From NCBI GenBank assembly GCA_020441005.1, contig JAGRNA010000015.1, positions 1-64,000 on the forward strand: a stretch of DNA of 64,000 nt, written 5' to 3'. The notes beneath the pieces were generated by a model. The model ran no database searches. It saw only the letters and a list, made by a program, of their open reading frames with translations, and had not been told where the DNA came from. This document shows, in pieces, positions 1 to 64,000 of the stretch. Each line of letters opens with the position of its first letter. The first letter of the stretch is position 1. The translations under genes were made by a program, and so were the position numbers. The stretch comes from Leptospiraceae bacterium. GTDB taxonomy: Bacteria > Spirochaetota > Leptospiria > Leptospirales > Leptonemataceae.

Positions 1-1
1 G

Positions 2-94
2 GCGCTGGATCTACCGGAGTCCCTGCTCTACTGGCAAATTGAACGGCGCAGCATCGCCAAAAGAATCCGCCAATGCCAGCGGGCCTTACAATAA
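2..94 (+). CDS. C-terminal end of an unknown protein, cut by the window edge
   Basis: An open frame enters from the left edge and encodes 30 residues ending in a basic stretch (RSIAKRIRQCQRALQ) before a TAA at 92-94. It runs toward uvrB and stops 22 bases before the uvrB stop codon, the spacing expected of two convergent genes. There is too little sequence for a family call. The alternative is a chance open frame in the uvrB 3' flank. Confidence 0.4.
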   Translation, partial: ALDLPESLLYWQIERRSIAKRIRQCQRALQ

Positions 95-116
95 AGCTTC
101 TCGGCCGAGTACAGGA

Positions 117-2195
117 CTAGCGCGAATCCGGATTACCTTTGCGGCTGCTACGGCGGGCATTGGTACTGGAACGCGGCCGAAAAGGGACCGCTTTTCTCTG
201 GACCGATGCTTCTTTTTTGGCTCCCTGCCGGATCGCTTCCAGTTTGTCGCGCAAGAGGGCGGCCTTTTCAAACTCCAGATTCTGGGCGGCCTTGAGCATC
301 GCAGTCTGCACGATTGCCATGCGTTCTTTTTTGGGTGTATCGGCTGCAAATCCAAATTCGGCCTCAATCTCATCGAGGATTGCCGTTTCGGTGAATTCTT
401 CTTTTTGCCGTTCGATGATATCAGCAATTTTTTTATGAATGGTGCGCGGGGTAATGCCATGCGCCGCGTTGAATTCAGTCTGCAGCTGACGCCGCCGCAA
501 TGTTTCGTCCATTGCCGTGCGCATCGCGTCACTGACAGTATCGGCGTATAAGATCACCCGGCCGTTTTCATTGCGGGCGGCGCGTCCCATGGTTTGAATC
601 AGCGAACGGGCATTGCGCAGGAAGCCCTGCTTGTCCGCGTCCAGAATCATCACCAGCGCGACCTCGGGCATATCCAGGCCTTCCCGCAGCAGATTGACAC
701 CGATCAGGGCGTCATAGGTGCCCCGCCGCAAATCGCGGATGATTTCGACTCGTTCAATGGTTTCGATTTCGGAGTGCAGCCAGGCAACTCGCACTTCCAG
801 CTCGCTCAGATAGTCCGATAAATCTTCGGCCATTTTTTTGGTCAGAGTGGTAATCAGCACACGCTCATTGCGTTCGCTGCAGCGGCGAATCTCTGCCAAT
901 AAATCTTCCATTTGTCCCTTGACCGGCCGCACTTCCACGGACGGATCCAACAGACCGGTCGGCCGGTTGATTTGCTCCACCCGGGTCTGGCTTTGTTCCA
1001 GCTCATAATCGCCGGGTGTAGCAGAAACATACAGGGTATGCGGGGCAATCTTCTCGAACTCGCTGAAATTCAGCGGCCGGTTATCAAGCGCCGAAGGCAG
1101 CCGAAATCCAAAATCAACCAGGGTCTGCTTGCGGGCCCTGTCGCCGGCGTACATCCCGCGGACCTGCGGCAGACTCACATGGCTTTCATCTACAATGAGC
1201 AAAAAATCATCCTGAAAATAATTTAATAAACAGGCCGGCGGTTCACCGGCGGCCCGGCCGGTTAAATGCCGCGAGTAGTTTTCAATACCATTGCAGTAAC
1301 CCATCTCCCGCAGCATTTCCATGTCGTAGCGTGTGCGCTGCTCCACCCGCTCGGCCTCCAGCGGTTTGCCCAGCTCATTGAAATGCCGGATTTGCTGCTG
1401 CAGCTCGACTTCAATCGCGCCCACAGCTTCTTTTAACCTGGGCGGCGAGGTGATAAAATGCTTGGCCGGATATACCACGGCCCTTTCGACCTTGTCGAGC
1501 TCTTTACCGGTCAAAGGATCGATCAGGGTAATACTTTCGATCTCGTCCCCGAACCACTCGATCCGAATGGCTTCTTCACGATAGGCCGGATAAATATCGA
1601 CCACGTCGCCACGCACCCGAAATACGCCCCGGCTGAAACTGATATCGTTACGATCGTACTGAATATGCAGCAGCTGCCGCATGACTGTTTCGCGGTCCAG
1701 TTCTATGCCGCTTTCCAGCAGCAGGATACTGTGCCGGTATTCTTCCGGTGAACCAAGTCCGTAAATACAGGAAACCGATGCCACCACGACGACATCAGAG
1801 CGCTCCAGTAAAGCAGAAGTCGCCCGCAGCCGCAAGCGGTCAATCTCATCGTTAATCGACGCGTCCTTTTCAATGTAGGTATCGCTGGTCGGCACATAGG
1901 CCTCGGGCTGATAATAATCGTAATAGGATACAAAATATTCGACAGCGTTATGCGGAAAGAATTCCCGAAACTCGCGATACAACTGAGCGGCCAGGGTCTT
2001 GTTGTGCGTGAGCACCAGAGCAGGCCTCTGCACCCGTTCAATAAAGGCAGCCATGGTATAGGTTTTGCCGGAGCCAGTCACCCCTTCCAGACACAACTGG
2101 CGCTGACCTTTCTGCCAGGCATGAGTCAGTTGATCAATGGCCCGCGGTTGATCTCCGGCGGCCTCATAGGGGGCTGTCAGCTTGAAACCAGCCAT
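117..2195 (-). CDS. uvrB: Excinuclease ABC subunit UvrB
   Basis: UvrB is the damage-verifying helicase subunit of nucleotide excision repair. It is loaded by UvrA and then recruits UvrC. The 692-residue frame has Walker A GVTGSGKT (residues 38-45), the strand-separating beta-hairpin [10 protein letters not shown] (91-100), a DESH Walker B box near residue 335, helicase motifs in the second RecA-like half, and a C-terminal UVR motif around 625-655 that would bind UvrC. A short Arg/Ser-rich tail follows, so the protein is slightly longer than usual. The ATG lies 2 bases after the stop of the anti-sigma-type ATPase gene, and the two follow an EamA transporter gene on the same strand, so the three are probably cotranscribed. 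The family call is secure. Confidence 0.97.
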
Positions 2196-2197
2196 TC

Positions 2198-2839
2198 TTA
2201 ACCAGCCTTGCGCAGATTATGAGTAGCGGTAAAAATGGCCGTGTTGCTGGCCTCATCGATATCGATATTTACTTCATCCAGCAGTTTGACCATGACCATC
2301 ATACCGCGCATCAGGGTGATGGAACCATCATATTTACCGGCTTCAATATCGTCTTCCGGTTCGATGGCCTTGATTTCGTTCTCGATACGGATGTGAAACC
2401 GGGCCTGGTCCACCCAATAGTGGATGATCAAACTCTTCTCGGTACTGTATTTGACCGCGTTTTCCATTGCTTCGGTCGTGGCAATGGATAAATCCACAAT
2501 GACATCACGCGATGCCTGGTGATAGGCCAGGAAGGCCTCCAGACGGGATCGGACCCATTGAATCGGTGAGTATCGCAAGTCACTGGGGATCTCGTATTCA
2601 ACACTGCTGCCAAATTGAGGAGCCTCACAACTGCGATACTCGCCGGCGATATCGGAATGGCGGCAGACCTTGCTGGTTTGCTGGAGTTGATCCAGGCTCG
2701 ATTCTACCGCAGCCAGCGGGGCTTCCAGGCGGTAGGCCGCCAGCAGCCATTTTTGAAAATCACTGGCATTGCCTTGGCAGCCGCTGAGTGCCAGTTTGTG
2801 GATAGCTTCCTGTATTTTTTCAGCGGGAGGACTCATCAT
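2198..2839 (-). CDS. Anti-sigma-factor-type ATP-binding protein (SpoIIAB/RsbW-like HATPase)
   Basis: The C-terminal two thirds match the GHKL ATPase fold of SpoIIAB/RsbW-type regulators. There is an N-box helix [10 protein letters not shown], a core of alternating strands, and a late segment beginning [10 protein letters not shown] where the G-boxes lie. Family members bind sigma factors or anti-sigma antagonists and phosphorylate the latter. No sigma factor or STAS gene is adjacent, so the partner is unknown. The N-terminal roughly 80 residues are helical and not assigned. I chose the ATG at 2839 because GAGCAGG precedes it and it overlaps the transporter gene by only 20 bases; ATGs at 2863 and 2899 are alternatives. 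uvrB follows after 2 bases. The G-boxes are weakly conserved, so nucleotide binding needs testing. Confidence 0.75.
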
Positions 2840-3779
2840 GGCCTGCTCTGCGATTGTTCCCATTCTTTTGTTGCCTGGAATGCAAGGCAAGTAAAACATT
2901 TCCGGCCGCTATCATTAACGCACCGCCCCAGGCCAGTCCGCTATAGCTTTCGTGCAAGAGAGTCACCCCGAACAACAAGGCAAACAAGATTCGGCTGCTC
3001 GAAACGATACTGCCAATCGGAGCCTCAAGGTAGCGGTACGATACAGCCAGGAACCATTGGCCTGCCAGACCCATCAGGGCGGACAACAAGAGCCAGGGCT
3101 GAATGCGGGCCGGTACAGCCAAAAGCGGGCCCAGGCTAACCGGCGCCATAGTCAGTGCGCCGCAGGCAAACATCCAAAACATGATTGTACTGACCGGTAT
3201 CGCTTGCACAGCCCCCCGCAGCGAGACCACCGCAATTGCGGCCGTAATACCGGAAAAGAGGCCCGCGAGAATTGCCAGCCAGTCGGTCTGACTGCCAGCA
3301 GCCGACCAGGGGAAATTCAACAAAACTCCGCTCAGGGCAATCAAGGTGATCAGGAGACTCCAGCGGGACGGCCACTCCCGCAGCATGGGGCCGGCCAAAA
3401 GAACCACAAAAATGGGATAGGTCATGTTCAGCACATTGGCCATACCGGCATGACCCAGCTCCACCGAGTAATAAAAAGCCAGTACAGCCAGCACATTGAA
3501 AATTGAGCGCAGCAATACAAAGGTGCGGCCTTTGCGCTCCACCCGGAAGGTTCCCCGCCAGACCAACCACGCTGCCATAAACAGCATTCCAAACAAATAA
3601 CGAGCAAAGGCATAGATCCATGACGGCGTATCATCCACCAGACTGCCCTTCTTGAGAAAGAAGGTGGCCATATAAAAACTGAGTGCGCTGGCTAAATTGA
3701 GCAGAATCCCGAGCTGAAAGGGGGAAAGCAGTTGACGCCAAAAAGGCAACTGGTACGCAAAGAGTATCATGGGGATCAT
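2820..3779 (-). CDS. EamA/DMT-family transporter
   Basis: This 319-residue protein has about ten hydrophobic helices arranged as two EamA repeats, the architecture of the drug/metabolite transporter superfamily in the inner membrane. A helix-ending motif in repeat one (SVELGHAGMANVLNMTYPIF) and the repeat-two end (YRYLEAPIGSIVSSSRILFA) follow the usual 'neighbour-helix plus PI' pattern of the family. The substrate cannot be deduced. The ATG at 3779 has AGAGG about 9 bases upstream. The gene diverges from the nitrilase-fold gene at 3769, and their 5' ends overlap by 11 bases. It is followed by the anti-sigma-type ATPase and uvrB. Confidence 0.85.
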   Translation of the reverse strand: MIPMILFAYQLPFWRQLLSPFQLGILLNLASALSFYMATFFLKKGSLVDDTPSWIYAFARYLFGMLFMAAWLVWRGTFRVERKGRTFVLLRSIFNVLAVLAFYYSVELGHAGMANVLNMTYPIFVVLLAGPMLREWPSRWSLLITLIALSGVLLNFPWSAAGSQTDWLAILAGLFSGITAAIAVVSLRGAVQAIPVSTIMFWMFACGALTMAPVSLGPLLAVPARIQPWLLLSALMGLAGQWFLAVSYRYLEAPIGSIVSSSRILFALLFGVTLLHESYSGLAWGGALMIAAGNVLLALHSRQQKNGNNRRAGHDESSR

Positions 3780-4494
3780 TAAAATCAGCCTCTATCAAAG
3801 GCAGATTGGCCAGCAAAGTCTGAACCTTGCAACAATCAAGAAACTGTCAGCCCAACGCAGTGATTTTTTGCTATTACCAGAATACTTTTATGCGGACGCC
3901 AACACCAGCTGGGATACCATGCAGTCCAAGCAGGACTTTGCGAATGACTGGGTCATGAAGCTGGCGGACTCGTACCGCGGGGTCTTGATTGCACCCAGCC
4001 TGTTACACATGGAAGGCAAACAAACAGTGCTTAGCGCAGCCGTGATCTCTGATGCCCAGATCGTTGACCGTTATTACAAACAAAAGCTGGAAAAAGATGA
4101 AAGCAAGCTGGCCCAGTGCGGCACTGAACTACCCGCTTTTATTTTGGGCGGGCAGCGTTTTGCTATTTTGATGGGCAAAGAAATTTATGACAAGTCCATC
4201 CAGACGCAGCTGTTAGAGCAGCAAATCAAACTCGTGTTTTTGGCCGGCCAGTTGCCAGCTCCAAAGGCAGACATAGCCGTCGAGATGCAGAAAGATGAAG
4301 ACAAACTGATCCAGATCGCGGCAAAATGCGATCTGCATATTGTGCGTTCCTGTGCGACCGGTAGCTTGATGGGCAAGGCCTTGAGCGGCCGATCAGTGGT
4401 GGTTAACGCCCAGGGTGTCAGCTGGCGGGTTGCAGCCCAGGAAGATCAAAACGAGCTGCTTAAAACAGTGATGATCAATCTGAAAACTCTTTAA
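3769..4494 (+). CDS. Nitrilase-superfamily protein lacking the catalytic cysteine
   Basis: The 241-residue frame follows the carbon-nitrogen hydrolase fold. It has an opening beta strand (GIIKISLYQ), a Glu site LLPEYF (E38), a Lys site RYYKQKL (K104 or K106), and the C-terminal SGRSVVVNAQG strand pair. The nucleophile position, usually in an ICYD or ICYE motif, aligns with LMGKEIYD, so Gly136 (codon GGC, 4174-4176) replaces Cys. A single base separates GGC from TGC. An active hydrolase needs that Cys, so this is probably a pseudoenzyme or a binding protein. The start fits the first conserved strand. Its TAA overlaps the sirtuin stop codon within a TTAA palindrome at 4491-4494. Confidence 0.75.
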   Translation: MGIIKISLYQRQIGQQSLNLATIKKLSAQRSDFLLLPEYFYADANTSWDTMQSKQDFANDWVMKLADSYRGVLIAPSLLHMEGKQTVLSAAVISDAQIVDRYYKQKLEKDESKLAQCGTELPAFILGGQRFAILMGKEIYDKSIQTQLLEQQIKLVFLAGQLPAPKADIAVEMQKDEDKLIQIAAKCDLHIVRSCATGSLMGKALSGRSVVVNAQGVSWRVAAQEDQNELLKTVMINLKTL

Positions 4495-5213
4495 ACCAGC
4501 TGCGGCAGAATTTCACCGGCCGGGCCGGCCAGATGCCAGTCGGCGAGTTCACTGACAGCAGTATTATCCGGATTCACATCGATGACCCGGGCTCCGCGTT
4601 CACGAGCCACCTGGGTCAGATGCAACGGAATCTGTACCACCCCGCTGGTTCCAGACACAATCACCAAATCCGTGTGATGCAGAAATTGATAACAGGTCTG
4701 CAAATCTGCTGGATGATAACTTTCGCCAAACCAGACGATATCGGGCCGCACATTAGCGGCGCACGCGGGACATTGCAGCGCGATTGCTGGTTCCGGTTCG
4801 AGATTTACATCAACTGTGTAACTGCAGGCTGTACAGCGACCGCGAAATATATTGCCATGGACTTCGACTAAACGCCGGCTTCCAGCGCGTTTATGTAATC
4901 CGTCAACATTCTGGGTGATTAAAAGAAACTGCGCCTTCTGCTTTTCCAGCGCGGCAATTGCGCGGTGGGCCGCATTGGGCTCTGCCTGGTGACAAACAGT
5001 CCGGCGGTGACTGTACCACTCATGCACCAGCTTTGGATTCGCGGCAAAAGCCGCCGGTGTGGCCAGATCTTCCGGCCGGTTTTCTTTCCAGTAACCTTCT
5101 TTACCCCGAAAGGTGGGAATCCCGCTTTCTTTGGAGACACCGGCACCGGTGATTACAGCTACCTGTTTGGCCGCGGCAACCGCTGCGCGGCATGCATCAA
5201 TATCAGTCTGCAT
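4491..5213 (-). CDS. cobB: NAD-dependent protein deacylase (sirtuin, CobB-like)
   Basis: This is a SIR2-family enzyme that removes acyl groups from lysines using NAD. With the ATG at 5213 it has 240 residues. It contains the NAD motif ITGAGVSKESGIPTFRG (21-37), QNVDGLH (101-107), the catalytic H119 in EVHGNIF, and a zinc site of C127, C130, C148 and C151. WYSHRR (66-71) gives Y67 and R70, the Y-x-x-R pair that marks class III sirtuins and favours succinyl or malonyl lysine. The frame could extend upstream to 5309, but those residues do not resemble the family, so I chose the internal ATG. The gene converges on the nitrilase-like gene with overlapping stop codons. Confidence 0.93.
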   Translation of the reverse strand: MQTDIDACRAAVAAAKQVAVITGAGVSKESGIPTFRGKEGYWKENRPEDLATPAAFAANPKLVHEWYSHRRTVCHQAEPNAAHRAIAALEKQKAQFLLITQNVDGLHKRAGSRRLVEVHGNIFRGRCTACSYTVDVNLEPEPAIALQCPACAANVRPDIVWFGESYHPADLQTCYQFLHHTDLVIVSGTSGVVQIPLHLTQVARERGARVIDVNPDNTAVSELADWHLAGPAGEILPQLV

Positions 5214-5412
5214 GGCTTGATTACAGTTTAGGTGAATGGAAACTGGTGACAAGGGGAAATTGTGGAATAAAACGAACTCAAACGTCTGGAATATGACGAA
5301 CTGGCCCATTATTCAATTGCGCGAATATTACTAAATAGCTGTGTTATATGGAGCGCGTCCGAGTCATTCATATGACCGTGCCGGGTGCAGGAGAAAACGA
5401 TTGTTACAGCAC

Positions 5413-7050
5413 CTATTTAGTCTGTTCCGAGCGCTCAAACTTGCCCCGCAGCCAAAAGCTCAGGCGGTGATCGATAATGCGCCGGTGAATGCCGTTCCAG
5501 CCGGGGGCCGCCTTTTCGTAACGCAAGGCCTGGGCAGCATCCTTGCCGTCCAGAAAGGCGCGTTTTTGCAAATCATTGATCAGGCTGACAAACACAAAGG
5601 GTTCACCCTGATCGGACCAGTAGTAACCCGCCAGGCTGACCGCGTAGAAAATTGCTCCCGGTTTGGCCTGCACATGCATCGCATCAGCCGGATGCCACAG
5701 CTTGCCCTGAAAAACTCCCGGCACCCCGTTCAGCGGCAAAAGACTGCTGAACCAGGGCATCGTTTCGCGGGCGTAAACCAGCACTGCGGCCATTTGCAGC
5801 GCTGTGATCCGCTGGGCCGGATCGAGGCCCGAACCGCCCGCCATAACAAAGCCGGACCAATCTACAGCGGGTAGTTTCGCCTGCCACCAATCCCCCAGCA
5901 CCGTACCAGCGGCAGCCAGTGTGCGGGCCTCCGTTTTACCCAGCGCGCGGGCAATATGCAATAACAGGGTTTCAGCGATCAGATTGCTGCTGTAGTGCAG
6001 GTTTTCACGCACGATCCGGCGCAGGGCCGGGCTTTGTACCGTTGCAATCGTGCTGATTCCCAAACGCGGGGTTTGCCCCACGGCCACTGCCGGAATACGA
6101 ATACCCTGGATGGCGGCCATTTTTTGAAACACAAGACCGCTGAACAAGGCCGGGTTTTTTACCGGCAGCAGGGTACTGTTACGCCAGCGGTTCTCGCTCT
6201 GTTTAAAAAAATCGGGATGCAGCCGCCAGGTCCCCTGCAAGTAGGGGACATCCTTGCTTTTTTCAGCCGGCCTGTACTCCAGATCAGCCTTATCGTGACT
6301 AGCGGCCAGCCGGCTGCTAGATTCAATGCGGTTATAATCGAGATCCGGTAAAATCCGCAGATTCTGCAGCCGCTCTTTTTCAACCTGGGCCCGGCTGGCC
6401 GGATAGTACTGTCGCGGGTCGCGGCCGCTAAAGGAGCTATAATCATCAGTCCGCCAATGCAAATACTGCATTCCCATATTCACATTTAATGCACCGGGGG
6501 CCGTATTGTAGTAGGCATCATCAGCCATTAAATCGGACACTTCTTGAAAGCTCGCAAAAAGACTGCCATCCGCAATCAACTGCCCGCTGATTTGTCGGAT
6601 GCCGGCGGTGTGCAAATGCCGAATCATTTCATCCAGATCGGCCGCTTCCAGTTCCGGATCACCGCCGCCGATCAGGTATAAATTACCCTGCAAAGTGCCG
6701 TCGGCAATCGATCCATCATAAGCCAGGCGGGTTTCGAAACGGTGCTCCGGCCCCAGAATTTCCAGTGCCGCAATGGTTGTCAGAATCTTGACACTGCTGG
6801 CTGGCATCAAAGGCAAACGCGGATTATGGGCCAGCACCAGGCGGCCGGATTTTAAAGAAACTACAACAAATGCATCCTCTCCGGAGCGCGGAGCAACTGC
6901 CAGACTGCGGGCATGATTGAAATCTGGCCGGCTTTGTTGCAAAAATTCAGTGATTGGATGAGAGTTTTTTTGGGCCGGTATTTGCTGACAATAAACGAAA
7001 GCAAACAAGCCCAGGGTAACAACCAGTTGAAGTATTCGGCGGGTCAGCAT
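5413..7050 (-). CDS. dacB: D-alanyl-D-alanine carboxypeptidase/endopeptidase (PBP4/DacB type)
   Basis: PBP4-type enzymes trim and cut peptidoglycan cross-links in the periplasm. From the ATG at 7050 (545 residues) there is a basic N-terminus and a hydrophobic export signal ending near FVYCQQ, which may be a relaxed spirochaetal lipobox. The nucleophile motif is SSVK (S85, K88), followed by a long insertion typical of class C PBPs and then SSN (354-356). The third motif reads KPG (463-465), where KTG is expected: the Pro codon is CCG, one base from ACG. Surrounding residues (AVSLAGYY) confirm the alignment. A TTG at 7104 is the alternative start but adds a non-signal-like extension. The gene diverges from the TPR-like gene at 7164. 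Confidence 0.9.
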   Translation of the reverse strand: MLTRRILQLVVTLGLFAFVYCQQIPAQKNSHPITEFLQQSRPDFNHARSLAVAPRSGEDAFVVVSLKSGRLVLAHNPRLPLMPASSVKILTTIAALEILGPEHRFETRLAYDGSIADGTLQGNLYLIGGGDPELEAADLDEMIRHLHTAGIRQISGQLIADGSLFASFQEVSDLMADDAYYNTAPGALNVNMGMQYLHWRTDDYSSFSGRDPRQYYPASRAQVEKERLQNLRILPDLDYNRIESSSRLAASHDKADLEYRPAEKSKDVPYLQGTWRLHPDFFKQSENRWRNSTLLPVKNPALFSGLVFQKMAAIQGIRIPAVAVGQTPRLGISTIATVQSPALRRIVRENLHYSSNLIAETLLLHIARALGKTEARTLAAAGTVLGDWWQAKLPAVDWSGFVMAGGSGLDPAQRITALQMAAVLVYARETMPWFSSLLPLNGVPGVFQGKLWHPADAMHVQAKPGAIFYAVSLAGYYWSDQGEPFVFVSLINDLQKRAFLDGKDAAQALRYEKAAPGWNGIHRRIIDHRLSFWLRGKFERSEQTK

Positions 7051-7163
7051 ACCTGGGCAGGCTGCCAGGCGCAGCGCCGCTCTCAAGCCAAAAACTTCGC
7101 TCAAGAATTGCGCCCAAAATCAGAAAATAGAAACAAGGCGCCGTGTGCGGCTGAAAAGATCAC

Positions 7164-8606
7164 ATGCTACGAACGCTCAGGCACAGACGACTCCTAAGGG
7201 GCCCCGTAATGCTAGTTGCTTCGCTGGCCACAATGCAGCTTGCAAACTGGTCTCTCACAGCCCGGCAGACCCAAATGGTTAGCCCGGCAACCCAGCCCAC
7301 CTCATGGAATGCAAGGCAATGGCTGGATTTAGCAGTCGAGGAGTATCTGGCTGGCAACTGGCAACGGGCCCGCAAGCATTTCCAGATTGCACTCGTCAGA
7401 CCGGATGCGGTTAGTCTGACAAACTCGATCGAGCGCTATAAACTGGAAGCCTTGCTGTTGCTGGCGGATAGTAATCCGGCCGCCGCGCAGACCCCGTTAA
7501 GCCGCTGGATGGCCCTGCAGCCCGAGGCCTACTGGTTATATCAATTCGCTGGAATCAAGGCCGCCCATCGGCAGTACACTCAAGCAGCCCGGCTATATGC
7601 CGAGGCCGCCCGGCTGGGCAGCGTAAAGTTTGACCCGGCGCAAAAGACCTGGCGAGAAAACCTGGCTCCGGCTCACTGCCGCTGGCCGATTCCACCGGAA
7701 CAAAATTTTATCCGCCAGCCGGCTTTTTCGTATCAGAATCCGAAACTGTCACAGTCCGTCTGGAACAGCCAAATCGCGCCAGCCGAGATTCTTTTAGCCT
7801 GGCTGCACGCCCGGTTTTTGGCCGATTATTATAAAATCTCTATACCAGGTACTGACATTGCATCCCTTTTGCAGTCCACAACAGCGAGTGAGCAACTGGA
7901 CCGGGCCACCTGGCGGCTGATCAAGGCCTACGCGGATAACAATCCCGGACAAAGCGGGATTGAAACTGCATGGCACAACTGCCTGACCGCTTTACGCTAT
8001 CAATTCAAGGCAGACCAGTATGGCCACAGTCTGCGTCAGACAGACCAGATCCATCTCCTTCGAATAGAAGGGGATCTGCTTCTGCAGCGCTACATGGCCA
8101 TCAGAGGGTCGGAACAACGCGACGAATTGATCGGATGGCTTTTGGAAAACAGGCAAGCCCGTATGGCCCTGCATCTGGCCCGCACTGGCTTGCAGCACAG
8201 TGTAACCTGGCCACCAGGCTCAGCGACTACTCATTTAGAAGCAAAGGAGACCCGGCGCTTATTGGAATTTCTGGCCCGGGCTTATCGGCAAATCCAGGAT
8301 AATCAATCCCGAACCACAATCCGGCAACTAGATAAGGTCATCGCGCAGACCATTGCAGCCAACCCTGCCACGTTGGCGAACGATGGCGCCAGGCCAGCAT
8401 TCAGCGCCCGTCAGCTGGCTGCCTTGCGCACAGAACTCGCCAGGATCGCTGGCACCAACCGCTTTTGCCGTGAGGCACTACTTCTGCAGCAGGCTTTCAG
8501 CAGCACCCAGCAAGAAAAGCAACAGCTGCAAGCCCAACTGGAACAACGCGATGAACAAGCCAGCCAGGTCGAGCTGAGCGCAGCCTTTGCCTGGCTGCCG
8601 TATTAA
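7164..8606 (+). CDS. Secreted TPR-like protein of unknown function
   Basis: I do not recognise the family of this 480-residue protein. The N-terminus has several Arg residues and then a hydrophobic stretch (VMLVASLATMQLA), consistent with export or a membrane anchor. Residues about 48-150 look like TPR helices (WLDLAVEEYLAGNWQRARKH; YTQAARLYAEAARLG). The middle is helical with many Trp and Gln. The last 70 residues include a Gln-rich stretch likely to form a coiled coil (QQEKQQLQAQLEQRDEQA). It diverges from dacB, and the gap of about 110 bases must hold both promoters, so a periplasmic, cell-wall-related role is possible but not shown. ATG 7209 is an alternative start. Confidence 0.7.
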   Translation: MLRTLRHRRLLRGPVMLVASLATMQLANWSLTARQTQMVSPATQPTSWNARQWLDLAVEEYLAGNWQRARKHFQIALVRPDAVSLTNSIERYKLEALLLLADSNPAAAQTPLSRWMALQPEAYWLYQFAGIKAAHRQYTQAARLYAEAARLGSVKFDPAQKTWRENLAPAHCRWPIPPEQNFIRQPAFSYQNPKLSQSVWNSQIAPAEILLAWLHARFLADYYKISIPGTDIASLLQSTTASEQLDRATWRLIKAYADNNPGQSGIETAWHNCLTALRYQFKADQYGHSLRQTDQIHLLRIEGDLLLQRYMAIRGSEQRDELIGWLLENRQARMALHLARTGLQHSVTWPPGSATTHLEAKETRRLLEFLARAYRQIQDNQSRTTIRQLDKVIAQTIAANPATLANDGARPAFSARQLAALRTELARIAGTNRFCREALLLQQAFSSTQQEKQQLQAQLEQRDEQASQVELSAAFAWLPY

Positions 8607-8684
8607 CAAGACTGCCTGAATCAGCTGGCTTCAGAAACGCTTTTTTTTACGGACAAGTACGGTCGAAAGCTGCATTATGGATCT

Positions 8685-9599
8685 ATGGGTAACTCGGCAG
8701 ACAAAAAGGAGATTCGGCCGGCAGATTTTATGCAGCGCTCGAACTTTACAGCGTTCGGCCTGATTCTGATGAACTGGGGAACAGTTATTGGGCTCGCCTG
8801 GATCAGTGAATCGATTCAGCATTGGGCCGTTTATATCGCAACGGTCTGGATCATCGGTGGTCGTATGGTCGCATTAGCTGAGGTCATGGGGCATGATTCT
8901 GTGCACTACAATCTGTTTCGCAAAAAATCCTGGAATTATACCCTCGATTTTTTGTATTTTGTGCCCATTTTTGAAAGCTGGTCCAGCTATCGTGAGGCCC
9001 ACAACCGTCACCATAGTGATCTCTTGACCATGAAAGATCCGGCCATGCAGGATTATGAACGCTGGGGTCTGTTAAGCGCTAAACCCAAGCCCTGGTTCTG
9101 GATGTGGTTTATCCGGCCGCTGCTCTGCTGGGATACACCCTACACAATCGGTGAGATATTGAAAGGATTGCTCAGCGATAGATCCTACGCCGCAAAACTG
9201 CTCCTGTTCTGGATTCCGGCAGTAAGCCTGTTTTATTATTTAAATGCACTTGATCTATTGCTATACTACTGGATGATTCCCTATCTGTGGGCTTATCCGG
9301 CCTTGATTTTCTGGAGCGAAGTGGGGGAACACTACAAGGTTCCAGCCGACCGCAGCCGGACGCGTAACACCTTTGGTCTGCTCGAATATTTGTTTATCAG
9401 TCCACACGATGACCGCTACCATGCTGTGCATCACATTTGGGCCCGCATTCCGTCTTATCATCAAAAGGCGGCGACCCTGGCTTTGTTACAAGACGATAAC
9501 TGCGGTGAATCGCATGGTTTTCTGGATTTGTACCGCCAATTCAAGGCACCCCTCGATCCGGTAACCGGTCAGGAGCTTGCTACACAGGTCAACGACTGA
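8685..9599 (+). CDS. Membrane fatty acid desaturase
   Basis: This 304-residue membrane protein has the three histidine boxes that hold the di-iron centre of acyl-lipid desaturases and hydroxylases: HDSVH (H70-H74), HNRHH (H106-H110) and HAVHH (H246-H250). Hydrophobic helix pairs lie between boxes one and two and between two and three, placing all His clusters on the cytoplasmic side. It would introduce a double bond or hydroxyl into a membrane acyl chain; the position cannot be read from sequence. It stands alone between a TPR-like gene and a convergent Loa22-like gene and ends before a shared terminator hairpin. Confidence 0.88.
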   Translation: MGNSADKKEIRPADFMQRSNFTAFGLILMNWGTVIGLAWISESIQHWAVYIATVWIIGGRMVALAEVMGHDSVHYNLFRKKSWNYTLDFLYFVPIFESWSSYREAHNRHHSDLLTMKDPAMQDYERWGLLSAKPKPWFWMWFIRPLLCWDTPYTIGEILKGLLSDRSYAAKLLLFWIPAVSLFYYLNALDLLLYYWMIPYLWAYPALIFWSEVGEHYKVPADRSRTRNTFGLLEYLFISPHDDRYHAVHHIWARIPSYHQKAATLALLQDDNCGESHGFLDLYRQFKAPLDPVTGQELATQVND

Positions 9600-9684
9600 A
9601 TGATTTGTTCCCCGGGCAATTGTTGCTCGGCCCGCCAATCGGCTGCACGATCAGACAGACTCAATAACATGCACACAAGCACAA

Positions 9685-9712
9685 AAAAAGCGGCCCTGAT
9701 GAGCCGCTTTTT
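9685..9712. terminator. Bidirectional intrinsic terminator
   Basis: A perfect 10-bp stem, AAAAAGCGGC (9685-9694) with GCCGCTTTTT (9703-9712), encloses an 8-base loop. It is A-rich on one side and T-rich on the other, so it works as an intrinsic terminator in both directions. It lies between the convergent desaturase and Loa22-like genes and probably ends both transcripts. Confidence 0.9.
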
Positions 9713-9732
9713 GAAAGTAAAATAAGGGGAAC

Positions 9733-10254
9733 TTATTTTTCTACAACTTGCAGAGTCACGCGACGCTGGCACTGCTCGTCTGAACCACAAACTGAAGTAG
9801 TCAGATCGTCTGCTACGCCTTTAAAGGACAGTTTGTCGGCTGGCATGCCTTGAGCACGCAGAGCGTTGTAAACGGCCTTGGCGCGCTGCTCAGAATACCA
9901 AACGTTACCACGACGTCCGTCACCGGGGGCGGTACGCGGACCAACGCTGTCCGTGTGGCCAGTGATTTGCAGCACATAGCCGGCTGGCAGTTTGCTCAAA
10001 GTAGACTCAATAGTGTCTTTGTTGTCTTTGGCCCATTTGTTCAGCTCGCTGGCTGGAACTGTAACAGATTTGTAACCAAATCCTTTTCCGCCTGGGGAGT
10101 AGCTTACTTCTTGCAGAGCACGGTTCAGCGCGCCTACCATGCCGCTGCCTGTGTCAATGCTGCCACCGCGAGTGTTAGAACTGCTACCACCGCCACATGC
10201 AACGGTTACAAGCAAGGCGGATGCAGCCAAAGTTGAAACGATAAAGTTTTTCAT
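9733..10254 (-). CDS. OmpA-domain lipoprotein, Loa22-like
   Basis: This 173-residue protein starts at the ATG at 10254, with AGGAAG about 10 bases upstream. The signal peptide ends in lipobox VTVAC (C20), followed by a Gly/Ser spacer. The C-terminal OmpA-like domain has ITGHTDSVGP and a downstream SEQRAKAVYNAL helix, the usual peptidoglycan (diaminopimelate) binding elements, and two Cys (CGSDEQC) that could form a disulfide. Loa22 is an abundant surface lipoprotein and virulence factor of pathogenic Leptospira; this protein shares its architecture, though orthology is inference. It is a single-gene unit with a roughly 170-base upstream gap and a strong terminator. Confidence 0.88.
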   Translation of the reverse strand: MKNFIVSTLAASALLVTVACGGGSSSNTRGGSIDTGSGMVGALNRALQEVSYSPGGKGFGYKSVTVPASELNKWAKDNKDTIESTLSKLPAGYVLQITGHTDSVGPRTAPGDGRRGNVWYSEQRAKAVYNALRAQGMPADKLSFKGVADDLTTSVCGSDEQCQRRVTLQVVEK

Positions 10255-10423
10255 ACTAACTTTGCTTCCTGAAATTAATTTTGCCTGGATGGGGATTTTT
10301 GCATCCGCACACACAGGTCTATGCACATACAAACGATCTCAATCAAATTGAAAACCACTTTTTTTCAGATGGTTTTGTTTTTTTTAGCCGACCGCTCAGA
10401 ATTGATTTTTCCACTGCGCACAG

Positions 10424-11305
10424 ATGTCTCTCCCAGAATCTGGCTATATGAAGAGCGCCCCATATCCAAAACAGCCCGATCTGAAGGGTGTCCAGGATCG
10501 TTTGACCGCCATCCAGGCCATTTTAAACGATTTGGGACGGGATTTGATTCGAATCCAGCAGAGGGAATTGCAGATTAAAACCAAAAGCAATGCCCTGGAC
10601 CTGGTTACCCAGGCTGATTTCCTAAGCGAAGAACGGATAAAAACCTGGGTTCAGACCCATTATCCAGATGATGCTATCCTGGCTGAAGAAAGCGGACGCA
10701 GTATTCCGAATCAAGACAGCGGTCTAACCTGGGTGATCGACCCGATTGATGGCACAATTAATTTTGCTCACGGTCTGCCGCTATTCAGCATCAGTATCGG
10801 CCTGGCACAGGGTTCCCAGGCTTTGGGCGGTCTGGTTTACGTACCGGCCATGAAAGATCTCTACAGCGCGTCACAAGGTCAGGGGGCCTGGAAAAACGGC
10901 CAGCGTATCCAGGTTAGCAAACGCTCCGAATTTTCCCAGGCGCTTGTGGTAACCGGATTTCCTTACTCACGCCATAAATATATTGATCAACTTACAAACG
11001 TGGTCCGTTGCCTGCTTTTAAAAGGGCGTGGATTACGCCGCACTGGAGCGGCTTCCATAGATTTGTGCTGGTTGGCTGAAGGACGCTTTGATGCCTACTA
11101 TGAGCTAATCCTGCAGCCCTGGGATACTTGCGCCGGTTCCGCTATTCTATCAGAGGCCGGCGGCCAATTAACCGACTTGTTTGGTGAACACTGGGATATT
11201 TCACATCAAACATTGTGCGCCAGCAATGGACTGGTACAAGCAGAGTTCCTGGAATGCCTGACCGGATTGCAAGAGCTGCCTGAATTACAAATCCGTCACT
11301 TTTAG
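10424..11305 (+). CDS. Inositol monophosphatase family protein
   Basis: Members of this Mg-dependent phosphatase family hydrolyse inositol phosphates and related sugar or nucleotide phosphates. The 293-residue protein carries AEESG (E88, E89), DPIDGTINF (D106, D109), and WDTCAGSAIL near residue 230, the three metal-binding motifs, so it should be active. The ATG at 10424 lacks a clear Shine-Dalgarno sequence; ATG 10448 would remove only 8 residues. It is divergent from the Loa22-like gene. SuhB-type roles in rRNA antitermination are known for some homologues, but nothing here decides between that and metabolism. Confidence 0.9.
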   Translation: MSLPESGYMKSAPYPKQPDLKGVQDRLTAIQAILNDLGRDLIRIQQRELQIKTKSNALDLVTQADFLSEERIKTWVQTHYPDDAILAEESGRSIPNQDSGLTWVIDPIDGTINFAHGLPLFSISIGLAQGSQALGGLVYVPAMKDLYSASQGQGAWKNGQRIQVSKRSEFSQALVVTGFPYSRHKYIDQLTNVVRCLLLKGRGLRRTGAASIDLCWLAEGRFDAYYELILQPWDTCAGSAILSEAGGQLTDLFGEHWDISHQTLCASNGLVQAEFLECLTGLQELPELQIRHF

Positions 11306-11494
11306 TGCGCACCTGCTTAATCAAGGCCTGATATAAAGCCATTTTTCATTCCCGCCATGGGTGTACAATAGCCCGTATCAAGGGCCAAAAGGCTGCCCCA
11401 AATCACCTCTCGCAAGACAGGACGTGTTGCTACCGGCGAAATTGTATCGAATTTGAGCAATTTGGGAGTTTTGCTTTCAAATAGCGTTCTGCGG

Positions 11495-11518
11495 CCCAAA
11501 CACCATGAATGGTTTGGG
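11495..11518. repeat. Inverted repeat in the intergenic space upstream of the DUF1564-like gene
   Basis: CCCAAAC (11495-11501) pairs with GTTTGGG (11512-11518), and a nested CCAT/ATGG lies inside the loop. No T-tract follows. It could be a weak terminator for the phosphatase gene or an operator for the next gene. Confidence 0.35.
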
Positions 11519-11571
11519 AACGACTTCTAATTGAACAAGCCTGATTTTCTAGCGCAACAAAGACAGCCTGG

Positions 11572-12243
11572 ATGACCTTTAAAGGTATGAGTTACTTCCA
11601 TCCACCGCGTACAAACAGCAATAGCAGCCAGAAAGGCTATGACCGCACAAATCACCCTTATAGAAAATTTCCCCGTCTAACTGGTGGCCGGGTCCAGGCT
11701 CCAATTGCAAGCAAAGACGGCAGTACTACTTCGCTATTAATTCCTTTTGAAATGTTAGGTTATTTTCAAATGCGTATTGAGCAATTTGGCGCAATAAAAT
11801 ACTATTTTCAACATTTGCTGTTCGTTTATGGGTTTCATCTTGATATCTATAAGCAGGAACCGCATCACAAAGGATGCAAAAAGCTGTATCAAGAAGCCGG
11901 TCAGGGATATAAACGTTTTGATTTCAAAGCCGCGCCAGTAGAGTGGGAGCAAATGCGCAATCTCTCATATATGTATGGGCCGTCTATTTGCTGGATGTTT
12001 GTCCATCTGATGCAGTTAGAGGAAAAAAGATGGATTTCCGCTGGTAAGCCTGATTTCTTTCTGGAATCAGCTCCACCAAGGCCCAAATCGCCTCAGGATG
12101 CACTGAACTCCAATAAAAGGAGCAAGAAAGCACATGAAACGCTACTCCAGGCAATAATGGATTCAAGTGCGCGCACCATAACTGTGCGCATCATGGACCA
12201 ACCGTTCCGAAATCTAACCAGATTCGGAGAAATCAGACTGTAA
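11572..12243 (+). CDS. DUF1564-like protein
   Basis: The central and C-terminal part of this 223-residue protein resembles DUF1564, a family I know from Leptospira, where it occurs in many copies: YQEAGQGYKRFDFKAAP, then EWEQMRNLSYMYG, then an ICWMFVHLMQLE helix. The function of DUF1564 is unknown; the helix-turn-helix-sized segment would permit DNA binding, but this is inference. The gene is visibly more AT-rich than its neighbours and is flanked by imperfect copies of TAGYGCAACAA (11550, 12309), which suggests acquisition or mobility. The start is the first ATG; ATG 11587 is close and equally possible. Confidence 0.55.
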   Translation: MTFKGMSYFHPPRTNSNSSQKGYDRTNHPYRKFPRLTGGRVQAPIASKDGSTTSLLIPFEMLGYFQMRIEQFGAIKYYFQHLLFVYGFHLDIYKQEPHHKGCKKLYQEAGQGYKRFDFKAAPVEWEQMRNLSYMYGPSICWMFVHLMQLEEKRWISAGKPDFFLESAPPRPKSPQDALNSNKRSKKAHETLLQAIMDSSARTITVRIMDQPFRNLTRFGEIRL

Positions 12244-12345
12244 ATCAATTACAAAGCCTGCCTGGAACCGATTGCCCGGACTGGGCCCGGCCTTGTCACG
12301 CTAGTTTGTAGTGCAACAAGGAATCAACCTGGCCTGTTATCAATA

Positions 12346-12822
12346 TTATTGAACCTTGTAATTAAAGATAGTTCTAGCTCCGGCATAGCTGCGCTTCCAG
12401 TACTTAGACCGAATATCATCATATCGGACCTTTTTGCCGCTGGAAGGAGCATGAATAAACTGAAAATCACCGGTATAAATCCCGACATGAGACACCTTGT
12501 CGCCTGCGGTTTTAAAAAAAACCAGATCACCAGGATGAGGCTGAACAACAGGAATCATTTTGGCATATTGATCACTGGCACTGCGCGGTAATTTGTAACC
12601 GCCACTCTTGTAGACATACGAAGTCAAACCAGAGCAATCAAAACCGTTGGGCGAGCTGCCACCGTATTCATACGGAGTTCCAATGTGCTCCTGTGCCAGC
12701 TGAACAAGTCCGACACCATCAAACACTGTATCACGAGACCAAAGATGGCCTACTGTCAACAGCATCAGGGTCAGCACCACCAAAGCAGCTGGCTGTTGTA
12801 TAAATTTATTAATGCGATTCAT
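12346..12822 (-). CDS. NlpC/P60 peptidoglycan hydrolase
   Basis: This 158-residue protein has an N-terminal hydrophobic segment (PAALVVLTLMLLTVGHLW) that serves as a signal or anchor. An NlpC/P60 cysteine peptidase domain follows, with FDCSGL (C63), SHVGIY (H112) and a third polar residue at FIHAP (H124). Such enzymes cleave gamma-D-Glu-diaminopimelate bonds in peptidoglycan stems. The ATG at 12822 starts directly before the signal; a longer frame to 12855 adds residues unlike a signal. It diverges from the flgK operon across a 339-base gap. All catalytic residues are present. Confidence 0.92.
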   Translation of the reverse strand: MNRINKFIQQPAALVVLTLMLLTVGHLWSRDTVFDGVGLVQLAQEHIGTPYEYGGSSPNGFDCSGLTSYVYKSGGYKLPRSASDQYAKMIPVVQPHPGDLVFFKTAGDKVSHVGIYTGDFQFIHAPSSGKKVRYDDIRSKYWKRSYAGARTIFNYKVQ

Positions 12823-13161
12823 TAGTATTTCCCGTCTACTTGACAGACGTTGCATCCCCAGTATCGGTTCCCCTGAAACGGGACTATAGTATACTTTTTT
12901 CGCGTCCCAAAACAGCCAGCCATATTAGCAATTTCACTTTTGATTGCCGTTTTCATGCAGCTTCCAGGCCAACAGCTGTTGGAACCGGGATGTCTGCCTG
13001 GCGAAACAACACTCCCGGTTCATTTGGCACACAATCAGCATCAACATGCAGTCCTATCCATCAAATGTAACGTCCGTGAACTAAAGAAAAAATCCATCAG
13101 CATTTCAGTCAAAATGCCGATGCAAGTACTGGAGTGATGTGTCTACACTCCGGAGGTACAT
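12823..13161. promoter_or_regulatory. Divergent control region between the NlpC/P60 gene and flgK
   Basis: This 339-base gap must hold promoters for both directions. On the minus strand TATACT (12888-12893) is a plausible -10 box for the NlpC gene, though no good -35 box is spaced from it. On the plus side the last 70 bases contain two hairpins (separate entry) and the GGAGGT Shine-Dalgarno (13152-13157) of flgK. The short open frames here show no family resemblance, so I treat the region as non-coding. Confidence 0.45.
13095..13151 (+). promoter_or_regulatory. Two tandem hairpins in the flgK leader, next to the ribosome site
   Basis: Hairpin one is CATC-a-GCATTT (13095-13105), loop CAGTCA, AAATGC-c-GATG (13112-13122). 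Hairpin two is GGAGTG (13131-13136), a 9-base loop, then CACTCC (13146-13151). The latter abuts the GGAGGT ribosome-binding sequence. Several GGA triplets, the core of CsrA sites, lie in or beside hairpin two. csrA is the last gene of the operon, so translational feedback is possible. The pairing is seen in the sequence; the function is inferred. Confidence 0.5.
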
Positions 13162-15096
13162 ATGGGCTCAACATTTGGCGGATTGGAAGTCGGTAAACGG
13201 GGGGTCATGATCCACCGTACAGCCTTGAATACAACCGGCCATAACATCGCCAATGCTGACAATGAGCATTATGCCCGCCAGCGGGTCACCATGGAGGCTA
13301 TGGATCCGCTCTACGAGCCTTCATTGAACCGTGCCAATACCGCCGGGCAGATCGGACAAGGGGCCCAAATAGCTCAAATTGAACGCATCCGTGACGCTTT
13401 TTTTGACGACCAAATCATCGCGCTTGAAAATGATAAAAACTACTGGCAGGGCAAAGAGCTGTATTTCAGCCAAATGGAACATATCCTCAATGAGCCCTCC
13501 GACAACACGCTCCGGCATCTGGCAGATAATTTCTGGCAGAGCTGGCAGGAACTGGCCAATTATCCGGATGACCTGGCTCACCGCGAGGTTGTGCTGGAGC
13601 GCGCCAATGCGCTAACTACCCGCATCCAGGATAGTTCGCGCCAATTGACCGACCTGCGCGCACGGGCCAACCAGGAGGTCCAGACTGATGTGGAGCGCAT
13701 AAACAGCCTGGCCGGCCAAATTCGTGATCTCAATGAACGGATTTTGAAATTACAGGCCCTGGGTGATAATCCCAATGACCTGCAAGACCGTCGCGACATG
13801 CATATGCAGGAACTGTCAAAGATAGTCAACGTCCGCGTCGGCCGTAGTGATCGCGATGAAATGTTTGTTTTTATCGGCGAACAGGCCCTGGTGCAGGGTG
13901 AAATACAGCGCAAACTGATCACTGAGCCGGATCCAGCCAATGAAGGCATGCACCGCGTTATTTGGGAGCACAATCAGAAGGACGTCATTTTAGGCGGAGG
14001 CCATCTGCATGCCATGCTTGAATTGCGTGATACCGACATTACCGGCCGTATTGATGCAATCGATGGTTTTGCCCTGAATGTGGCCGACATTGTGAACGAA
14101 GTCCATAAGGACGGATTTGGACTGGATGGCAGCACCAATCTCGATTTCTTTCAGCTGCGTCCCCTTAGCGCCAATGCTCGTGGCAGCTACACCATTCAGC
14201 AGTCGCGCGGCAACTTTGATTTAAATAATGACGGCAGTGCTGAAGTAACCGCTGTTTTTCGAGTCAGCGGTCAAAACACAGTCAATCCGGAGCAGCGCAT
14301 CGGTTTGAACGGTCAGCTGGTATTGGAAAAAAACGATCGCGAAAACACACCGGTCATTATTGACTACCGCGCTGATGACACCCTGAATCAGGTTATTAAA
14401 CGCATTAATGACTCCAAAGCCGGTGTGGTAGCCTACATGAATCATGACAATCAACTGGCTTTCAAGGCGACTACTGCCAGCGATGAGCGCCGCAGTAACT
14501 TCATGATCCGCCATCTGGAAGATACCGGCGAACTGCTCACTGGCTACACCGGCGTTTTACAGAACTCCGGCAAGGCCGGAGCGTTTGACTTCCGGCGCAT
14601 TGATGAACTGGGTAAATTTAGAGCCAGCGCTCAGGATATCACTCTGACGCCGACCCTGCATCCCGGAGCCTGGCTGCGCCTTTCCAGCGAACTTTCCGGG
14701 AATCCGGCTGCTATCGCTGCCGGCCGCGGCAAAGACATTGGCGGCAGCGGGGATTACAATACCCCTAATGGCATGGGAGACAGCGCCAATGCGCTCTTGA
14801 TTGCCTCGGCTCTGAAGCAGTCCAGTCGGATGATCGGGCATGCCCGTAACCCGGAAGAGTTTTATAACCAGCTGGTCTCGCAATTAGGTGTTGAGTCCCG
14901 CACAGCACGCGATGCCGCAAACCGCACCAAAGATGATTTGGTCGAGCTCAGTAATTTCAGGCAGAGCGTGATGGGAGTCAGCCTGGATGAGGAAATGAGC
15001 AACATGGTTCAATTCCAACACAGCTATAACGCCAGCGCCCGCTTGATTTCAACCATCAACCAGATGCTGGACACGATAATTCGATTAGGAGCCTGA
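13162..15096 (+). CDS. flgK: Flagellar hook-associated protein FlgK
   Basis: FlgK is hook-associated protein 1, the first ring of the junction between hook and filament; in spirochaetes it acts in the periplasm. The 644-residue protein has the conserved N-terminal rod/hook helix segment ([20 protein letters not shown]), a FlgK-type coiled region ([20 protein letters not shown]), a variable middle, and a C-terminal helix ([20 protein letters not shown]) that pairs with the N-terminus. The ATG is preceded by GGAGGT with a 4-base spacer. flgL starts 1 base after its stop codon, giving a flgK-flgL-fliW-csrA operon. Confidence 0.97.
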
Positions 15097-15097
15097 G

Positions 15098-16366
15098 ATG
15101 ATTCGCACTACTGACATAATGAAAAACAGCAACCTGACTCGCAATCTGGGCCGGCACAGCTATGAGATGGACAAGGTCCAAAACCAGCTGGCAACCGGAC
15201 GCAAGATTCGCACCCCGGGCGATGATCCTTCCGCAGCCACCAATCAAATGTACTTCCGTACCCGTGTTAACGAACTGGAACAATTCGAACAAAATCTGAC
15301 TGATGCCAAATCACGACTGGATCTCACCGACGGCGAGCTGGCCCGGGTAACTGATATTATGCAGCGGGTCCGTGAATTGACTGTCCAGGCTGCTAACGGG
15401 GTCTATCAGGGTGACGATGGTTTCGAACTGAAAAATGCTTTCGCCAAGGAAATCGATCAGCATCTGCGCGCCTTGATCGAAATCGGCAACGGCCGCGATG
15501 CAACCGGGCGGCCCCTGTTTGGCGGACACCGCACCGGGCAGCTGCCTTTCCAGGTCATCGAAGCCAGTCTGCCCGGGCTCAAGGGTGTGGATGTAAAAAA
15601 CTGGATAACCGATGTCCAATACCAGGGCGACATTGGCCGACAGCTGCATGAGGTTGAGCGCTCGCAGTATATTGATATTAACCTGCCGGGCAGCAAAGCG
15701 TTCTGGGGCACCAACACTACTGTTACCAGCACTGTGGACGCCAATGAGTACGTAGCCCTGGCGGAGCAGTCCTTCAAAATCGACGGCGTCCGCATTGATA
15801 TCTCGGCCGGAGACCGGCTCGACGACGTCATTGATAAAATCAACCGCTCCGGCATAGAGGTTCGCGCCAGCCGGGTCGGTCAGGATAATATCAGTCTGCA
15901 TTCTACCAGCCCGCATCAAATCTGGCTGGAAGACAGCGAGAACGGCACTGTTTTACGGGACCTGGGATTGATCAGTTCCCAAAAATCAGAACCGCCCAAT
16001 AATTATGCCGAATCGGCCATCACTGCCGGAGCGAGCATTTTTGATACCCTGATCAAACTACGCAATGATCTATTGACCAAAGACCAGCTGGAAATTGGCG
16101 GCCGGGACCTGGCGAATCTGGATTCGGCGATCCAGAATGTACTTCGCCACAGGGCCGACATCGGTGCCAGACAAAACCGTGTAGAAGAACATGAAAAGCG
16201 GGTCAGCTGGGATCAGGCTCACATGCAGGAATTGATGGCCAAAAGCGAGGGCATTGATTTTCCGGAAACAATTACCAAACTGAAATGGCTGGAAACCATT
16301 CACCAGTATGCCTTGAATGTAGGTGCGCGCGTGATTGGACCGCAATTATTGGACTACCTGCGTTAG
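15098..16366 (+). CDS. flgL: Flagellar hook-associated protein FlgL
   Basis: FlgL (hook-associated protein 3) sits between FlgK and the filament. This 422-residue protein has the flagellin-like N-terminal helix (NQLATGRKIRTPGDDPSAAT) and continues with LTDGELARVTDIMQRVRELT, both typical. The C-terminus is helical and would pair with the N-terminal helix as in flagellin. The ATG is immediately downstream of flgK, indicating translational coupling. It is longer than the roughly 300-residue enterobacterial protein because of a middle domain (residues about 150-300), as in other spirochaetes. Confidence 0.96.
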   Translation: MIRTTDIMKNSNLTRNLGRHSYEMDKVQNQLATGRKIRTPGDDPSAATNQMYFRTRVNELEQFEQNLTDAKSRLDLTDGELARVTDIMQRVRELTVQAANGVYQGDDGFELKNAFAKEIDQHLRALIEIGNGRDATGRPLFGGHRTGQLPFQVIEASLPGLKGVDVKNWITDVQYQGDIGRQLHEVERSQYIDINLPGSKAFWGTNTTVTSTVDANEYVALAEQSFKIDGVRIDISAGDRLDDVIDKINRSGIEVRASRVGQDNISLHSTSPHQIWLEDSENGTVLRDLGLISSQKSEPPNNYAESAITAGASIFDTLIKLRNDLLTKDQLEIGGRDLANLDSAIQNVLRHRADIGARQNRVEEHEKRVSWDQAHMQELMAKSEGIDFPETITKLKWLETIHQYALNVGARVIGPQLLDYLR

Positions 16367-16424
16367 TGGCAAATCGCAGACAACCGGGAACAAAGGCGTC
16401 AGGGAAAAAAGCTTGAGGATAAGA

Positions 16425-16475
16425 ATGACAATGCAGTCACGTAGTACTTCCAAAATAGAACGAGGTCGATTTTGA
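16425..16475 (+). CDS. Possible 16-residue leader peptide overlapping the fliW start
   Basis: In the 105-base gap between flgL and fliW, GAGGA (16415-16419) precedes an ATG at 16425 by 5 bases. The frame encodes [16 protein letters not shown] and its TGA (16473-16475) overlaps the fliW TTG (16472-16474). The ribosome site and the stop/start overlap suggest translation coupled to fliW. Two GGA triplets (AGGGA at 16401 and GAGGA) could be CsrA contacts. So short a frame may also arise by chance. Confidence 0.3.
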   Translation: MTMQSRSTSKIERGRF

Positions 16476-16981
16476 GCGCTGGCGACAACCCAAGCAAGAT
16501 GGACCAGGCAGACCGGAATGAAACCGTCATCAGTCTGAACACCCGTACATTGGGACTGGTCCAGGTCAGTTCGGCTGATTTTCTGGAGTTTCCGGAGGGC
16601 CTGTTAGGCTTTCAGGACGATACGCGTTATATTATATTGCCCGATACCGGCGCGGACTCACCCTTTGAATGGCTGCAGTCGGTAGAAAAAGCAGACCTGG
16701 CCTTTATTCTGATTAAACCGGAACTGGTCTTCGATGACAACTATCAGCCGCGGGTGGCAGCGGCCGACCTGCAGGCCCTCCAGGTCCAACAGGCCAGTGA
16801 CTGTCAGGTATACACAATTGTGACCATCCCAAAAAATGATCCGCGTAACATGACGGCCAATTTGCAAGGACCGATTCTGGTAAACGTAGAACGCCGGTTA
16901 GGACGCCAAATCATTTCTCTAGACGACAATCATCCCTTGCGGGCGCCGATCCTGGAACAAATGGAGCAGGACGAATGCTAG
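16472..16981 (+). CDS. fliW: Flagellar assembly factor FliW
   Basis: FliW binds flagellin and, when free, binds and inhibits CsrA, so it links filament assembly to translation of flagellin. The 169-residue protein has the core [20 protein letters not shown], an FIL-rich middle, and [21 protein letters not shown] near the C-terminus, all family-typical. The TTG start is chosen because GAGGT precedes it by 5 bases; ATG 16499 is the alternative, and the extra 20 or so N-terminal residues are not conserved in the family. Its end overlaps csrA by 7 bases, the usual spirochaetal and Gram-positive arrangement. Confidence 0.95.
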
Positions 16982-17235
16982 TTCTAGCCCGCAAGGTCAA
17001 CAGCTCCATTATGATTGGCGACGACATCGAGATCGTGGTCGTTGAAATCAAGGGCGACCAGGTCAAACTGGGCGTCAAGGCTCCGCGTGAAATCAGCGTT
17101 CACCGTTCCGAAGTCTACGCCGACATCCAGGAACAAAACCGCCAGGCAGCGGACTCCAGCCTGAGTGACATCGCTAATCTGGGCCATTTGATCAAGAAGA
17201 AGCCCGGCGAGAAGACCGGTCAGAATGCCGATTAG
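16975..17235 (+). CDS. csrA: Carbon storage regulator CsrA
   Basis: CsrA is a dimeric RNA-binding protein that blocks ribosome access at GGA-containing hairpins. The first 60 residues are canonical ([39 protein letters not shown]), including the R44-equivalent needed for RNA contact. A 25-residue lysine-rich tail extends beyond the usual 61-residue protein. GGAGCAGG within the end of fliW is its ribosome site. Partner switching with FliW is known in Bacillus and Campylobacter, and the gene pair here predicts the same control of flagellar genes. Confidence 0.96.
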
Positions 17236-17238
17236 GGC

Positions 17239-18786
17239 TCACTCGGCAAGGTTCTGACTCAAAAAGGGGATCCCGTACTGTTCCCGGACTGCCACCGCAG
17301 CGTTATTTAATTCTTTGTAATCCAGCACAATCCGATCGCCCCCTGCCAGTCCGATCACAATATCGCGCCCCTGCCGCTGGCACTCTGAGACCAGCTGATA
17401 CAGGTGTTGCAAATCACGCACAATCACGCCGTCCACACTGAGTACTTGCGCGTTTTTGGTCTCATAACCCTGATTCACGGCCAACGGCAAAATGCGATTG
17501 ATGAAAACGATTCGTCGGCGATCCGTTTTTTCGACGAGTCTATTGTCCATTAATTGTCTTAGCATCCACAGCGGTGGCCCGACTTGTTGCCTGATATAAC
17601 GACGACTCAGCTCCTGAAATACGAGTCCGCCGCTAATAAAAAATGCCGGCATGGATAACTGACCGGGTACCAGCATGCTCTGTCCTTCCGCATGCAGGGC
17701 TGCCAACCGGATCTGCCGTCTTTGGCGATCGCGCAGCACATCAAGGTGAAAAGTGCTTATCCGGTCGGTTGGAGCGAGTCCGGCCTTTGCATTTAAAACC
17801 AATACCAGCCATTGTTCCAGTGATAGCTTGCCATACAAGGGATGGTCAAGGCTGCCATCCGCCAACAAGGTCTTGTTGTTGACCGCTAAAATCAGATCCT
17901 GGCGATCAAGCCTGGCAGAGCGTTCTCTGCTTTGCAAAACATTGGTTACGATCGCTGCCCCGGATGCGCTATTCAGACCGTAGTAGCGGCGACTGGCAGG
18001 TCCGTGCAATGGCTCGCTCGTAAAGACAGGTAATAACAACCGACTATGCCAACTATCCCGATAGCGCAGCGGCCAGCGCTGCAGTTCCGTGGGTCGGGCA
18101 TTGGCGTACAGACGCGCATATATTTTCAGCCAGTCAACGCCTAACATTTGCGTCGGCTGCTGCCCGGTTAATGGGGATGCGGCCACAGTCGTCACTAAAC
18201 CGAGTACCTTACCCTGGTACAAAACCAGGCTGCCTGGCTGTATTGGTTTCAGACTGCCAAGCTGCCACTGGGGAATGAGCGGCCATCCGGTAGTTTTTTG
18301 AAGCCCTGGCCGGCTGACCGTTCCGCCTTCAAATGAACCCGTCCCTGGATCCCAGATCTGGACCGCCTGAGCCAGGCTGGACGGCAGGTCCTGCAATTGC
18401 CCAAGAGCCAAAGGCCTGATTTTTCCCGCTCGTAGTAGACGCAAGGCCTCCTTGTCGATCTGAACACTGATCAAACCCAAAATGTCGTCATGATTCTGAT
18501 AGGCCACACTGATCTCGGATGAGCCTTCCATGACCAGACGTACGCTGCGAATCCATTCTACCGGTCCCGGAAAAAAGAATACAAAAGTGTCTGCCTTGAT
18601 TGCGACCGCTGCCATACTGGACTGCTGCAAACGGCTATTCCATGGCGAATCCGCCCGGGACTCCGACCAGCTAACCCGCACCTGCAGCAGATCCGGAATG
18701 GATTGCGCACGCAACGTTTGCCAACAGCACAGAGTGGAGACAACCAAAAACAAAAGAGCGGTTCTGGACCTAGTAAACACGACCAT
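17239..18786 (-). CDS. Deg-like PDZ protein with a lost protease site (second of a pair)
   Basis: This 515-residue exported protein (signal peptide ending near LRAQS) follows the layout of Deg proteases: a trypsin-like domain, a PDZ domain (GAAIVTNVLQ through DLILAVNN), and a second PDZ-like part (GGLVFQELSRRYI). The place where the GNSGGP nucleophile should lie reads IQPGSLVLYQGKVLGLV, so Ser is replaced by Gln183 or Pro184. The His motif is also absent (no TNHHV equivalent near residues 60-75). It is therefore probably a non-catalytic scaffold. Its 5' end overlaps the paralogous gene upstream by 17 bases, and both close the type II secretion operon. Convergent with csrA. Confidence 0.75.
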   Translation of the reverse strand: MVVFTRSRTALLFLVVSTLCCWQTLRAQSIPDLLQVRVSWSESRADSPWNSRLQQSSMAAVAIKADTFVFFFPGPVEWIRSVRLVMEGSSEISVAYQNHDDILGLISVQIDKEALRLLRAGKIRPLALGQLQDLPSSLAQAVQIWDPGTGSFEGGTVSRPGLQKTTGWPLIPQWQLGSLKPIQPGSLVLYQGKVLGLVTTVAASPLTGQQPTQMLGVDWLKIYARLYANARPTELQRWPLRYRDSWHSRLLLPVFTSEPLHGPASRRYYGLNSASGAAIVTNVLQSRERSARLDRQDLILAVNNKTLLADGSLDHPLYGKLSLEQWLVLVLNAKAGLAPTDRISTFHLDVLRDRQRRQIRLAALHAEGQSMLVPGQLSMPAFFISGGLVFQELSRRYIRQQVGPPLWMLRQLMDNRLVEKTDRRRIVFINRILPLAVNQGYETKNAQVLSVDGVIVRDLQHLYQLVSECQRQGRDIVIGLAGGDRIVLDYKELNNAAVAVREQYGIPFLSQNLAE

Positions 18787-20524
18787 TCTCCTGTAGTTGA
18801 AAGCGCTGCATCACGCGCTGGTTGATTGCCTGATTTACCGAGAAAGGCAGAATCAAGGGTTGACTCTGATCAGCAAAATCCAGTCGGACCCATTCGCTGC
18901 GCGTGCGTTGCCATTCACGATACAATTCAGGCAGACTAAAAACACGGCGCTGATTGATGGATAACAGCAAACGGCCTTCATAGAACTCGGCGCCAGTATT
19001 GGCTGTGTCTGTTAAACGCTCGAGTAAAATCACCGGCTCCCGCCCAGGCTGCCAGGATCCACGAATAAAATCCTGGTAGCTTTGATTCAGCCATGACTGA
19101 TCATTGATTGGCAATGAATGAAACAAGCCATAGTCCAGGCCGCGAAACACTAGACCCCCGGCCAGTACCCAGGGCGGCTGGGCTTTCAGGCTCAAACGAC
19201 CGGGATGCGTGTCGCGATAACTACGCGGTTCAATCTTACTATTCAGAATTTGCTTGCCGCGCAAGAGACTTGCCTGGACATCCTTTTTGACGCGCAAACG
19301 GCTGCGCAGGTATTCCTCGACATTAAGCCTTTGGCCCTCAATTTGCAACATGCCATAACGGTCAATCGGCTGCTGATCCAGACGTAACAGAATATCGCCA
19401 GGCCGAATGGAGCGCGCATAGTCGGCATGTATTGCCACTTGACGAACGATCAAACCGCCGCTCTCATTTTGCAGGCCGGCATCCTTGCGCGCTGCCGCGT
19501 TCAGGATCGGCTCATAAACCAGACCGCTGTGCTTGAGTCCATCATAACGCCCGTCGCTCAAATCATCCAGAAAAGCCCGGATCACACCTGCCGGAATAAT
19601 ATAGGGCTCTGGCGCAACGGATTGCGATCGCAGGGTTGTGACCGGGGATTGTAAAATACCCACAATACGATCCTGGTACAGAACCGGAGCGCCGCTCTGG
19701 GCGCTATCCAGGCTGCGATGTACAGGATGAATCGCATACAGCCAATGGTAATCGACATCTGAATTCATCAAGGTCTGAAAACGCTCCGCAATAAAGCGCA
19801 AGCGTACGGTCTCGAAATTTGCTTCCCGGTTCCATGTCAGGGCTTGCAATTCATAGCCTTGGGGGATTTGCTGAATCGTAAACGGCAGGGGTGGCAAGCG
19901 TAAGGGATCTATTCTAGTCCGGGTCGTCTCTGTGTCCGATTCCTCTTCCTTGACCGTTTCGGTCTCCATCTCGACAAAGGGTATATCACTGTCTGATTTT
20001 TTTAAGAGCTTGAGATTCAATTCCCGTTGCGCATCACCGGGACTGGTTTTTGCGTCTGTTTTGCCGGTGTCGCTTGTTTCCGCCGGTTGCTTGTCGGTTT
20101 CGGTCGGATTTTCAGATTGCTTGCTATCATCCACCGCGGGCAAATCAAACTCCAGCAGAGCCAGGCCGCAATCAAATCCATAAATACTGCGCTGAATGGT
20201 TAGTCGGTCCGGCCGATCCTTGAATTGAGCCTCTACATGCGTGGCATACCGCACACTTTCAAGACTGCTCAGGATGCGACCCTTCCCAATATAAAAGCCG
20301 CTGGCGATGGCACTTTGCACGGCCGGGACAGAGTAGGGTTGCAGGGGATTATAGATTTTTTTAGTTATATGGAGACGCACCGTCCGCCATTCGACTTCAC
20401 CGGCCCGACTCCCGGTTGTCTCATTCGAGGCCACGAGCCTGGTGGAACCATGCCAGACAAGCGCGCTACAATAAACAACGGCCAGGCAAAGCAGGCGAGC
20501 TTTTGGATGTTTTCTAGTCATCAT
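18770..20524 (-). CDS. Deg-like PDZ protein with a degenerate catalytic triad (first of a pair)
   Basis: This 584-residue protein is a paralogue of the next gene. After a signal peptide, the beta-barrel begins SGFYIGKGRILSSLESV: the catalytic His of the usual TNHHV is replaced (L88/E89). The Asp position reads CGLALLEFD, with Gly120 at the Asp site. The Ser motif AQSGAPVL (S277) is retained. Residues 133-205 are a low-complexity, Asp/Glu/Thr-rich insertion. A PDZ domain (GGLIVRQVAIHADYA; IRPGDILLRL) and a C-terminal GGLVFRGLDYGL segment follow. It is unlikely to be a protease. It follows the 396-residue unknown gene after 60 bases. Confidence 0.75.
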   Translation of the reverse strand: MMTRKHPKARLLCLAVVYCSALVWHGSTRLVASNETTGSRAGEVEWRTVRLHITKKIYNPLQPYSVPAVQSAIASGFYIGKGRILSSLESVRYATHVEAQFKDRPDRLTIQRSIYGFDCGLALLEFDLPAVDDSKQSENPTETDKQPAETSDTGKTDAKTSPGDAQRELNLKLLKKSDSDIPFVEMETETVKEEESDTETTRTRIDPLRLPPLPFTIQQIPQGYELQALTWNREANFETVRLRFIAERFQTLMNSDVDYHWLYAIHPVHRSLDSAQSGAPVLYQDRIVGILQSPVTTLRSQSVAPEPYIIPAGVIRAFLDDLSDGRYDGLKHSGLVYEPILNAAARKDAGLQNESGGLIVRQVAIHADYARSIRPGDILLRLDQQPIDRYGMLQIEGQRLNVEEYLRSRLRVKKDVQASLLRGKQILNSKIEPRSYRDTHPGRLSLKAQPPWVLAGGLVFRGLDYGLFHSLPINDQSWLNQSYQDFIRGSWQPGREPVILLERLTDTANTGAEFYEGRLLLSINQRRVFSLPELYREWQRTRSEWVRLDFADQSQPLILPFSVNQAINQRVMQRFQLQENGRVY

Positions 20525-20584
20525 CGAACCTAAGCAGGACGGCAGCGCCGGCCCGTGCGGGCATCAGGCATACACCGGTCTGGT

Positions 20585-21775
20585 TTACAGCGTCGGCAAA
20601 GCCCTCGCTTTCAGTATCGTATCCCATAACAGCTGAAATTGACCATCATAATAGACAATCTCGCTAAATTTTAGCTCCATGACCCATTTTTGGCCTTTTT
20701 TGGATTCCGCGAGTTGTTTGATTACCGGATGCGCGACCGGTAACAACAATCTGATGGTGTTAAAAGGCTGCGGCAGGCAGCTGGCGTTAAGCTGAACAGC
20801 CCGATAGCCAACCGCCGCAGGTGCTTCCATCGATGCAGTCCCGATGGTGCAGTCCGCGCCAAATTGGATCGCCTGACCGGCGGGTATTAATTCCGGCCAC
20901 CATCGCAATAATTGATTCACCCGATCAGCTTTGACGTTTGCCTGCAGTTGTCGCAGCAGATGAGCCAGTTGCCTGGCGTCCCGAACAGTCTCTTCTATTT
21001 GCCGCCAATCCGGCAGGGGCCATTTTTGCCATACGGCAGCCCGCAGCTCATTTAAGGGCTGCAAGGCATGAACCTGCCAGCGCCACTGGATTTGCCCTTT
21101 TTTTGCCTGGAAACGAACCAGGCGCAATTGAGCGGCCAATGAAACCTCCAGATCCTGGCTTTGCGACAGTACTGGCAGCAACGCATGTTCTTTTTTGTAT
21201 AATCGCACGACTGGAGAGCCCGGCCAACAACTGATGTTCCATTGGGTGTATGGCAAACCCGGTTTTTGCTGCCCGGAACGAAACTGGATCGGACAAGCCT
21301 GGTCAAAGGCAACCAGCCTGCCCTTTTGAAAGAATGCGGCAATCGGTCGCTCCGCTTGCTCTATGGGCAACCTGGTAGAATCATTCCCGGTTTTGATTTC
21401 ATCTAATAACTGCTGTAAGTGGCCGGCTTGCGCCGCTGTCATCAGCGTTATTTTGGCTGCTGCATTGCCCCCTGTACTCCGCTTTTTGGGCTGACCGCGG
21501 GTTTGTCTGGTTTTTGAGCGCCGCGGTTGAGAAACCAACGATCGGCCGCGCGGCCCTGGGATATCTGGATGCAAAGCGCCGTTCTCGATGGGCGCATTCT
21601 TGCGATCAGGATTGCCATCTAAAACTGATTTGGGGCCCGGATCGCCTTTTGGTGACGGTATTTCCAGTTGCGGTTCAATGGCCAGCAAGGCTGTTGTGGT
21701 ACTCAGAACCAATCCAATCCTCGCCAGAGCCCGCCAGGTTTGCCGGAGGGCACAATGCCCGCAAAGCATGTGCAT
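20585..21775 (-). CDS. Unknown exported protein in the type II secretion operon
   Basis: I do not recognise this 396-residue protein. A hydrophobic N-terminal stretch (LARIGLVLSTTTALLA) suggests export. Residues about 38-105 are a Pro/Arg/Lys-rich linker (GQPKKRSTGG), and the rest is a mixed alpha/beta domain with four Cys (CPIQF, SCWPG, DCTIG, SCLPQ) that could form two disulfides. Its ATG at 21775 overlaps the gspN stop codon in an ATGA arrangement, so it is translationally coupled to gspN and probably works with the secretion machine. The position after gspN and before the two PDZ proteins suggests an accessory periplasmic part of the system. Confidence 0.7.
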   Translation of the reverse strand: MHMLCGHCALRQTWRALARIGLVLSTTTALLAIEPQLEIPSPKGDPGPKSVLDGNPDRKNAPIENGALHPDIPGPRGRSLVSQPRRSKTRQTRGQPKKRSTGGNAAAKITLMTAAQAGHLQQLLDEIKTGNDSTRLPIEQAERPIAAFFQKGRLVAFDQACPIQFRSGQQKPGLPYTQWNISCWPGSPVVRLYKKEHALLPVLSQSQDLEVSLAAQLRLVRFQAKKGQIQWRWQVHALQPLNELRAAVWQKWPLPDWRQIEETVRDARQLAHLLRQLQANVKADRVNQLLRWWPELIPAGQAIQFGADCTIGTASMEAPAAVGYRAVQLNASCLPQPFNTIRLLLPVAHPVIKQLAESKKGQKWVMELKFSEIVYYDGQFQLLWDTILKARALPTL

Positions 21776-22761
21776 CAGTCTGCCTCGTCCACATCCGGAT
21801 TGGCCGTAGCCGGAGAATCCGGCTCCGCCTGCGGACCTTTGTCCGTAGAATCGACATCTGGTTTATTAAGGGGCGGCCTCGTTTTGATTTCCGGTTTGCC
21901 CAGACTACCCTGTAATTCTGTGCAAAAACGCTCCTCCAGGCTGCCGCCCGAAAACTCGTACATTGTTCGCAGACCAAGAAACGCATCGCTGGTTTTGAAT
22001 TCATTCGTCGGTGTTAAGCAAAGCTGTCCGCGCAGCGGCGCGGTAGCCAGGCTGGCCGCAGGTCCGATCGATCCGTTTTTCAAACTGATCTGAAAGGCAT
22101 TACTCTGTATTTGCAGCTGGCGCACATCGGTTCGGCCCTGATCGAATACCAGCTCAACATCCGCTTTGGATATCTTGATTAAATCCTTTTCCACCGCCAG
22201 GGGGCCGGCATCCTCCACAACCAGACCGGCCAGCTGGGCTTTTAGCGACCCTTGCAGGGGTTTGGGGCTGTTTTGCTGCAGGGGGCCCACATCCTGAAAT
22301 TGCAGCTTTAGCTCCCGGGCCCGCAAGCCAAATAACGGATGATGCAGCTGAATGGATTGAATATCAATCGGACCATTCAGGTTCTGATTTGCCAGCGACC
22401 ACCAGGCCAAACCGGATCGAATTGTCCTGGCTTGCACACTCAGTCCCTGGTTGGCGTACTGCAGATCGGTGGCATTGTCCTTTGTAATATAGTTTAGTTC
22501 CAGGTCCTGAATTTCCAGTCCTGGCAAATTGCTGCGTGCGACCCAGCGCACAATATCATCCAGTGGAAACATCAAGATTCCAAAAAATAAAAAAGACAGC
22601 ACCACCGTTAAACTAATATACAACCACTGCTTCCAGGTCAGGCGCACCGGTTCAAATTCATCGTGTTCCTCTATATCCAGATCGGCAGTCGCCAGCAGTG
22701 CCGTTTCATCGGGTGGCGGCTGTGTCTCTTCCGCTTCAATCAACAATTCCTCGTCAGCCAT
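21775..22761 (-). CDS. gspN: Type II secretion system protein GspN
   Basis: GspN is an accessory inner-membrane component of the type II secretion apparatus. From the ATG at 22761 (328 residues) an acidic cytoplasmic segment is followed by one transmembrane helix (WLYISLTVVLSFLFFGILMF) and a periplasmic beta-rich domain of the GspN/AsmA-like kind (TDLQYANQGLSVQARTI; ADVELVFDQGRTDV). The tail is Pro/Asp-rich and disordered. GGAGGGG immediately upstream decides for this ATG over the one at 22776. It overlaps gspM by 8 bases and is coupled to the next gene by ATGA. Confidence 0.85.
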   Translation of the reverse strand: MADEELLIEAEETQPPPDETALLATADLDIEEHDEFEPVRLTWKQWLYISLTVVLSFLFFGILMFPLDDIVRWVARSNLPGLEIQDLELNYITKDNATDLQYANQGLSVQARTIRSGLAWWSLANQNLNGPIDIQSIQLHHPLFGLRARELKLQFQDVGPLQQNSPKPLQGSLKAQLAGLVVEDAGPLAVEKDLIKISKADVELVFDQGRTDVRQLQIQSNAFQISLKNGSIGPAASLATAPLRGQLCLTPTNEFKTSDAFLGLRTMYEFSGGSLEERFCTELQGSLGKPEIKTRPPLNKPDVDSTDKGPQAEPDSPATANPDVDEAD

Positions 22762-23266
22762 TATCCCCTCCCTCATTTGGTAGCGAGATGGTAACAGTCA
22801 TACTGACATTGTACAATTCCTTGGCGGATAGCTGCCTGTCGATGCTCAGATTTTCCACACGCGCCTGGGTCTTGTATTCCACCGTGTGCAGAAATCGAAT
22901 CAGCTCGCTTAGTTCCACATTACTCAGACTGATGCGCACGGGATGATCGGTGAAGCCGCCACGCGCTTCCGGGGGTTCGTCTTTCATGTTGCGAATCTTC
23001 ATACTGCTTTCTTCCAGCAATCTGGAGATCTGGCCCATGAACTGGTTTTTGTCCTGTACCTGACGAGTCGGTTCCGCCATAGACAGAATCTGGCCCTTTA
23101 GTCTTTGGGCCGTTTCAATGGCCGCCTGGGTTTGGTGCACCTGGACACGCTGCTCATTACGCTTGCGTATTAAAAAGAACAACATATATGCCAACAAAAA
23201 GGCGACCAGGACGCTGCCGCCGGCCAGGATAAAAAGTCGTTCACGCGGTTCCAGTTTTGCTAGCAT
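22754..23266 (-). CDS. gspM: Type II secretion system protein GspM (PilO-like)
   Basis: GspM is a small bitopic inner-membrane protein that pairs with GspL in the assembly platform. The 170-residue protein has one transmembrane helix (residues 12-33), a coiled-coil segment (QVHQTQAAIETAQRLKGQI), and a ferredoxin-like periplasmic domain (VRISLSNVELSELIRFLHTV; YNVSMTVTISL). This is the GspM/PilO architecture. It starts 1 base after the gspL stop, and gspN overlaps its 3' end. Confidence 0.85.
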   Translation of the reverse strand: MLAKLEPRERLFILAGGSVLVAFLLAYMLFFLIRKRNEQRVQVHQTQAAIETAQRLKGQILSMAEPTRQVQDKNQFMGQISRLLEESSMKIRNMKDEPPEARGGFTDHPVRISLSNVELSELIRFLHTVEYKTQARVENLSIDRQLSAKELYNVSMTVTISLPNEGGDNG

Positions 23267-23267
23267 C

Positions 23268-24998
23268 TTAATTACAACTCGCTCCGGCCAGTTTGCTCTG
23301 CCGATTCAACTTGATTTGAACTGTGATCCGGATCAGTTTTTGATTATAAGCCCGCTGGTTTTTAGCAAGTTCCACCTTGCTGAACAGGGTGGATTTCTTG
23401 AGCGCCGCAATCAAGCGGGTCGAATCCTCATAGTTGTTTACATCGGCATCAAACTTGACGCCGTCGCCGGTATAGGTAAGCAGACGGAGTTTAAAAAAGA
23501 GGTCATCGGGACCGGGTGTCAACCTGGTGATTTCCTGCAGAATTTGCAGTATTCCCTGACCATCTTCGGTTCCGCCGGCACTGCGTAATCGCGTGCGACA
23601 GACTTGCTTGATATTGTTCAGGATTGTCTTGTAATTACTGCTGGCTTTGACTCCCGGGATCGTACGAGCGACCTTGATCAGTTCCGTTCGATTCGCCTGA
23701 ATTTGGCGGCGGTCGAGAACGACGCCAGCCAATAGTCCGCCCAAAAAGAGGATCACAGACAGCAGCAGAATCATGATCGGAGTAGAAAACATATTAAAGT
23801 TCAGTTCCCCGCCTTTGAGGGTACTGCCAAAGGGGCTATTCAGGAAGTCCAGCCGATCCTGGCTCTTGCGCTGGTAATGAGCGCTTGTGCCGATCGCAGT
23901 GGCCCAAAGCGCGGGATTCTCCCCGTTGCTTAAAGCAACCGGATAGGCGGTCACGCGCCGGCCCAGCTCCTGACCAAGGTAATCAATAACGCCGGCCATC
24001 AAACTGAGCCCGCCGCTGCAGTAAAAAACTTGCGGGCTTTCCACCGGTAACGATAGCACCGAGCGCTCAATTTCCTCGCATAATTCCTTAAACAGACTCT
24101 CGACTTTCTTGAGCAATTTTACATATTCGGACTTCTCAACTCGCAGCCGCTTGAACCAGGCATCATCGGGCTGTAATTCTTTATTCAAAAAGGTCAGGTC
24201 GAGTCCCAGCTCTAGTTTGCGCTGTTCGGCTTCATCGTTGCCCAATTTGAACTGCTCTGCCACCAGGCGCGTAATATCGGCCCCGCCCAGGTCCAGCTTG
24301 CGTGTAAAGATCAGCTGACCGTTCTTTAGCGCGTTGAAAATAGTGTATTCACCGCCCATATCAATTTGGGCGATCACCCGGTCCCGGTAATCGTTTTCCG
24401 GCAACAAGCGCGCGAATTCGGCCAGGCCGACCGCATCTACAGACAGCATGCGGATTGCCGAGTCACCGCGTTGCAAGGGTTCAACCGTATCAATCAACAC
24501 CTGCCGGTTCACCGAAAACGAGACGACCCGCGTGCTTTCTTCGTTGCTTTCGGCAATGATTCCCTGGACCTCAGCCTCCTCGAGGGTGATGGGAATCAGG
24601 TTTTCAACCTCAAAGGGGATCATTTCCGGCAACTGACGCGGATTGATAACCGGAATGTTCAAATCCCGCACGTACAGTTTTTCCTGTGGCAGGTTGATAA
24701 TAAAATTTTGCTCCTCGGGAAAGAAAGACAGAACATAGCGTACAAGATTATACTCATACTCGCCCAATTCAACGTGTTGCAGGCTCTCCTGTGGCCCAGG
24801 CACGTCTGCGGCATCATCCTCCGCGCGCGCTTCGCGGACAAGGGCCAGTGCTACAGGGTCGGCGCTGCCAATACTGACAATCGGCAGACTCTCCAGGCGC
24901 AGAATTTTACTCGCTCCGGCGCCGCCTTCGTACAAGGCCCCTTTGATGTAACTCGATCCGTAATCGATTACAAGATAATTCTCTGCAAACCAGGCCAC
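23268..24998 (-). CDS. gspL: Type II secretion system protein GspL (PilM-PilN fusion type)
   Basis: GspL links the cytoplasmic ATPase GspE to the inner-membrane platform. The 576-residue protein has a PilM/FtsA-like actin-fold cytoplasmic domain (phosphate-loop-like VIDYGSSYIKG at 10-20, QIDMGGEYT near 211, YCSGGLSLM near 326), a transmembrane helix at about 405-427, and a PilN-like periplasmic domain (coiled coil then VKFDADVNNYEDSTRLIAAL). This is the fusion expected for GspL. It is the longest gene of the cluster and sits between gspK (2-base gap) and gspM. Confidence 0.9.
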   Translation of the reverse strand: MAWFAENYLVIDYGSSYIKGALYEGGAGASKILRLESLPIVSIGSADPVALALVREARAEDDAADVPGPQESLQHVELGEYEYNLVRYVLSFFPEEQNFIINLPQEKLYVRDLNIPVINPRQLPEMIPFEVENLIPITLEEAEVQGIIAESNEESTRVVSFSVNRQVLIDTVEPLQRGDSAIRMLSVDAVGLAEFARLLPENDYRDRVIAQIDMGGEYTIFNALKNGQLIFTRKLDLGGADITRLVAEQFKLGNDEAEQRKLELGLDLTFLNKELQPDDAWFKRLRVEKSEYVKLLKKVESLFKELCEEIERSVLSLPVESPQVFYCSGGLSLMAGVIDYLGQELGRRVTAYPVALSNGENPALWATAIGTSAHYQRKSQDRLDFLNSPFGSTLKGGELNFNMFSTPIMILLLSVILFLGGLLAGVVLDRRQIQANRTELIKVARTIPGVKASSNYKTILNNIKQVCRTRLRSAGGTEDGQGILQILQEITRLTPGPDDLFFKLRLLTYTGDGVKFDADVNNYEDSTRLIAALKKSTLFSKVELAKNQRAYNQKLIRITVQIKLNRQSKLAGASCN

Positions 24999-25000
24999 TT

Positions 25001-26257
25001 CTAATCCTCAGCATAGTAGATCAAACGCTGAGAATTCTTCTCGTAAATTCCCCAAACGCGCCGGATCCCCAGGACATCCTTATCTTCCTCATTATCGGTA
25101 GGACGAACCACAGATCCAACTCCAATCACGCGATAATATGCTCCCTGGGTTTTGATCAGTCCGCTGATTTCACCGCCTGTACCGACCAGCTCCTGGTACA
25201 AGCTCAGACCGGTTTGACTGGAACTGGCCATAAACTCCGGCAAGTCCTGTAATTCGCTGAGGTTTTTAATGTAACCGTTTTTATCCCGTCGCAGCTTGAA
25301 CAAGGCCTTGACGGCCTCCGGCGTCATCCCGGTCGACAGACTCATTAAAACATGATAACGAGCCGCGTTGATATTTACCTTGTCATCGATGCTGGCTTGA
25401 TAGGGGACATAAGCGGTCAGATTATTCGCTATAATCCAGTCTTCATCCTGCAACATTTCTTTTTCTTCATCCGTCATGCTGGCCCGGTTTTCGCGGTTGT
25501 TTTTCCACTCTTCGCTGATCAGCGGCTCATAGACAATTTGGCGATTAAATCCGCGCACAACTGCCAACTCGGACAGATTGTACAGCATGCTATTCTTGAT
25601 TTTTTGCGGCGGACGCAAGGCATCGTAATAGGAAGATTCCGCTCCATCGCCGTACTCATTGGTATTCAGGTCGATCCAGTCGATCAACGCATTCACGCGC
25701 TGCTCCGCATCCCGATTCAAATCCATTTCCTTTTCAACCAGAGTCTGTTGGAATCGATCGAAAAAACGAATCAAAAGCTTGCGAAATGGTTCATTGGGCT
25801 CATCGCCGGTCAGCACAAGATTGTTTAGATTCAGTTTGCCGTCTTCCGGCTGAATGCGATAGGTAATAAACAGATGGGTGCAGTACTCGCCGGAATCATC
25901 GCATTCTTTATCCATCTCAATATTGGGCGGATTCAAAACCATACCCTTCGTGTACAGGAACTCCTCTGGAATCATTTTCAGCGCGGTTAATCCGGCCTGA
26001 AACCCGGCCATGGCCAGACTATGCGCCCGGTAACCCTCCGCCTGCGACCGAACGGCCGAATAGTGATTGATTACATCATTATAAAAATCTGTGGTAATCG
26101 TCATGGTAGAGGTCGCGATCAAGAGCACGGCGATAATCACAATACCGCCCCGACGTCCGTCAGCCGGATTCACAAAAATCGAATGCGCCGAGGACACAGC
26201 CCGCTCGCTCTCGGGACCCCGGTTGCGCTTTCTTGTTTGTCGATAGAGCAATTTCAT
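25001..26257 (-). CDS. gspK: Type II secretion minor pseudopilin GspK
   Basis: GspK forms the tip of the pseudopilus with GspI and GspJ. The 418-residue protein has a prepilin-like N-terminus with GRRG then GIVIIAVLLIATSTM (helix from about 38); cleavage would follow RRG. As usual for GspK the Glu at +5 is absent. Downstream are the family's SAM-like alpha domain (LNNLVLTGDEPNEPFRKLLI) and a large insertion domain with ADGAESSYYDAL-type residues near Asp ligands and VNINAARYHVLMSLS, typical of GspK. It lies 17 bases after gspJ. The leader before RRG is longer than average. Confidence 0.88.
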   Translation of the reverse strand: MKLLYRQTRKRNRGPESERAVSSAHSIFVNPADGRRGGIVIIAVLLIATSTMTITTDFYNDVINHYSAVRSQAEGYRAHSLAMAGFQAGLTALKMIPEEFLYTKGMVLNPPNIEMDKECDDSGEYCTHLFITYRIQPEDGKLNLNNLVLTGDEPNEPFRKLLIRFFDRFQQTLVEKEMDLNRDAEQRVNALIDWIDLNTNEYGDGAESSYYDALRPPQKIKNSMLYNLSELAVVRGFNRQIVYEPLISEEWKNNRENRASMTDEEKEMLQDEDWIIANNLTAYVPYQASIDDKVNINAARYHVLMSLSTGMTPEAVKALFKLRRDKNGYIKNLSELQDLPEFMASSSQTGLSLYQELVGTGGEISGLIKTQGAYYRVIGVGSVVRPTDNEEDKDVLGIRRVWGIYEKNSQRLIYYAED

Positions 26258-26274
26258 CGTAAGCCTGTCTGCAT

Positions 26275-26937
26275 TTATCGAATGTAGACGCCTGGCCGAG
26301 CCAGTGTTTGCAGAGTGAAAGCCCTGGCCTCACGCTTGTCACCCCGTCCCTTTTCAATTTCCAGTACAAGTCTGATCTCAACGATTCGGGGAATGCGGCG
26401 TGTTTCTTCGCTTTTCCAGTTGGCTTGCCAATCCTTGCCATTCAGCGTATAGCGCATAGAAAACTCTTTCACATTGTGCAATAAAGGATAGTGCCAACCG
26501 CCCTGACCCGGTTTGTCATCTACCAGCTGATCTTCGCGCCGAAAAAGAGTAAATGTGCCTTCCTTATCCTCGGGCGTCTTGCTCAAATAGAAAGAAACCT
26601 CCCGCACAGCCGGACGACCGAGCTCTTCAGCACCGGGATGAACGCAGGCCAGACTTAGCCTGGCACTTTCACCGCGATTGTCCGCCACAAACCACAGACG
26701 ATCAATGTTGGGGTTGTAGTAGGTTTGTGATATACAGGTCCGAATCTGCGTTATGGCCAGGAAGGCCTGGCTTTTTGTGCGCACATTGGGCGAAACGACC
26801 GAAACGATATCGACGACACCGGTAATCACGGCAAACATAATCGTCAATAGCATACCAATAATCAGGATCACGACTGACAGCTCAACAAGCGATAAACCCA
26901 GTCGTTGGCTACGCTTGACTTTGTGATGCCAACCCAT
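26275..26937 (-). CDS. gspJ: Type II secretion minor pseudopilin GspJ
   Basis: A prepilin with the class III leader KRSQRLG then LSLVELSVVILIIGMLL: cleavage after Gly leaves a Leu and Glu at +5, as in GspJ. The rest is beta-rich and ends with a strand typical of GspJ (PRIVEIRLVLEIEKG). From the ATG at 26937 the mature leader is 14 residues long, which fits the family; ATGs at 26964 and 26985 would lengthen it and none has a clear ribosome site. gspC through gspI and gspO are not in this window, so the system is split, or the remainder lies elsewhere. It is preceded by lepB at 27068 (about 130 bases). Confidence 0.8.
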   Translation of the reverse strand: MGWHHKVKRSQRLGLSLVELSVVILIIGMLLTIMFAVITGVVDIVSVVSPNVRTKSQAFLAITQIRTCISQTYYNPNIDRLWFVADNRGESARLSLACVHPGAEELGRPAVREVSFYLSKTPEDKEGTFTLFRREDQLVDDKPGQGGWHYPLLHNVKEFSMRYTLNGKDWQANWKSEETRRIPRIVEIRLVLEIEKGRGDKREARAFTLQTLARPGVYIR

Positions 26938-27067
26938 TGCATTCAAGGAGCATCTGCCAGGCATTTTAACAAGCATTTTTTGCATGGACCCCGATCACTG
27001 CATTTTGGCAATTGTGGGCCTCGAATCGGACCGTTGGCCGCGCTGCAGTAGCAGCCCCTGGCCGACC

Positions 27068-27958
27068 CTAATCGGCCAGCACGGCTTCTACCTGGCTGCG
27101 CAGCACATACCCGAAATGACGTGAATCGACTGATACGGCCTGGTTGTCGCCTAACAGCACGAGACACTCCGCAGGAACTGATCCGCCGGCACCCAGACCA
27201 AACTGGCTGGCATATTGGATATAGGCCTTGCTTTGCAAACTGGCCAGAGGCCAAGTCTGCTCCGGCGGCAGCACAATCTGATCGGTCAAGGACTGACGCT
27301 GGTTGCCCGGCTGATTTCGATCGCCGGCGGCTGCCTGGGAAAACCAGGCTTGAAACCGGCCGTTTACGACAATCCCGGCAGCCTGCAAAGTGAATTCATC
27401 ACCGCCCAGAGCCGCAATGCGTTTGATCACGATTCGAGTTCCGCCAGCCCTGGTATGCAGCCGCACGACTACCCGCTGGCCGCGCTGTAGTTTGCCCTGC
27501 CAGGCAGTCCTTTGAGCATCTGGCCAGCCAAAGGGAAAGGGCAGATGCGGCCAGGGTGTGCCATCCATCCATTTATAGCCCCACACGATTTGACCGGACT
27601 GTAGTCCGGGACGCATACTGGGACCATCCACAATGTAGGGCTCAAGTACGATGGCTTTTAGCTGCATCACCAGTACCACTCCAGCCGCAAAGGCCAAGAG
27701 CGTGCCGCTGCGGATTCGCAGCCCGGCCAGCGAAATACCAGCGCCAAAAAAAATTCGACGGCAATACTGCAGCGGAACCCAGGATAACCATACGGAAAGC
27801 AGGGGCAAACAGGCAAGCACCAAAAGCAGGCTGGCCACAGGCAGCGCCAAAGGACCGCCCGATTGCAACAGCTGATTGGATCCCGACCAGCCGGCAAAGA
27901 GCCAGAAGAGCGCTATGGGCAGGTGGCCGCTTCTATGAATGTTTGCATCCGTTTTCAA
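27068..27958 (-). CDS. lepB: Signal peptidase I
   Basis: LepB cleaves signal peptides from exported proteins at the membrane. The 296-residue protein has several N-terminal hydrophobic helices, then GPSMRPGL (catalytic S114), a VVVRLHTR strand, VIKRIAALGGD (catalytic K179), and the box GDNQAVSVDSRHFG (270-283). The Ser/Lys dyad is intact. It is unusual in having a TTG start (27956-27958) that overlaps the stop of a 66-residue frame as TTGA; no in-frame ATG occurs before residue 98. It heads the gsp segment and may share its transcript. Confidence 0.93.
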   Translation of the reverse strand: MKTDANIHRSGHLPIALFWLFAGWSGSNQLLQSGGPLALPVASLLLVLACLPLLSVWLSWVPLQYCRRIFFGAGISLAGLRIRSGTLLAFAAGVVLVMQLKAIVLEPYIVDGPSMRPGLQSGQIVWGYKWMDGTPWPHLPFPFGWPDAQRTAWQGKLQRGQRVVVRLHTRAGGTRIVIKRIAALGGDEFTLQAAGIVVNGRFQAWFSQAAAGDRNQPGNQRQSLTDQIVLPPEQTWPLASLQSKAYIQYASQFGLGAGGSVPAECLVLLGDNQAVSVDSRHFGYVLRSQVEAVLAD

Positions 27959-28155
27959 TCTGGTTTTGATTTCACTGTCTGGCGATCTTGCAACTCCTGC
28001 CAGGCAAATCGCAGGCTTTCACTCAGATAATCAATACGCCGGCAGGTGCAGTCTTCGATATGACGCATGGTATTGCTGTCCTGCTTGAGCACCGTCAGCT
28101 GTTGGTCGGCGATAGACAGATCCGGGGCGGAACCGGATTCGATCCGGCACGCCAC
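27955..28155 (-). CDS. Small unknown protein between valS and lepB
   Basis: A 66-residue frame with a GTG start and six charged-to-helical segments, containing a CTCRR pair of Cys near residue 38. I recognise no family. Its stop overlaps the lepB TTG as TTGA, and lepB lacks an ATG, so translation coupling from this frame would explain how lepB is initiated. The frame stays open for about 13 more codons upstream (VREIDLYPGWYLLDS), overlapping the valS 3' end, but those codons contain no start. The true start may therefore be a non-standard one, or the GTG. Confidence 0.4.
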   Translation of the reverse strand: MACRIESGSAPDLSIADQQLTVLKQDSNTMRHIEDCTCRRIDYLSESLRFAWQELQDRQTVKSKPD

Positions 28156-28192
28156 ACTATCGAGCAGATACCAGCCAGGGTAGAGATCAATT

Positions 28193-30910
28193 TCACGAAC
28201 GGCCCAGCTTTTTCATCCGCTCCAGACTGGCCCTGGTCACCGTCAATCGATCCTGGAATTCCTGCAGTTTTTCTTTTTCTTTGGCCACGACTTCGGCGGG
28301 CGCATTGTCTGTGAATTTGGGATTAGCCAGCTTTTTCTCGATGCCCTGCAGGGCACCGGTGTACTTGCTCTTCTCACCCTCGAGTCGCTTGATTTCTTTT
28401 TCAATATCCAAAAGACCCTGCAAAGGGATGTACACACTGCCCTCAGTGAAGACTTCAGAAGCATCAAATTCACCTGGTTGATGCGTTTTGACAACCTGCA
28501 AGTCTTCTATTTTTGCCAGGCGCTCTATGGCCGCCCCTTTTTGTTCCACAACCCTGGCCAGCTCTTTATGCTCACTGGCGATGACCAGATTGACCTTGCG
28601 GTCGGGTGCAATGCCGGTCTCGGCTCGTATTGTACGCACAGAACCGATTACCTCCTGCAATAATTCCAGGGCCCGGATCTGCCGTTCCGCTTTTTTAGGC
28701 AGCTTGACCGCTTTTTCAAAACGGCGGCTGGTCAACAGCTGCTCGTGCTTTTTGTCATATCCGCCAAAGGTGTTCAGATGCTCGTTCACCTCTTCGGTAA
28801 TAAAGGGCATAAAGGGATTTAATTGGGCCAGCAAGTTGCGCAGTACATGCACAACAGTCTGGCGGGCGGCTTCGGCCGATGCTTCACCGACCTTGCCAAA
28901 CAGACGCGGCTTGATGAATTCAATATACCAATCGCAAAAAAGGCGCCAGGTAAAGGCATACAGCTGTTCGGCCGCCAAATGAAACTTATAGTTCTCGAAA
29001 TACTCGGCCAGATTGGCCTGCAGCTGATTCAGCTCGCTCAGGATCCAGTAGTCCTCCGCTTCCAGCTCCAGCTCGGTTAATCTGGCATCAGTTACCTTGA
29101 ACCCGTCCGGCAAATTCATCAGCACAAAGCGCGATGAATTCCAGATCTTGTTAGCAAAGTTTTGATAGCCCTTGAGCCGCTGTTCGGAGTACAGGGAGTC
29201 TTTTCCCTCGGCACTGATGGCCATCAGAAAAAAGCGGAATGCATCCGCCCCGTACTCATCAACTGCCTCGAGCGGATCGACTACATTACCGATCGTCTTG
29301 GACATCTTCTTGCCCTGCTCATCGCGCAAGAGGCCGTGAATGTACACATGCTGAAAGGGCGGGGCCTTCATAAAATGCAGTCCCATCATAATCATACGGG
29401 CCACCCAAAAAAAGATAATATCAAATCCGGTAACGAGCACCGTGGTGGGATACCAGCGTTGTAAATCTTTACTTTTTTGATCGGGCCAACCCAGGGTAGA
29501 AAAGGGCCACAAACCGGACGAGAACCAGGTATCCAGCACATCCGGATCGCGCCGCAGCTCTACCGGCTGGCCGTAATGCTGCCGGGCCTGCTCCTTGGCT
29601 GTTTTTTCGTCGTGGGCCACAAAGATCTTGTCATCGGGACCATACCAGGCGGGAATCTGATGGCCCCACCAAAGCTGCCGGGAAATGCACCAGTCCCGAA
29701 TATCATTCATCCAGTGAAAATAGGTTTTTTCCCATTGTTCCGGAAAAAACTGGATTGTATCGTCCTTGACCGCCTTGATCGCCGGCTCCGCCAGCGGCTT
29801 GATCTTGACAAACCACTGCGTTGAAATCATCGGCTCCACCACTGCGCCGGACCGCTGGGACCGGCCGACTGACATCTTGTGTTTTTGGCTGCCGCGTTCC
29901 AGGCCCAACTCGGCCAGCCGGGCCTTGACTGCCTTGCGGGCCGTATAGCGCTCCAGTCCAGCGAACTCGCCGCCCAGCTCATTGATATGCGCCTTGTCAT
30001 CGAAAATAGAAATGAATTCCAGCTTATGCCGACGCCCCACCTCATAGTCATTGGGATCATGGGCCGGAGTAACCTTGACAGCCCCGGTGCCAAATTCAGG
30101 ATCCACCAACTGTGCATCACCCACGATTTTGATCTGGCGGTCCACAAAGGGATGCCGGACAGTGCTACCGATTAACGCTTTGTAACGCTCGTCATCCGGG
30201 TGAACGGCAATGGCAGTATCTCCCAGCATCGTTTCGGGTCTGGTCGTCGCCACGACGATCTCGCCCTTACCGTCTTGTAAGGGATAGGCAAACGAATACA
30301 GCTCGCCTTCATAGCCCTCGTCAAACTCTACCTCGAGGTCGGACAGCACGGTGCGCGTCACGGGATCCCAATTGACCAGCCGGGTATCGCGATAAATCAA
30401 ACCTTCATTATATAAATCCACAAAGACTTTCAGCACAGCCTCGGAAAGCCCTTCATCCATGGTAAAGCGTTCACGGCTCCAGTCTACGGAGAAGCCCATC
30501 CGCCGCTGCTGACCGGTGATCTTGCCGCCTGATTCGGCCTTCCACTTCCAGACCTCGGCAATAAATGCCTCACGACCGAGCTCATGACGATCGCGGCCCT
30601 CTTTTTTTAGCTTTTGTTCCACCTTGACCTGAGTGGCGATACCCGCGTGGTCCATACCAGGCAGCCACAGGGTTTCACGACCTTGCTTGCGGGCAAAGCG
30701 AGTCAGGACATCCTGCATGGTTTGATCCAGGGCGTGACCGACATGCAGTTCGCCGGTCACATTGGGCGGCGGTATTACTATACAAAAGGGATCCAGCTTT
30801 TTGGAAGGTTTGCTGAATTCCGGACGAAAAGCCTGCAATTCTGCCCAAATTGTAATCCACCGGGCTTCCGTGGCCTTATGATCGTAACGCGGTTCCAGGG
30901 TAATGGGCAT
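28193..30910 (-). CDS. valS: Valyl-tRNA synthetase
   Basis: ValS charges tRNA-Val and edits mis-charged threonine. The 905-residue class Ia enzyme has the HIGH-type motif GELHVGHALDQ near residue 56, the editing domain insertion with TTRPETMLGDTA, the KMSKS-type loop KKMSKTIGNVVD near residue 530, and a C-terminal coiled coil (IEKEIKRLEGEK). The length is normal. No T-box or terminator is evident in the 108 bases between it and the CARDB gene upstream. A small frame and lepB follow. Confidence 0.97.
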   Translation of the reverse strand: MPITLEPRYDHKATEARWITIWAELQAFRPEFSKPSKKLDPFCIVIPPPNVTGELHVGHALDQTMQDVLTRFARKQGRETLWLPGMDHAGIATQVKVEQKLKKEGRDRHELGREAFIAEVWKWKAESGGKITGQQRRMGFSVDWSRERFTMDEGLSEAVLKVFVDLYNEGLIYRDTRLVNWDPVTRTVLSDLEVEFDEGYEGELYSFAYPLQDGKGEIVVATTRPETMLGDTAIAVHPDDERYKALIGSTVRHPFVDRQIKIVGDAQLVDPEFGTGAVKVTPAHDPNDYEVGRRHKLEFISIFDDKAHINELGGEFAGLERYTARKAVKARLAELGLERGSQKHKMSVGRSQRSGAVVEPMISTQWFVKIKPLAEPAIKAVKDDTIQFFPEQWEKTYFHWMNDIRDWCISRQLWWGHQIPAWYGPDDKIFVAHDEKTAKEQARQHYGQPVELRRDPDVLDTWFSSGLWPFSTLGWPDQKSKDLQRWYPTTVLVTGFDIIFFWVARMIMMGLHFMKAPPFQHVYIHGLLRDEQGKKMSKTIGNVVDPLEAVDEYGADAFRFFLMAISAEGKDSLYSEQRLKGYQNFANKIWNSSRFVLMNLPDGFKVTDARLTELELEAEDYWILSELNQLQANLAEYFENYKFHLAAEQLYAFTWRLFCDWYIEFIKPRLFGKVGEASAEAARQTVVHVLRNLLAQLNPFMPFITEEVNEHLNTFGGYDKKHEQLLTSRRFEKAVKLPKKAERQIRALELLQEVIGSVRTIRAETGIAPDRKVNLVIASEHKELARVVEQKGAAIERLAKIEDLQVVKTHQPGEFDASEVFTEGSVYIPLQGLLDIEKEIKRLEGEKSKYTGALQGIEKKLANPKFTDNAPAEVVAKEKEKLQEFQDRLTVTRASLERMKKLGRS

Positions 30911-31018
30911 AGGCCATTTGCCGCGGTCGTTTTATTGTGAAAACCAAAAATCACCAGTTTGCCGGCCTGCAGGCTGTAAAGCGACTGTTTGCAAACTAGC
31001 GCCGCAATCACGAAATGT

Positions 31019-32659
31019 TTAGTACATGATCAAAACCGGTCCGATTTTTACAGGCCAACTGACCGCATTGTTCTTTTCATCGCCCTCCGCAATCCGGCTG
31101 TCGGCATCAATTACGAAGTGAATGTAATAATCGCCCGCCCTGGTATTCGCCGGAATGCGTAGAGTTGAGGCCTTGAAATCGCGGGTTTGTCCGGACTTCA
31201 AACCAGAAACAGTCACTGTCTGCAAGACTTTATCTTTACGACTGTACGTTTTCTGACGAGACAGGATCACGCTGATTTGAAATTCCTGCGCCGGCACCGA
31301 GCCCTGGTTTTGGATCTGCCATTCTGAAAGCGGCAAAAGAGCCCCGGCATTGATAAATGGCGTTAACAAGCGCGGCGAACGACTGAAGGACAAATCCGGG
31401 TGGCGGTTTGCATTGATTGTAATCGGATGAAAACGGGTATTGTCGGACTCGTTTGTTTCTGCGACCTGGTTTTCGGCATCGAGCATCACGCCGATATAGT
31501 AGCTGCCGGATGCCACACTGCCTGGTATCAACATGGATTGCTCGGCCAGCCGCTGTTGACGGCCTACAGCCAGACTCTCGAGGCCCACGGAGTGCAATAA
31601 TAGATCACTGCCATCAATATGTTGATCTTTGGACAAATAGTAGCCCACCACAAAAGCCGCCGCAGGACCCTGTCCCGTATTACGGATGGCCAGAGCGTCA
31701 AACTGGATGGACTCGCCGGCCTGAATTGTTGTTGGTCGAATCCAGTCACCACCGGCCCATCCGAGGTTCGCCGGCCGTTCCGCTGGTCGACTCACGCGCA
31801 CAATGCTCGTCAGAGTATTATTGTTTTCATCGGATTCTGCCCAAAGCTGTTTGTTATCCAGTAAAATGCCCACATGATACTCTCCGGATGGCAAATCTGT
31901 CGGCAACCAGCCGGTAAAAGTCCGCATGCTCGTATCGTTCCCCGCGCCCAGTCCGTTTTTGCCAAATTCAGCCAATAAAGTATCGTTAGGATCAATTCTG
32001 GCATCCCTGGAAAGATACAACCCGAGCGAAAAATCTCCTATAGAGACCGGGCTCGCATTGCGAATTTGAATATTATTGAACGTAACTCCGCCGCCGGGGG
32101 CAACTTCGGCAGGACTGACAGACGGGCGGTTGTCAAAGCGCAAATCTGGCAGGGCAATGGTGATGGACTGGCTAATGGTATTGTTACTTTCGTCGCTTTC
32201 CTGGACGAGTCGATTGTCATCCACAGCAACAAGCACATAATAAGTACCGATTGGGACATCGACCGGTAGAATGACCGGCTGGAAGATCCAAAGTATTTTC
32301 CGCTCGTTATCAGGCTCAATTGCGTTTTGATACGCAGTTTGATGCGAGATTAATAAACGGTCCTCTGCATCCAGCTGATCATCGCGGGATAAATACACCC
32401 CGACACGCACATTGGGAACCGCGGCAGTGCCTTTATTCCGCACATGGACATGGGCTAGTTGAATGGTAGCCCCGGCCTTTAGCACTGCCGGGCGCACAAG
32501 TTCCGACTGATGATTGTTGCCTAGCGGATGATACTCCAGATACAAATCCGGCGCCGCTGCTAATTGATGCCAGCTTCCGAAAACCGTTCCAAGCAGGGCG
32601 ATCAGAGTTCCCTTTTTACTAAAAACACTAAATTCATATAAAAGAGAAGTAAACTGCAC
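31019..32659 (-). CDS. Secreted protein with four CARDB repeats
   Basis: CARDB domains are Ig-like adhesion modules. This 546-residue protein has a signal peptide (residues about 15-36, cleaved after LAAA) followed by four repeats at roughly 37-168, 171-291, 297-416 and 419-541. Each repeat holds a VRNxGxxxVxxxxVGVYLSxD-type core and ends in DESDENNNT-like acidic Asn motifs. The rest of the protein is these repeats, with no catalytic domain and no obvious anchor beyond the signal. It is expected to lie on the outer surface or be secreted. It diverges from the ArsA genes across 152 bases with no recognised site. Confidence 0.85.
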   Translation of the reverse strand: MQFTSLLYEFSVFSKKGTLIALLGTVFGSWHQLAAAPDLYLEYHPLGNNHQSELVRPAVLKAGATIQLAHVHVRNKGTAAVPNVRVGVYLSRDDQLDAEDRLLISHQTAYQNAIEPDNERKILWIFQPVILPVDVPIGTYYVLVAVDDNRLVQESDESNNTISQSITIALPDLRFDNRPSVSPAEVAPGGGVTFNNIQIRNASPVSIGDFSLGLYLSRDARIDPNDTLLAEFGKNGLGAGNDTSMRTFTGWLPTDLPSGEYHVGILLDNKQLWAESDENNNTLTSIVRVSRPAERPANLGWAGGDWIRPTTIQAGESIQFDALAIRNTGQGPAAAFVVGYYLSKDQHIDGSDLLLHSVGLESLAVGRQQRLAEQSMLIPGSVASGSYYIGVMLDAENQVAETNESDNTRFHPITINANRHPDLSFSRSPRLLTPFINAGALLPLSEWQIQNQGSVPAQEFQISVILSRQKTYSRKDKVLQTVTVSGLKSGQTRDFKASTLRIPANTRAGDYYIHFVIDADSRIAEGDEKNNAVSWPVKIGPVLIMY

Positions 32660-32811
32660 AATAAGCCACTGTTCGCCGCATGGCGGCGTGCTTCAATCAA
32701 AAACCGCAACGATCCGGCATTGACACCATGCAAGCGAAAACTGCGGCGCATGCCCCTGGTGCCCAATCCACAGCCTGAAAAAGGTTAGTCCGCCGTGCTC
32801 AAAAAAGCGGG

Positions 32812-33858
32812 TTGGAATTGGATCTGCTGGACAAGCGCGGCCTTTTTTCAAAAGCTACTGATACTATGCTGATGGACTTGAATCGCCGTTTGCTCTTTGT
32901 GTTTGGCAAGGGCGGAGTGGGTCGGTCCACCATTAGCAGCGCGCTGGGTCTGGCCTGGTCGCGCAGGGGAGCCAATACCCTGATCGTCCAGTGGTCGCTG
33001 ACCGACAGTATCGGTCCGGTCTTCGGGGTGGATCCGGTCGAACACAAACATGCCCTGATTCGACCCAATTTGTCGGTAATGAATTATCGTGAAACCGAGG
33101 CTTTGCGGGAGTACTTTGTCGAACACCTCGGCATGAATTTATTATACAAGTTTGTGATTGATAACAAGCAAGTCTCCCGCCTGATCGAAGCCAGTCCGGG
33201 ACTGGCAGAGCTGTTCTTTCTGGGACGCTTGTTTTGGCTGGTCGAACTGGCTGAAAAAGAGCGCGGTTTGCGATTTGAGCGCATCATTGTGGACGCTCCG
33301 GCAACCGGCCATGGGGGTGCCTTGTTCGGCATTGTATCTGCCATCTCGGAGTTCCAGTTTGCCGGACCCCTGATTGATGAAACCAGACGGGTAACCAGGC
33401 TCATTCGGGATCAATCCAAAACCGGAGCCTTGATTGTGACCCTGCCTGAGGAAATGCCGGTGGACGAAAGCCTGGAATTGATTCCCAAACTCGAAGCTGA
33501 TTTGCACGCTCCGCCGATTGGAATTTTCCTGAATCGCAGTCTGGTCGGCTCGGCTAATGGCGCTGACAAACCGCCCCTGAATGAAATCGCCAGCGCTTTT
33601 GCGATGCATGAATCAGCGCATGAAAGTGAAATCGTGAGCGCCGTAACAGACCGCTTGTCCCAGCCGGCCAGCCGCTCCGGGGTGCAGGCGCTTTATAGCG
33701 ATCTGCGCAGACGGGTGCAAATGGAAGTCAGACTCCGAAAGGAATCGCCGCTCGCCGTTCAGTCCATTCCGGATGTTTTACTCTATAATCCGCTGGCCCG
33801 ACCCTTGCAAAGAGTTGAATTTCTGGCAGATTGCATGCAAGGAGCGCTTGATGCTTGA
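32812..33858 (+). CDS. ArsA/GET3-like ATPase with an altered Walker A motif
   Basis: The fold is that of the ArsA/Get3 group: an opening LLFVFGKGGVGRSTI, a switch-like IIVDAPATGHG, and further Get3 motifs (NRSL). Such ATPases work as dimers and bind arsenite or membrane-protein tails. The P-loop Lys is replaced by Arg38 (CGG, 32923-32925) while the signature Lys33 remains, so ATP hydrolysis at this site is doubtful. Start: TTG 32812, or ATG 32866, which begins 12 residues before the P-loop and gives the family-like N-terminus; neither has a ribosome site. It overlaps the second ArsA gene by 8 bases. Confidence 0.8.
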   Translation: MELDLLDKRGLFSKATDTMLMDLNRRLLFVFGKGGVGRSTISSALGLAWSRRGANTLIVQWSLTDSIGPVFGVDPVEHKHALIRPNLSVMNYRETEALREYFVEHLGMNLLYKFVIDNKQVSRLIEASPGLAELFFLGRLFWLVELAEKERGLRFERIIVDAPATGHGGALFGIVSAISEFQFAGPLIDETRRVTRLIRDQSKTGALIVTLPEEMPVDESLELIPKLEADLHAPPIGIFLNRSLVGSANGADKPPLNEIASAFAMHESAHESEIVSAVTDRLSQPASRSGVQALYSDLRRRVQMEVRLRKESPLAVQSIPDVLLYNPLARPLQRVEFLADCMQGALDA

Positions 33859-34981
33859 GCGAAAGCGGCCCCGCCTGCATGTATTTTTTGGCGCCGGCGG
33901 TGTCGGCAAGACCACTCTTTCGGCGGGTTACGCGATTCATTTGGCGCAAAGCGGTCGCAACGTGGGCTTGCTCAGTATCGACCCGGCCCGGCGGTTGCAG
34001 TCGGCTCTGGGAGCGGGAGCCATACAGGAGTCCGGCACGCAAATCATGGAACGCACGCCAACACAGGGTTCCTTGCACGCGGCCATGCTGAACCTGGAAG
34101 ATTCGTTGCAACGCTGGATCGCTGAGGCTCATTTGAGCGCTGCGAACAGCGAACAACTGCTGAATCATCCCTTCTACAAGGCGGTCGCCCAGAAGATTGC
34201 CACGGCGATTGAAACCCTGGCACCAGTCCGGATGGCCGAGTGGCTGGAGATGTATCCTGATACCGATGATTTGATTATCGATACCGCCCCGGGCCTGCAT
34301 GCCGTGGATTTTATCGATCGGCCGGAACGGATGCTGGCTTTTCTGGACAGTAAAATTCTGGAATGGTTAAAATGGTTTGCCGGCGATGCGCAGGAAGCCA
34401 ATTTCTTCCAAAAAACCATCCGGGGCGGCGCCCAAATGATCCTCAAAGGCCTGGGTAAAGCAGGCGGCGAAGGCATTCTGCTTGGTCTGGCTGAATTATT
34501 GCTCATGCTGGATCAGGTGCTGTTTCGGATCATGGATCGCCTGGCTGCTGCGCGCCTCTGGTTGCAAGATCCGCAAACCCGCATCTACCTGGTCTGCGCC
34601 GTACGCGATGACTCGGTGGCGGTCGTCGAAAGCCTGGCGAGCATACTGCAAGCCAAAGGAATGCAAGCCCATGCTACGGTGTTGAATCGGACCATACCGC
34701 CAGAATTAATCACCGAGTTTCCCCGGCAGTTTAGCGCAAACAAATCCACAACTGCCCTTCCGTCCACTGGATCGGTCTCTACCCCGCCCCGGGCGCAAGA
34801 TTTGTTGCAGGACTATATCACCGCAATGATCGCAATGCAAAGCGAACTCGAAGCCCGTTTGCAAAACAAGGGTCGCGTCGTTCTATTGCCTGTGCTGTCC
34901 GACCTGGAAGACAAGTCGGAACTACGCCTGACCGATCTGGCCAGCCTCGGTTCCATTCTGGCCCGCCAACTGCCCTGCTAG
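33851..34981 (+). CDS. ArsA/GET3-like ATPase, intact P-loop
   Basis: This 376-residue partner has a complete deviant Walker A (GAGGVGKTT), the switch I-like SIDPARRLQSALG, and switch II DTAPGLHAVDF. The ATG at 33851 has AGGAG upstream and overlaps the preceding ArsA gene, so the two proteins are made together. They are plausible as an asymmetric heterodimer, one active and one altered ATPase site. No ArsB, ArsR or tail-anchored-protein factor is adjacent, so arsenic transport is unsupported. A short inverted repeat GCCCA/TGGGC at 34981-34999 follows the stop codon. Confidence 0.85.
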   Translation: MLERKRPRLHVFFGAGGVGKTTLSAGYAIHLAQSGRNVGLLSIDPARRLQSALGAGAIQESGTQIMERTPTQGSLHAAMLNLEDSLQRWIAEAHLSAANSEQLLNHPFYKAVAQKIATAIETLAPVRMAEWLEMYPDTDDLIIDTAPGLHAVDFIDRPERMLAFLDSKILEWLKWFAGDAQEANFFQKTIRGGAQMILKGLGKAGGEGILLGLAELLLMLDQVLFRIMDRLAAARLWLQDPQTRIYLVCAVRDDSVAVVESLASILQAKGMQAHATVLNRTIPPELITEFPRQFSANKSTTALPSTGSVSTPPRAQDLLQDYITAMIAMQSELEARLQNKGRVVLLPVLSDLEDKSELRLTDLASLGSILARQLPC

Positions 34982-35025
34982 CCCAGTAGCCGATTGGGCC
35001 CATGCGACCACTAAAACTGCGAATC

Positions 35026-35544
35026 TCAAATATCAGTCTGATCGTAGACTGCTGGTCGGTCCGGCTGGATCAGGGTTGGCGCATCCTCCGCTGCTTTGGC
35101 ATTCCTGGCCCCCGGCCCGTCTGGATCGACCCGAATAGCCAGCGTGTTGCTAGTATACACCTTGCCGCTTTCGGAGACCACCTTGAAGGGCCCGATTTTC
35201 CAATCGCCGGAGGTACGAGCCAATAAGGTCAGTCCTAGCTCCCTGGTTTCGGCTTCGGATCCGTTCAGGATTTGAATGCTGGTGGAATCACTGCGTCCCA
35301 CCACCTGAAAACCCGGGAGCCCCTGATCGAGATCCGGCCCGGAACGCAAGCGGGCATCGCTACTCTGAATACGGATTGTCACCAAAACAGGTTCGCCCGG
35401 TCGACAAGCCGTTGCAGACACGCTGGCTTTTATTGTAACCTTTTCCGTTTTCTCCGGGGAGGCCGCGGAATCAGGGGAACAAGATACGGTGCAGAGTACT
35501 GCCAGCCCGACGATTACAAACGCAATGCGGCCACTAGTTTTCAT
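35026..35544 (-). CDS. BatD-like lipoprotein
   Basis: A 172-residue protein with a signal peptide ending in lipobox CTVSC (C22), then one beta-sandwich module. It resembles the first repeat of BatD oxygen-tolerance proteins: RPGEPVLVTIRI, LPGFQVVGRS, and SGDWKIGPFKVVSESGKVY. BatD is normally much longer and located with batA, batB and batC, none of which is near. This is therefore a single-module stand-alone protein. It is convergent with the ArsA pair. Confidence 0.7.
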   Translation of the reverse strand: MKTSGRIAFVIVGLAVLCTVSCSPDSAASPEKTEKVTIKASVSATACRPGEPVLVTIRIQSSDARLRSGPDLDQGLPGFQVVGRSDSTSIQILNGSEAETRELGLTLLARTSGDWKIGPFKVVSESGKVYTSNTLAIRVDPDGPGARNAKAAEDAPTLIQPDRPAVYDQTDI

Positions 35545-35692
35545 ACGTAAAAATAGCAGGCCGGAGCAACACTTGTCAAGGGTGCTAGAACTATTTTTTC
35601 ATTTTTCGGCTGCATGCAACAATCCGCTCGCAGTCTATGACAGAGACAGACAGCACAATCAGGCAGCGCGTCGTGGATGTGTCGCCGATTGT

Positions 35693-36667
35693 TTAAAAGT
35701 AGATTTGATTGCCTTGCAGCCATTGTAACTCAGTCGGATTGAATTCCGGTAAATCCTCCAGTATGTCCCGGAAATGGGGGTTAATCAGTAGATTTTGAAC
35801 AATCTGCTGCTCAGCCTTGCTTTCGAAGGCCCCTTGACGTGCCAGCATCTCAATCGCGTCCTGGTAATGATCCATTTGGCGCAGACCAAGCAAAATCCGG
35901 CGAATGCGATCGGGCTTCACCGCGGCGCCGGCCTTATGCTCGCGTTTCAGGGCTGCCAGCAGCTGTTGCGTTTGATTTGCCTCGGCCACCATGGGCTTCA
36001 GTTTATCCAGCAAGGCCCGGATTTCCGACTCTGCCCAATCGACCGCCCTGTCTGCCGCAAGGATTTCGGCATGCTCAAACATGAGCCTTAGATAGCCAAA
36101 AAAGCCTGGATTATGAAAAAATAGACTACGCAACTGTTCTGCCGGAACAGCGTGGATCATTTGACCGACAAATTCATGAACACTAGTACGCTGATTGACA
36201 TACATGTCGATATGTTTGGTATCCAACACCGACATGATATTAATGCAAATCTGCGGATCGCGCTTGATATAGCTGGTGTCGAGCAGCAATGCCAATAGCC
36301 GGGCTTGACCTAAATAAAACAAATATTCCGTAAAAATCGGTTCGGTTTCCTTTTCGCGGATGGTAAAATTGAAGTGCAAGTATAAAACGATGCGCTCCAG
36401 GGCTTCCAGGGCAAAGTCATCAGCATTCAGACTGTTCTGGATGGCTTCATCATCGCGGAATAGCTGAATATAATATACCAAACACTTAAACAGATATTTG
36501 TCGGCGACCAGCAGGAAGGCCGAGAATTTGTCCGGTGGAATTTCTGCCATCGCGCTGCGAACACGATTGATGTAGAGCCGACCCTCGCCCATAATCAGTA
36601 ATTGGGCCAATTGAGCCACAGGGCTAAGGGGCGGATTCGATTTCATAGGGGCGCAATTCATTGACAT
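35693..36667 (-). CDS. Unknown helical protein
   Basis: I recognise no family in this 324-residue, almost entirely alpha-helical protein. It has no signal peptide or membrane helix. Phe/Tyr-rich helix segments (KYLFKCLVYYIQLF; IFTEYLFYLGQARLLALLL) suggest a packed helical repeat. The C-terminus carries KPDRIRRILLGLRQMDHYQD. It lies downstream of a MuiA-family gene on the same strand with a 107-base gap. The ATG at 36667 or M8 at 36646 could be the start. A cytosolic scaffold is possible, but nothing shows it. Confidence 0.65.
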   Translation of the reverse strand: MSMNCAPMKSNPPLSPVAQLAQLLIMGEGRLYINRVRSAMAEIPPDKFSAFLLVADKYLFKCLVYYIQLFRDDEAIQNSLNADDFALEALERIVLYLHFNFTIREKETEPIFTEYLFYLGQARLLALLLDTSYIKRDPQICINIMSVLDTKHIDMYVNQRTSVHEFVGQMIHAVPAEQLRSLFFHNPGFFGYLRLMFEHAEILAADRAVDWAESEIRALLDKLKPMVAEANQTQQLLAALKREHKAGAAVKPDRIRRILLGLRQMDHYQDAIEMLARQGAFESKAEQQIVQNLLINPHFRDILEDLPEFNPTELQWLQGNQIYF

Positions 36668-36774
36668 GGGCTGCCGGCCTGGCTGTCACAGGTCAGGCAC
36701 GTGACCAGGGATACAAGTCCATCTTTTCGCCGCGAATCCAATCTGTCCGCAACAAGGGCTGTTCATTTTCCGGA

Positions 36775-38493
36775 TCAAAACATTTTTTCCAGATTATACA
36801 TGCGCTTCTTCTGTCCGGGTTTCTGCTCCAGCTCAAAATCATCGTTGGCCCGGGGAGTGCTTTGCTGAACGAACTGGTTCCAGACCGCTTCAGGAAAACT
36901 CATGGAATAGGTAAATTCAATCTGGCGCACAGCGCCAGGTCCCGGCTCGATTTTCCATTTTATAATCCCATTCTGATCCGGTTTCGCTTCCGGATTGGCC
37001 CCTCCAAAGGTTGTGGCAATATTCGGATCAGCCGCAATGGGATAGCGATCATAAACGACGATAGTCTGCTTTTGACTCGAGAAATTGGCCAGCTCAATCT
37101 GCCAGGTATTGACTACCTGCACGCTTTTTGAAAACACACCGGTCCCGGCCACTTCACCACGCAGTAATTTGCGCTTCAGACGTAATCGCTGGTCGACGCC
37201 CATGTCCACCGGAAAGCTTTCTCCGTTTGCAATCTGCCGGTTCAGACGACTTTGACCGATATAGTTTGCATCCAGATAAATTCCCATCTCACCGGCAAAA
37301 ATGGGCATACCGCTGGTATTTTTGAGATTGGCCCGGATATAAACAAAACTGGACAGCGCCGGGATGGCCACATGGGTGAGCGAACCTTGCAACTGGCTGC
37401 GCTGTAACTCGATTTCATGAGCAGCACCATCGCTCTGGATGCTCTCGATTGTCTTGAGTGTGTACTGGAAACTGGAGGCTTCCGTTGCTGCAACCGCTGT
37501 CGTCTGCGAGTCTGTGTCGCGTTCCATGTTGCCGAGTTCGTTTTTTTGCTGCTCGCGCTGCATATTACCCCCCAGACTGCTGGAAACAACCCGCCAGGGT
37601 TGTAGAATTCCAGGACTTGTCCCGGCGGCTGGCCTGGCAGCCGAAAGCGTGATTTGCACATTTTCCCAGTTCTCGCCACTAGCCTGTCGAATACGCGCCC
37701 GGGCAACCAGATCAAAAGATGACTTGTCGGTTACTCCGCGCAAATCGTAGAAGCTTTGCCAATGGACATCGCTCACCTGATAACGCAGCCGAATACTCAC
37801 CCTGGCTCCCGGTTTACTTGCATAGACCACTTTGACTTGCAAAGGGGCGTAGCGGCGCGTTTGTTGCATTTGTTCCCAAAGAGTACGGGCCCGCAGCTCT
37901 TTAGCGCTAATTTTCTTTAGTTCATCTGTCTGGCTGCCCAGCCGCACCTGATAGGCCTCGCGCTCCTGCTCGATAAATGTGAGGGCTTCCCGCCAACTAG
38001 TAATATTGATGGCGCCGGTCTGCAGTTGCAACTGCACCTTTTGGGCGCTCAGCTGAGTGAATTGCTCCAGCATTTTTATTTGGTGGCCCGTTGTTTCGAT
38101 TTGAAACTGCAGCTTTCTTTTTTGGTCCTGCAAGGACTGCCAGTTGCGCAGCAAGGGATGATCCTCCGCCTCAGCGGCTGCCGCAAGCGGGATCACAGCC
38201 ACGCTCTGAATCACAGCCGATGTGCTGGCAGCGGAAATACTGTCCTTGATGATGCGATAAGGCAGCCCGGTAAAAATGATACTACCATTCTGTCTGCCCG
38301 AATCCGCTTGCGCCAGGCGCTCCACAATCGCCCGGTCGGAATACAGGGTCACAGCGGTGATTTTACCTGTCAGTACCTGCTGCTTGTCACCGTTCGTAGT
38401 AACTGGCGCTTGCGCCGATACGGCAACCGCAGCAATGAGCCCGACTAGAAACAAGAATACAAGTCGCAGTCCGCGGTTCCTGGTAGCACACAT
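36775..38493 (-). CDS. MuiA/DUF4139-family protein
   Basis: The family holds the mucoidy inhibitor A proteins, whose biochemistry is unknown. The 572-residue protein starts at the ATG at 38493 with a signal peptide (LRLVFLFLVGLIAAVAVSAQA). Next is a DUF4140-like N-terminal part (ITAVTLYSDRAIVERLAQ), a long coiled coil (residues about 110-200: QDQKRKLQFQIETTG), then the DUF4139 beta domain (VSIRLRYQVSDVHWQSFYDLR; TLSAARPAAG). The order is that of the family. TATAAA 6 bases upstream of the ATG suggests a leaderless transcript. The upstream GTG at 38511 would place the promoter inside the gene. Confidence 0.85.
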   Translation of the reverse strand: MCATRNRGLRLVFLFLVGLIAAVAVSAQAPVTTNGDKQQVLTGKITAVTLYSDRAIVERLAQADSGRQNGSIIFTGLPYRIIKDSISAASTSAVIQSVAVIPLAAAAEAEDHPLLRNWQSLQDQKRKLQFQIETTGHQIKMLEQFTQLSAQKVQLQLQTGAINITSWREALTFIEQEREAYQVRLGSQTDELKKISAKELRARTLWEQMQQTRRYAPLQVKVVYASKPGARVSIRLRYQVSDVHWQSFYDLRGVTDKSSFDLVARARIRQASGENWENVQITLSAARPAAGTSPGILQPWRVVSSSLGGNMQREQQKNELGNMERDTDSQTTAVAATEASSFQYTLKTIESIQSDGAAHEIELQRSQLQGSLTHVAIPALSSFVYIRANLKNTSGMPIFAGEMGIYLDANYIGQSRLNRQIANGESFPVDMGVDQRLRLKRKLLRGEVAGTGVFSKSVQVVNTWQIELANFSSQKQTIVVYDRYPIAADPNIATTFGGANPEAKPDQNGIIKWKIEPGPGAVRQIEFTYSMSFPEAVWNQFVQQSTPRANDDFELEQKPGQKKRMYNLEKMF

Positions 38494-38499
38494 AGCCTG

Positions 38500-38527
38500 T
38501 TTATAGCACACCGGGCCATGCTTGCAA
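38500..38527 (-). promoter_or_regulatory. Candidate promoter of the MuiA-family gene
   Basis: On the minus strand TTGCAA (38522-38527), a 16-base spacer and TATAAA (38500-38505) form a sigma70-like promoter. The ATG at 38493 begins 6 bases after the -10 box, so the mRNA would start at or next to it. The -35 box matches TTGACA at four of six positions. Confidence 0.35.
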
Positions 38528-38577
38528 TCAATTTGTTTGGCTTTTTAAATTCGAAAGGTTATGGGAATTCCAGATCA

Positions 38578-38698
38578 GGGCGCCCCGCTGCGCTACAGCG
38601 TCGGGTGCTCCGGCTAGCTCGCTCCGCTGATCGCTCACAGACACGCGGTTCCTGAGCTTCGTCGAAGGATCCCCCCAGGCGCGACTATTGGGGGCATC
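38578..38698. repeat. REP-like intergenic element with hairpin
   Basis: A GC-rich patch in the gap between the GMC and MuiA genes. It contains CCTGAGCTTCGTCGAAGG (38651-38668), a variant of the CCTTCGAC-AAGCTCAGG-type intergenic repeat seen in many genomes, preceded by CGCTGCGCTACAGCGTCGG. An imperfect stem GATCCCCCCA (38668-38677) / TGGGGGCATC (38689-38698) follows. The hairpin lies about 20 bases after the GMC stop and may end its transcript, although no T-tract follows. Confidence 0.5.
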
Positions 38699-38717
38699 CT
38701 TACCAGGGAGTTGGCGA

Positions 38718-40502
38718 TCAGGTCGCGGCCTTGCGAGTCCGTTTTTTAACCGCTCGTTGGGCCGCTTTTTTTGTAGCGCCGGCCGTTTTCTTTTTGCCCA
38801 CGCGCGGACCGGTCAGTTTTTGCCTGGCCACGACATTCAGGATCCGGGTCACTTTCCATTTTTTTTCAAACTGGAAGTGCGCCGCTTCGCCCGATGCTCT
38901 GGGCGGCACCTGGGCCATGGTATGCTCGCTAAAGGCAGTGATCGACAAACTGGGATTGACACCCGGGTTTGCCGGAATCATCGAACCATCGCAGATCCAC
39001 ATATTTTCATAACCAAAGACGCGGCCCTGGGGATCAATGACCCCTTCTGCGCGGCTTTTGCCGAAACAGGCGCCTCCCAGAATATGAGCGGTGGTGGGCA
39101 CATCCAACAGGACTTCATTATAAGCGCTTTTGGGCGTACCCTTGATTTTGGTAGCTAACAAGCGCGCGAATTGATTGGCGACCGGAATAAAGGTCGGGAT
39201 CTTATCGCTGCCGCTGCCTTCCGCTGAGCTGAGGGTTTTTTTGAACGGAAAAATCCAGCGGCGTTGCCGCACCAGACGCATACTGTTATCCAGGGTTTGC
39301 ATCACCAGCAAAATGATGCTGCGCCGCGCAAATCCGAAGGGCAACAAGGTCCGCAGAAACTGAACAGGATGAAAACAGATATTGATCAAAAATCGCAAGG
39401 GCCGTGGCAAGGAACCGCCGCCGTCCGTCATCAAAGTGGTCAGCAAATCCATCGCGTCCGATCCCTCGGAATAACGTACGGGCTCAATATGCGTATGCTC
39501 ATCCGGATGCACGCTGGAGGTTATGGCCACCCCTTTGGAAAAGTTGTGCTGTTTTTCGGTCGACGTTACCCCGACGATCGACTCGCTATTGGTTCGCACG
39601 ACATCGCCCAATCGATCCGACAGACCCGGCAAGCGACCCTGTTCCTTGAGACGCAGCAGCAATCCGACTGTGCCCAGCACCCCGGCCGAAAGCACAATGG
39701 ATTTCGCGCGCCAGGTCTTTTGCTTTCCGCCAAACCAGCCCGTGGGGCTATTGCTGATGATCTGATAGCCATGCTCTCCGTTCTGCCCCTCGGGGATGAT
39801 GTCAATCACGCGGTTTTCCGGGAAGATTTGCACGCCAAGCTTTTCGGCAAAATGTAAATAGTTTTTATCCAGCGTATTTTTGGAGTCAAAGCGACATCCA
39901 ACCATGCAACCGCCGCAATGATTGCAGCCCGTTCGCAACGGACCTTCCCCGCCAAAATAGGGATCGCTTTGGCTATCATCCTGATTGAAATACACGCCCA
40001 CCGGTGTGACGCGATAGCTGGAACCAAAACCCATGTCCTGGGCGGTCTCCTGCATTAGATGGTCAACCTCCCACTCATGCGGATTGGTGGTAACGCCGAG
40101 CATCTTTTCAGCCAGGCCGTAATAGGGCGCCAGACTGGCCTTTGTGCCGACAGCCGCAACGCCGGGGTGTGAATAGAACTTGTCCAGCGGTCTATAGAGC
40201 GTATTGGCATACACCAGGCTGCCGCCGCCGACTCCCGAACCGCTCAAAATCAGGACATGCTTCAATAAATTGAGGCGTTGAATCCCGTAACAGAAAATAC
40301 CGGGCATCCATAGAAAGCGATTGATCTTCCAGTTGGTCGCCGGGAAATCGCTGGAGCGCCAGCGCTTGCCGGATTCCAGCACAGCCACCTTGTATCCCTT
40401 TTGCGCCAGGCGCAAAGCGGACACACTACCCCCGAATCCGGAACCGATGATCACAAAATCGAATTCAGTCTCAGCGGCAGCGTCTGTTTTTGGATCTGTC
40501 AT
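38718..40502 (-). CDS. GMC-family FAD oxidoreductase (cholesterol-oxidase-like) with a basic tail
   Basis: A 594-residue flavoprotein. The N-terminal Rossmann motif is VIIGSGFGGSVSALRLAQKG, then GSGVGGGSLVYANTLY (substrate/FAD loop), a four-Cys cluster GCNHCGGCMVGC that may bind metal, and the GMC C-terminal motif with MWICDGSMIPANPGVNPSLS, which includes the FAD-binding Asn-Pro. Closest in form to cholesterol or alcohol oxidases. The ATG at 40502 directly precedes the FAD domain. The last 27 residues are Lys/Arg/Ala-rich (KKAAQRAVKKRTRKAAT), like histone H1 tails, which is unusual for the family. It diverges from purB. Confidence 0.87.
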   Translation of the reverse strand: MTDPKTDAAAETEFDFVIIGSGFGGSVSALRLAQKGYKVAVLESGKRWRSSDFPATNWKINRFLWMPGIFCYGIQRLNLLKHVLILSGSGVGGGSLVYANTLYRPLDKFYSHPGVAAVGTKASLAPYYGLAEKMLGVTTNPHEWEVDHLMQETAQDMGFGSSYRVTPVGVYFNQDDSQSDPYFGGEGPLRTGCNHCGGCMVGCRFDSKNTLDKNYLHFAEKLGVQIFPENRVIDIIPEGQNGEHGYQIISNSPTGWFGGKQKTWRAKSIVLSAGVLGTVGLLLRLKEQGRLPGLSDRLGDVVRTNSESIVGVTSTEKQHNFSKGVAITSSVHPDEHTHIEPVRYSEGSDAMDLLTTLMTDGGGSLPRPLRFLINICFHPVQFLRTLLPFGFARRSIILLVMQTLDNSMRLVRQRRWIFPFKKTLSSAEGSGSDKIPTFIPVANQFARLLATKIKGTPKSAYNEVLLDVPTTAHILGGACFGKSRAEGVIDPQGRVFGYENMWICDGSMIPANPGVNPSLSITAFSEHTMAQVPPRASGEAAHFQFEKKWKVTRILNVVARQKLTGPRVGKKKTAGATKKAAQRAVKKRTRKAAT

Positions 40503-40711
40503 TGGATAGACTTGCCAGACACTCAGGCCAAGGCAAGCAGTTTTAACCTTGCCCGGATGAGGTGTCCACTCCGCAAAGCAGCGCGGTATCCTTACAGCAG
40601 GCAGCAATCGGCTCGGCTTTGGTTTTGCAAAGCCAGGAATCCCGTCCCTGGTGGGGAATTGCGGTCGTAGCAAGCAAAATTACGGTTTGCATTGCCGTCT
40701 AATTCAGTTTT

Positions 40712-40717
40712 TATAAT
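40712..40717 (+). promoter_or_regulatory. -10 box of purB
   Basis: A consensus TATAAT lies 30 bases upstream of the purB ATG, placing transcription start near 40724. The upstream sequence has no convincing -35 box at a normal distance (TTGCCG at 40692 is 14 bases away, TTTGCA at 40685 is 21). No PUR-box-like operator was recognised. Confidence 0.5.
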
Positions 40718-40747
40718 CTGGTCATCCAACCCCACCAAGGCCCTCTG

Positions 40748-42061
40748 ATGATCCCGCGCTACTCCAATCCCGAAATCGAGCAAATATGGACGCTTGAAAA
40801 CAAGTTTCGGCTTTGGCTCGATATTGAAATTGCTGTTTGTGAAGCCTGGCACCGGCGCGGTGTGATCCCGGCGGCCGACCTGGCCAACATCAAGGCCAAA
40901 GCCGACTTTCAGGTGGACCGGATCCTGGCAATTGAGAGCGAGGTGCATCATGATGTGATTGCCTTTCTAACGAATGTCAAAGAGAACATCGGCGAATCTG
41001 GCCGCTATGTGCATTACGGACTGACCAGCTCGGACATTGGCGACACTGCGCTGTGTTTACAACTCAAACAGAGCGCGGCAATCCTGCTAAATCGGCTGGA
41101 CTCGCTAATCGCCGTGGCTCGCAAACAGGCTCTGGTATACAAGGATCAGGTGATGATCGGTCGGACCCACGGCATACATGGCGAGCCGACGACCCTGGGA
41201 ATGAAATTCGCTCATTTTTATGCCGAGATGCAGCGTAACCGGGAACGATTACTGGCGGCTACGCGCGATATTGCTGTCGGCGCATTGTCGGGCGCTGTAG
41301 GCACATTTTCCAATATCGATCCCGATCTGGAAGAAGAGGTCTGTCAAGCCCTGGGCCTGGAACCTGATCTGATCACCACCCAGGTGATTAACCGCGACCG
41401 ACACGCGGCTTTTTTGGCTGTGTTGGGCATCATTGCCGGCGGTCTGGATCGCATGGCGCAAGAGATCCGTCTCTTGCAAAAGTCAGAAAGCCGCGAAGTC
41501 GAAGAACCCTTCATGAAGGGCCAAAAGGGCTCCAGTGCCATGCCGCATAAACGCAATCCGGTGATTTGCGAGCGCATCTGCGGTTTGGCGCGTGTCATTC
41601 AAGGCAACGTACTAACCGGCTATCGGGATATGGCGCTGTGGCATGAACGCGACATTTCCCACAGCGGCGCGGAACGGGTTATCCTGCCGGATAGCACCAT
41701 CGCCCTGGAGTATATCATGACCAAAATGGTTTTCGTGCTGGAAAACCTGCATGTCTATCCGCGTAATATGCAGAAGGGCATTAAAACCACCCGTGGATTG
41801 ATTTTTTCGCAACGGCTGCTGTTAAAACTGATCGAGAAGGGACTGCAACGCGAGGAAGCCTACGCGATCGTCCAGGAATGCAGCATGCAGGTCTGGGCAA
41901 ATGACGAGCTGCATTTGAAAGCGGTCATCCAGGATCGTCCGGAGATACAATCCCTGCTGGAACCAACAGAGATCGAGGCCGTATTCACTCTGGATTACTA
42001 TACACGCAACATTGACAAAATTTTTCAGCGCCTGGGATTGCTTGCCAACGGATCAAGGTAG
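40748..42061 (+). CDS. purB: Adenylosuccinate lyase
   Basis: PurB catalyses two fumarate-releasing steps in purine synthesis. The 437-residue protein has TSSDIGDTA near 96, RTHGIHGEPTTLG near 143, and the signature SSAMPHKRNPVIC near 258 with the catalytic Ser. It is of the Bacillus type (about 430 residues). The next gene starts 10 bases downstream, and purD is nearby at 45547 in the same direction, but the intervening genes on the opposite strand make a common operon impossible. Confidence 0.97.
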   Translation: MIPRYSNPEIEQIWTLENKFRLWLDIEIAVCEAWHRRGVIPAADLANIKAKADFQVDRILAIESEVHHDVIAFLTNVKENIGESGRYVHYGLTSSDIGDTALCLQLKQSAAILLNRLDSLIAVARKQALVYKDQVMIGRTHGIHGEPTTLGMKFAHFYAEMQRNRERLLAATRDIAVGALSGAVGTFSNIDPDLEEEVCQALGLEPDLITTQVINRDRHAAFLAVLGIIAGGLDRMAQEIRLLQKSESREVEEPFMKGQKGSSAMPHKRNPVICERICGLARVIQGNVLTGYRDMALWHERDISHSGAERVILPDSTIALEYIMTKMVFVLENLHVYPRNMQKGIKTTRGLIFSQRLLLKLIEKGLQREEAYAIVQECSMQVWANDELHLKAVIQDRPEIQSLLEPTEIEAVFTLDYYTRNIDKIFQRLGLLANGSR

Positions 42062-42070
42062 TCGAACACT

Positions 42071-43333
42071 ATGCGCTCAAGAAAAAATGCTGCCTGGTTG
42101 CAATGGTTGAACCTTTCCGCGTTGACCCTGCTGCCCTTATTGCTAAACATTTTTTTATTTTTTGTATTTCGTTTTACGAATGAGAACCTTTTCAGCGACC
42201 GGGTCCTGGAGTTAATGGAAGAAAATCGCAAGGATATCGTGTTTTTTTTGCAAGTGTCGGCCTTCTTTATCCCGGTCTTTTACAACACCTGGTTTAGTCG
42301 CTACTATAGTATGCGTATGGGTTCCCTGGAAGCGGGCGGCATTATCATGGTCGCCTGGCTGATTGGAATCGAGCTGGACATGCTGCATTTGTTTTTCCTG
42401 GGAGTCATGCCGACCGACTTTTTTATCCTGCGCTCCGCCCAGGCTGCCGGCTTTGGCGCCGTGGCTTTTGTCCTCAGCGCCGGACTGGTTGCCAGCTTGA
42501 ACACATTCTCGCTGCCATTGCCCCGCGTGCCGGATTCGCTGCTGCGCTTCCGCATTCTGTTTTACCTGGCGGGGGCCTTGCTGCTGTTTGTGCAATTCTT
42601 TCCTTTGAGCCAGCTGGCCACCGAGGCACACGCCTTTACCTGGTACATCCTCGCAATCCTTGGCGCCATATTGACGCTATACGCGATGGAGTTAATGTTT
42701 CAATCCAATCGACCCCGGTATCAATCTATCAAAAACAGCGATGACGCCACCGTTTTGCAGAAGCTAAAGCATAGTATGCATAACCTGCGCAGCGATGCCC
42801 TGAGCATTCGCGAAACCTGGCATAGTGCAGAGGGCAGTCCGGCAATGGAATTGATGGCCGCGCTCGATCAAATGCTATTGGCCACCGAAGGCCTGCAGAA
42901 TCAACTACAGCACCAACAAACCTGGCTGGCCAGGGTCCATCCGCAGCGCTCCCAAAAAGGCTTGTGTATCCTTGCGTCGGCAACCGACCTGAGCGCCTTG
43001 CAGCAGATCTTCCAGCAATTGGACTGTCAACTGGACTGGTTAGCGCAACCCGGGGATTTGCACATCTACCTGCGCTTGCAACATTATGAAATTATATTAT
43101 TTGATGTGGAACAAATCGACGATCCCATAGAATTTGTGCAACATTGTCGCACTGCTGCCGAGCGCAGCTGCCTGATTGGTTGCACGCGCGAACCGCTGGC
43201 GAACCTGCACGCTCTCAAGGCCGCCGGTATGGACGCTATCCTGGAACTGCCGTTAATCAAGGCTGATGTGGAGCAATGCCTGGCAGAGTTTTGTCCCGGA
43301 ATTACAGGTGGTGGCGAATCGTTTTCAGGCTGA
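42071..43333 (+). CDS. Membrane protein with a C-terminal degenerate receiver domain
   Basis: Residues 1-210 hold six or seven hydrophobic helices (for example IVFFLQVSAFFIPVF, ILFYLAGALLLFVQFF) typical of an integral sensor. A helical linker (residues 215-290) leads to a receiver-like fold: GLCILASATDLSALQQIF, then IILFDVEQIDD with the phospho-acceptor Asp position, SCLIGCTREP, and DAILELPLIKADVEQ, where the usual KP Lys is replaced by LIK. The acidic pocket Asp pair (first strand) is missing, so phosphorylation is doubtful. I know no named family. It follows purB by 10 bases and its end overlaps a convergent cNMP-binding gene by 32 bases. Confidence 0.6.
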   Translation: MRSRKNAAWLQWLNLSALTLLPLLLNIFLFFVFRFTNENLFSDRVLELMEENRKDIVFFLQVSAFFIPVFYNTWFSRYYSMRMGSLEAGGIIMVAWLIGIELDMLHLFFLGVMPTDFFILRSAQAAGFGAVAFVLSAGLVASLNTFSLPLPRVPDSLLRFRILFYLAGALLLFVQFFPLSQLATEAHAFTWYILAILGAILTLYAMELMFQSNRPRYQSIKNSDDATVLQKLKHSMHNLRSDALSIRETWHSAEGSPAMELMAALDQMLLATEGLQNQLQHQQTWLARVHPQRSQKGLCILASATDLSALQQIFQQLDCQLDWLAQPGDLHIYLRLQHYEIILFDVEQIDDPIEFVQHCRTAAERSCLIGCTREPLANLHALKAAGMDAILELPLIKADVEQCLAEFCPGITGGGESFSG

Positions 43334-43769
43334 TCAGGCTGGCCGTTACCTTGCGCAGGCGCGCAGCCAGAAAATGGGATATGGATTCATAGAAGCTGGC
43401 TGCCAGAGATTTGTTGTTATGCAAGACTTCACGCAATTCCGTGTAGCTGATTTCATACAGGTCGCAGCGCTCCCGGGCGACTGCTGTTAAATCCCGCCGG
43501 GCTTCATCCAGAAAGGGAAGCTCGCCAAAATGGGCGCCATTGCCAATGACCACAATTTCCTCGTGGTCACCCTCTTCGTTTTTCTTGGTCATCTGGATGG
43601 TGCCAAGCTCTACAACGAAGAATGAAGATGCTTCATCGCCCTCGTAAAACACGCGTTGACCGGCGCTGAAATCATGTCGCCTGGCAATCCGGGCAATCAA
43701 AGCCAGGTCTTCGTCCGAGAAACCTTGAAATAAATAGATATTTTTTAGAAGATCGCGCAGCTTTTCCAC
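43302..43769 (-). CDS. Small cyclic-nucleotide-binding-domain protein
   Basis: A 155-residue protein consisting only of a CRP/CNB domain with a helical C-terminus. The phosphate-binding cassette is FGELPFLDEARRDLTAV, with Glu and Arg in place, so cAMP or cGMP binding is plausible. There is no DNA-binding helix-turn-helix. Such single-domain proteins work as sensors by protein contact. It lies downstream of the ABC-F gene (gap 41 bases), and its 3' end overlaps the convergent membrane/receiver gene. A large adenylate cyclase is encoded elsewhere in the window. Confidence 0.8.
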   Translation of the reverse strand: MEKLRDLLKNIYLFQGFSDEDLALIARIARRHDFSAGQRVFYEGDEASSFFVVELGTIQMTKKNEEGDHEEIVVIGNGAHFGELPFLDEARRDLTAVARERCDLYEISYTELREVLHNNKSLAASFYESISHFLAARLRKVTASLISLKTIRHHL

Positions 43770-43810
43770 ACAACCTTTCTTTCAGGCCGACCCAGGCTTT
43801 CAATTACTTT

Positions 43811-45409
43811 TCAACCAACCTGGGCTGCTTCCCGCATTTCCAGGTAAGCGTCGTAGGACATCAAGCGATCATCCATTCCATCCGGTTTTATCTCTATTAT
43901 GCGATTGGTGACCGTTTGCATCAATTGGTGGTCGAAGGAAGTGAATATGATGCCGCCGGTGTACTCCTCCATGCCCTGGTTGAGCGATGTGATGGTCTCG
44001 AGGTCCAGGTGGTTGGTGGGCTCGTCCAAAATCAAAACATTGGCTGCCGAAAGCATCATTCGCGATAGCAAGCAGCGCACCTTTTCACCGCCGGAAAGCA
44101 CCCGCGCCGATTTGAGACCCTCTTCCCCGGAAAACAGCATGCGGCCCAAAAATCCGCGGATAAAGCTCTCTTCATTGTCCGGTGAATACTGCCTCAGCCA
44201 GTCGATCAGATTCAGGTCCGTGTTAAAAAACTGATCATGATCCTTTGGAAAAAAGCTGGTGGTAATTGTGCTACCCCAGGTAACGGTCCCGGTGCTCGGT
44301 TCCAGTTCGCCGGCCAGAATTTGCATCAAGGCACTCAGGGCTTGCGGGTTTGGTCCCGTCAGACCGATCTTGTCGGTCTTGTTCATGCGGAAACTTATAT
44401 TGGAAAAAAGCAGCTCGTCTCCCGCCTGGTAGCTCAGGTTTTCCACGCTGAGCACGTTATCGCCCGCCTCGCGCTCCGGCTTAAAATTAATATACGGATA
44501 GCGCCGACTGGAAGGCTTTAAATCCTCCACCTGGATCTTGTCTAGCAACTTCTTGCGCGAAGTCGCCTGTTTGGACTTGGACGCGTTGGCGCTAAAACGC
44601 TGCACAAACTCCTTCAATTCCTTGATTTTATCTTCCTTCTTCTTATTTTCATCCTTGCGTTGCTTGAGCATCAACTGGCTGGATAAATACCAAAAATCGT
44701 AGTTGCCGACGAACATGGTCATTTTGGAAAAATCAATGTCTACGATATGCGTACAAACGGTGTTTAGAAAATGACGGTCGTGCGAGACCACAATCACAGT
44801 CTTTTTGAATTCGAGTAAAAAATCCTCGAGCCAGGTTATGGAATGCACATCGAGGTGGTTCGTGGGCTCATCCAGTATCAGAATATCGGGATCGCCAAAC
44901 AGGGCCTGGGCCAACAAGACCCGTACCTTGACCGAATCTTCAAGTTCCTTTAGTAATTGACCGTGATGCTTTTCCTTGATTCCCAGGCCTTCCAGCAAAG
45001 CCGCCGCATTGGATTCCGCCTCCCAGCCGCCCATCTCGCCAAATTCTTCCTCCAGCTCCGAGGCGCGCACGCCGTCCTCGTCTGAAAAATCTGGCTTCTC
45101 GTAGATCGCATTTTTTTCCTGCATCACATCATAGAGCCGGCGATAGCCCATGATGACCGTATCCAGCACTGTATGTTCATCGAATTCAAAGTGGTTCTGT
45201 TTGAGCACGGCCAGGCGTTCATTCTCGGAAATCAGCACCTCTCCGGTGTGCGAGTCTTCCTCGCCGCTTAAAATACGCAGGAAGGTGGACTTGCCAGATC
45301 CGTTAGCGCCGATGATCCCATAGCAATTGCCAGGGGTGAATTTTATATTCACATCCTCGAAAAGAATCCGCTTGCCATAACGCAGTGTAAGTCCCTGGGT
45401 GCTGATCAT
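43811..45409 (-). CDS. ABC-F family ATPase (YbiT/YkpA type)
   Basis: ABC-F proteins act on the ribosome. This 532-residue protein has two ATPase halves joined by a charged linker (KQRKDENKKKEDKIKELKEF). The first Walker A is complete (GIIGANGSGKST) and its Walker B is ILDEPTNHLD, but its signature reads LEDSV in place of LSGGQ. In the second half the P-loop is replaced (GPNPQALSAL); LSGGEKVRCLL and ILDEPTNHLDLE are intact. A degenerate second P-loop also occurs in the YkpA-like subgroup, which shares the FPKDHDQFF segment. The ATG at 45409 is chosen; the TTG at 45460 only adds a non-conserved start. Confidence 0.88.
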   Translation of the reverse strand: MISTQGLTLRYGKRILFEDVNIKFTPGNCYGIIGANGSGKSTFLRILSGEEDSHTGEVLISENERLAVLKQNHFEFDEHTVLDTVIMGYRRLYDVMQEKNAIYEKPDFSDEDGVRASELEEEFGEMGGWEAESNAAALLEGLGIKEKHHGQLLKELEDSVKVRVLLAQALFGDPDILILDEPTNHLDVHSITWLEDFLLEFKKTVIVVSHDRHFLNTVCTHIVDIDFSKMTMFVGNYDFWYLSSQLMLKQRKDENKKKEDKIKELKEFVQRFSANASKSKQATSRKKLLDKIQVEDLKPSSRRYPYINFKPEREAGDNVLSVENLSYQAGDELLFSNISFRMNKTDKIGLTGPNPQALSALMQILAGELEPSTGTVTWGSTITTSFFPKDHDQFFNTDLNLIDWLRQYSPDNEESFIRGFLGRMLFSGEEGLKSARVLSGGEKVRCLLSRMMLSAANVLILDEPTNHLDLETITSLNQGMEEYTGGIIFTSFDHQLMQTVTNRIIEIKPDGMDDRLMSYDAYLEMREAAQVG

Positions 45410-45546
45410 AGATGCCACATTTCGTATATAGGCTGTCGCGTCCAGTCTGTCATGGATCAAGACAACTCAGCCCTGGTACCTGAAGACCGGGTGGCCCTGG
45501 CAATTATTTTCTTTGCGCCAGGATCCGGCCGAAGACTTTGGAAGGC

Positions 45547-46806
45547 ATGAAAGTCCTCCTGATCGGCTCCGGCGGCCGCGAGCATGCCCTGTTTTGGAAA
45601 TTATCCCAAAGTCCGCAATTAACAGAACTCAAAGTGCTGCCCGGCAACGGCGGTTTCCCGGCCGAATCTAGAGTTCACGATGTAGAGTGGCGCGATTTTG
45701 CGGCCCTGCGGCGGTATGTCAGCGAGCAGCATTTTGATCTGGTGGTTGTGGGACCAGAGGATCCGTTAGTGGCCGGCATCACTGACCAGCTGCAGGACAT
45801 TTGTCCGGTGTTCGGACCGGACCAGGGGGCCGCTCGCCTGGAGGGCTCCAAGGACTACTCCAAGGAATTTATGCGTAAATATAACATTCCATCGGCTGAC
45901 TGGCAAACATTCACCGATTTTGACCAGGCTTGGGCCTATTTGCAGTCCCTGCCGGCGCCCTATGTTATCAAAACCGATGGTCTGGCGGCGGGCAAGGGTG
46001 TGGCTGTGGCGCCCGATCTAGAGTCCGCTGAAAAGGCCTTGCGGGAACGAATGCTGGATGGCAAATTTGGCGCCGCCGGGCAGCGGGTCATTATTGAAGA
46101 GTTCATGCCCGGCGAGGAAGCTTCGGTCTTCGCCTTGTGTGACGGGCAGCGCGCCCTGCCGTTTATGGCCAGCCAGGATCACAAGCGGGCCTTTGACAAC
46201 GACGAGGGACCCAACACGGGTGGTATGGGAGCCTATCTGCCGGTGCCCTTTATGACGCCGGCCCTAATGCAAAAAGTACAGACCGAGGTGCTGGACCGGG
46301 CCCTGGCTGGAATGCAGGCCGAGGGACACCCCTATCGGGGCCTGCTCTACGCCGGTTTGATGGTCGAGGGCGAATCGGTGCGGGTTGTGGAATTTAACAT
46401 CCGTTTTGGCGATCCCGAGACCCAGGCGTTGATGACCATGGTTGATGATGACCTGCTGGATTTGCTTTACAAGAGCGCAACCGGTGATCTAGGTTCCATT
46501 AACAAAATCCACCACAAGCCCGGGGCCGCGATTGTGGTGGTCCTGGCGGCGGACGGGTATCCGGGTTCCTACCGGCGCGAAATTCCGCTAAAAAATCTTG
46601 ACACAAGTTCAGGTGACATAATTCCTTTCCATGCAGGCACCCGCCACACTCCCGATGGTCTGGTCTCCAATGGAGGCCGAGTGCTCGGTTTGGGTTTACA
46701 GGGTTCGTCCCTGACAGCTGTCCGCACGCAGATGTACACAGAAATAGAGCATTTTTGTGTGGATGGTCTTTTTTATCGAACCGATATTGGAGCCAAAGGG
46801 GTATAG
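45547..46806 (+). CDS. purD: Phosphoribosylamine-glycine ligase
   Basis: PurD forms glycinamide ribonucleotide from phosphoribosylamine, glycine and ATP in purine synthesis. From the ATG at 45547 (419 residues) the protein starts MKVLLIGSGGREHALFWKL and has the signature RFGDPETQALMTM, an ATP-grasp fold with TDGLAAGKGVAVA, and the C-terminal domain (VLAADGYPGSY). GGAAGG just upstream supports this start over the TTG at 45538. It diverges from the ABC-F gene. Confidence 0.96.
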   Translation: MKVLLIGSGGREHALFWKLSQSPQLTELKVLPGNGGFPAESRVHDVEWRDFAALRRYVSEQHFDLVVVGPEDPLVAGITDQLQDICPVFGPDQGAARLEGSKDYSKEFMRKYNIPSADWQTFTDFDQAWAYLQSLPAPYVIKTDGLAAGKGVAVAPDLESAEKALRERMLDGKFGAAGQRVIIEEFMPGEEASVFALCDGQRALPFMASQDHKRAFDNDEGPNTGGMGAYLPVPFMTPALMQKVQTEVLDRALAGMQAEGHPYRGLLYAGLMVEGESVRVVEFNIRFGDPETQALMTMVDDDLLDLLYKSATGDLGSINKIHHKPGAAIVVVLAADGYPGSYRREIPLKNLDTSSGDIIPFHAGTRHTPDGLVSNGGRVLGLGLQGSSLTAVRTQMYTEIEHFCVDGLFYRTDIGAKGV

Positions 46807-46808
46807 AT

Positions 46809-47663
46809 ATGGCGTTGTTTCTTTCAGAGGTGTTTCAACATCTAGACGAAAGTGAGCAACGGCGCCTTCAGCGCCGACTGGGCTGCATCCTCGGCAGAGG
46901 TAGTGCCCAGGCAAGACTGCGTGATTCGGTGGAATCCCGGTTGCAGCAGCTGGGCTCGATCAGCGCTATTTTTGCCGATCTGGAGCTTTCTGATCTGCTG
47001 GAGCAGGCCCTGCGCGGTTATGGCACGATTCCCCTCGATGATCTGGAGCCCTGGCAGTTCGAGAATCTGTTTATAAACCCGGCCGTTCTGTTTTTGGATG
47101 CCGGAGTGGCCATCATTTACGCAGAGGCTTTGCTGCTCTTGCAAGCCGAAGAGAGCGAAAGCGCAGCACCCGGTCTGCTGCGCCATTTGAGCCGCCTGAA
47201 AACCCGTGAAAAGCACGCCCTGAAAAACTGGCTGGGCTTGCATCAGGCGGACAAAGGCGGTAGTTACCTGGCCAGCCGGATGTACATCAATATGGCCGCG
47301 CGGCAGCATAATTGCCAAAAGCCGGCAGAGACACCCCGCTACCTGGATGAGATTTGGCCCGACAATCCGGCTCAAAATCGCATCGCCTGGTTTTACCGCG
47401 GCATTCTGCCCTTATACCAATGCCTGCGCGAGGAAGAGCAGCGCATTCTGGATTCCGACAAAGATCCAATGGGTAAACTGGCGCGGATTCTGGCCTTCAA
47501 GCAGGGCCAGTGGATTTGCAAGCCCCAAAAAGCCGAACCAGACCAACCAGTCCGATACCGTATCTATGAAACGCGGGAGACACTCCAGACCCGGGCGTAC
47601 CAAAAGATGATTGTAGCAGAGCCGGCTGCCCGTGATGAACTGCAGGGTGTACTGTTTAATTAA
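46809..47663 (+). CDS. Unknown protein downstream of purD
   Basis: No family recognised. This 284-residue protein has no signal or membrane helix. It is mostly alpha-helical with leucine-rich helices (AVLFLDAGVAIIYAEALLLL) and Trp-containing helices. ATG 46809 starts 2 bases after the purD stop, with AAAGGGG upstream, so it is expressed with purD. Co-expression is compatible with a housekeeping role, but this is inference. Confidence 0.65.
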   Translation: MALFLSEVFQHLDESEQRRLQRRLGCILGRGSAQARLRDSVESRLQQLGSISAIFADLELSDLLEQALRGYGTIPLDDLEPWQFENLFINPAVLFLDAGVAIIYAEALLLLQAEESESAAPGLLRHLSRLKTREKHALKNWLGLHQADKGGSYLASRMYINMAARQHNCQKPAETPRYLDEIWPDNPAQNRIAWFYRGILPLYQCLREEEQRILDSDKDPMGKLARILAFKQGQWICKPQKAEPDQPVRYRIYETRETLQTRAYQKMIVAEPAARDELQGVLFN

Positions 47664-47730
47664 GGCTCCCTAGTTCTGGTTACAAACCAATTCCGGCTGA
47701 AATCCGGTAACATGTAAGTCCGCCCGATTC

Positions 47731-48084
47731 ATGACAGCAGCAGAGTATATCGACAGTCAGCCGCCTGAGGCAGCCCGATTGTTGCGCGAACTAAGGGACT
47801 GTATTCTGCAGGCCGTTCCCGCAGCAGAAGAACTGATGAACTACGGCATTCCGGCCTATGCTCTAGTACCAGGCGGCAAGCGCGATCAGCAAGTCATGAT
47901 GGCGGCGTACAAAAAACACATCGGATTTTACCCGCATCCGGCTGTGATCGAGGAATTTGCAGACCAGCTGGAGGACTATAAGCAGGGCAAAGGGTCGATC
48001 CAGTTGCCCCTGGACAAGCCGCTACCGCGCAAACTAATCCTGGCAATGGTTACATTCCGCCATCAGTCGCTGCTGGCAGAGTAA
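47731..48084 (+). CDS. DUF1801 / YdhG-like protein
   Basis: This 117-residue protein matches the DUF1801 family of YdhG-like small proteins with a frataxin-related fold: TAAEYIDSQPPEAARLLREL, AEELMNYGIPAYAL, and IGFYPHPAVIEEFADQL. Members have been proposed to act in iron delivery; this is not established here. It follows the unknown protein by 67 bases and is the last gene before the repeat-bounded block. Confidence 0.85.
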   Translation: MTAAEYIDSQPPEAARLLRELRDCILQAVPAAEELMNYGIPAYALVPGGKRDQQVMMAAYKKHIGFYPHPAVIEEFADQLEDYKQGKGSIQLPLDKPLPRKLILAMVTFRHQSLLAE

Positions 48085-48103
48085 ATCGCTCATCCAGAGC
48101 CAA

Positions 48104-48121
48104 CTGACAGGGTCCTGTCAG
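48104..48121. repeat. 18-bp palindrome next to the left repeat
   Basis: CTGACAGG (48104-48111), GT, CCTGTCAG (48114-48121) is a perfect inverted repeat. It starts 19 bases after the DUF1801 stop and its right arm lies inside the left 59-bp repeat, although the right repeat lacks it (four bases there differ). Terminator, operator or recombination mark; the sequence does not decide. Confidence 0.5.
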
Positions 48122-48170
48122 AATTACAGCGGGGGCCGTGAATGCGACCCAAAGCAGCCCGCGTCGGGTC
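48112..48170. repeat. 59-bp direct repeat, left copy
   Basis: Matches 53694-53752 at 55 of 59 positions, in the same orientation. On the minus strand it encodes the same residues as the start of the small membrane gene at 53584-53754 (TRRGLLWVAFTAPAV). It lacks the GTG start codon and diverges after about 19 codons, so it is a non-functional fragment of that gene. Confidence 0.9.
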
Positions 48171-48631
48171 GGAGATTCTGATTATAGAAGGCCAGTTCGT
48201 TCCGCCATATTCCAACTGCATAGACAGTATAAACGAATTGGAATCTGGCATATTTCGATTTAGTCAGCTCACAATTACTGCATTCCCTGGTTCCTGCTAT
48301 TTCGGGGCAAAACCGGCTCTTATTTGCCAGAGCTGTTATTTTTTAGTTATCACTTGAATTATTGATGCAGTTAGTACGGAATAGAACCTCGGGACCAAAA
48401 TCTTGCGTTTAGGAAATCAAGGGACCGGACAACAGGCAGTAAAGGACCTTCGGCGCGATTATGTCTCTTCTTTTGCAAATAGAAAAGGATAAAACCCCCC
48501 AAAAAAAAGAACCGCATACCGTATGAAAGTGGTAATGGAATACTACCCGACCCCTTCAGGGCAATTTTTTTGCATCCAAAAAAATGAAAATAGAGTGACA
48601 AAATTTAGATAATCGTTGTTATACAATCATA
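48171..48631. other. AT-rich intergenic region before the lipoprotein gene
   Basis: This 461-base stretch has no convincing gene; an open frame at 48142-48357 (plus) has no family features and reads through the repeat. A run of six C then eight A lies near 48497-48510, with a longer A-run at about 48578-48584. GTGACA and TATACA just before 48632 may be a promoter for the lipoprotein gene. Confidence 0.5.
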
Positions 48632-51247
48632 GTGGCGCTACTAAGAAAAAACATCATATTCCTGTCGTTTTTGGCATTCAGTTGTGCCCCTTTATTGAAT
48701 TCAATGCAGGGCGATGACGATTCTGACAATTCTCTGCTGCTATTGCTTGGTGCTGGTCAGACCCCCTCGACTAGTAGTGTTGATCAAAGTCCTGACGATA
48801 GTGGCGGCCAGGCCACTTCGGCACCAGAGACTGTCATGGATCCGCTGCAGGCCGAAACCGAGGCGTACCTTAAAATGTCGCTCAGTGGCACAACAGACTG
48901 TGAGCCACTGGATCCGCGATTGCAATTGGATCAAACCCGAATAGCTGTTTGTAAATATCAATCAGGCACTACGACCCGCATCCGCTGGTTTCCACAATAT
49001 CGAAACCTGCAGCCAGGATTTGAAACCGCCAATCAAGTCAGTCAAAAATGCAATAATCTACACAATACGCTAAAGCTGACTTACCAAAGTGATACCGACA
49101 TTGCTGTTCAATATGCCATGAATTTTTGCTATAGTTCATATCGCGATCAGCTTCCGGAACCGGAACCAGATCCAGAACCTTTGGCCGTTCCTTTAGAAAT
49201 CAGCTCCTGGTTCGCTACTATGCGCCATCCTGAGCCGGGAAAGGTTTACCCTGAGGTTTCGCACCTGACTTTTGTGACAAGCGCCAACCTGGCTTGCCGC
49301 ACATTGGAACAAATGAGCGGTTTTAAAGATTTGGTCCAACTGTGGGAGTTACAAACTGATGGCAGATGGAGCCAGCGGACCGATGTCCAGGCAAAATGTG
49401 CTCCATTTAGCAACTATTTTGTCTTACAAATAAAGCCCGGAAGGATGCCGACCTTGTCCTGGTATGATGACGCAGATATTGCCAACTACGGTCTAAACGA
49501 AACCTTACTAAAACCGGAAACGAAATACCGTGTGCTACTATCCAGGGAAATAGCTTCTGTGCCGGATTCTGTTACGGGCCAGCCTTCCCTTTTAGAGGTA
49601 TTTAATGAACTTGGAAATATCAGTGGTCAGGCAGAGCAATGGTCTGGCATTGATTTTATGACAGACACGAAACCATGTTTTGCAGCCTACGCTGATCGAT
49701 GGATCTACTCCGATTCTGTATGCAACTATCATAACATGCAAACGGACACAGCCGGCAATCAGACTGTAAAAAGAATGGGCTGTGCAATTTTAACCGGGCC
49801 CCAGAGCAGACTCGCATCACCGCCGAATTGTCAAGATCCGGCAATGTTTCCCGATGTGGTCAGCGGACCCGAACCCGATAATGCGATTGGTGACTATGAT
49901 TCATGCGGATATGAATTGGAATCAATGGACACTGATTGCCAGCTGGATCGATATTCGACTACATGCCGCAAGAAGGCTCTCAAAAGAGGCGTCTGCATTA
50001 TGAATGCCGGTCAAGATAATGAATTTGTACGCGTGTATTTCAACTTCGATGCAACCGGCTATCAAAACTGCCAGGGAATCAAACGCTCAAATGGATCACC
50101 ATTGGTGTTTTATAATGTTACATTGGAAGACATTTGGGGTACAAGCTTGAATAATGCAGTGTATTCGAATCCGGAGCTGTACTATCAGCAATATCGTCGT
50201 TCGGCTTGCGAGTCAGGCAATACCCCGGTAGAACCGGAACCAGAATCGAATTGCCAGAATAAGGTCAATATAGAAACAAGCGCTGGCCGCTGGTATGAAA
50301 CACCGGCTAGTTCCTACCTAAATACGAAAGGAAAAACAGTTAAGGTCAATGGTATTCATACTTTTTGGCAAGATGAGCTTTTAAAGCTAAACGTGAATGT
50401 CTGCGCGGAAGGCTGGTATAAACTGAACATCCAGGCAAGGAACCATTCTGGCCCCAAACCGGAATTTTATGGAGCGTTTCATTTAAACCTGTTTAATTCA
50501 GATGGAGATATGAGCTATGGGATGTCAATTCCAGCAAGTGATGATTATTATTACACTCGCGGAACATTTGTGTATTTGAGAAAAGGAGCCAATCAGCTAG
50601 ATGCTCGCTGGACCAATGATGCTTATCTAGAAAATGTCTATGATGCAAACATTCAGATTAAAAGTGCGCGCATTGTTCCGGTTACAGGCACTCCACCAAG
50701 TGTTAGCAATACAAAAAAAGCAGGTCGGGATTTTTGTAAGACAAATGGCCGATTTTTTGGAAGCGGAAATTCGATCTTCACGGATCAAACTGGCTTAAAA
50801 AGCAGCTATTGTTTTCAAGATTTGGAAGCCGGTGAATATGAATTGATTGTCAGGGCGAAAAATCGGGGCTCTACTCCGGCAGATTATACCAAATTCGATC
50901 TGAATGTGCAGCTAAATGGCAATGATGCAGGCACCATAGTAATACCTGTCAGCTCAGATCAATACAAAAGCGGTAAAATCAGGATCAATGTTTACAATCA
51001 GTATACACAAATATCCTTAAGCTGGGTCAATCCAGCCCCGACCACGGTTTCCGACAATGAAGACAACAAAGTTTGGTTTGAACTTGGAAGTTTACGATTA
51101 AAAAAAGTGGGACCTGTTTCTGAAAGTGAACTAAGCGCTTATTTACGCGCCGATTCTACATGGCAAATTACGACTACTTTAATAATCAGCCTGCTATTTC
51201 TAATCGGAATGCTCCTGATCAGAAAACGTCGACAAGCGGCAGTTTAG
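48632..51247 (+). CDS. Large lipoprotein with a C-terminal membrane anchor
   Basis: I do not recognise a family for this 871-residue protein. The N-terminus (ALLRKNIIFLSFLAFSCAP) has a lipobox-like FSC, then DDSDNSLLLLLGAG and a Ser/Gln/Asp linker, as in many spirochaetal lipoproteins. Two beta-sandwich modules of a carbohydrate-binding (CBM35-like) look follow at about 540-690 and 700-826 (GWYKLNIQARNHSG; GEYELIVRAKNRGS). The C-terminus is a hydrophobic helix (848-863) then RKRR. The start is GTG, without a ribosome site. Its codon use is AT-richer than neighbours. The convergent gene is the PrsW fusion. Confidence 0.75.
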   Translation: MALLRKNIIFLSFLAFSCAPLLNSMQGDDDSDNSLLLLLGAGQTPSTSSVDQSPDDSGGQATSAPETVMDPLQAETEAYLKMSLSGTTDCEPLDPRLQLDQTRIAVCKYQSGTTTRIRWFPQYRNLQPGFETANQVSQKCNNLHNTLKLTYQSDTDIAVQYAMNFCYSSYRDQLPEPEPDPEPLAVPLEISSWFATMRHPEPGKVYPEVSHLTFVTSANLACRTLEQMSGFKDLVQLWELQTDGRWSQRTDVQAKCAPFSNYFVLQIKPGRMPTLSWYDDADIANYGLNETLLKPETKYRVLLSREIASVPDSVTGQPSLLEVFNELGNISGQAEQWSGIDFMTDTKPCFAAYADRWIYSDSVCNYHNMQTDTAGNQTVKRMGCAILTGPQSRLASPPNCQDPAMFPDVVSGPEPDNAIGDYDSCGYELESMDTDCQLDRYSTTCRKKALKRGVCIMNAGQDNEFVRVYFNFDATGYQNCQGIKRSNGSPLVFYNVTLEDIWGTSLNNAVYSNPELYYQQYRRSACESGNTPVEPEPESNCQNKVNIETSAGRWYETPASSYLNTKGKTVKVNGIHTFWQDELLKLNVNVCAEGWYKLNIQARNHSGPKPEFYGAFHLNLFNSDGDMSYGMSIPASDDYYYTRGTFVYLRKGANQLDARWTNDAYLENVYDANIQIKSARIVPVTGTPPSVSNTKKAGRDFCKTNGRFFGSGNSIFTDQTGLKSSYCFQDLEAGEYELIVRAKNRGSTPADYTKFDLNVQLNGNDAGTIVIPVSSDQYKSGKIRINVYNQYTQISLSWVNPAPTTVSDNEDNKVWFELGSLRLKKVGPVSESELSAYLRADSTWQITTTLIISLLFLIGMLLIRKRRQAAV

Positions 51248-51362
51248 GGACTACCGCAGAAAAGTACCGACCGCCTCATGAAAAGGAGTCTTGCCCAAAA
51301 GTTTAGTACAAGCGACAGACAAGTAGCGCCTTGCTGACAGTTTATTTTTGAAGTGCAATAAG

Positions 51363-51485
51363 CCAGGATGCAAGGCCTGGTAGAGAGAATAACAGAGATC
51401 TAGAGGCGACCATGGCTAAACAACACTTTGGTCGCTGCTTGCCAATGAGTCCGCTCAATGGTCCAGACGGCCCTGCTCATTGAGC
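51363..51485. other. Three-hairpin structured region between convergent genes
   Basis: Within the 305-base gap after the lipoprotein gene are CCAGG/CCTGG (51363-51380), GCGACCA/TGGTCGC (51406-51435, 7 bp) and GCTCAATG/CATTGAGC (51453-51485, 8 bp), with loops of 8, 16 and 17 bases. The last has TTTTT about 10 bases downstream and may terminate the lipoprotein transcript. The array could also be a small RNA. The remaining sequence holds nothing I can name. Confidence 0.45.
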
Positions 51486-51552
51486 AACAATGGTTTTTGG
51501 GAAAAATACAGTCACCCGCAGACTATGGATGAGACCAGGCGGGATGCGGAAT

Positions 51553-53526
51553 TCAGAAATGCTGTTTCAGTCGTAATTGAATGCGCAGTTTTTGTAAATG
51601 CTCGTTGATTGGTAAATCCGGCAGATTATTTTGAGATCGAACTGCGCAACCAAGCAACTGTTGCACCTCCCTGGCATCAAATCCCAATTCTTTATATGTA
51701 TGACATACCAGGTGAGCTTTTATGGTGTGTTCATCCAGTTTGACGTCTGGTGACCCCAGCAGCGCAAGGGAAAGGATATTATGCATTGCCACACCTGCCT
51801 GACTGATCTGTTTTTCCAGTACACCCAGGCGCTCATCCAGGGTTTCGCCCGATCTAAATGCTCTGGTTGAGATGGTGGCCAACAATTGTCTGGCAAAATC
51901 AGGGTTTTGACGTACCAAGGAATCTAAATCACTACCATCAGCCATGCTAAGAATGCTATCCTGCAAGCATCGAACACTGGCATTCCGGGGCACATTGCCA
52001 GCCAGGGCCATTTCGCCAACAATTTGGCCTGCTCCCAACCGAGCTAGCATGGTTTCCACACCTTCGCTTGATGTTTTGTAAATCTCCACTTCGCCCTGTC
52101 TTATCAGGAAGAACTCTTGCCCCCTTTTGCCTTCATGCAGAATAATGGTACCGCGTGGAAAAAAGCGCAAATCCCGAGCAACAGTCTCGGGAGTCAGAAA
52201 TAATCGCTTCAAAAGAGAATGCCCGGGCAGTCTTAACAGCAGAGAAAGGCCGCTACTCCACCGCTCTAGTGTATTGTAGAGCAAAAATATATAGAATCTC
52301 CAGGTTTTTTCCTGAAAAACAAGCAACGACCCTAGTGGCAACCTGATATTCTTATGATTTTCCTGAACCACAGCGCAACGGATCGGACCAGAATCAAGCT
52401 TTCCAAATCTCAGGGAAATAATAACCGGCTCATTTGTCGCCAATGGTGCCGGAGTTTTGGCAAAGCAGCCATAAGATCTCAGATCGTACGCATAAACTTT
52501 TGTAATATCAGCGTTATCGGGGAATCTTAGGCGCATCATAGCGGGCACACGAAGGATGCCATGTTTAAAATAAGCTGGATTAAAAACACCAACTACAAGC
52601 AGGATTAGTATCAAGGCCAAAGGTAAAAAAACAAATAAACTGAGCACTATGTTCGAATCTAATTCGATGAATATTCGGCCATTTTTGATATAATACAATG
52701 CAGGCAGAATCCCTAAGAGCATCCCAAGTACTAAACGAAATCGATGCAAGCGCCATCCAAACAAAGGCTCATAATCCGGTGAAAAATTTGCTTTTTCTTT
52801 CAGGATCCAGCGTTCATATTGAAATTGGCGCTGATTAATCAACCATCCCTGAAATGTAATTCCAAGGGCATGCAGTATGTCTGAGGGCGGCATAGCGCGC
52901 ACCTGAGCCATCCGAAAATCCAGAATAATGATTGCGATCAAGAGTGGTATCAGAGCATAAAATGAGCGTTCTGGACCAGAAAGCAAGGCTAGATCATACA
53001 AACCGTGCAATAAGACCGCCAATGCCAGAGCCTTGACTGTCCCGACAATTTTTCCTGTTTTTCCCAATAAAATCATAGCAAAATAATAGCCTATGATACC
53101 TGATGTTGTGAAATGCAGAGGCGTCACAGCGAGCGTTCGTGCCAGTAGAATAGAGTTCCACTCCGCAGAGTAAATAAAATTCTCTACCAAGGCGAACCCC
53201 AGGCCGGTTATAGAAGCTCCCATAACAATTTCCCCAGGCATTATGGGCCTACTCCGCAAAAAAAGGACAATCGAGATATAAATAATTAGTTTTTCAGGTA
53301 AAGCGGCTAAAATAAACGCCTGGACATAATGTGAATTGAATTGATGGAACTCAGGAATCTGCATGCGAATTAAAGCCAATAAAGCGGCCGCAAAAACACC
53401 GCCAACGAGAGCGATTAAATGATTTTTCAGGTCCGGATAGAATACAAAATACTGCCAGTATGCAAGATAAAAAATCAATGCAGGAAACAGGGACACTGCA
53501 AAAGGAAGTAAATCCAGGCTTTTCAT
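51553..53526 (-). CDS. PrsW-type intramembrane protease fused to PilZ-like and cNMP-binding domains
   Basis: Residues 1-205 are hydrophobic and carry PrsW motifs: LPEKLIIY (E78, K79), GFALVENFIY (E115), PLHFTTSGIIGYYF (H138) and LHGLYD (H174, D178). PrsW proteases cut anti-sigma factors within membranes. The usual first EE pair reads PE. Further membrane helices follow at about 265-315. Residues 330-410 resemble a PilZ fold (VYAYDLRSYGCFAKTP), and 455-550 are a CNB domain (GEMALAGNVPRNASV, phosphate cassette). The C-terminal 100 residues are helical. The 657-residue fusion appears to be unusual. It follows the small membrane gene by 57 bases. Confidence 0.75.
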   Translation of the reverse strand: MKSLDLLPFAVSLFPALIFYLAYWQYFVFYPDLKNHLIALVGGVFAAALLALIRMQIPEFHQFNSHYVQAFILAALPEKLIIYISIVLFLRSRPIMPGEIVMGASITGLGFALVENFIYSAEWNSILLARTLAVTPLHFTTSGIIGYYFAMILLGKTGKIVGTVKALALAVLLHGLYDLALLSGPERSFYALIPLLIAIIILDFRMAQVRAMPPSDILHALGITFQGWLINQRQFQYERWILKEKANFSPDYEPLFGWRLHRFRLVLGMLLGILPALYYIKNGRIFIELDSNIVLSLFVFLPLALILILLVVGVFNPAYFKHGILRVPAMMRLRFPDNADITKVYAYDLRSYGCFAKTPAPLATNEPVIISLRFGKLDSGPIRCAVVQENHKNIRLPLGSLLVFQEKTWRFYIFLLYNTLERWSSGLSLLLRLPGHSLLKRLFLTPETVARDLRFFPRGTIILHEGKRGQEFFLIRQGEVEIYKTSSEGVETMLARLGAGQIVGEMALAGNVPRNASVRCLQDSILSMADGSDLDSLVRQNPDFARQLLATISTRAFRSGETLDERLGVLEKQISQAGVAMHNILSLALLGSPDVKLDEHTIKAHLVCHTYKELGFDAREVQQLLGCAVRSQNNLPDLPINEHLQKLRIQLRLKQHF

Positions 53527-53583
53527 TCTGTTTTATGTGATGCTCGTATCAATTCGGCAAATTGCTCGCCGGTGGTTAAAAAG

Positions 53584-53754
53584 TTACAGAATTCTCTTTA
53601 AGTATCGGTTTTCGACCGGTGATTTTAAAGACTGGAATAAGTGCATTTTGATAGCGACTATTTTATTTGGATCAGAAAAGGCCAGATAATACAGTCCAGC
53701 CAGAATTGCAGCGGGGGCCGTGAATGCGACCCAAAGCAGCCCGCGCCGGGTCAC
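53584..53754 (-). CDS. 56-residue membrane protein coupled to the kinase-cyclase gene
   Basis: A GTG (53752-53754) overlaps the stop codon of the large kinase gene as GTGA, giving a coupled 56-residue frame. It has a short basic N-terminus (TRRG), one hydrophobic segment (LLWVAFTAPAAILAGLYYLAF) and a Lys-rich tail (KMHLFQSLKSPVENRYLKRIL). No family is recognised. The gene lies between the kinase-cyclase and PrsW genes on one strand, so it could be a small regulator or membrane partner of either. Its first 19 codons are repeated at 48112-48170. Confidence 0.5.
   Translation of the reverse strand: MTRRGLLWVAFTAPAAILAGLYYLAFSDPNKIVAIKMHLFQSLKSPVENRYLKRIL
53694..53752. repeat. 59-bp direct repeat, right copy
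   Basis: The counterpart of 48112-48170; four mismatches in 59 bases. It covers codons 2 to about 20 of the small membrane gene. Recombination between the two copies would remove about 5.6 kb with the lipoprotein, the PrsW fusion and most of the small gene. Confidence 0.9.
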
Positions 53755-56700
53755 TTGATTTGTTGTTGGTAGATACCGTCCCAAATTTCAGGCTGATATT
53801 TTTTCAGCACCAGTACCCGGTCATAAATCAGCCGCGCGCAACTATCCACTGGAAAGTCGTTTAAGTAAGAGCGCCAGGCTCGGACCGCATCGGCCCAATT
53901 CGCCTTTTGATAGAGCTCGAAACACTCCCGATACTGTTTTTGCATTTCAGCTTTTTTACTGCGCACCTCGTCTGGATCAGAATTAAACACCTCATAAATA
54001 TTATGACTTCCCGTGCGCCCCTTCAGCTGTACACGGTCAATGAAGCGCAGATCCAGATTCTCCCGATGGCGCGTCGCATGGTGCACATCTTCGCTAATGA
54101 GTATGCTGGCCCCATACTCTTTGGTCAGGGATTCGATCCGGGCCGCTGTATTCACTACATCGCCCATCACGGTGGTATCGATGCGCTCCCGGGAACCAAT
54201 CACACCGATCATTCCAGGCCCACAATGGATGCCGATTCCGCTGCGCAAGGTTACGAGACCTTTGCGCTGGCGACGGTAATTCAATTTATGCATGGCGCGC
54301 TGCATGCCAATGGCGGCCCGTACGGCGTCATATTCAGAATGATCAAAGATGGCCATGATAGCATCGCCAATGTATTTATCCACAAATCCGTTGGATTGCC
54401 GAATCGGCAATTCCATAAATTTCAAATAATCATTCAGCAGCAAAAACAGATCGCTAGCCGTCATGCTTTCCGCCAAACTGGTAAAATTGCGGATATCAGC
54501 AAATAAAATTGCCAAATCTTCTTCCCGGGCCAGTCCGGGTTCCAGCTGCGCAACGTCCCCTTCGGCGAAACGATCCGTAAATTGACGGGGGATAAATTTC
54601 TCAAAGATATCGAGCGTCGACTGCATACGCTTGCGACTGGCCTGCTCTTGTTCAAACAAGCGTGCATTGGACATGGCAATTGCCGCCTGGATTGCGTAGT
54701 GCTCGACAATTTCCTGATCCTGTCCGGTAAAAACCGAACTGGCGGCATGATTATCCAGATAGAGAATGCCCTGTAAACGATCCTGATGTTTGATGGGCAC
54801 GACCAAAATGGATCGCATTTTTTGATTGCTGATGGAATCGGCCACCTGCCAGCGTTCCTCATTGCGCGCTTCGCGTGTAATAACGCTTTGCTCGGTTCGC
54901 AAGCAATAGTCGACAATCGTATGGCTCCAGGTCTGCCCTGCGACCGGGATTCCCTTACCAAGCGAATCCAGACTAAGACTGGCCTCCTCCTGATGATTCT
55001 GTTTGGCTCCATGTTCGGCGCACAAGAACAAATACCCATGCTGAGCACCCGTAATGCGCATGGCGCCCTGCAGCACTTCACGCAGCAAGCTCTTGCGATC
55101 CAGCATAGAAGAAATCTGGCGATTGATTTGCAGTAATTGATATAATTCGCGAGCAGCACCGCCCTGTTCGCTGAGACCGCTGGAGGATTGCTGTCGACTT
55201 TGCCCGTGCCAGGCGTGCAGCTCGCTACTGTAAATATCAGCCCAACCGCTGGCGCCCATGGTATGCATTTCTGCGATACAGTCCTGGGCGCGCTGCTCGG
55301 CTGTTTGGCGATCGCCCTGGCTCCATTCCAGCCGAGCTTGTTGAAAGGTAATATGTGCCTGTAGCAATGCCAGGTCGAGGCTAGCCGCTACCTTTTGGGC
55401 GTGCTCCAGCTGCTCGCGCGCCTTGTCCAGAAGACCCAGAGCCACATAGGACCGTAGAGCCTCCAGGGAAATCTCGGCGTCCTTGTACGGATCCGGTCGC
55501 CGCTTCAACTGCACTTGAGCCGATCCAAACCAGTCCAATGCGCCTTCATAATCATACATGCGGTTAGCCAAAACCATCCGGCCGAATATCGCTAATAAAT
55601 GGCCTCCCTGACGAGCGTCCCCGGCTTCACTACCCAGCAACTCGTCAAATATAGCCAGAGCTTGTTTATACTCTCCGCGCATGGCATGTACCCTGCCTCG
55701 ATGGGCCTCCAAAAAGCTGCGGGCCATGGGGGTCATCTCGGCCACAACGCTTTCCATGTTTGCGTTTTGAAATTCAAAATCACTAAAGCGCCCCGACTCG
55801 ATTTCCAGCATGCGCATGGCAAAGTAGGTACGCAGCGTCGCGCTCCCGTTTTCATGGAGATCAAATGCCTCGCCTGCCTTTTGAATCCAGTCCCTGGCCT
55901 CGCCAAATTTGCCCAGGTAGGCTAGCAGATTTACCATGATCGTCAGCACCCGATCGAGCTCCCCCAGCCTTTGTTCACGAATGGAGCAATCCAGTACCTC
56001 TGTCAAAATCGCCACTCGTCGTTGATAGTCCAGACCGGTAGGTACAATGCCCAGCAGGCTGAGTCCCTGTAGATAGAAATGCCGGCTTTCTCCCTGCAAG
56101 TCGCGCCCGATGCGCACCACCTCTTCCGCATGACTACGCAATTCCCCCCGATTACCGGTCAAAAAGGCGTGATTGGCCTGTAAATAATGCAGCCGCAGCT
56201 GCCAGAAAGCCTGGTCTAGCTGCAAGGACTGTAAGCCGGCAATGTCGGCGGCCATGCTGCGGGCATCGGGATGAATATTATAATTAAAGAGCGCCGAACA
56301 AAACAGAATATCAAATTGCAATTCTTTTTGCAAGGCATCCGCCCTTCCGCCCCGCACCAGCTCGGCCGCCAAATTATAATATAGTTGAGCTTCTCGGCTG
56401 CTCCAGTTCTCATCCTGATTCAGGCGGCCGGCCTTGAAATAGTACTGAGCCGTTTTGTTGTAATCCTGAGCGCTTTGATAGTGATAAGCTAGATCATAAA
56501 CAGTATTAGGGTTGTGTCGCAAAAAATTGCGCTTCAAAAACACGGCAATCGTGCGATGCATGCGGTTACGCGCATCCAGATCAATGGACTCATGCAGCTG
56601 CCTGCGCAGCGCCATATCGCGAAAGGAATACAGCTGATCGGCATTCAGGCTCAGGATACCGGTATTGCGCGCTTTGTCCAGTGTCTGTAGCACTTGCTGA

Positions 56701-58670
56701 TTATGCAAGGCCAGGTTTTCAAGCTCCTTTAGACTGGTGACCTGCCGCTCTTCCAACAAGGATTGTAGCGATTGGATACTGAAAGCCCGCTGAAAGATTG
56801 CCCCGCGCTTCAGTATTTCCAGCTCATCAGGCGTAAATGAACGCAACACGGCAAGGTGATCCTGATTGGCGCTGCTAGAAAGCAGGTCGGCCAGGCGGTC
56901 AAAGTCGCACTGCCAGGCCAGGCTACGCTCCTCGTAATATAAAATTTGCTGATCGACCATGTCCTGCAGCATGGTGCGCAACCGCCGCGGATTCCCGCCG
57001 CTGGCATCCATGAGCGGATCCAGCAGGCGCGTCAAATCGATCAAGGAGTTGGAAAAAAGGCTTTGGAGCAGCGCCGCCAGATGGTGATGCGACAGGGGAG
57101 TGAGCGCAATCTCGCGCGTATGCCTGTCCTCCAGAATCTGCTTTACCAGCGAGCGGTAACGCCCACTAAGCAGTTCCCGATTGTAGGTGGCAACGATCAA
57201 CAGCCGCTTGGCCTTCATACTTTGGCTCAGCTGGTGCAGCAAGTGCAACGAGCTTTCATCGATGAAGTGCAAACCGTCAATTAAAAGCAGAACCTGCTGG
57301 CCGCGTTTATAATAAAATCGGACCAATTTCTGACAGGTTTGCAAAATCCGGTCCGCGTCCCGGCTGCCAACATCCATCGGGCCCTGTTCAAGCCATCGCT
57401 CCAGTTCCGGCAAGAATTGCAGGAGAATCTGTACATCAGCTCCCAGATCATGCTGCAAGTCCTGCAACAATTGTTGTTGGGCGTCCGGATCCAGGCTCTC
57501 CAGGTGTTCAATGAATCCGCGCAAGATTCCGCCCAGCCCGCTATAACTGGCCATGTTCTCGCTTTGATGCGGTCGAAAGAAAATGTTTTTGCGATGGGAA
57601 TGCACCTGCGAGCGATTGAAAAACTCGCGCAAGAGACTGCTTTTGCCCAGACCGCGCGCCGATTCAATTAGTACTATTTTTTCATGACTTTGTAGCAAGA
57701 ACTGCTCAAGATCGCCCAGTACGCGCTCCCGGCCGATGAGCGGATTTTCCGCCGGGAAGCTGATGGAATGATCCTCCTGCGCCACCGGAAAATCGATTAC
57801 GGCACGCTCATCGCGCTGCAAGATACGCTGCATATGCTCCAGATCACGTTGAAACCCGGCTGCGCTGGAATAGCGCTCTGCAGGCTCCTTGGCCAGCAGC
57901 TTGAGAATGGCTGCGCATAGGGCCGGCGGCAAATCGGCGCGCAGGGCGGCCGGCGTCTGCGGCACCTGGGCCAGATGCTGGTGCGTCAATATGGCCGGGT
58001 CGCTGGCTTCAAAGGGCAGACGACCCGTGCAAAGCTCCCAGGCAATGATGCCCATTGAATACAAATCGGAGCGATGATCGATAATTTTTTTTAGTATTCC
58101 GGTCATCTCAGGCGCCATGTAAGCCAGGGTGCCGGTAAATTGACGCGGTTGGTATTCCATTAAATGTGAGAGTCCAAAATCTAGGATGCGCAACTGGGGC
58201 TCACCCTGCGGCTGTTCCTGCGTCAGGATATTCGTGCATTTCAAATCATTGTGTAAAATGGAATGATTATGCACATACTGTAAGGCAAAGGCCAGCTGCC
58301 TCAGAATGGCCAGAATCGTTTTGAGCGGCGGATTGGGGTGCTGCCGTATCCATTCTTTCAGGGTAGAGCCTTCCTGCCAGGCGGTCACAATGCCGTAGTG
58401 CTCGTCCTTTTCAATGAAACCAAAATAGGGTATGACCCCGGGATGCTTGAGTTCGGCTAGTATGCCCGCCTCCTGGCGAAAGCGCAACAAAGCCTCCAGG
58501 GGATACTGCTGTCGTTTGATGTCGATCAGCTTGAGGGCGCAGGGTCGGTTGTGCCATTCGTCCACCACCTGGTAGACCACTCCGGCGCTGCCCTCCCCGA
58601 GGCTGCGTTTGACCCGATAGCGATCTAAAAACAGTTGCTCCGCTTGCAGATATAGCATGGCGGGATCCAT
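53751..58670 (-). CDS. Ser/Thr kinase-AAA-TPR-GAF-adenylate cyclase
   Basis: A 1639-residue cytosolic signalling protein. Kinase domain: GEGSAGVVY (25-33), K47, HNDLKCTN (140-147, catalytic D142) and DFG (164-166). ATPase: SARGLGKSS (337-345) and LLLIDGLHF Walker B. A TPR-like helical region spans roughly 700-1150. A GAF domain covers about 1190-1340, and a class III cyclase starts near 1383 with metal Asp D1392 and D1436, K1432, D1504 and R1511, so adenylate cyclase activity with ATP as substrate is expected. A basic tail of about 110 residues ends the protein. The kinase site appears intact, although HND replaces HRD. Similar fusions are common in Leptospira. ATG 58670 has no ribosome site. 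Confidence 0.87.
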   Translation of the reverse strand: MDPAMLYLQAEQLFLDRYRVKRSLGEGSAGVVYQVVDEWHNRPCALKLIDIKRQQYPLEALLRFRQEAGILAELKHPGVIPYFGFIEKDEHYGIVTAWQEGSTLKEWIRQHPNPPLKTILAILRQLAFALQYVHNHSILHNDLKCTNILTQEQPQGEPQLRILDFGLSHLMEYQPRQFTGTLAYMAPEMTGILKKIIDHRSDLYSMGIIAWELCTGRLPFEASDPAILTHQHLAQVPQTPAALRADLPPALCAAILKLLAKEPAERYSSAAGFQRDLEHMQRILQRDERAVIDFPVAQEDHSISFPAENPLIGRERVLGDLEQFLLQSHEKIVLIESARGLGKSSLLREFFNRSQVHSHRKNIFFRPHQSENMASYSGLGGILRGFIEHLESLDPDAQQQLLQDLQHDLGADVQILLQFLPELERWLEQGPMDVGSRDADRILQTCQKLVRFYYKRGQQVLLLIDGLHFIDESSLHLLHQLSQSMKAKRLLIVATYNRELLSGRYRSLVKQILEDRHTREIALTPLSHHHLAALLQSLFSNSLIDLTRLLDPLMDASGGNPRRLRTMLQDMVDQQILYYEERSLAWQCDFDRLADLLSSSANQDHLAVLRSFTPDELEILKRGAIFQRAFSIQSLQSLLEERQVTSLKELENLALHNQQVLQTLDKARNTGILSLNADQLYSFRDMALRRQLHESIDLDARNRMHRTIAVFLKRNFLRHNPNTVYDLAYHYQSAQDYNKTAQYYFKAGRLNQDENWSSREAQLYYNLAAELVRGGRADALQKELQFDILFCSALFNYNIHPDARSMAADIAGLQSLQLDQAFWQLRLHYLQANHAFLTGNRGELRSHAEEVVRIGRDLQGESRHFYLQGLSLLGIVPTGLDYQRRVAILTEVLDCSIREQRLGELDRVLTIMVNLLAYLGKFGEARDWIQKAGEAFDLHENGSATLRTYFAMRMLEIESGRFSDFEFQNANMESVVAEMTPMARSFLEAHRGRVHAMRGEYKQALAIFDELLGSEAGDARQGGHLLAIFGRMVLANRMYDYEGALDWFGSAQVQLKRRPDPYKDAEISLEALRSYVALGLLDKAREQLEHAQKVAASLDLALLQAHITFQQARLEWSQGDRQTAEQRAQDCIAEMHTMGASGWADIYSSELHAWHGQSRQQSSSGLSEQGGAARELYQLLQINRQISSMLDRKSLLREVLQGAMRITGAQHGYLFLCAEHGAKQNHQEEASLSLDSLGKGIPVAGQTWSHTIVDYCLRTEQSVITREARNEERWQVADSISNQKMRSILVVPIKHQDRLQGILYLDNHAASSVFTGQDQEIVEHYAIQAAIAMSNARLFEQEQASRKRMQSTLDIFEKFIPRQFTDRFAEGDVAQLEPGLAREEDLAILFADIRNFTSLAESMTASDLFLLLNDYLKFMELPIRQSNGFVDKYIGDAIMAIFDHSEYDAVRAAIGMQRAMHKLNYRRQRKGLVTLRSGIGIHCGPGMIGVIGSRERIDTTVMGDVVNTAARIESLTKEYGASILISEDVHHATRHRENLDLRFIDRVQLKGRTGSHNIYEVFNSDPDEVRSKKAEMQKQYRECFELYQKANWADAVRAWRSYLNDFPVDSCARLIYDRVLVLKKYQPEIWDGIYQQQIK

Positions 58671-58704
58671 CTAAAGGATGGACAAAGGAACCGAAAGTCT
58701 TTTT

Positions 58705-60216
58705 TCAGCTTTTTCGGAAGAGGCCCTTGACGCGCTGCCAAAGACCGGACTGTTTTGGGCTGTTGGTTTTGTAATTCTTGGGGCGATAGCTGGTATCAGC
58801 AGGCCTGGCCGGCGCGGGCCGGGTCCGTTTTCCTTTGGGGCCTGAGGCTTGGCGTTCCTCAGTAGCGCCCACCTCGACCAGCTGCTCGTCCCTGGTTCTG
58901 TCTTTACCAGAGCGCCGATTACGCCGCCGCTTCTTTTTATTCTGATTCGCGCCGGCTTCCGCAGTGGCCGGTCGATCGGATTTTGGGCCGCGGCCGCGCG
59001 GTTCCTGCGCGGCTTGTCTTTTTTCGGAGGGCTCTTTGGGGGATGGTCGACCCTGATGAGGATCCTGAAAGCGCTGAAACGAACCCCCCGGTTTATTAAA
59101 CCAGGCCGCATTCATCTCACCGGCCGGTATCTCCTGACCAATGTAACGCTTGATGCGGGGCAGATTCTCGTAGTCCTCTTCGCTGCAATAACTAATACTG
59201 CAGCCGCTCTTGCCGGCGCGAGCTGTGCGCCCGATCCGATGCACATAGGACTCCGCGTCCTGCGGCAGGTCAAAATTGATCACATGGGTGACATCATCCA
59301 CATCCAATCCGCGACTAGCCACATCAGTCGCCACCAGTACCTGGTAATGGCCCAGCTTAAAGTCCTTCAAGAGACGCAGGCGTTTTTTTTGATCCAGCAG
59401 CGAAGACAGCCCGGTGGCCGCAATGCCGTAACGATGCAGTTGTTTGACAATCCGTTCTACCGCATGTTTATAATTGCTGAACACAATCACTCGCGGATCG
59501 GTCAGGGCCAGGATCTGATTGACCAGATAGATTTCTTTTTCATCCCGACCCAAATGGAGCAACTGCTGATCGATTTTGTCGACGGCCACGCTTTCGCTTT
59601 CAATGCGTACCTCGACCGGATTGTGCATAAAATCGGCGGCCAATCGCATAATATAGTACGACAGGGTGGCTGAAAACAGGAAGGTGCGCGCCGCCTCGGG
59701 CACATGGCGCATGATATAGCGCACATCGCGAATAAAGCCCATGTCCAGCATGCGATCGGCTTCATCCAGCACCAGAAAACGCAGATCACCGGTATTGATC
59801 TTGCCCTGCTTCATAAAATCAATCAAGCGACCAGGCGTGGCCACAATCAGGGAGGGCTTTGCGGCCAAACGTCGTTCCTGTTTGTTATAATCCTCGCCGC
59901 CGTAAATGGCCACCACCCGCGTTTCATGAAACTGACACAGGCGCTCCGCTTCTTCAGCGATTTGCAGGCACAGCTCGCGAGTCGGCGAAACAATCAGGGC
60001 ATGAATGCCCTCCTGCGGATTGGCCAGTAAATCATGCAACAAAGGCAACAGGAAGGCCACCGTCTTGCCGGTGCCAGTCTGCGATACACCGGCAATATCA
60101 CGGCCCTCTATGCCTGGCTGCCAGCATTGTTCCTGAATGGGAGTAAGTTCGCTGAAACCCATGGCCAGGATAGCCTTTTGAATGTCCGGGTGCAGCGACA
60201 GTTCGTCGAATCTCAT
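58705..60216 (-). CDS. DEAD-box RNA helicase with a basic tail
   Basis: RhlE/RhlB-type ATP-dependent RNA helicases remodel RNA in ribosome assembly and decay. From the ATG at 60216 (503 residues) there are SQTGTGKT (45-52), PTRELCLQ, VLDEADRMLD, FSATLS and HRIGRTARAGK. Residues about 375-503 form a Lys/Arg/Pro-rich tail (NKKKRRRNRRSGKDRTR) that probably binds RNA. Longer frames to 60258 add a non-conserved start. It is 34 bases upstream of the kinase-cyclase start, so they may be cotranscribed. Confidence 0.93.
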   Translation of the reverse strand: MRFDELSLHPDIQKAILAMGFSELTPIQEQCWQPGIEGRDIAGVSQTGTGKTVAFLLPLLHDLLANPQEGIHALIVSPTRELCLQIAEEAERLCQFHETRVVAIYGGEDYNKQERRLAAKPSLIVATPGRLIDFMKQGKINTGDLRFLVLDEADRMLDMGFIRDVRYIMRHVPEAARTFLFSATLSYYIMRLAADFMHNPVEVRIESESVAVDKIDQQLLHLGRDEKEIYLVNQILALTDPRVIVFSNYKHAVERIVKQLHRYGIAATGLSSLLDQKKRLRLLKDFKLGHYQVLVATDVASRGLDVDDVTHVINFDLPQDAESYVHRIGRTARAGKSGCSISYCSEEDYENLPRIKRYIGQEIPAGEMNAAWFNKPGGSFQRFQDPHQGRPSPKEPSEKRQAAQEPRGRGPKSDRPATAEAGANQNKKKRRRNRRSGKDRTRDEQLVEVGATEERQASGPKGKRTRPAPARPADTSYRPKNYKTNSPKQSGLWQRVKGLFRKS

Positions 60217-60395
60217 TGATGTTGACGTACACCTTCCAGGAGGATAGCGCCGTGTCAAAGCTATTTAACGGTCACCAGGGCGACAGTTTTGGCGATCCAA
60301 AGTGTGCGCATCGGTTGCCGCCAGTTTGCGGCCAGCCAGACAGCGGGTCGCGCATTAGTGGACGCGTGGCCAGAGTCCACTAGCGTGGCTTTCGG

Positions 60396-61925
60396 ATGCA
60401 AATGCCAGCCAAAGAGTTGCTCGTACCCACCCTGATTTGCCTGGTCTTTCTGGCTCTGGCTGTGTATGTGAGTCCTGGCGGCCGGGAACCGGGCGACAAC
60501 GGCATCAAGTTTATTCAGGCACGAGACCTGGTCCAAAATAACTACCAGAGCTTTCAGGCCCGCTATAAGGGGCTGCCGGTTGATCCAACTTACAAGTACT
60601 TTCCCATGGCCAATCTACCGGGCTATTTCATCCACAAAGTGGGGGATGCCTACTATTACGTTTTTCCCATCTTTCTAACGATCGTGATTGCTCCATTACT
60701 GCAACTCCTGGGCGTTCAGGGCCCTTATTTGATCACGACGTTGCCCCTGGCCGGACTGATTTTTTTACTATGGCATTGGAGCGCTCAGCTCGGTATGCGC
60801 TTTTCCACGCGCCTGGCCACCCTGCTGTTGATCTGCTGCGGCACAGCGATGCTACACTATGATCTGATCCTGTCGGAATACGGCCTGGCGCTGGCCCTGA
60901 CGAATAGCGCCTTGTTCCTGATCTGGAAGGCGATCCGGACGGACAGGCTGGCCCTCTTTATCCTGGCAGCCGTTCCCTTCGGATTGGTCGCCTTTGTGCG
61001 CCAGGAAACAGTGCTGCTGGCGCTTTTGCTTCCGGCCAACTACCTGCTGTTTTCCTTCCGCGAAGCGCGAGTCTGGCAGGCCGTGATCGCCTATGGCCTG
61101 ATTTTGACGGCGATGGTGGCGATGCAATTCGGCATTAACTACCAGATTTTCGGCGTCCCCCTGGGCTTGCGGCAATTGCAACAGATGGATGAGATGGGAC
61201 AGGGCTTCTTGCAAAGCCGCCTGGCCATGTTTATCGAAATCTTTTTTTACGGCCGCTTCTCGGTCGGCCTGCTTGCAGCCTTTCCCGTGCTACTGATCGC
61301 AGCCTTCCAATACAAGAAAGCCCGGACCCAAAGCCAGGCAACAAACATCCTGGCGCTGGCAGTTTTGGGCTACGCATTGCTGATCCCTCTAGCGACAGTC
61401 ACCTACCAGGGGGTTGGCTGGGGTCCGCGTTTCTTGCTGGTGATTCTGCCCTATTTGCTGCTTTACGCCATGCAATTGATTGATGGCGCCCTGCAGCAGC
61501 AAAAACACGCCTTGCTGAAAACCATTACCTACACGGCGATTGCCTATAGCGTGACCGGTTCGCTGATAGCTGCCAATCTGATGATTTTCAGCAATCGATT
61601 GCTACAATACAGCCATCGCTATATCGAACAGCATTCCCGTCCGGTGTTAATCTTTTTGCAGCCAGAGATGGTCACGAGCGCATTTGGGTTCCATGATTCC
61701 AAATACATGTTCACCCTGCGCAACCTGGATGATACCGCTGATTTACTGCAGCGCATCCGGCGCTTGCATCAGGACTCTGTTACCTTCATTGATCACCGGG
61801 GTCAGCTGCAAACAAAACTCGCCGAACTGCAAAAGAAATCCGGCAATCGACTGCAAACAGAGCAACTGCTCAATTGGGAACTGCGGGGACTGGGCGGTGA
61901 CCTGTTAAATGCCAGGATACGGTAG
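60396..61925 (+). CDS. Polytopic membrane protein, glycosyltransferase-like
   Basis: A 509-residue protein with about eleven hydrophobic helices, with an early GDNGIKFIQARDLV segment and an extracytoplasmic loop (NNYQSFQARYKGLPVDPTY), the form of GT-C lipid-linked-sugar transferases. Leptospira has a related annotated group (LA_3751/LA_3752 putative glycosyltransferases), which I name only from memory. The donor and acceptor are unknown. It diverges from the helicase gene and converges on srkA. ATG 60402 is an alternative start. Confidence 0.65.
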   Translation: MQMPAKELLVPTLICLVFLALAVYVSPGGREPGDNGIKFIQARDLVQNNYQSFQARYKGLPVDPTYKYFPMANLPGYFIHKVGDAYYYVFPIFLTIVIAPLLQLLGVQGPYLITTLPLAGLIFLLWHWSAQLGMRFSTRLATLLLICCGTAMLHYDLILSEYGLALALTNSALFLIWKAIRTDRLALFILAAVPFGLVAFVRQETVLLALLLPANYLLFSFREARVWQAVIAYGLILTAMVAMQFGINYQIFGVPLGLRQLQQMDEMGQGFLQSRLAMFIEIFFYGRFSVGLLAAFPVLLIAAFQYKKARTQSQATNILALAVLGYALLIPLATVTYQGVGWGPRFLLVILPYLLLYAMQLIDGALQQQKHALLKTITYTAIAYSVTGSLIAANLMIFSNRLLQYSHRYIEQHSRPVLIFLQPEMVTSAFGFHDSKYMFTLRNLDDTADLLQRIRRLHQDSVTFIDHRGQLQTKLAELQKKSGNRLQTEQLLNWELRGLGGDLLNARIR

Positions 61926-61954
61926 ATACCAGGCAAAAGGCATGGCCGGGCCCC

Positions 61955-63070
61955 TCAGTCCGGGTCTGACCCGTTATCCGTCCAGTCGTAAAAATAAGCG
62001 CTATTCTCCAGCGCCTCTGTATCGTCGTTTGCCTGCCATTCCGTTCCCCCGGCGTGGATGGTTGCATCGAGTGTGTGCGGTGCTACCGCGGACTGACAAG
62101 AATCCAGCTGATCGCGTAAATCCTGGCTCAGGTTTTGCCAGTACTCGCCGGTGTTAAAGTGTTCAAAGGCCTGCTGGAAGGCCGGATCATGCCAGCGTCG
62201 CGCGATCCAGGCGCTATAATGCACATAGCGCATAGCCCGCAGTATTTCGATCAAACCCAGCCAGCCCGGTTCAAAATCCCGAAACAATCGGTAGCCGTCC
62301 AACAGGGCATTTACAATCGGCTCTGATTCCACCAGCCGGCCAGGTAAAAGCATCCAGAAGTCCTGCACCGCCGGTCCCATCAGGCAATCATCAAAATCCA
62401 GAAAGAACCAGCCCTCGTTCGAATGCAGTAGATTGCCAATGTGACAGTCACCATGAATCCTTAGCAGCGGAATGTCGGCGGCAGCTTGTTCATAAAGCCT
62501 GGCCAGGTCCAGGGCGCTATCCTCAATCGCATGCCGATACTCTGGCGCCGGCCAGTCGTTTTCCAGCAAATACTGCAAGGGTTCAATGAGGTAGCTTTGC
62601 TGGTTCAAAATCAAGCGGCCATTGCTTTGAAAGGCCGTGCGCGCCCCGACATTATGAATGCGTCCCAACAGACGGCCCAGTTCAGTGGCCTGCCGCACTC
62701 CGAGCTCATCCAGGCAGCGGCCGCCCGTGCGCCACCAAAGCGCGAAAAAAATACCGGCTTGTTCGTGCAGACTTTGCCCGTCTGCCAGTCGCAAGGGCGC
62801 GCATACCGGAATCTCATCGGCCTGGAGTTCGTATAAGAAATCATGCTCGGACTGGATCGCAGAGCGCGACCAGCGACCAGGACGATAAAACTTGACAACC
62901 ACATGCCGCCCGTCTTCCAGACGCACATCGTAGACCCGGTTCTCCAGACTATTGAGCTGCTCGCAATGTCCGCTGGACAGATAGCCCAGGCTTTCGACCG
63001 CGCTCAGGATATCCGCTGGCTGCAGGGCGGCAAAACTCTGCCGAAGGTGATGAGACTCAAGGTCGGACAC
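61955..63070 (-). CDS. srkA: Stress-response kinase A-like protein
   Basis: SrkA/YihE is an aminoglycoside-phosphotransferase-like Ser/Thr kinase that protects E. coli under envelope stress. The 371-residue protein has VVVKFYRPGRWS (ATP Lys), LRIHGDCHIGNLL (catalytic Asp, metal Asn) and FLDFDDCLMGPAVQD, all in family order. A 40-residue acidic tail (QANDDTEALENSAYFYDW) extends beyond the family. GTG 63070 is preferred; a TTG directly before it is the alternative. It overlaps lon by 14 bases, so it is probably coupled to lon. Confidence 0.88.
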   Translation of the reverse strand: MSDLESHHLRQSFAALQPADILSAVESLGYLSSGHCEQLNSLENRVYDVRLEDGRHVVVKFYRPGRWSRSAIQSEHDFLYELQADEIPVCAPLRLADGQSLHEQAGIFFALWWRTGGRCLDELGVRQATELGRLLGRIHNVGARTAFQSNGRLILNQQSYLIEPLQYLLENDWPAPEYRHAIEDSALDLARLYEQAAADIPLLRIHGDCHIGNLLHSNEGWFFLDFDDCLMGPAVQDFWMLLPGRLVESEPIVNALLDGYRLFRDFEPGWLGLIEILRAMRYVHYSAWIARRWHDPAFQQAFEHFNTGEYWQNLSQDLRDQLDSCQSAVAPHTLDATIHAGGTEWQANDDTEALENSAYFYDWTDNGSDPD

Positions 63071-64000
63071 CAAAAACCGCTTTCAGAACATCTTCAAAAC
63101 TGCTCACAAAAAATACCTTTAATCCGCTGCGAATATAGTCCGGCAGTTCTTTATAATCTTTAAGGTTATCGCGCGGCAGGATTAACTGGAAAACGCCCGT
63201 GCGCCGCGCGGCAATAATTTTTTCCCGTATCCCGCCCACCGGCAGGACCTTGCCTGTCAGACTGATCTCGCCGGTCATGGCTATGTTTTCCGGTACGATC
63301 TGATTGCTGGCCAGCGAATACAGGGCCAGGGTCATGGTGATACCGGCCGACGGTCCGTCTTTCGGTGTGGCGCCCGCCGGCACATGCAAGTGGATTTCGT
63401 TTTCCTTGAAAAAAGCTGGATCCAGTTTATAGGTCGGCGCTTTGGATTTGACGATTGACCAGGCAATCTGAGCCGACTCCTGCATGACTTCACCCAGTTG
63501 ACCGGTCAATTTGAGCGCGCCGCCCTCGCGCTTGCCTGTCTGAATGGCTTCGATGCTCAGGGTGGCACCGCCCATGCTGGTCCAGGCCAGCCCGGTAACC
63601 ACGCCGGCCACATCATGGGCAATGTGTTCATCCTCGGAGAAGACCGGCTGGCCTAGAAAATCAATGGCATTGTCCTTGGTAATATGGATCGCAGCGGTCT
63701 GACCCTCAGCATGCCTCAAGGTCAGCTTGCGCATGATCTTTTTGATTTTGTTTTCCAGGTTGCGTACGCCGGCCTCACGGGCATAGCGATCGATAATGAA
63801 ACGCAGCCCATCCACGCTGAAAGAAATTTCGTCCGCCTGCAGGCCGTGATCCTGCAAGGTGCGCGGGATTAAATAACGATTAGCGATCTCCAGCTTTTCT
63901 TCCATGATATAGCCGGAAAGCTTGATAACTTCCATGCGATCCAGCAGCGGGCCGGGAATGGTGTCAATCTGATTGGCGGTGGTGATAAACAAGACCCGGG
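63057..64000 (-). CDS. lon: ATP-dependent protease Lon, C-terminal part
   Basis: The window cuts the 5' end. The 314 remaining residues begin RVLFITTANQIDTIPGPLLDRMEV, in the AAA+ domain between sensor and arginine finger, then the helical small domain (REAGVRNLENKIKKIM) and the Lon protease domain. The catalytic dyad is present: Ser in PKDGPSAGITM and Lys in GKVLPVGGIREK. Lon degrades misfolded and regulatory proteins. It overlaps srkA. Confidence 0.95.
   Translation of the reverse strand, partial: RVLFITTANQIDTIPGPLLDRMEVIKLSGYIMEEKLEIANRYLIPRTLQDHGLQADEISFSVDGLRFIIDRYAREAGVRNLENKIKKIMRKLTLRHAEGQTAAIHITKDNAIDFLGQPVFSEDEHIAHDVAGVVTGLAWTSMGGATLSIEAIQTGKREGGALKLTGQLGEVMQESAQIAWSIVKSKAPTYKLDPAFFKENEIHLHVPAGATPKDGPSAGITMTLALYSLASNQIVPENIAMTGEISLTGKVLPVGGIREKIIAARRTGVFQLILPRDNLKDYKELPDYIRSGLKVFFVSSFEDVLKAVFGVRP

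Follow-up and report, generated by a model that had tools for sequence, protein, structure and literature searches.

The question raised by this locus is which partner a PrsW-type intramembrane protease with a fused cyclic-nucleotide-binding (CNB) domain works with, and what that domain controls. The locus lies in a 64,000-nt stretch of DNA from a Leptospiraceae bacterium (the whole of which we call the window). The original prediction, made from the sequence of the region 51553-58670, was that an adenylate cyclase of 1639 aa, a coupled membrane protein of 56 residues and the 657-aa protease form a cAMP-controlled operon; the two large reading frames indeed occupy the minus strand at the coordinates it gave (Table 1). 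We favor a different reading, to which we assign a probability of roughly 70%, in which the protease forms a two-gene unit with a convergently encoded lipoprotein and would cut the membrane tail of the latter under cyclic-nucleotide control, thereby freeing the lipoprotein.

Table 1. Coordinates of features at the protease locus (window numbering)
Feature	Coordinates	Strand	Evidence
PrsW-PilZ-CNB intramembrane protease, 657 aa	51553..53526	-	Pfam PrsW 37-197, cNMP_binding 454-541; weak PilZ 326-392
PrsW catalytic domain	52936..53418	-	motif 1 E78-K79 replacing E-E; F111xxxE115, H138, H174xxxD178 retained
CNB domain	51904..52167	-	phosphate-binding cassette GEMALAGNVPRNASV; matches to PKA, PKG and CRP structures
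Degenerate PilZ-like domain, between membrane part and CNB domain	52351..52551	-	sequence comparison
Lipoprotein of 871 aa ending in the tail, partner and probable substrate; gene converges on that of the protease	48632..51247	+	lipobox Cys18; neighbor in relatives
Lipoprotein C-terminal tail, SESELSAYL - helix - RKRR	51119..51244	+	tail profile E 1.9e-14
Tail signature LSAYL	51131..51145	+	
Left direct repeat, edge of GC-poor block	48099..48170	+	93% over 59 nt vs right copy
Right direct repeat; abuts cyclase stop, forms first half of 56-codon ORF	53681..53752	+	
56-codon ORF, probably no gene	53584..53754	-	repeat-derived first half
Kinase/AAA/GAF/class III cyclase, 1639 aa; probably incidental neighbor	53751..58670	-	Pfam; gene order in relatives

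Domains and catalytic residues of the protease

As shown in Table 1, Pfam bears out the assignment of the 657-aa product as a PrsW-type protease with a CNB domain. The PrsW domain (PF13367) scored 56.3 bits compared with a curated cut-off of 23.5, and the NCBI equivalog NF033739 ("glutamic-type intramembrane protease PrsW") matched with 38.5 bits, under its 225-bit cut-off. E78, F111, E115, H138, and H174 are invariant in all 59 PrsW-PilZ sequences compared, and position 178 (the last of HxxxD/N) is Asp or Asn in 59 of 59. Motif 1, E-E-x-x-K in the canonical form, reads E78-K79 in the window protein and E-K in every member that carries a CNB domain (49/49), whereas the members without this domain all keep E-E (10/10). 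Because motif 1 has neither the second Glu nor the Lys of E-E-x-x-K, protease activity is uncertain. In the CNB cassette (PF00027), Glu-505 and Arg-514 are invariant among the 49 CNB members; taken together with the invariant PrsW residues, this supports, as far as sequence can indicate, the suggestion that the protein is a cyclic-nucleotide-responsive intramembrane protease. The PilZ-like domain of the original prediction keeps its identity in a degenerate form, with an E value of 0.1 in the window protein and matches in 7 of 23 homologues (best 2.3e-6). The Ser and Gly positions of the DxSxxG motif, by which PilZ domains (PF07238) bind c-di-GMP, vary across the family, and no RxxxR motif was seen within the PilZ-like region. 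Searches for protease homologues in plasmids and in a contig collection returned matches to the CNB domain alone.

A tail-bearing lipoprotein as the recurrent neighbor

The plus-strand gene that converges on the protease gene lies beyond the region originally considered, with 306 nt between its end and the protease stop codon. Its lipoprotein product has a C-terminal tail of three parts: the motif S-x-L-[AT]-[AG]-[YF]-[LI], one transmembrane helix and a basic end. A survey of protease neighbors, in which proteins were selected by C-terminal hydrophobicity alone, yielded lipoproteins in which L-x-[AG]-[YF]-[LIM] is followed by a helix and, at the C terminus, basic residues. By a rule-based count that omits near-misses (pairs with a variant motif or with a spurious ORF in between), a protein with the strict motif is the immediate neighbor at 30 of 59 PrsW-PilZ loci, which include close relatives so that the pairings are non-independent events, compared with 3 of 281 background ORFs, and all three of these are partners themselves or a tandem copy. 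Of the 30 pairs, 16 have the convergent arrangement of the window, 13 are on the same strand, and one is divergent.

A profile built from these tails has two strong matches in the genome from which the window comes, each adjoining one of its two PrsW-PilZ genes. This first profile recovered held-out pairs next to PrsW in four genomes of the same order (G007, G009, G018, and G024), and a second, retrained profile extended the matches to nine further genomes of other families (G135, G158, G167, G184, G198, G200, G204, G208, and G218). PrsW-PilZ is present in 22 of the 23 genomes with a strong tail match (E up to 2e-5), compared with 54 of 393 genomes overall. The pairing is not universal: about 32 of the 54 PrsW-PilZ genomes have no strong tail match, and about 23 of the 59 loci have no tail neighbor even when near-misses are allowed for. 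Further, the genomes of genus g3 that have PrsW-CNB gave no tail match at E 0.001, and in genus g2 the tail genes are located away from the PrsW loci. Overall, we conclude that the conserved partner of the protease across the phylum is a tail-bearing surface lipoprotein and not the cyclase.

The 35 partners fall into six groups with mutually dissimilar ectodomains (LruC/DUF4842, CBM60-like, and LamG/DUF5018 types among them) that have the tail alone in common, and a lipobox is recognizable in 26 of them. A three-part tail carried by unrelated ectodomains, a trait of CTERM/sortase-type systems, is seen here in six groups. The tail motif, L-x-A-Y-L, has neither the Cys of MYXO-CTERM nor the Gly-Ser-rich signature of GlyGly-CTERM, and an NCBIfam scan of the partners reported neither model. 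Of the known CTERM models, none fits the tail; one partner reaches 17 bits against the LPXTG model.

We also note several arrangements of related genes. Two tandem LruC-type tail proteins are encoded in G013 (L170, 3812-6989), far from its PrsW-CNB gene. Elsewhere, an LruC-type tail gene convergently overlaps the gene for a separate CNB-domain protein (L167, 3490-6265), and a CNB-domain protein is encoded convergently beside a different type of PrsW (L179, 4644-6931; L181, 4785-6843).

Two other readings accept the protease or its partner but assign them different roles. First, the protein could lack catalytic activity and serve as a pseudoprotease: it would bind the tail, hold or escort the lipoprotein, and let go of it upon binding a cyclic nucleotide. 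The E-K pair in all 49 CNB members points in this direction, but the first Glu, FxxxE, both His residues and the Asp of HxxxD are retained, and the same kind of partner is found beside E-E members without a CNB domain; we therefore regard this reading as unlikely. Second, the protease could have the classical PrsW role of cutting an anti-sigma factor to activate an ECF sigma factor, with the tail protein as a bystander or sensor. Bacillus subtilis PrsW cuts RsiW in this way, the same has been proposed for LIC_20173 of Leptospira interrogans (PMC12943098), and genes resembling those for an ECF sigma factor and a membrane anti-sigma factor can be discerned by inspection near the PrsW-CNB gene of G006 (L086, 678-1894). 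However, such genes were seen, by inspection, at this single locus, and the neighbor that recurs is the tail protein, which makes an anti-sigma substrate rather improbable.

The adjacent cyclase and the GC-poor block

Pfam detects Pkinase, AAA_16, GAF, and Guanylate_cyc domains in the 1639-aa protein, in agreement with the architecture first described, except that the TPR element named there has no Pfam match at E 0.001. A cyclase is the immediate neighbor at 1 of the 59 PrsW-PilZ loci, which is the window itself. Full-length orthologues of the cyclase occur in G007, G009, and G012, and no PrsW gene was found in the stretches read around them; these genomes have no PrsW-CNB gene and carry a shorter PrsW-PilZ form elsewhere. 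The G012 orthologue lies next to a gene related to the APH-family gene of the window. The genes are therefore found apart in relatives, an outcome that the original prediction itself had named as evidence against it, and because gene order separates the cyclase from PrsW we reject the operon. Further, the class III cyclase domain has 46 matches in the 4.36-Mb genome of the window, so a single adjacency of cyclase and protease weighs little. The protease and the neighboring cyclase probably do not share an operon, and the cyclase is probably an incidental neighbor. We note that a DEAD-box helicase gene, absent from the original prediction, precedes the cyclase on the same strand (58705-60258), with 34 nt between its end and the start of the cyclase gene. 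As a possible operon partner of the cyclase, the helicase is more plausible than the protease.

As originally described, the 56-codon ORF begins with a GTG that overlaps the stop codon of the cyclase, but its standing as a gene did not hold up. The only match in the genome to its first 27 codons is at 48089-48169, and the direct repeat involved has no third copy in the whole genome. No convincing relative of the 56-aa protein was found in the loci examined, including those downstream of the cyclase orthologues. With a copy of this genomically unique repeat as its first half, the ORF is probably spurious, and we discarded it as a coupled small protein. The block between the repeats (48171-53680), which contains the protease and lipoprotein genes, has a GC content of 0.442 compared with 0.531 in the remaining window; other 5.5-kb stretches of the window range from 0.489 to 0.550. 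A low GC content is not an inherent trait of the gene pair, the composition of which is near that of its surroundings in 10 of 11 relatives checked. We infer that the block is a module inserted beside the cyclase; neither a recombinase nor an empty site for it was found. A cAMP-switched operon, with the cyclase as the local source of the ligand and a membrane-held regulator released by the protease, would fit the shared strand, the start/stop overlap, the expected class III domain and the sound CNB cassette, but is very improbable given that a cyclase adjoins PrsW at 1 of the 59 loci, the window itself, and the cyclase orthologues lie elsewhere, that adjacency is cheap among so many cyclase domains, that the 56-aa ORF derives from a repeat and that the protease-bearing block appears inserted.

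Proposed tail processing and known systems

Returning to the protease-lipoprotein unit, what is observed (the genes with their domains, the tail of the lipoprotein, the pairing of the two genes and the coupling of the CNB domain to E-K) suggests the following course. The lipoprotein would be exported and lipidated at Cys-18, with its C-terminal helix as a second hold on the inner membrane. The protease, the substrate of which is probably this tail, would cut at the juxtamembrane SELSAYL motif or close by and remove the tail, leaving the N-terminal lipid as sole anchor of a product that would be free to move, with the outer membrane as its probable destination. The cut is probably controlled from the cytoplasmic side by the CNB domain, such that cyclic-nucleotide binding would raise or lower it; the ligand may come from any of the many cyclases of the cell. 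A point against the unit is that its two genes, being convergent, are not co-transcribed. The original prediction had the protease releasing a membrane-held regulator, and this does not suit the conserved partner: the tail has just a few basic residues in the cytoplasm, which leaves no regulator for a cut to release there, and the part set free would be the ectodomain. In B. subtilis, the site at which PrsW cuts RsiW lies on the outer side of the membrane. We consider the chances even that this is an undescribed C-terminal sorting system, in which a PrsW protease with a rewired E-K pair, in place of a sortase, rhomboid or CPBP enzyme, removes an L-x-A-Y-L lipoprotein tail and is switched by cyclic nucleotide through its fused CNB domain. 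If so, the tail-processing systems would gain PrsW as another family of intramembrane proteases, one such enzyme would carry a built-in second-messenger receptor, and PrsW proteases, whose known substrates are very few, would have concrete predicted ones.

The closest described protein is LIC_20173 of L. interrogans, which shares with the window protease the PrsW domain, two extra helices and a non-canonical PilZ domain, but has no described CNB domain, no reported tail and a presumed anti-sigma substrate (PMC11800159, PMC12943098). LIC20172 is LruC (PMC8280789), and judging by locus-tag numbers alone its gene would adjoin LIC_20173; LruC-domain proteins are also among the tail partners found here. 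None of the papers searched links PrsW with LruC. If the pairing holds in Leptospira, it might explain how LruC leaves the inner membrane. B. subtilis PrsW has the same fold family and most of the catalytic residues, but acts on the anti-sigma factor RsiW, has the E-E-x-x-K motif and contains no PilZ or CNB domain. In the rhombosortase/GlyGly-CTERM system, as in our pair, a membrane protease is matched with a target ending in a motif, a helix and basic residues, and single-target pairs are adjacent, as dedicated sortase-target pairs typically are (PMC3237569); there, however, the enzyme is a rhomboid serine protease without a nucleotide-binding domain, the motif is Gly-Ser, and the targets are usually many. 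The myxosortase/MYXO-CTERM system likewise has a glutamate-type intramembrane protease and a three-part C-terminal tail, which is removed from surface proteins (PMC11980579) as we predict here, but the enzyme belongs to the CPBP family and has no regulatory domains, its motif contains an invariant Cys, and it serves dozens of targets.

Follow-up and report, generated by a model that had tools for sequence, protein, structure and literature searches.

What does an intramembrane protease of the PrsW type do when it is fused to a PilZ-like fold and a cyclic nucleotide-binding (CNB) domain, and which protein would it cut? The question is raised by an ORF in a stretch of 64,000 nucleotides from a Leptospiraceae bacterium (this whole stretch is called the window below). 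An earlier note had placed the ORF at 51553-53526 on the minus strand and had suggested an intramembrane protease with two second-messenger inputs. The position is exactly as given there, with an ATG start and a product of 657 aa. Data from the window, from its own genome and from other genomes of the phylum make it probable, in our judgement, that this PrsW-type protein is a dedicated C-terminal processing or sorting enzyme for a few tagged exported lipoproteins.

The protein is a genuine fusion. In Pfam it matches PrsW-protease (PF13367) at residues 37-197 (4e-15, 56.3 bits against a cut-off of 23.5) and cNMP_binding (1.9e-21, 76.3 bits against a cut-off of 27.5), which supports both the intramembrane-protease core and the CNB domain of the earlier note, and PF13367 matches 19/19 members of A1, the alignment of PrsW-PilZ-CNB proteins. 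With the NCBIfam PrsW equivalog model NF033739 the window protein scores 38.5 bits, below the curated cut-off of 225, and judged by these profiles it is a PrsW relative, not a PrsW equivalog. In the full-length AF2 model (pLDDT 75.8) the PrsW-like core (residues 1-210; 52897-53526, minus strand) consists of seven predicted membrane helices. Two further predicted membrane helices lie within residues 262-311 (helices 262-280 and 291-311; 52594-52743, minus strand), beta strands occupy 331-406, and further strands run across the CNB domain. A Foldseek search with the full model gave CRP-type chains as its top rows and was thus uninformative on the PrsW core. Five PrsW ORFs of the own genome exceed the Pfam cut-off; among these, L003 (460 aa) combines PrsW and PilZ-like parts and lacks the CNB domain.

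Using the 657-aa protein as query, 18 other full-length homologues were found in 30 genomes of the order, the own genome included, and a profile run on the phylum (392 genomes) had matches at E<=1e-30 in 55 genomes. The window protein, the 18 homologues from the order and 11 further full-length proteins of the same phylum make up the 30 rows of alignment A3. The PrsW-PilZ-CNB layout is spread through the order and also occurs in further families of the phylum, and an ORF artefact or a chance fusion could be rejected, as 29 full-length relatives were aligned. When the profile of A1 was compared with that of A2, the PrsW-PilZ family, 437 columns could be aligned, with a probability of 100%. A tree built from 51 PrsW cores places the CNB-bearing proteins in a single group (30 rows, support 100/96), with PilZ-only proteins (12 rows, 91/81) as its neighbours. 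A sequence search of the PDB with A2 gave no match at E<=1. Only CNB matches were found in a plasmid collection, and a profile search of genome contigs gave four loci that were likewise CNB-only.

Four motifs mark the putative active site, all encoded on the minus strand: E78-K79 (53290-53295), where other PrsWs have EE; F111xxxE115 followed by N116 (53179-53196); H138 (53113-53115); and H174xxxD178 (52993-53007). E78, E115, H138 and H174/D178 are placed by the AF2 model in four successive predicted membrane helices. In A3, whose rows are about 23-34% identical to the window protein, E78, K79, F111, E115, N116, H138, H174 and D178 are invariant (30/30 rows, window included). The PrsW motifs FxxxE, H and HxxxD/N are all present in the 30 rows, as F111/E115, H138 and H174/D178. 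EExxK is absent: all rows have E78-K79, and position 82 has no basic residue among those listed. The earlier note had read the first Glu of the EE pair as replaced (PE), and this proved to be a misalignment. In a gapless comparison the window reads ALPEKLII and the other PrsWs of the own genome read ALLEELGK, PVEEFAKF, ALTEELIR and LLEEAVKC; here and in 30/30 rows E78 is kept and it is the second Glu that has become Lys79, so that loss of the first catalytic Glu was rejected. In A2 the EE pair is invariant.

According to the accessible part of PMC11980579, the first Glu of MrtX and MmRce1 bridges or activates the catalytic water together with a His. Since E78 matches this water-activating Glu, the retained residue would suit an enzyme that is still active, with a changed chemistry. 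Replacement of the second Glu by K79 and loss of the basic residue of EExxK throughout the CNB clade would also suit a pseudoprotease without activity, which would bind tailed proteins (described below) and serve as their membrane anchor or chaperone under second-messenger control. We consider this distinctly unlikely, as E78, E115, H138, H174 and D178 are kept in 30/30 rows at such low identity, and the sister clade, which has an intact EE, is accompanied by the same kind of partner.

The PilZ-like part (residues 326-410; 52297-52551, minus strand) is recognisable by its fold. Pfam PilZ gives E 0.1 and 13.4 bits with the full window protein (residues 326-392), and 0.007 and 17.1 bits with the region alone, both below the gathering cut-off of 22.5, and excised PilZ regions match at E<=1 in 9/28 cases (best 1.3e-7). 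Thus, of the three profile comparisons proposed in the earlier note, PrsW and CNB exceed their Pfam cut-offs and PilZ falls short of its own. When the region was modelled alone (pLDDT 82.8), the first 17 rows of Foldseek were PilZ domains or PilZ-bearing proteins such as cellulose synthase (best E 5.8e-3), and in VIA the first 33 rows were, with few exceptions, PilZ or PilZ-bearing (best Z 10.9, 2gjg). The PilZ-like fold and the three-part fusion claimed in the note are hence borne out by structure search, Pfam and full-length homologues taken together. The motifs RxxxR and DxSxxG characterise c-di-GMP-binding PilZ domains in the accessible text of PMC11800159, and RxxxR and [D/N]xSxxG are absent in the CNB clade (alignments A1 and A6). 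For this reason the domain is non-canonical, and its role is probably structural.

The CNB domain (residues 454-541; 51904-52167, minus strand) is of the ordinary kind, with CRP-type chains as its top Foldseek rows. The phosphate-binding cassette of CNB domains has the motif G-E-x-A...R-x-A. In the window protein the cassette GEMALAGNVPRNASV (residues 504-518; 51973-52017, minus strand) is intact, G504, E505 and R514 being invariant (30/30 rows of A3) and A516 present in 28/30. As to the two second-messenger inputs of the earlier note, the CNB input therefore stands with its intact cassette and the PilZ input does not, and on present alignments only the CNB domain looks like a working input. 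A protease that receives c-di-GMP through PilZ and cAMP through CNB would agree with the confirmed PilZ fold and the canonical CNB domain; we regard it as very unlikely, given that RxxxR and DxSxxG are absent in the CNB clade.

Where cAMP might come from was considered among the neighbouring genes. The upstream gene (53751-58670, minus strand) encodes a 1639-aa protein with kinase, AAA, GAF and class III nucleotide cyclase parts (Pfam), and it is a possible cAMP source for the PrsW-PilZ-CNB protein. A conserved operon with this kinase-cyclase as the source was unsupported, as a similar cyclase-bearing ORF occurs in 3/20 neighbourhoods, in other layouts. The own genome has 47 class III cyclase matches, and the 30 genomes of the order range from 1 to 77. 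With a neighbour that is not conserved and so many cyclase matches, the specific cAMP source is unproven. Genes for Hpt, FliG, EAL, HDOD, thiolase and short-chain dehydrogenase proteins were rejected as partners, being clade-specific and near some homologues only. As a side observation, in one genus an Hpt-domain gene and fliG flank the PrsW-PilZ-CNB gene (L078:7999-8307 and L078:10127-11218; the same in L079, L080 and L085), and no tail of the kind described next was found at E<=1e-3 in those genomes among the matches listed.

Converging on the protease gene is a gene at 48632-51247 (plus strand) for a lipoprotein-like exported protein of 871 aa with a C-terminal tag. Its N-terminal signal ends in a lipobox-like ...FLAFSC (48632-48685, plus strand). 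At the other end, on the same strand, the product has the motif SELSAYL (51125-51145), seven residues, a hydrophobic helix (51167-51220; sequence and hydropathy scans) and the basic C-terminus RKRRQAAV (51221-51244). Similar C-terminal ends were found on genes adjoining homologues in other genomes, and this tailed partner is the likely substrate of the PrsW-PilZ-CNB protein.

We gathered 63 distinct tailed ORFs, for which the consensus is SxLxAY[LI], about 6-10 residues, a transmembrane helix and basic residues. The tripartite build of C-terminal sorting systems is thus present, with the motif pattern placeable in 60 of the 63 tails. In these 60, with counts conditional on the regular expression that placed the motif, Leu stands at position 0 in 57, Ala or Gly at +2 in all, Tyr or Phe at +3 in 58, Leu or Ile at +4 in 58 and Ser at -2 in 38. 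The linker from motif to helix has 6-10 residues in 57/60 tails, and the tail end is net positive in 57/60. After the helix there remain 5-21 residues (median 10, n=63), too short a stretch for cleavage to free a cytosolic signalling domain, which argues against a cascade of the anti-sigma type. A lipobox-like N-terminus was seen in 39/52 tailed ORFs with a usable start by a crude pattern, and in five more by eye. The bodies of the tailed proteins are unrelated (LruC/DUF4842, CBM60-like, Laminin_G/DUF5018, Ig-like/CarboxypepD_reg or no family) and have the tail alone in common, as in many-to-one sorting systems (PMC3237569).

Known tags do not account for these tails. No conserved Cys is present in the 63 tails, where MYXO-CTERM has an invariant one, and no NCBIfam model matches the tag strongly. 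Weak matches were obtained with LPXTG_anchor (9/18 tails, best 1.6e-4), PEP-CTERM and others; we read them as matches to a helix with a basic end and rejected these models. A canonical sortase was found in 0/30 genomes of the order, which speaks against an LPXTG/sortase system, and exosortase-like matches, below cut-off, occur in 3/30.

Two further observations concern the tailed proteins themselves. After the lipobox Cys their N-termini (e.g. 48632-48770) often show a stretch rich in Lys and Asp and then a short hydrophobic run to Gly (e.g. NSLLLLLGAG), which may be a second sorting feature. Tagged lipoproteins with an LruC domain (DUF4842) are found at L074:14736-16259, L075:6671-8704, L104:8539-9996, L151:3435-4850 and L168:370-1647, and LruC-type proteins may be clients of the tag system.

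To what extent do the tails accompany the protease? Profile A4 was built from six tails, all adjoining PrsW-PilZ-CNB genes. Run on the whole own genome, it recovered the window gene, one more tail below 0.01 (4e-5) and two weak matches at 0.1 and 1.1. The second tail is found 345 bases upstream of L003, the PrsW-PilZ paralogue, so both tails of this genome at E<=0.05 adjoin its two PrsW-PilZ-type genes. Over 41 loci, A4 found tails beside further PrsW-PilZ genes. By profile, hydropathy scan and inspection, an adjacent tailed gene is present at 9/11 PrsW-PilZ loci and at 9/27 PrsW-PilZ-CNB loci, with none adjacent at the remaining 18/27.

A wider profile, A5, was made from 18 tails of 14 training genomes; those of L102, L104, L105 and, more weakly, L098, non-significant with A4, were added after inspection. 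It was run first on the order (30 genomes) and after that on the phylum (392 genomes), where at E<=1e-3 at least 42 genomes had tails, with at least 61 matches, 18 of them training sequences; as at most 16 candidates were scored per genome, weak tails are undercounted, and G028 had tails in the 30-genome search that are not listed in the 392-genome search. For comparison we used the list of 55 PrsW genomes, from which G093 (a CNB-only match) was left out and to which G015 (a gene in two pieces, joined to one interval) and a second gene of G026 were added; it includes a few PrsW-alone matches or partial ORFs (G373, G025, G022 and G222).

Among the matches listed, 41 of the 42 tail genomes fall within this PrsW list, and 27/28 do so when the training genomes are left out. 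Tag and enzyme thus co-occur, and the reverse relation is incomplete (41/55): again among the matches listed, a tail at E<=1e-3 is absent in 14 PrsW genomes, all four of genus g10 included. The exception, G021, a genome of 78% completeness, has two tailed proteins (L147 and L201) and PrsWs only of types other than PrsW-PilZ; another protease may serve the tag here, or the gene may be missing from the assembly. These gaps count against the proposed pairing, as do the 18 PrsW-PilZ-CNB loci with no tail beside them. Among the matches listed, 14 of the 43 non-training tails, from 10 genera, have a PrsW gene no more than 2 kb away, where about 0.07 such tails are expected by chance, and the P values of this test ignore phylogeny.

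Shared ancestry was weighed as a source of the pattern. If the tails were generic C-terminal anchors and the PrsW link a lineage effect, it would be natural that tails and PrsW gene are both confined to some families of the phylum and that the weak LPXTG and PEP-CTERM matches reflect a helix with a basic end. We find this scarcely credible in view of the adjacency of non-training tails in those 10 genera, which goes beyond shared genome ancestry alone, and of tails at E<=1e-3 in just 1/337 genomes outside the PrsW set among the matches listed. The remaining 29/43 non-training tails among the matches listed are unlinked to PrsW genes. This is as a many-to-one system predicts: for rhombosortase, the accessible text of PMC3237569 reports many-to-one sorting with adjacency mainly in genomes with one target.

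The linkage could also be that of a partner. A tailed lipoprotein might act as a sensor or regulator bound to the PrsW protein via its tail, with another protein, e.g. an anti-sigma factor, as the true substrate; adjacency alone cannot separate substrate from partner, and the only characterised PrsW, that of Bacillus subtilis, acts on RsiW according to the accessible part of PMC12943098. We hold this to be unlikely, since tails on unrelated bodies, most of them far from PrsW genes in the non-training set listed above, fit substrates better.

We therefore return to the tailed proteins as substrates and suggest the following sequence of events. The tailed protein would be exported and N-terminally lipidated, and its C-terminal helix would hold it, double-anchored, in the inner membrane. 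On the outer face the PrsW core would recognise the motif by the helix and cleave within this helix or beside it, which would allow the freed lipoprotein to reach the outer membrane or the surface. Gating of the protease would fall to the cytosolic module of PilZ fold and CNB domain, with cAMP as the most likely signal; the CNB domain would act on the core via the two additional helices and via the PilZ fold as a spacer. The fuller proposal has about an even chance in our view: a 'sortase' gated by cAMP via CNB that decides when tagged lipoproteins leave the inner membrane for display, which would be the first sorting function of a PrsW, with the E-K variant arisen once together with the CNB domain.

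PrsW has been studied well in one role, the cleavage of an anti-sigma factor. If the proposal is true, protein sorting would gain a further protease family, through a PrsW clade that has a C-terminal tag of its own, and one of its enzymes would contain its own cytosolic switch. Moreover, the many class III cyclases of the relatives would gain a possible output. The tagged partner also points to a concrete candidate substrate for other PrsW-PilZ proteins, Leptospira LIC_20173 among them.

Several elements of the system are already known, namely PrsW fusions to PilZ or CNB, the PrsW-PilZ protein LIC_20173, and sorting by glutamic proteases (myxosortase). In a literature search, with most subscription journals outside its coverage, no paper linking PrsW to a C-terminal tag was found. 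A 2012 survey mentions PrsW fused to PilZ, cyclic nucleotide-binding, FHA or Zn-ribbon domains as likely signalling peptidases; this takes one sentence, and the accessible part of the survey does not describe the combined PrsW-PilZ-CNB protein, the motif change or a tagged partner (PMC3482391). B. subtilis PrsW (YpdC) shares the motifs FxxxE, H and HxxxD/N in the accessible text of PMC12943098, and differs in that it stands alone, has EExxK and cleaves RsiW. A similar layout is that of L. interrogans LIC_20173, for which the accessible parts of PMC12943098 and PMC11800159 give a seven-helix PrsW core, two more helices and a non-canonical C-terminal PilZ domain, the layout of the own-genome paralogue L003. 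Unlike the window protein it is described there without CNB and with EE kept; those parts name no tagged partner and propose RsiW-type signalling, with a substrate by analogy.

Among sorting systems, GlyGly-CTERM with rhombosortase resembles ours in many-to-one pairing and in adjacency where targets are few; it differs in its rhomboid serine protease and its motif, and the accessible text describes no regulatory domains (PMC3237569). MYXO-CTERM with the myxosortase MrtX, a CPBP protein, is alike in both components, as far as the accessible text of PMC11980579 goes: exported proteins carry a motif, a helix and a basic end, and the enzyme is an intramembrane protease of the glutamic type whose motifs contain Glu and His; its relative MrtJ forms dedicated protease-target gene pairs. 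In comparison, the window enzyme is a PrsW and not a CPBP protein, the tag SxLxAY[LI] is without the invariant Cys, the tagged proteins are few per genome, and the protease itself, unlike MrtX, bears cytosolic PilZ-fold and CNB domains.
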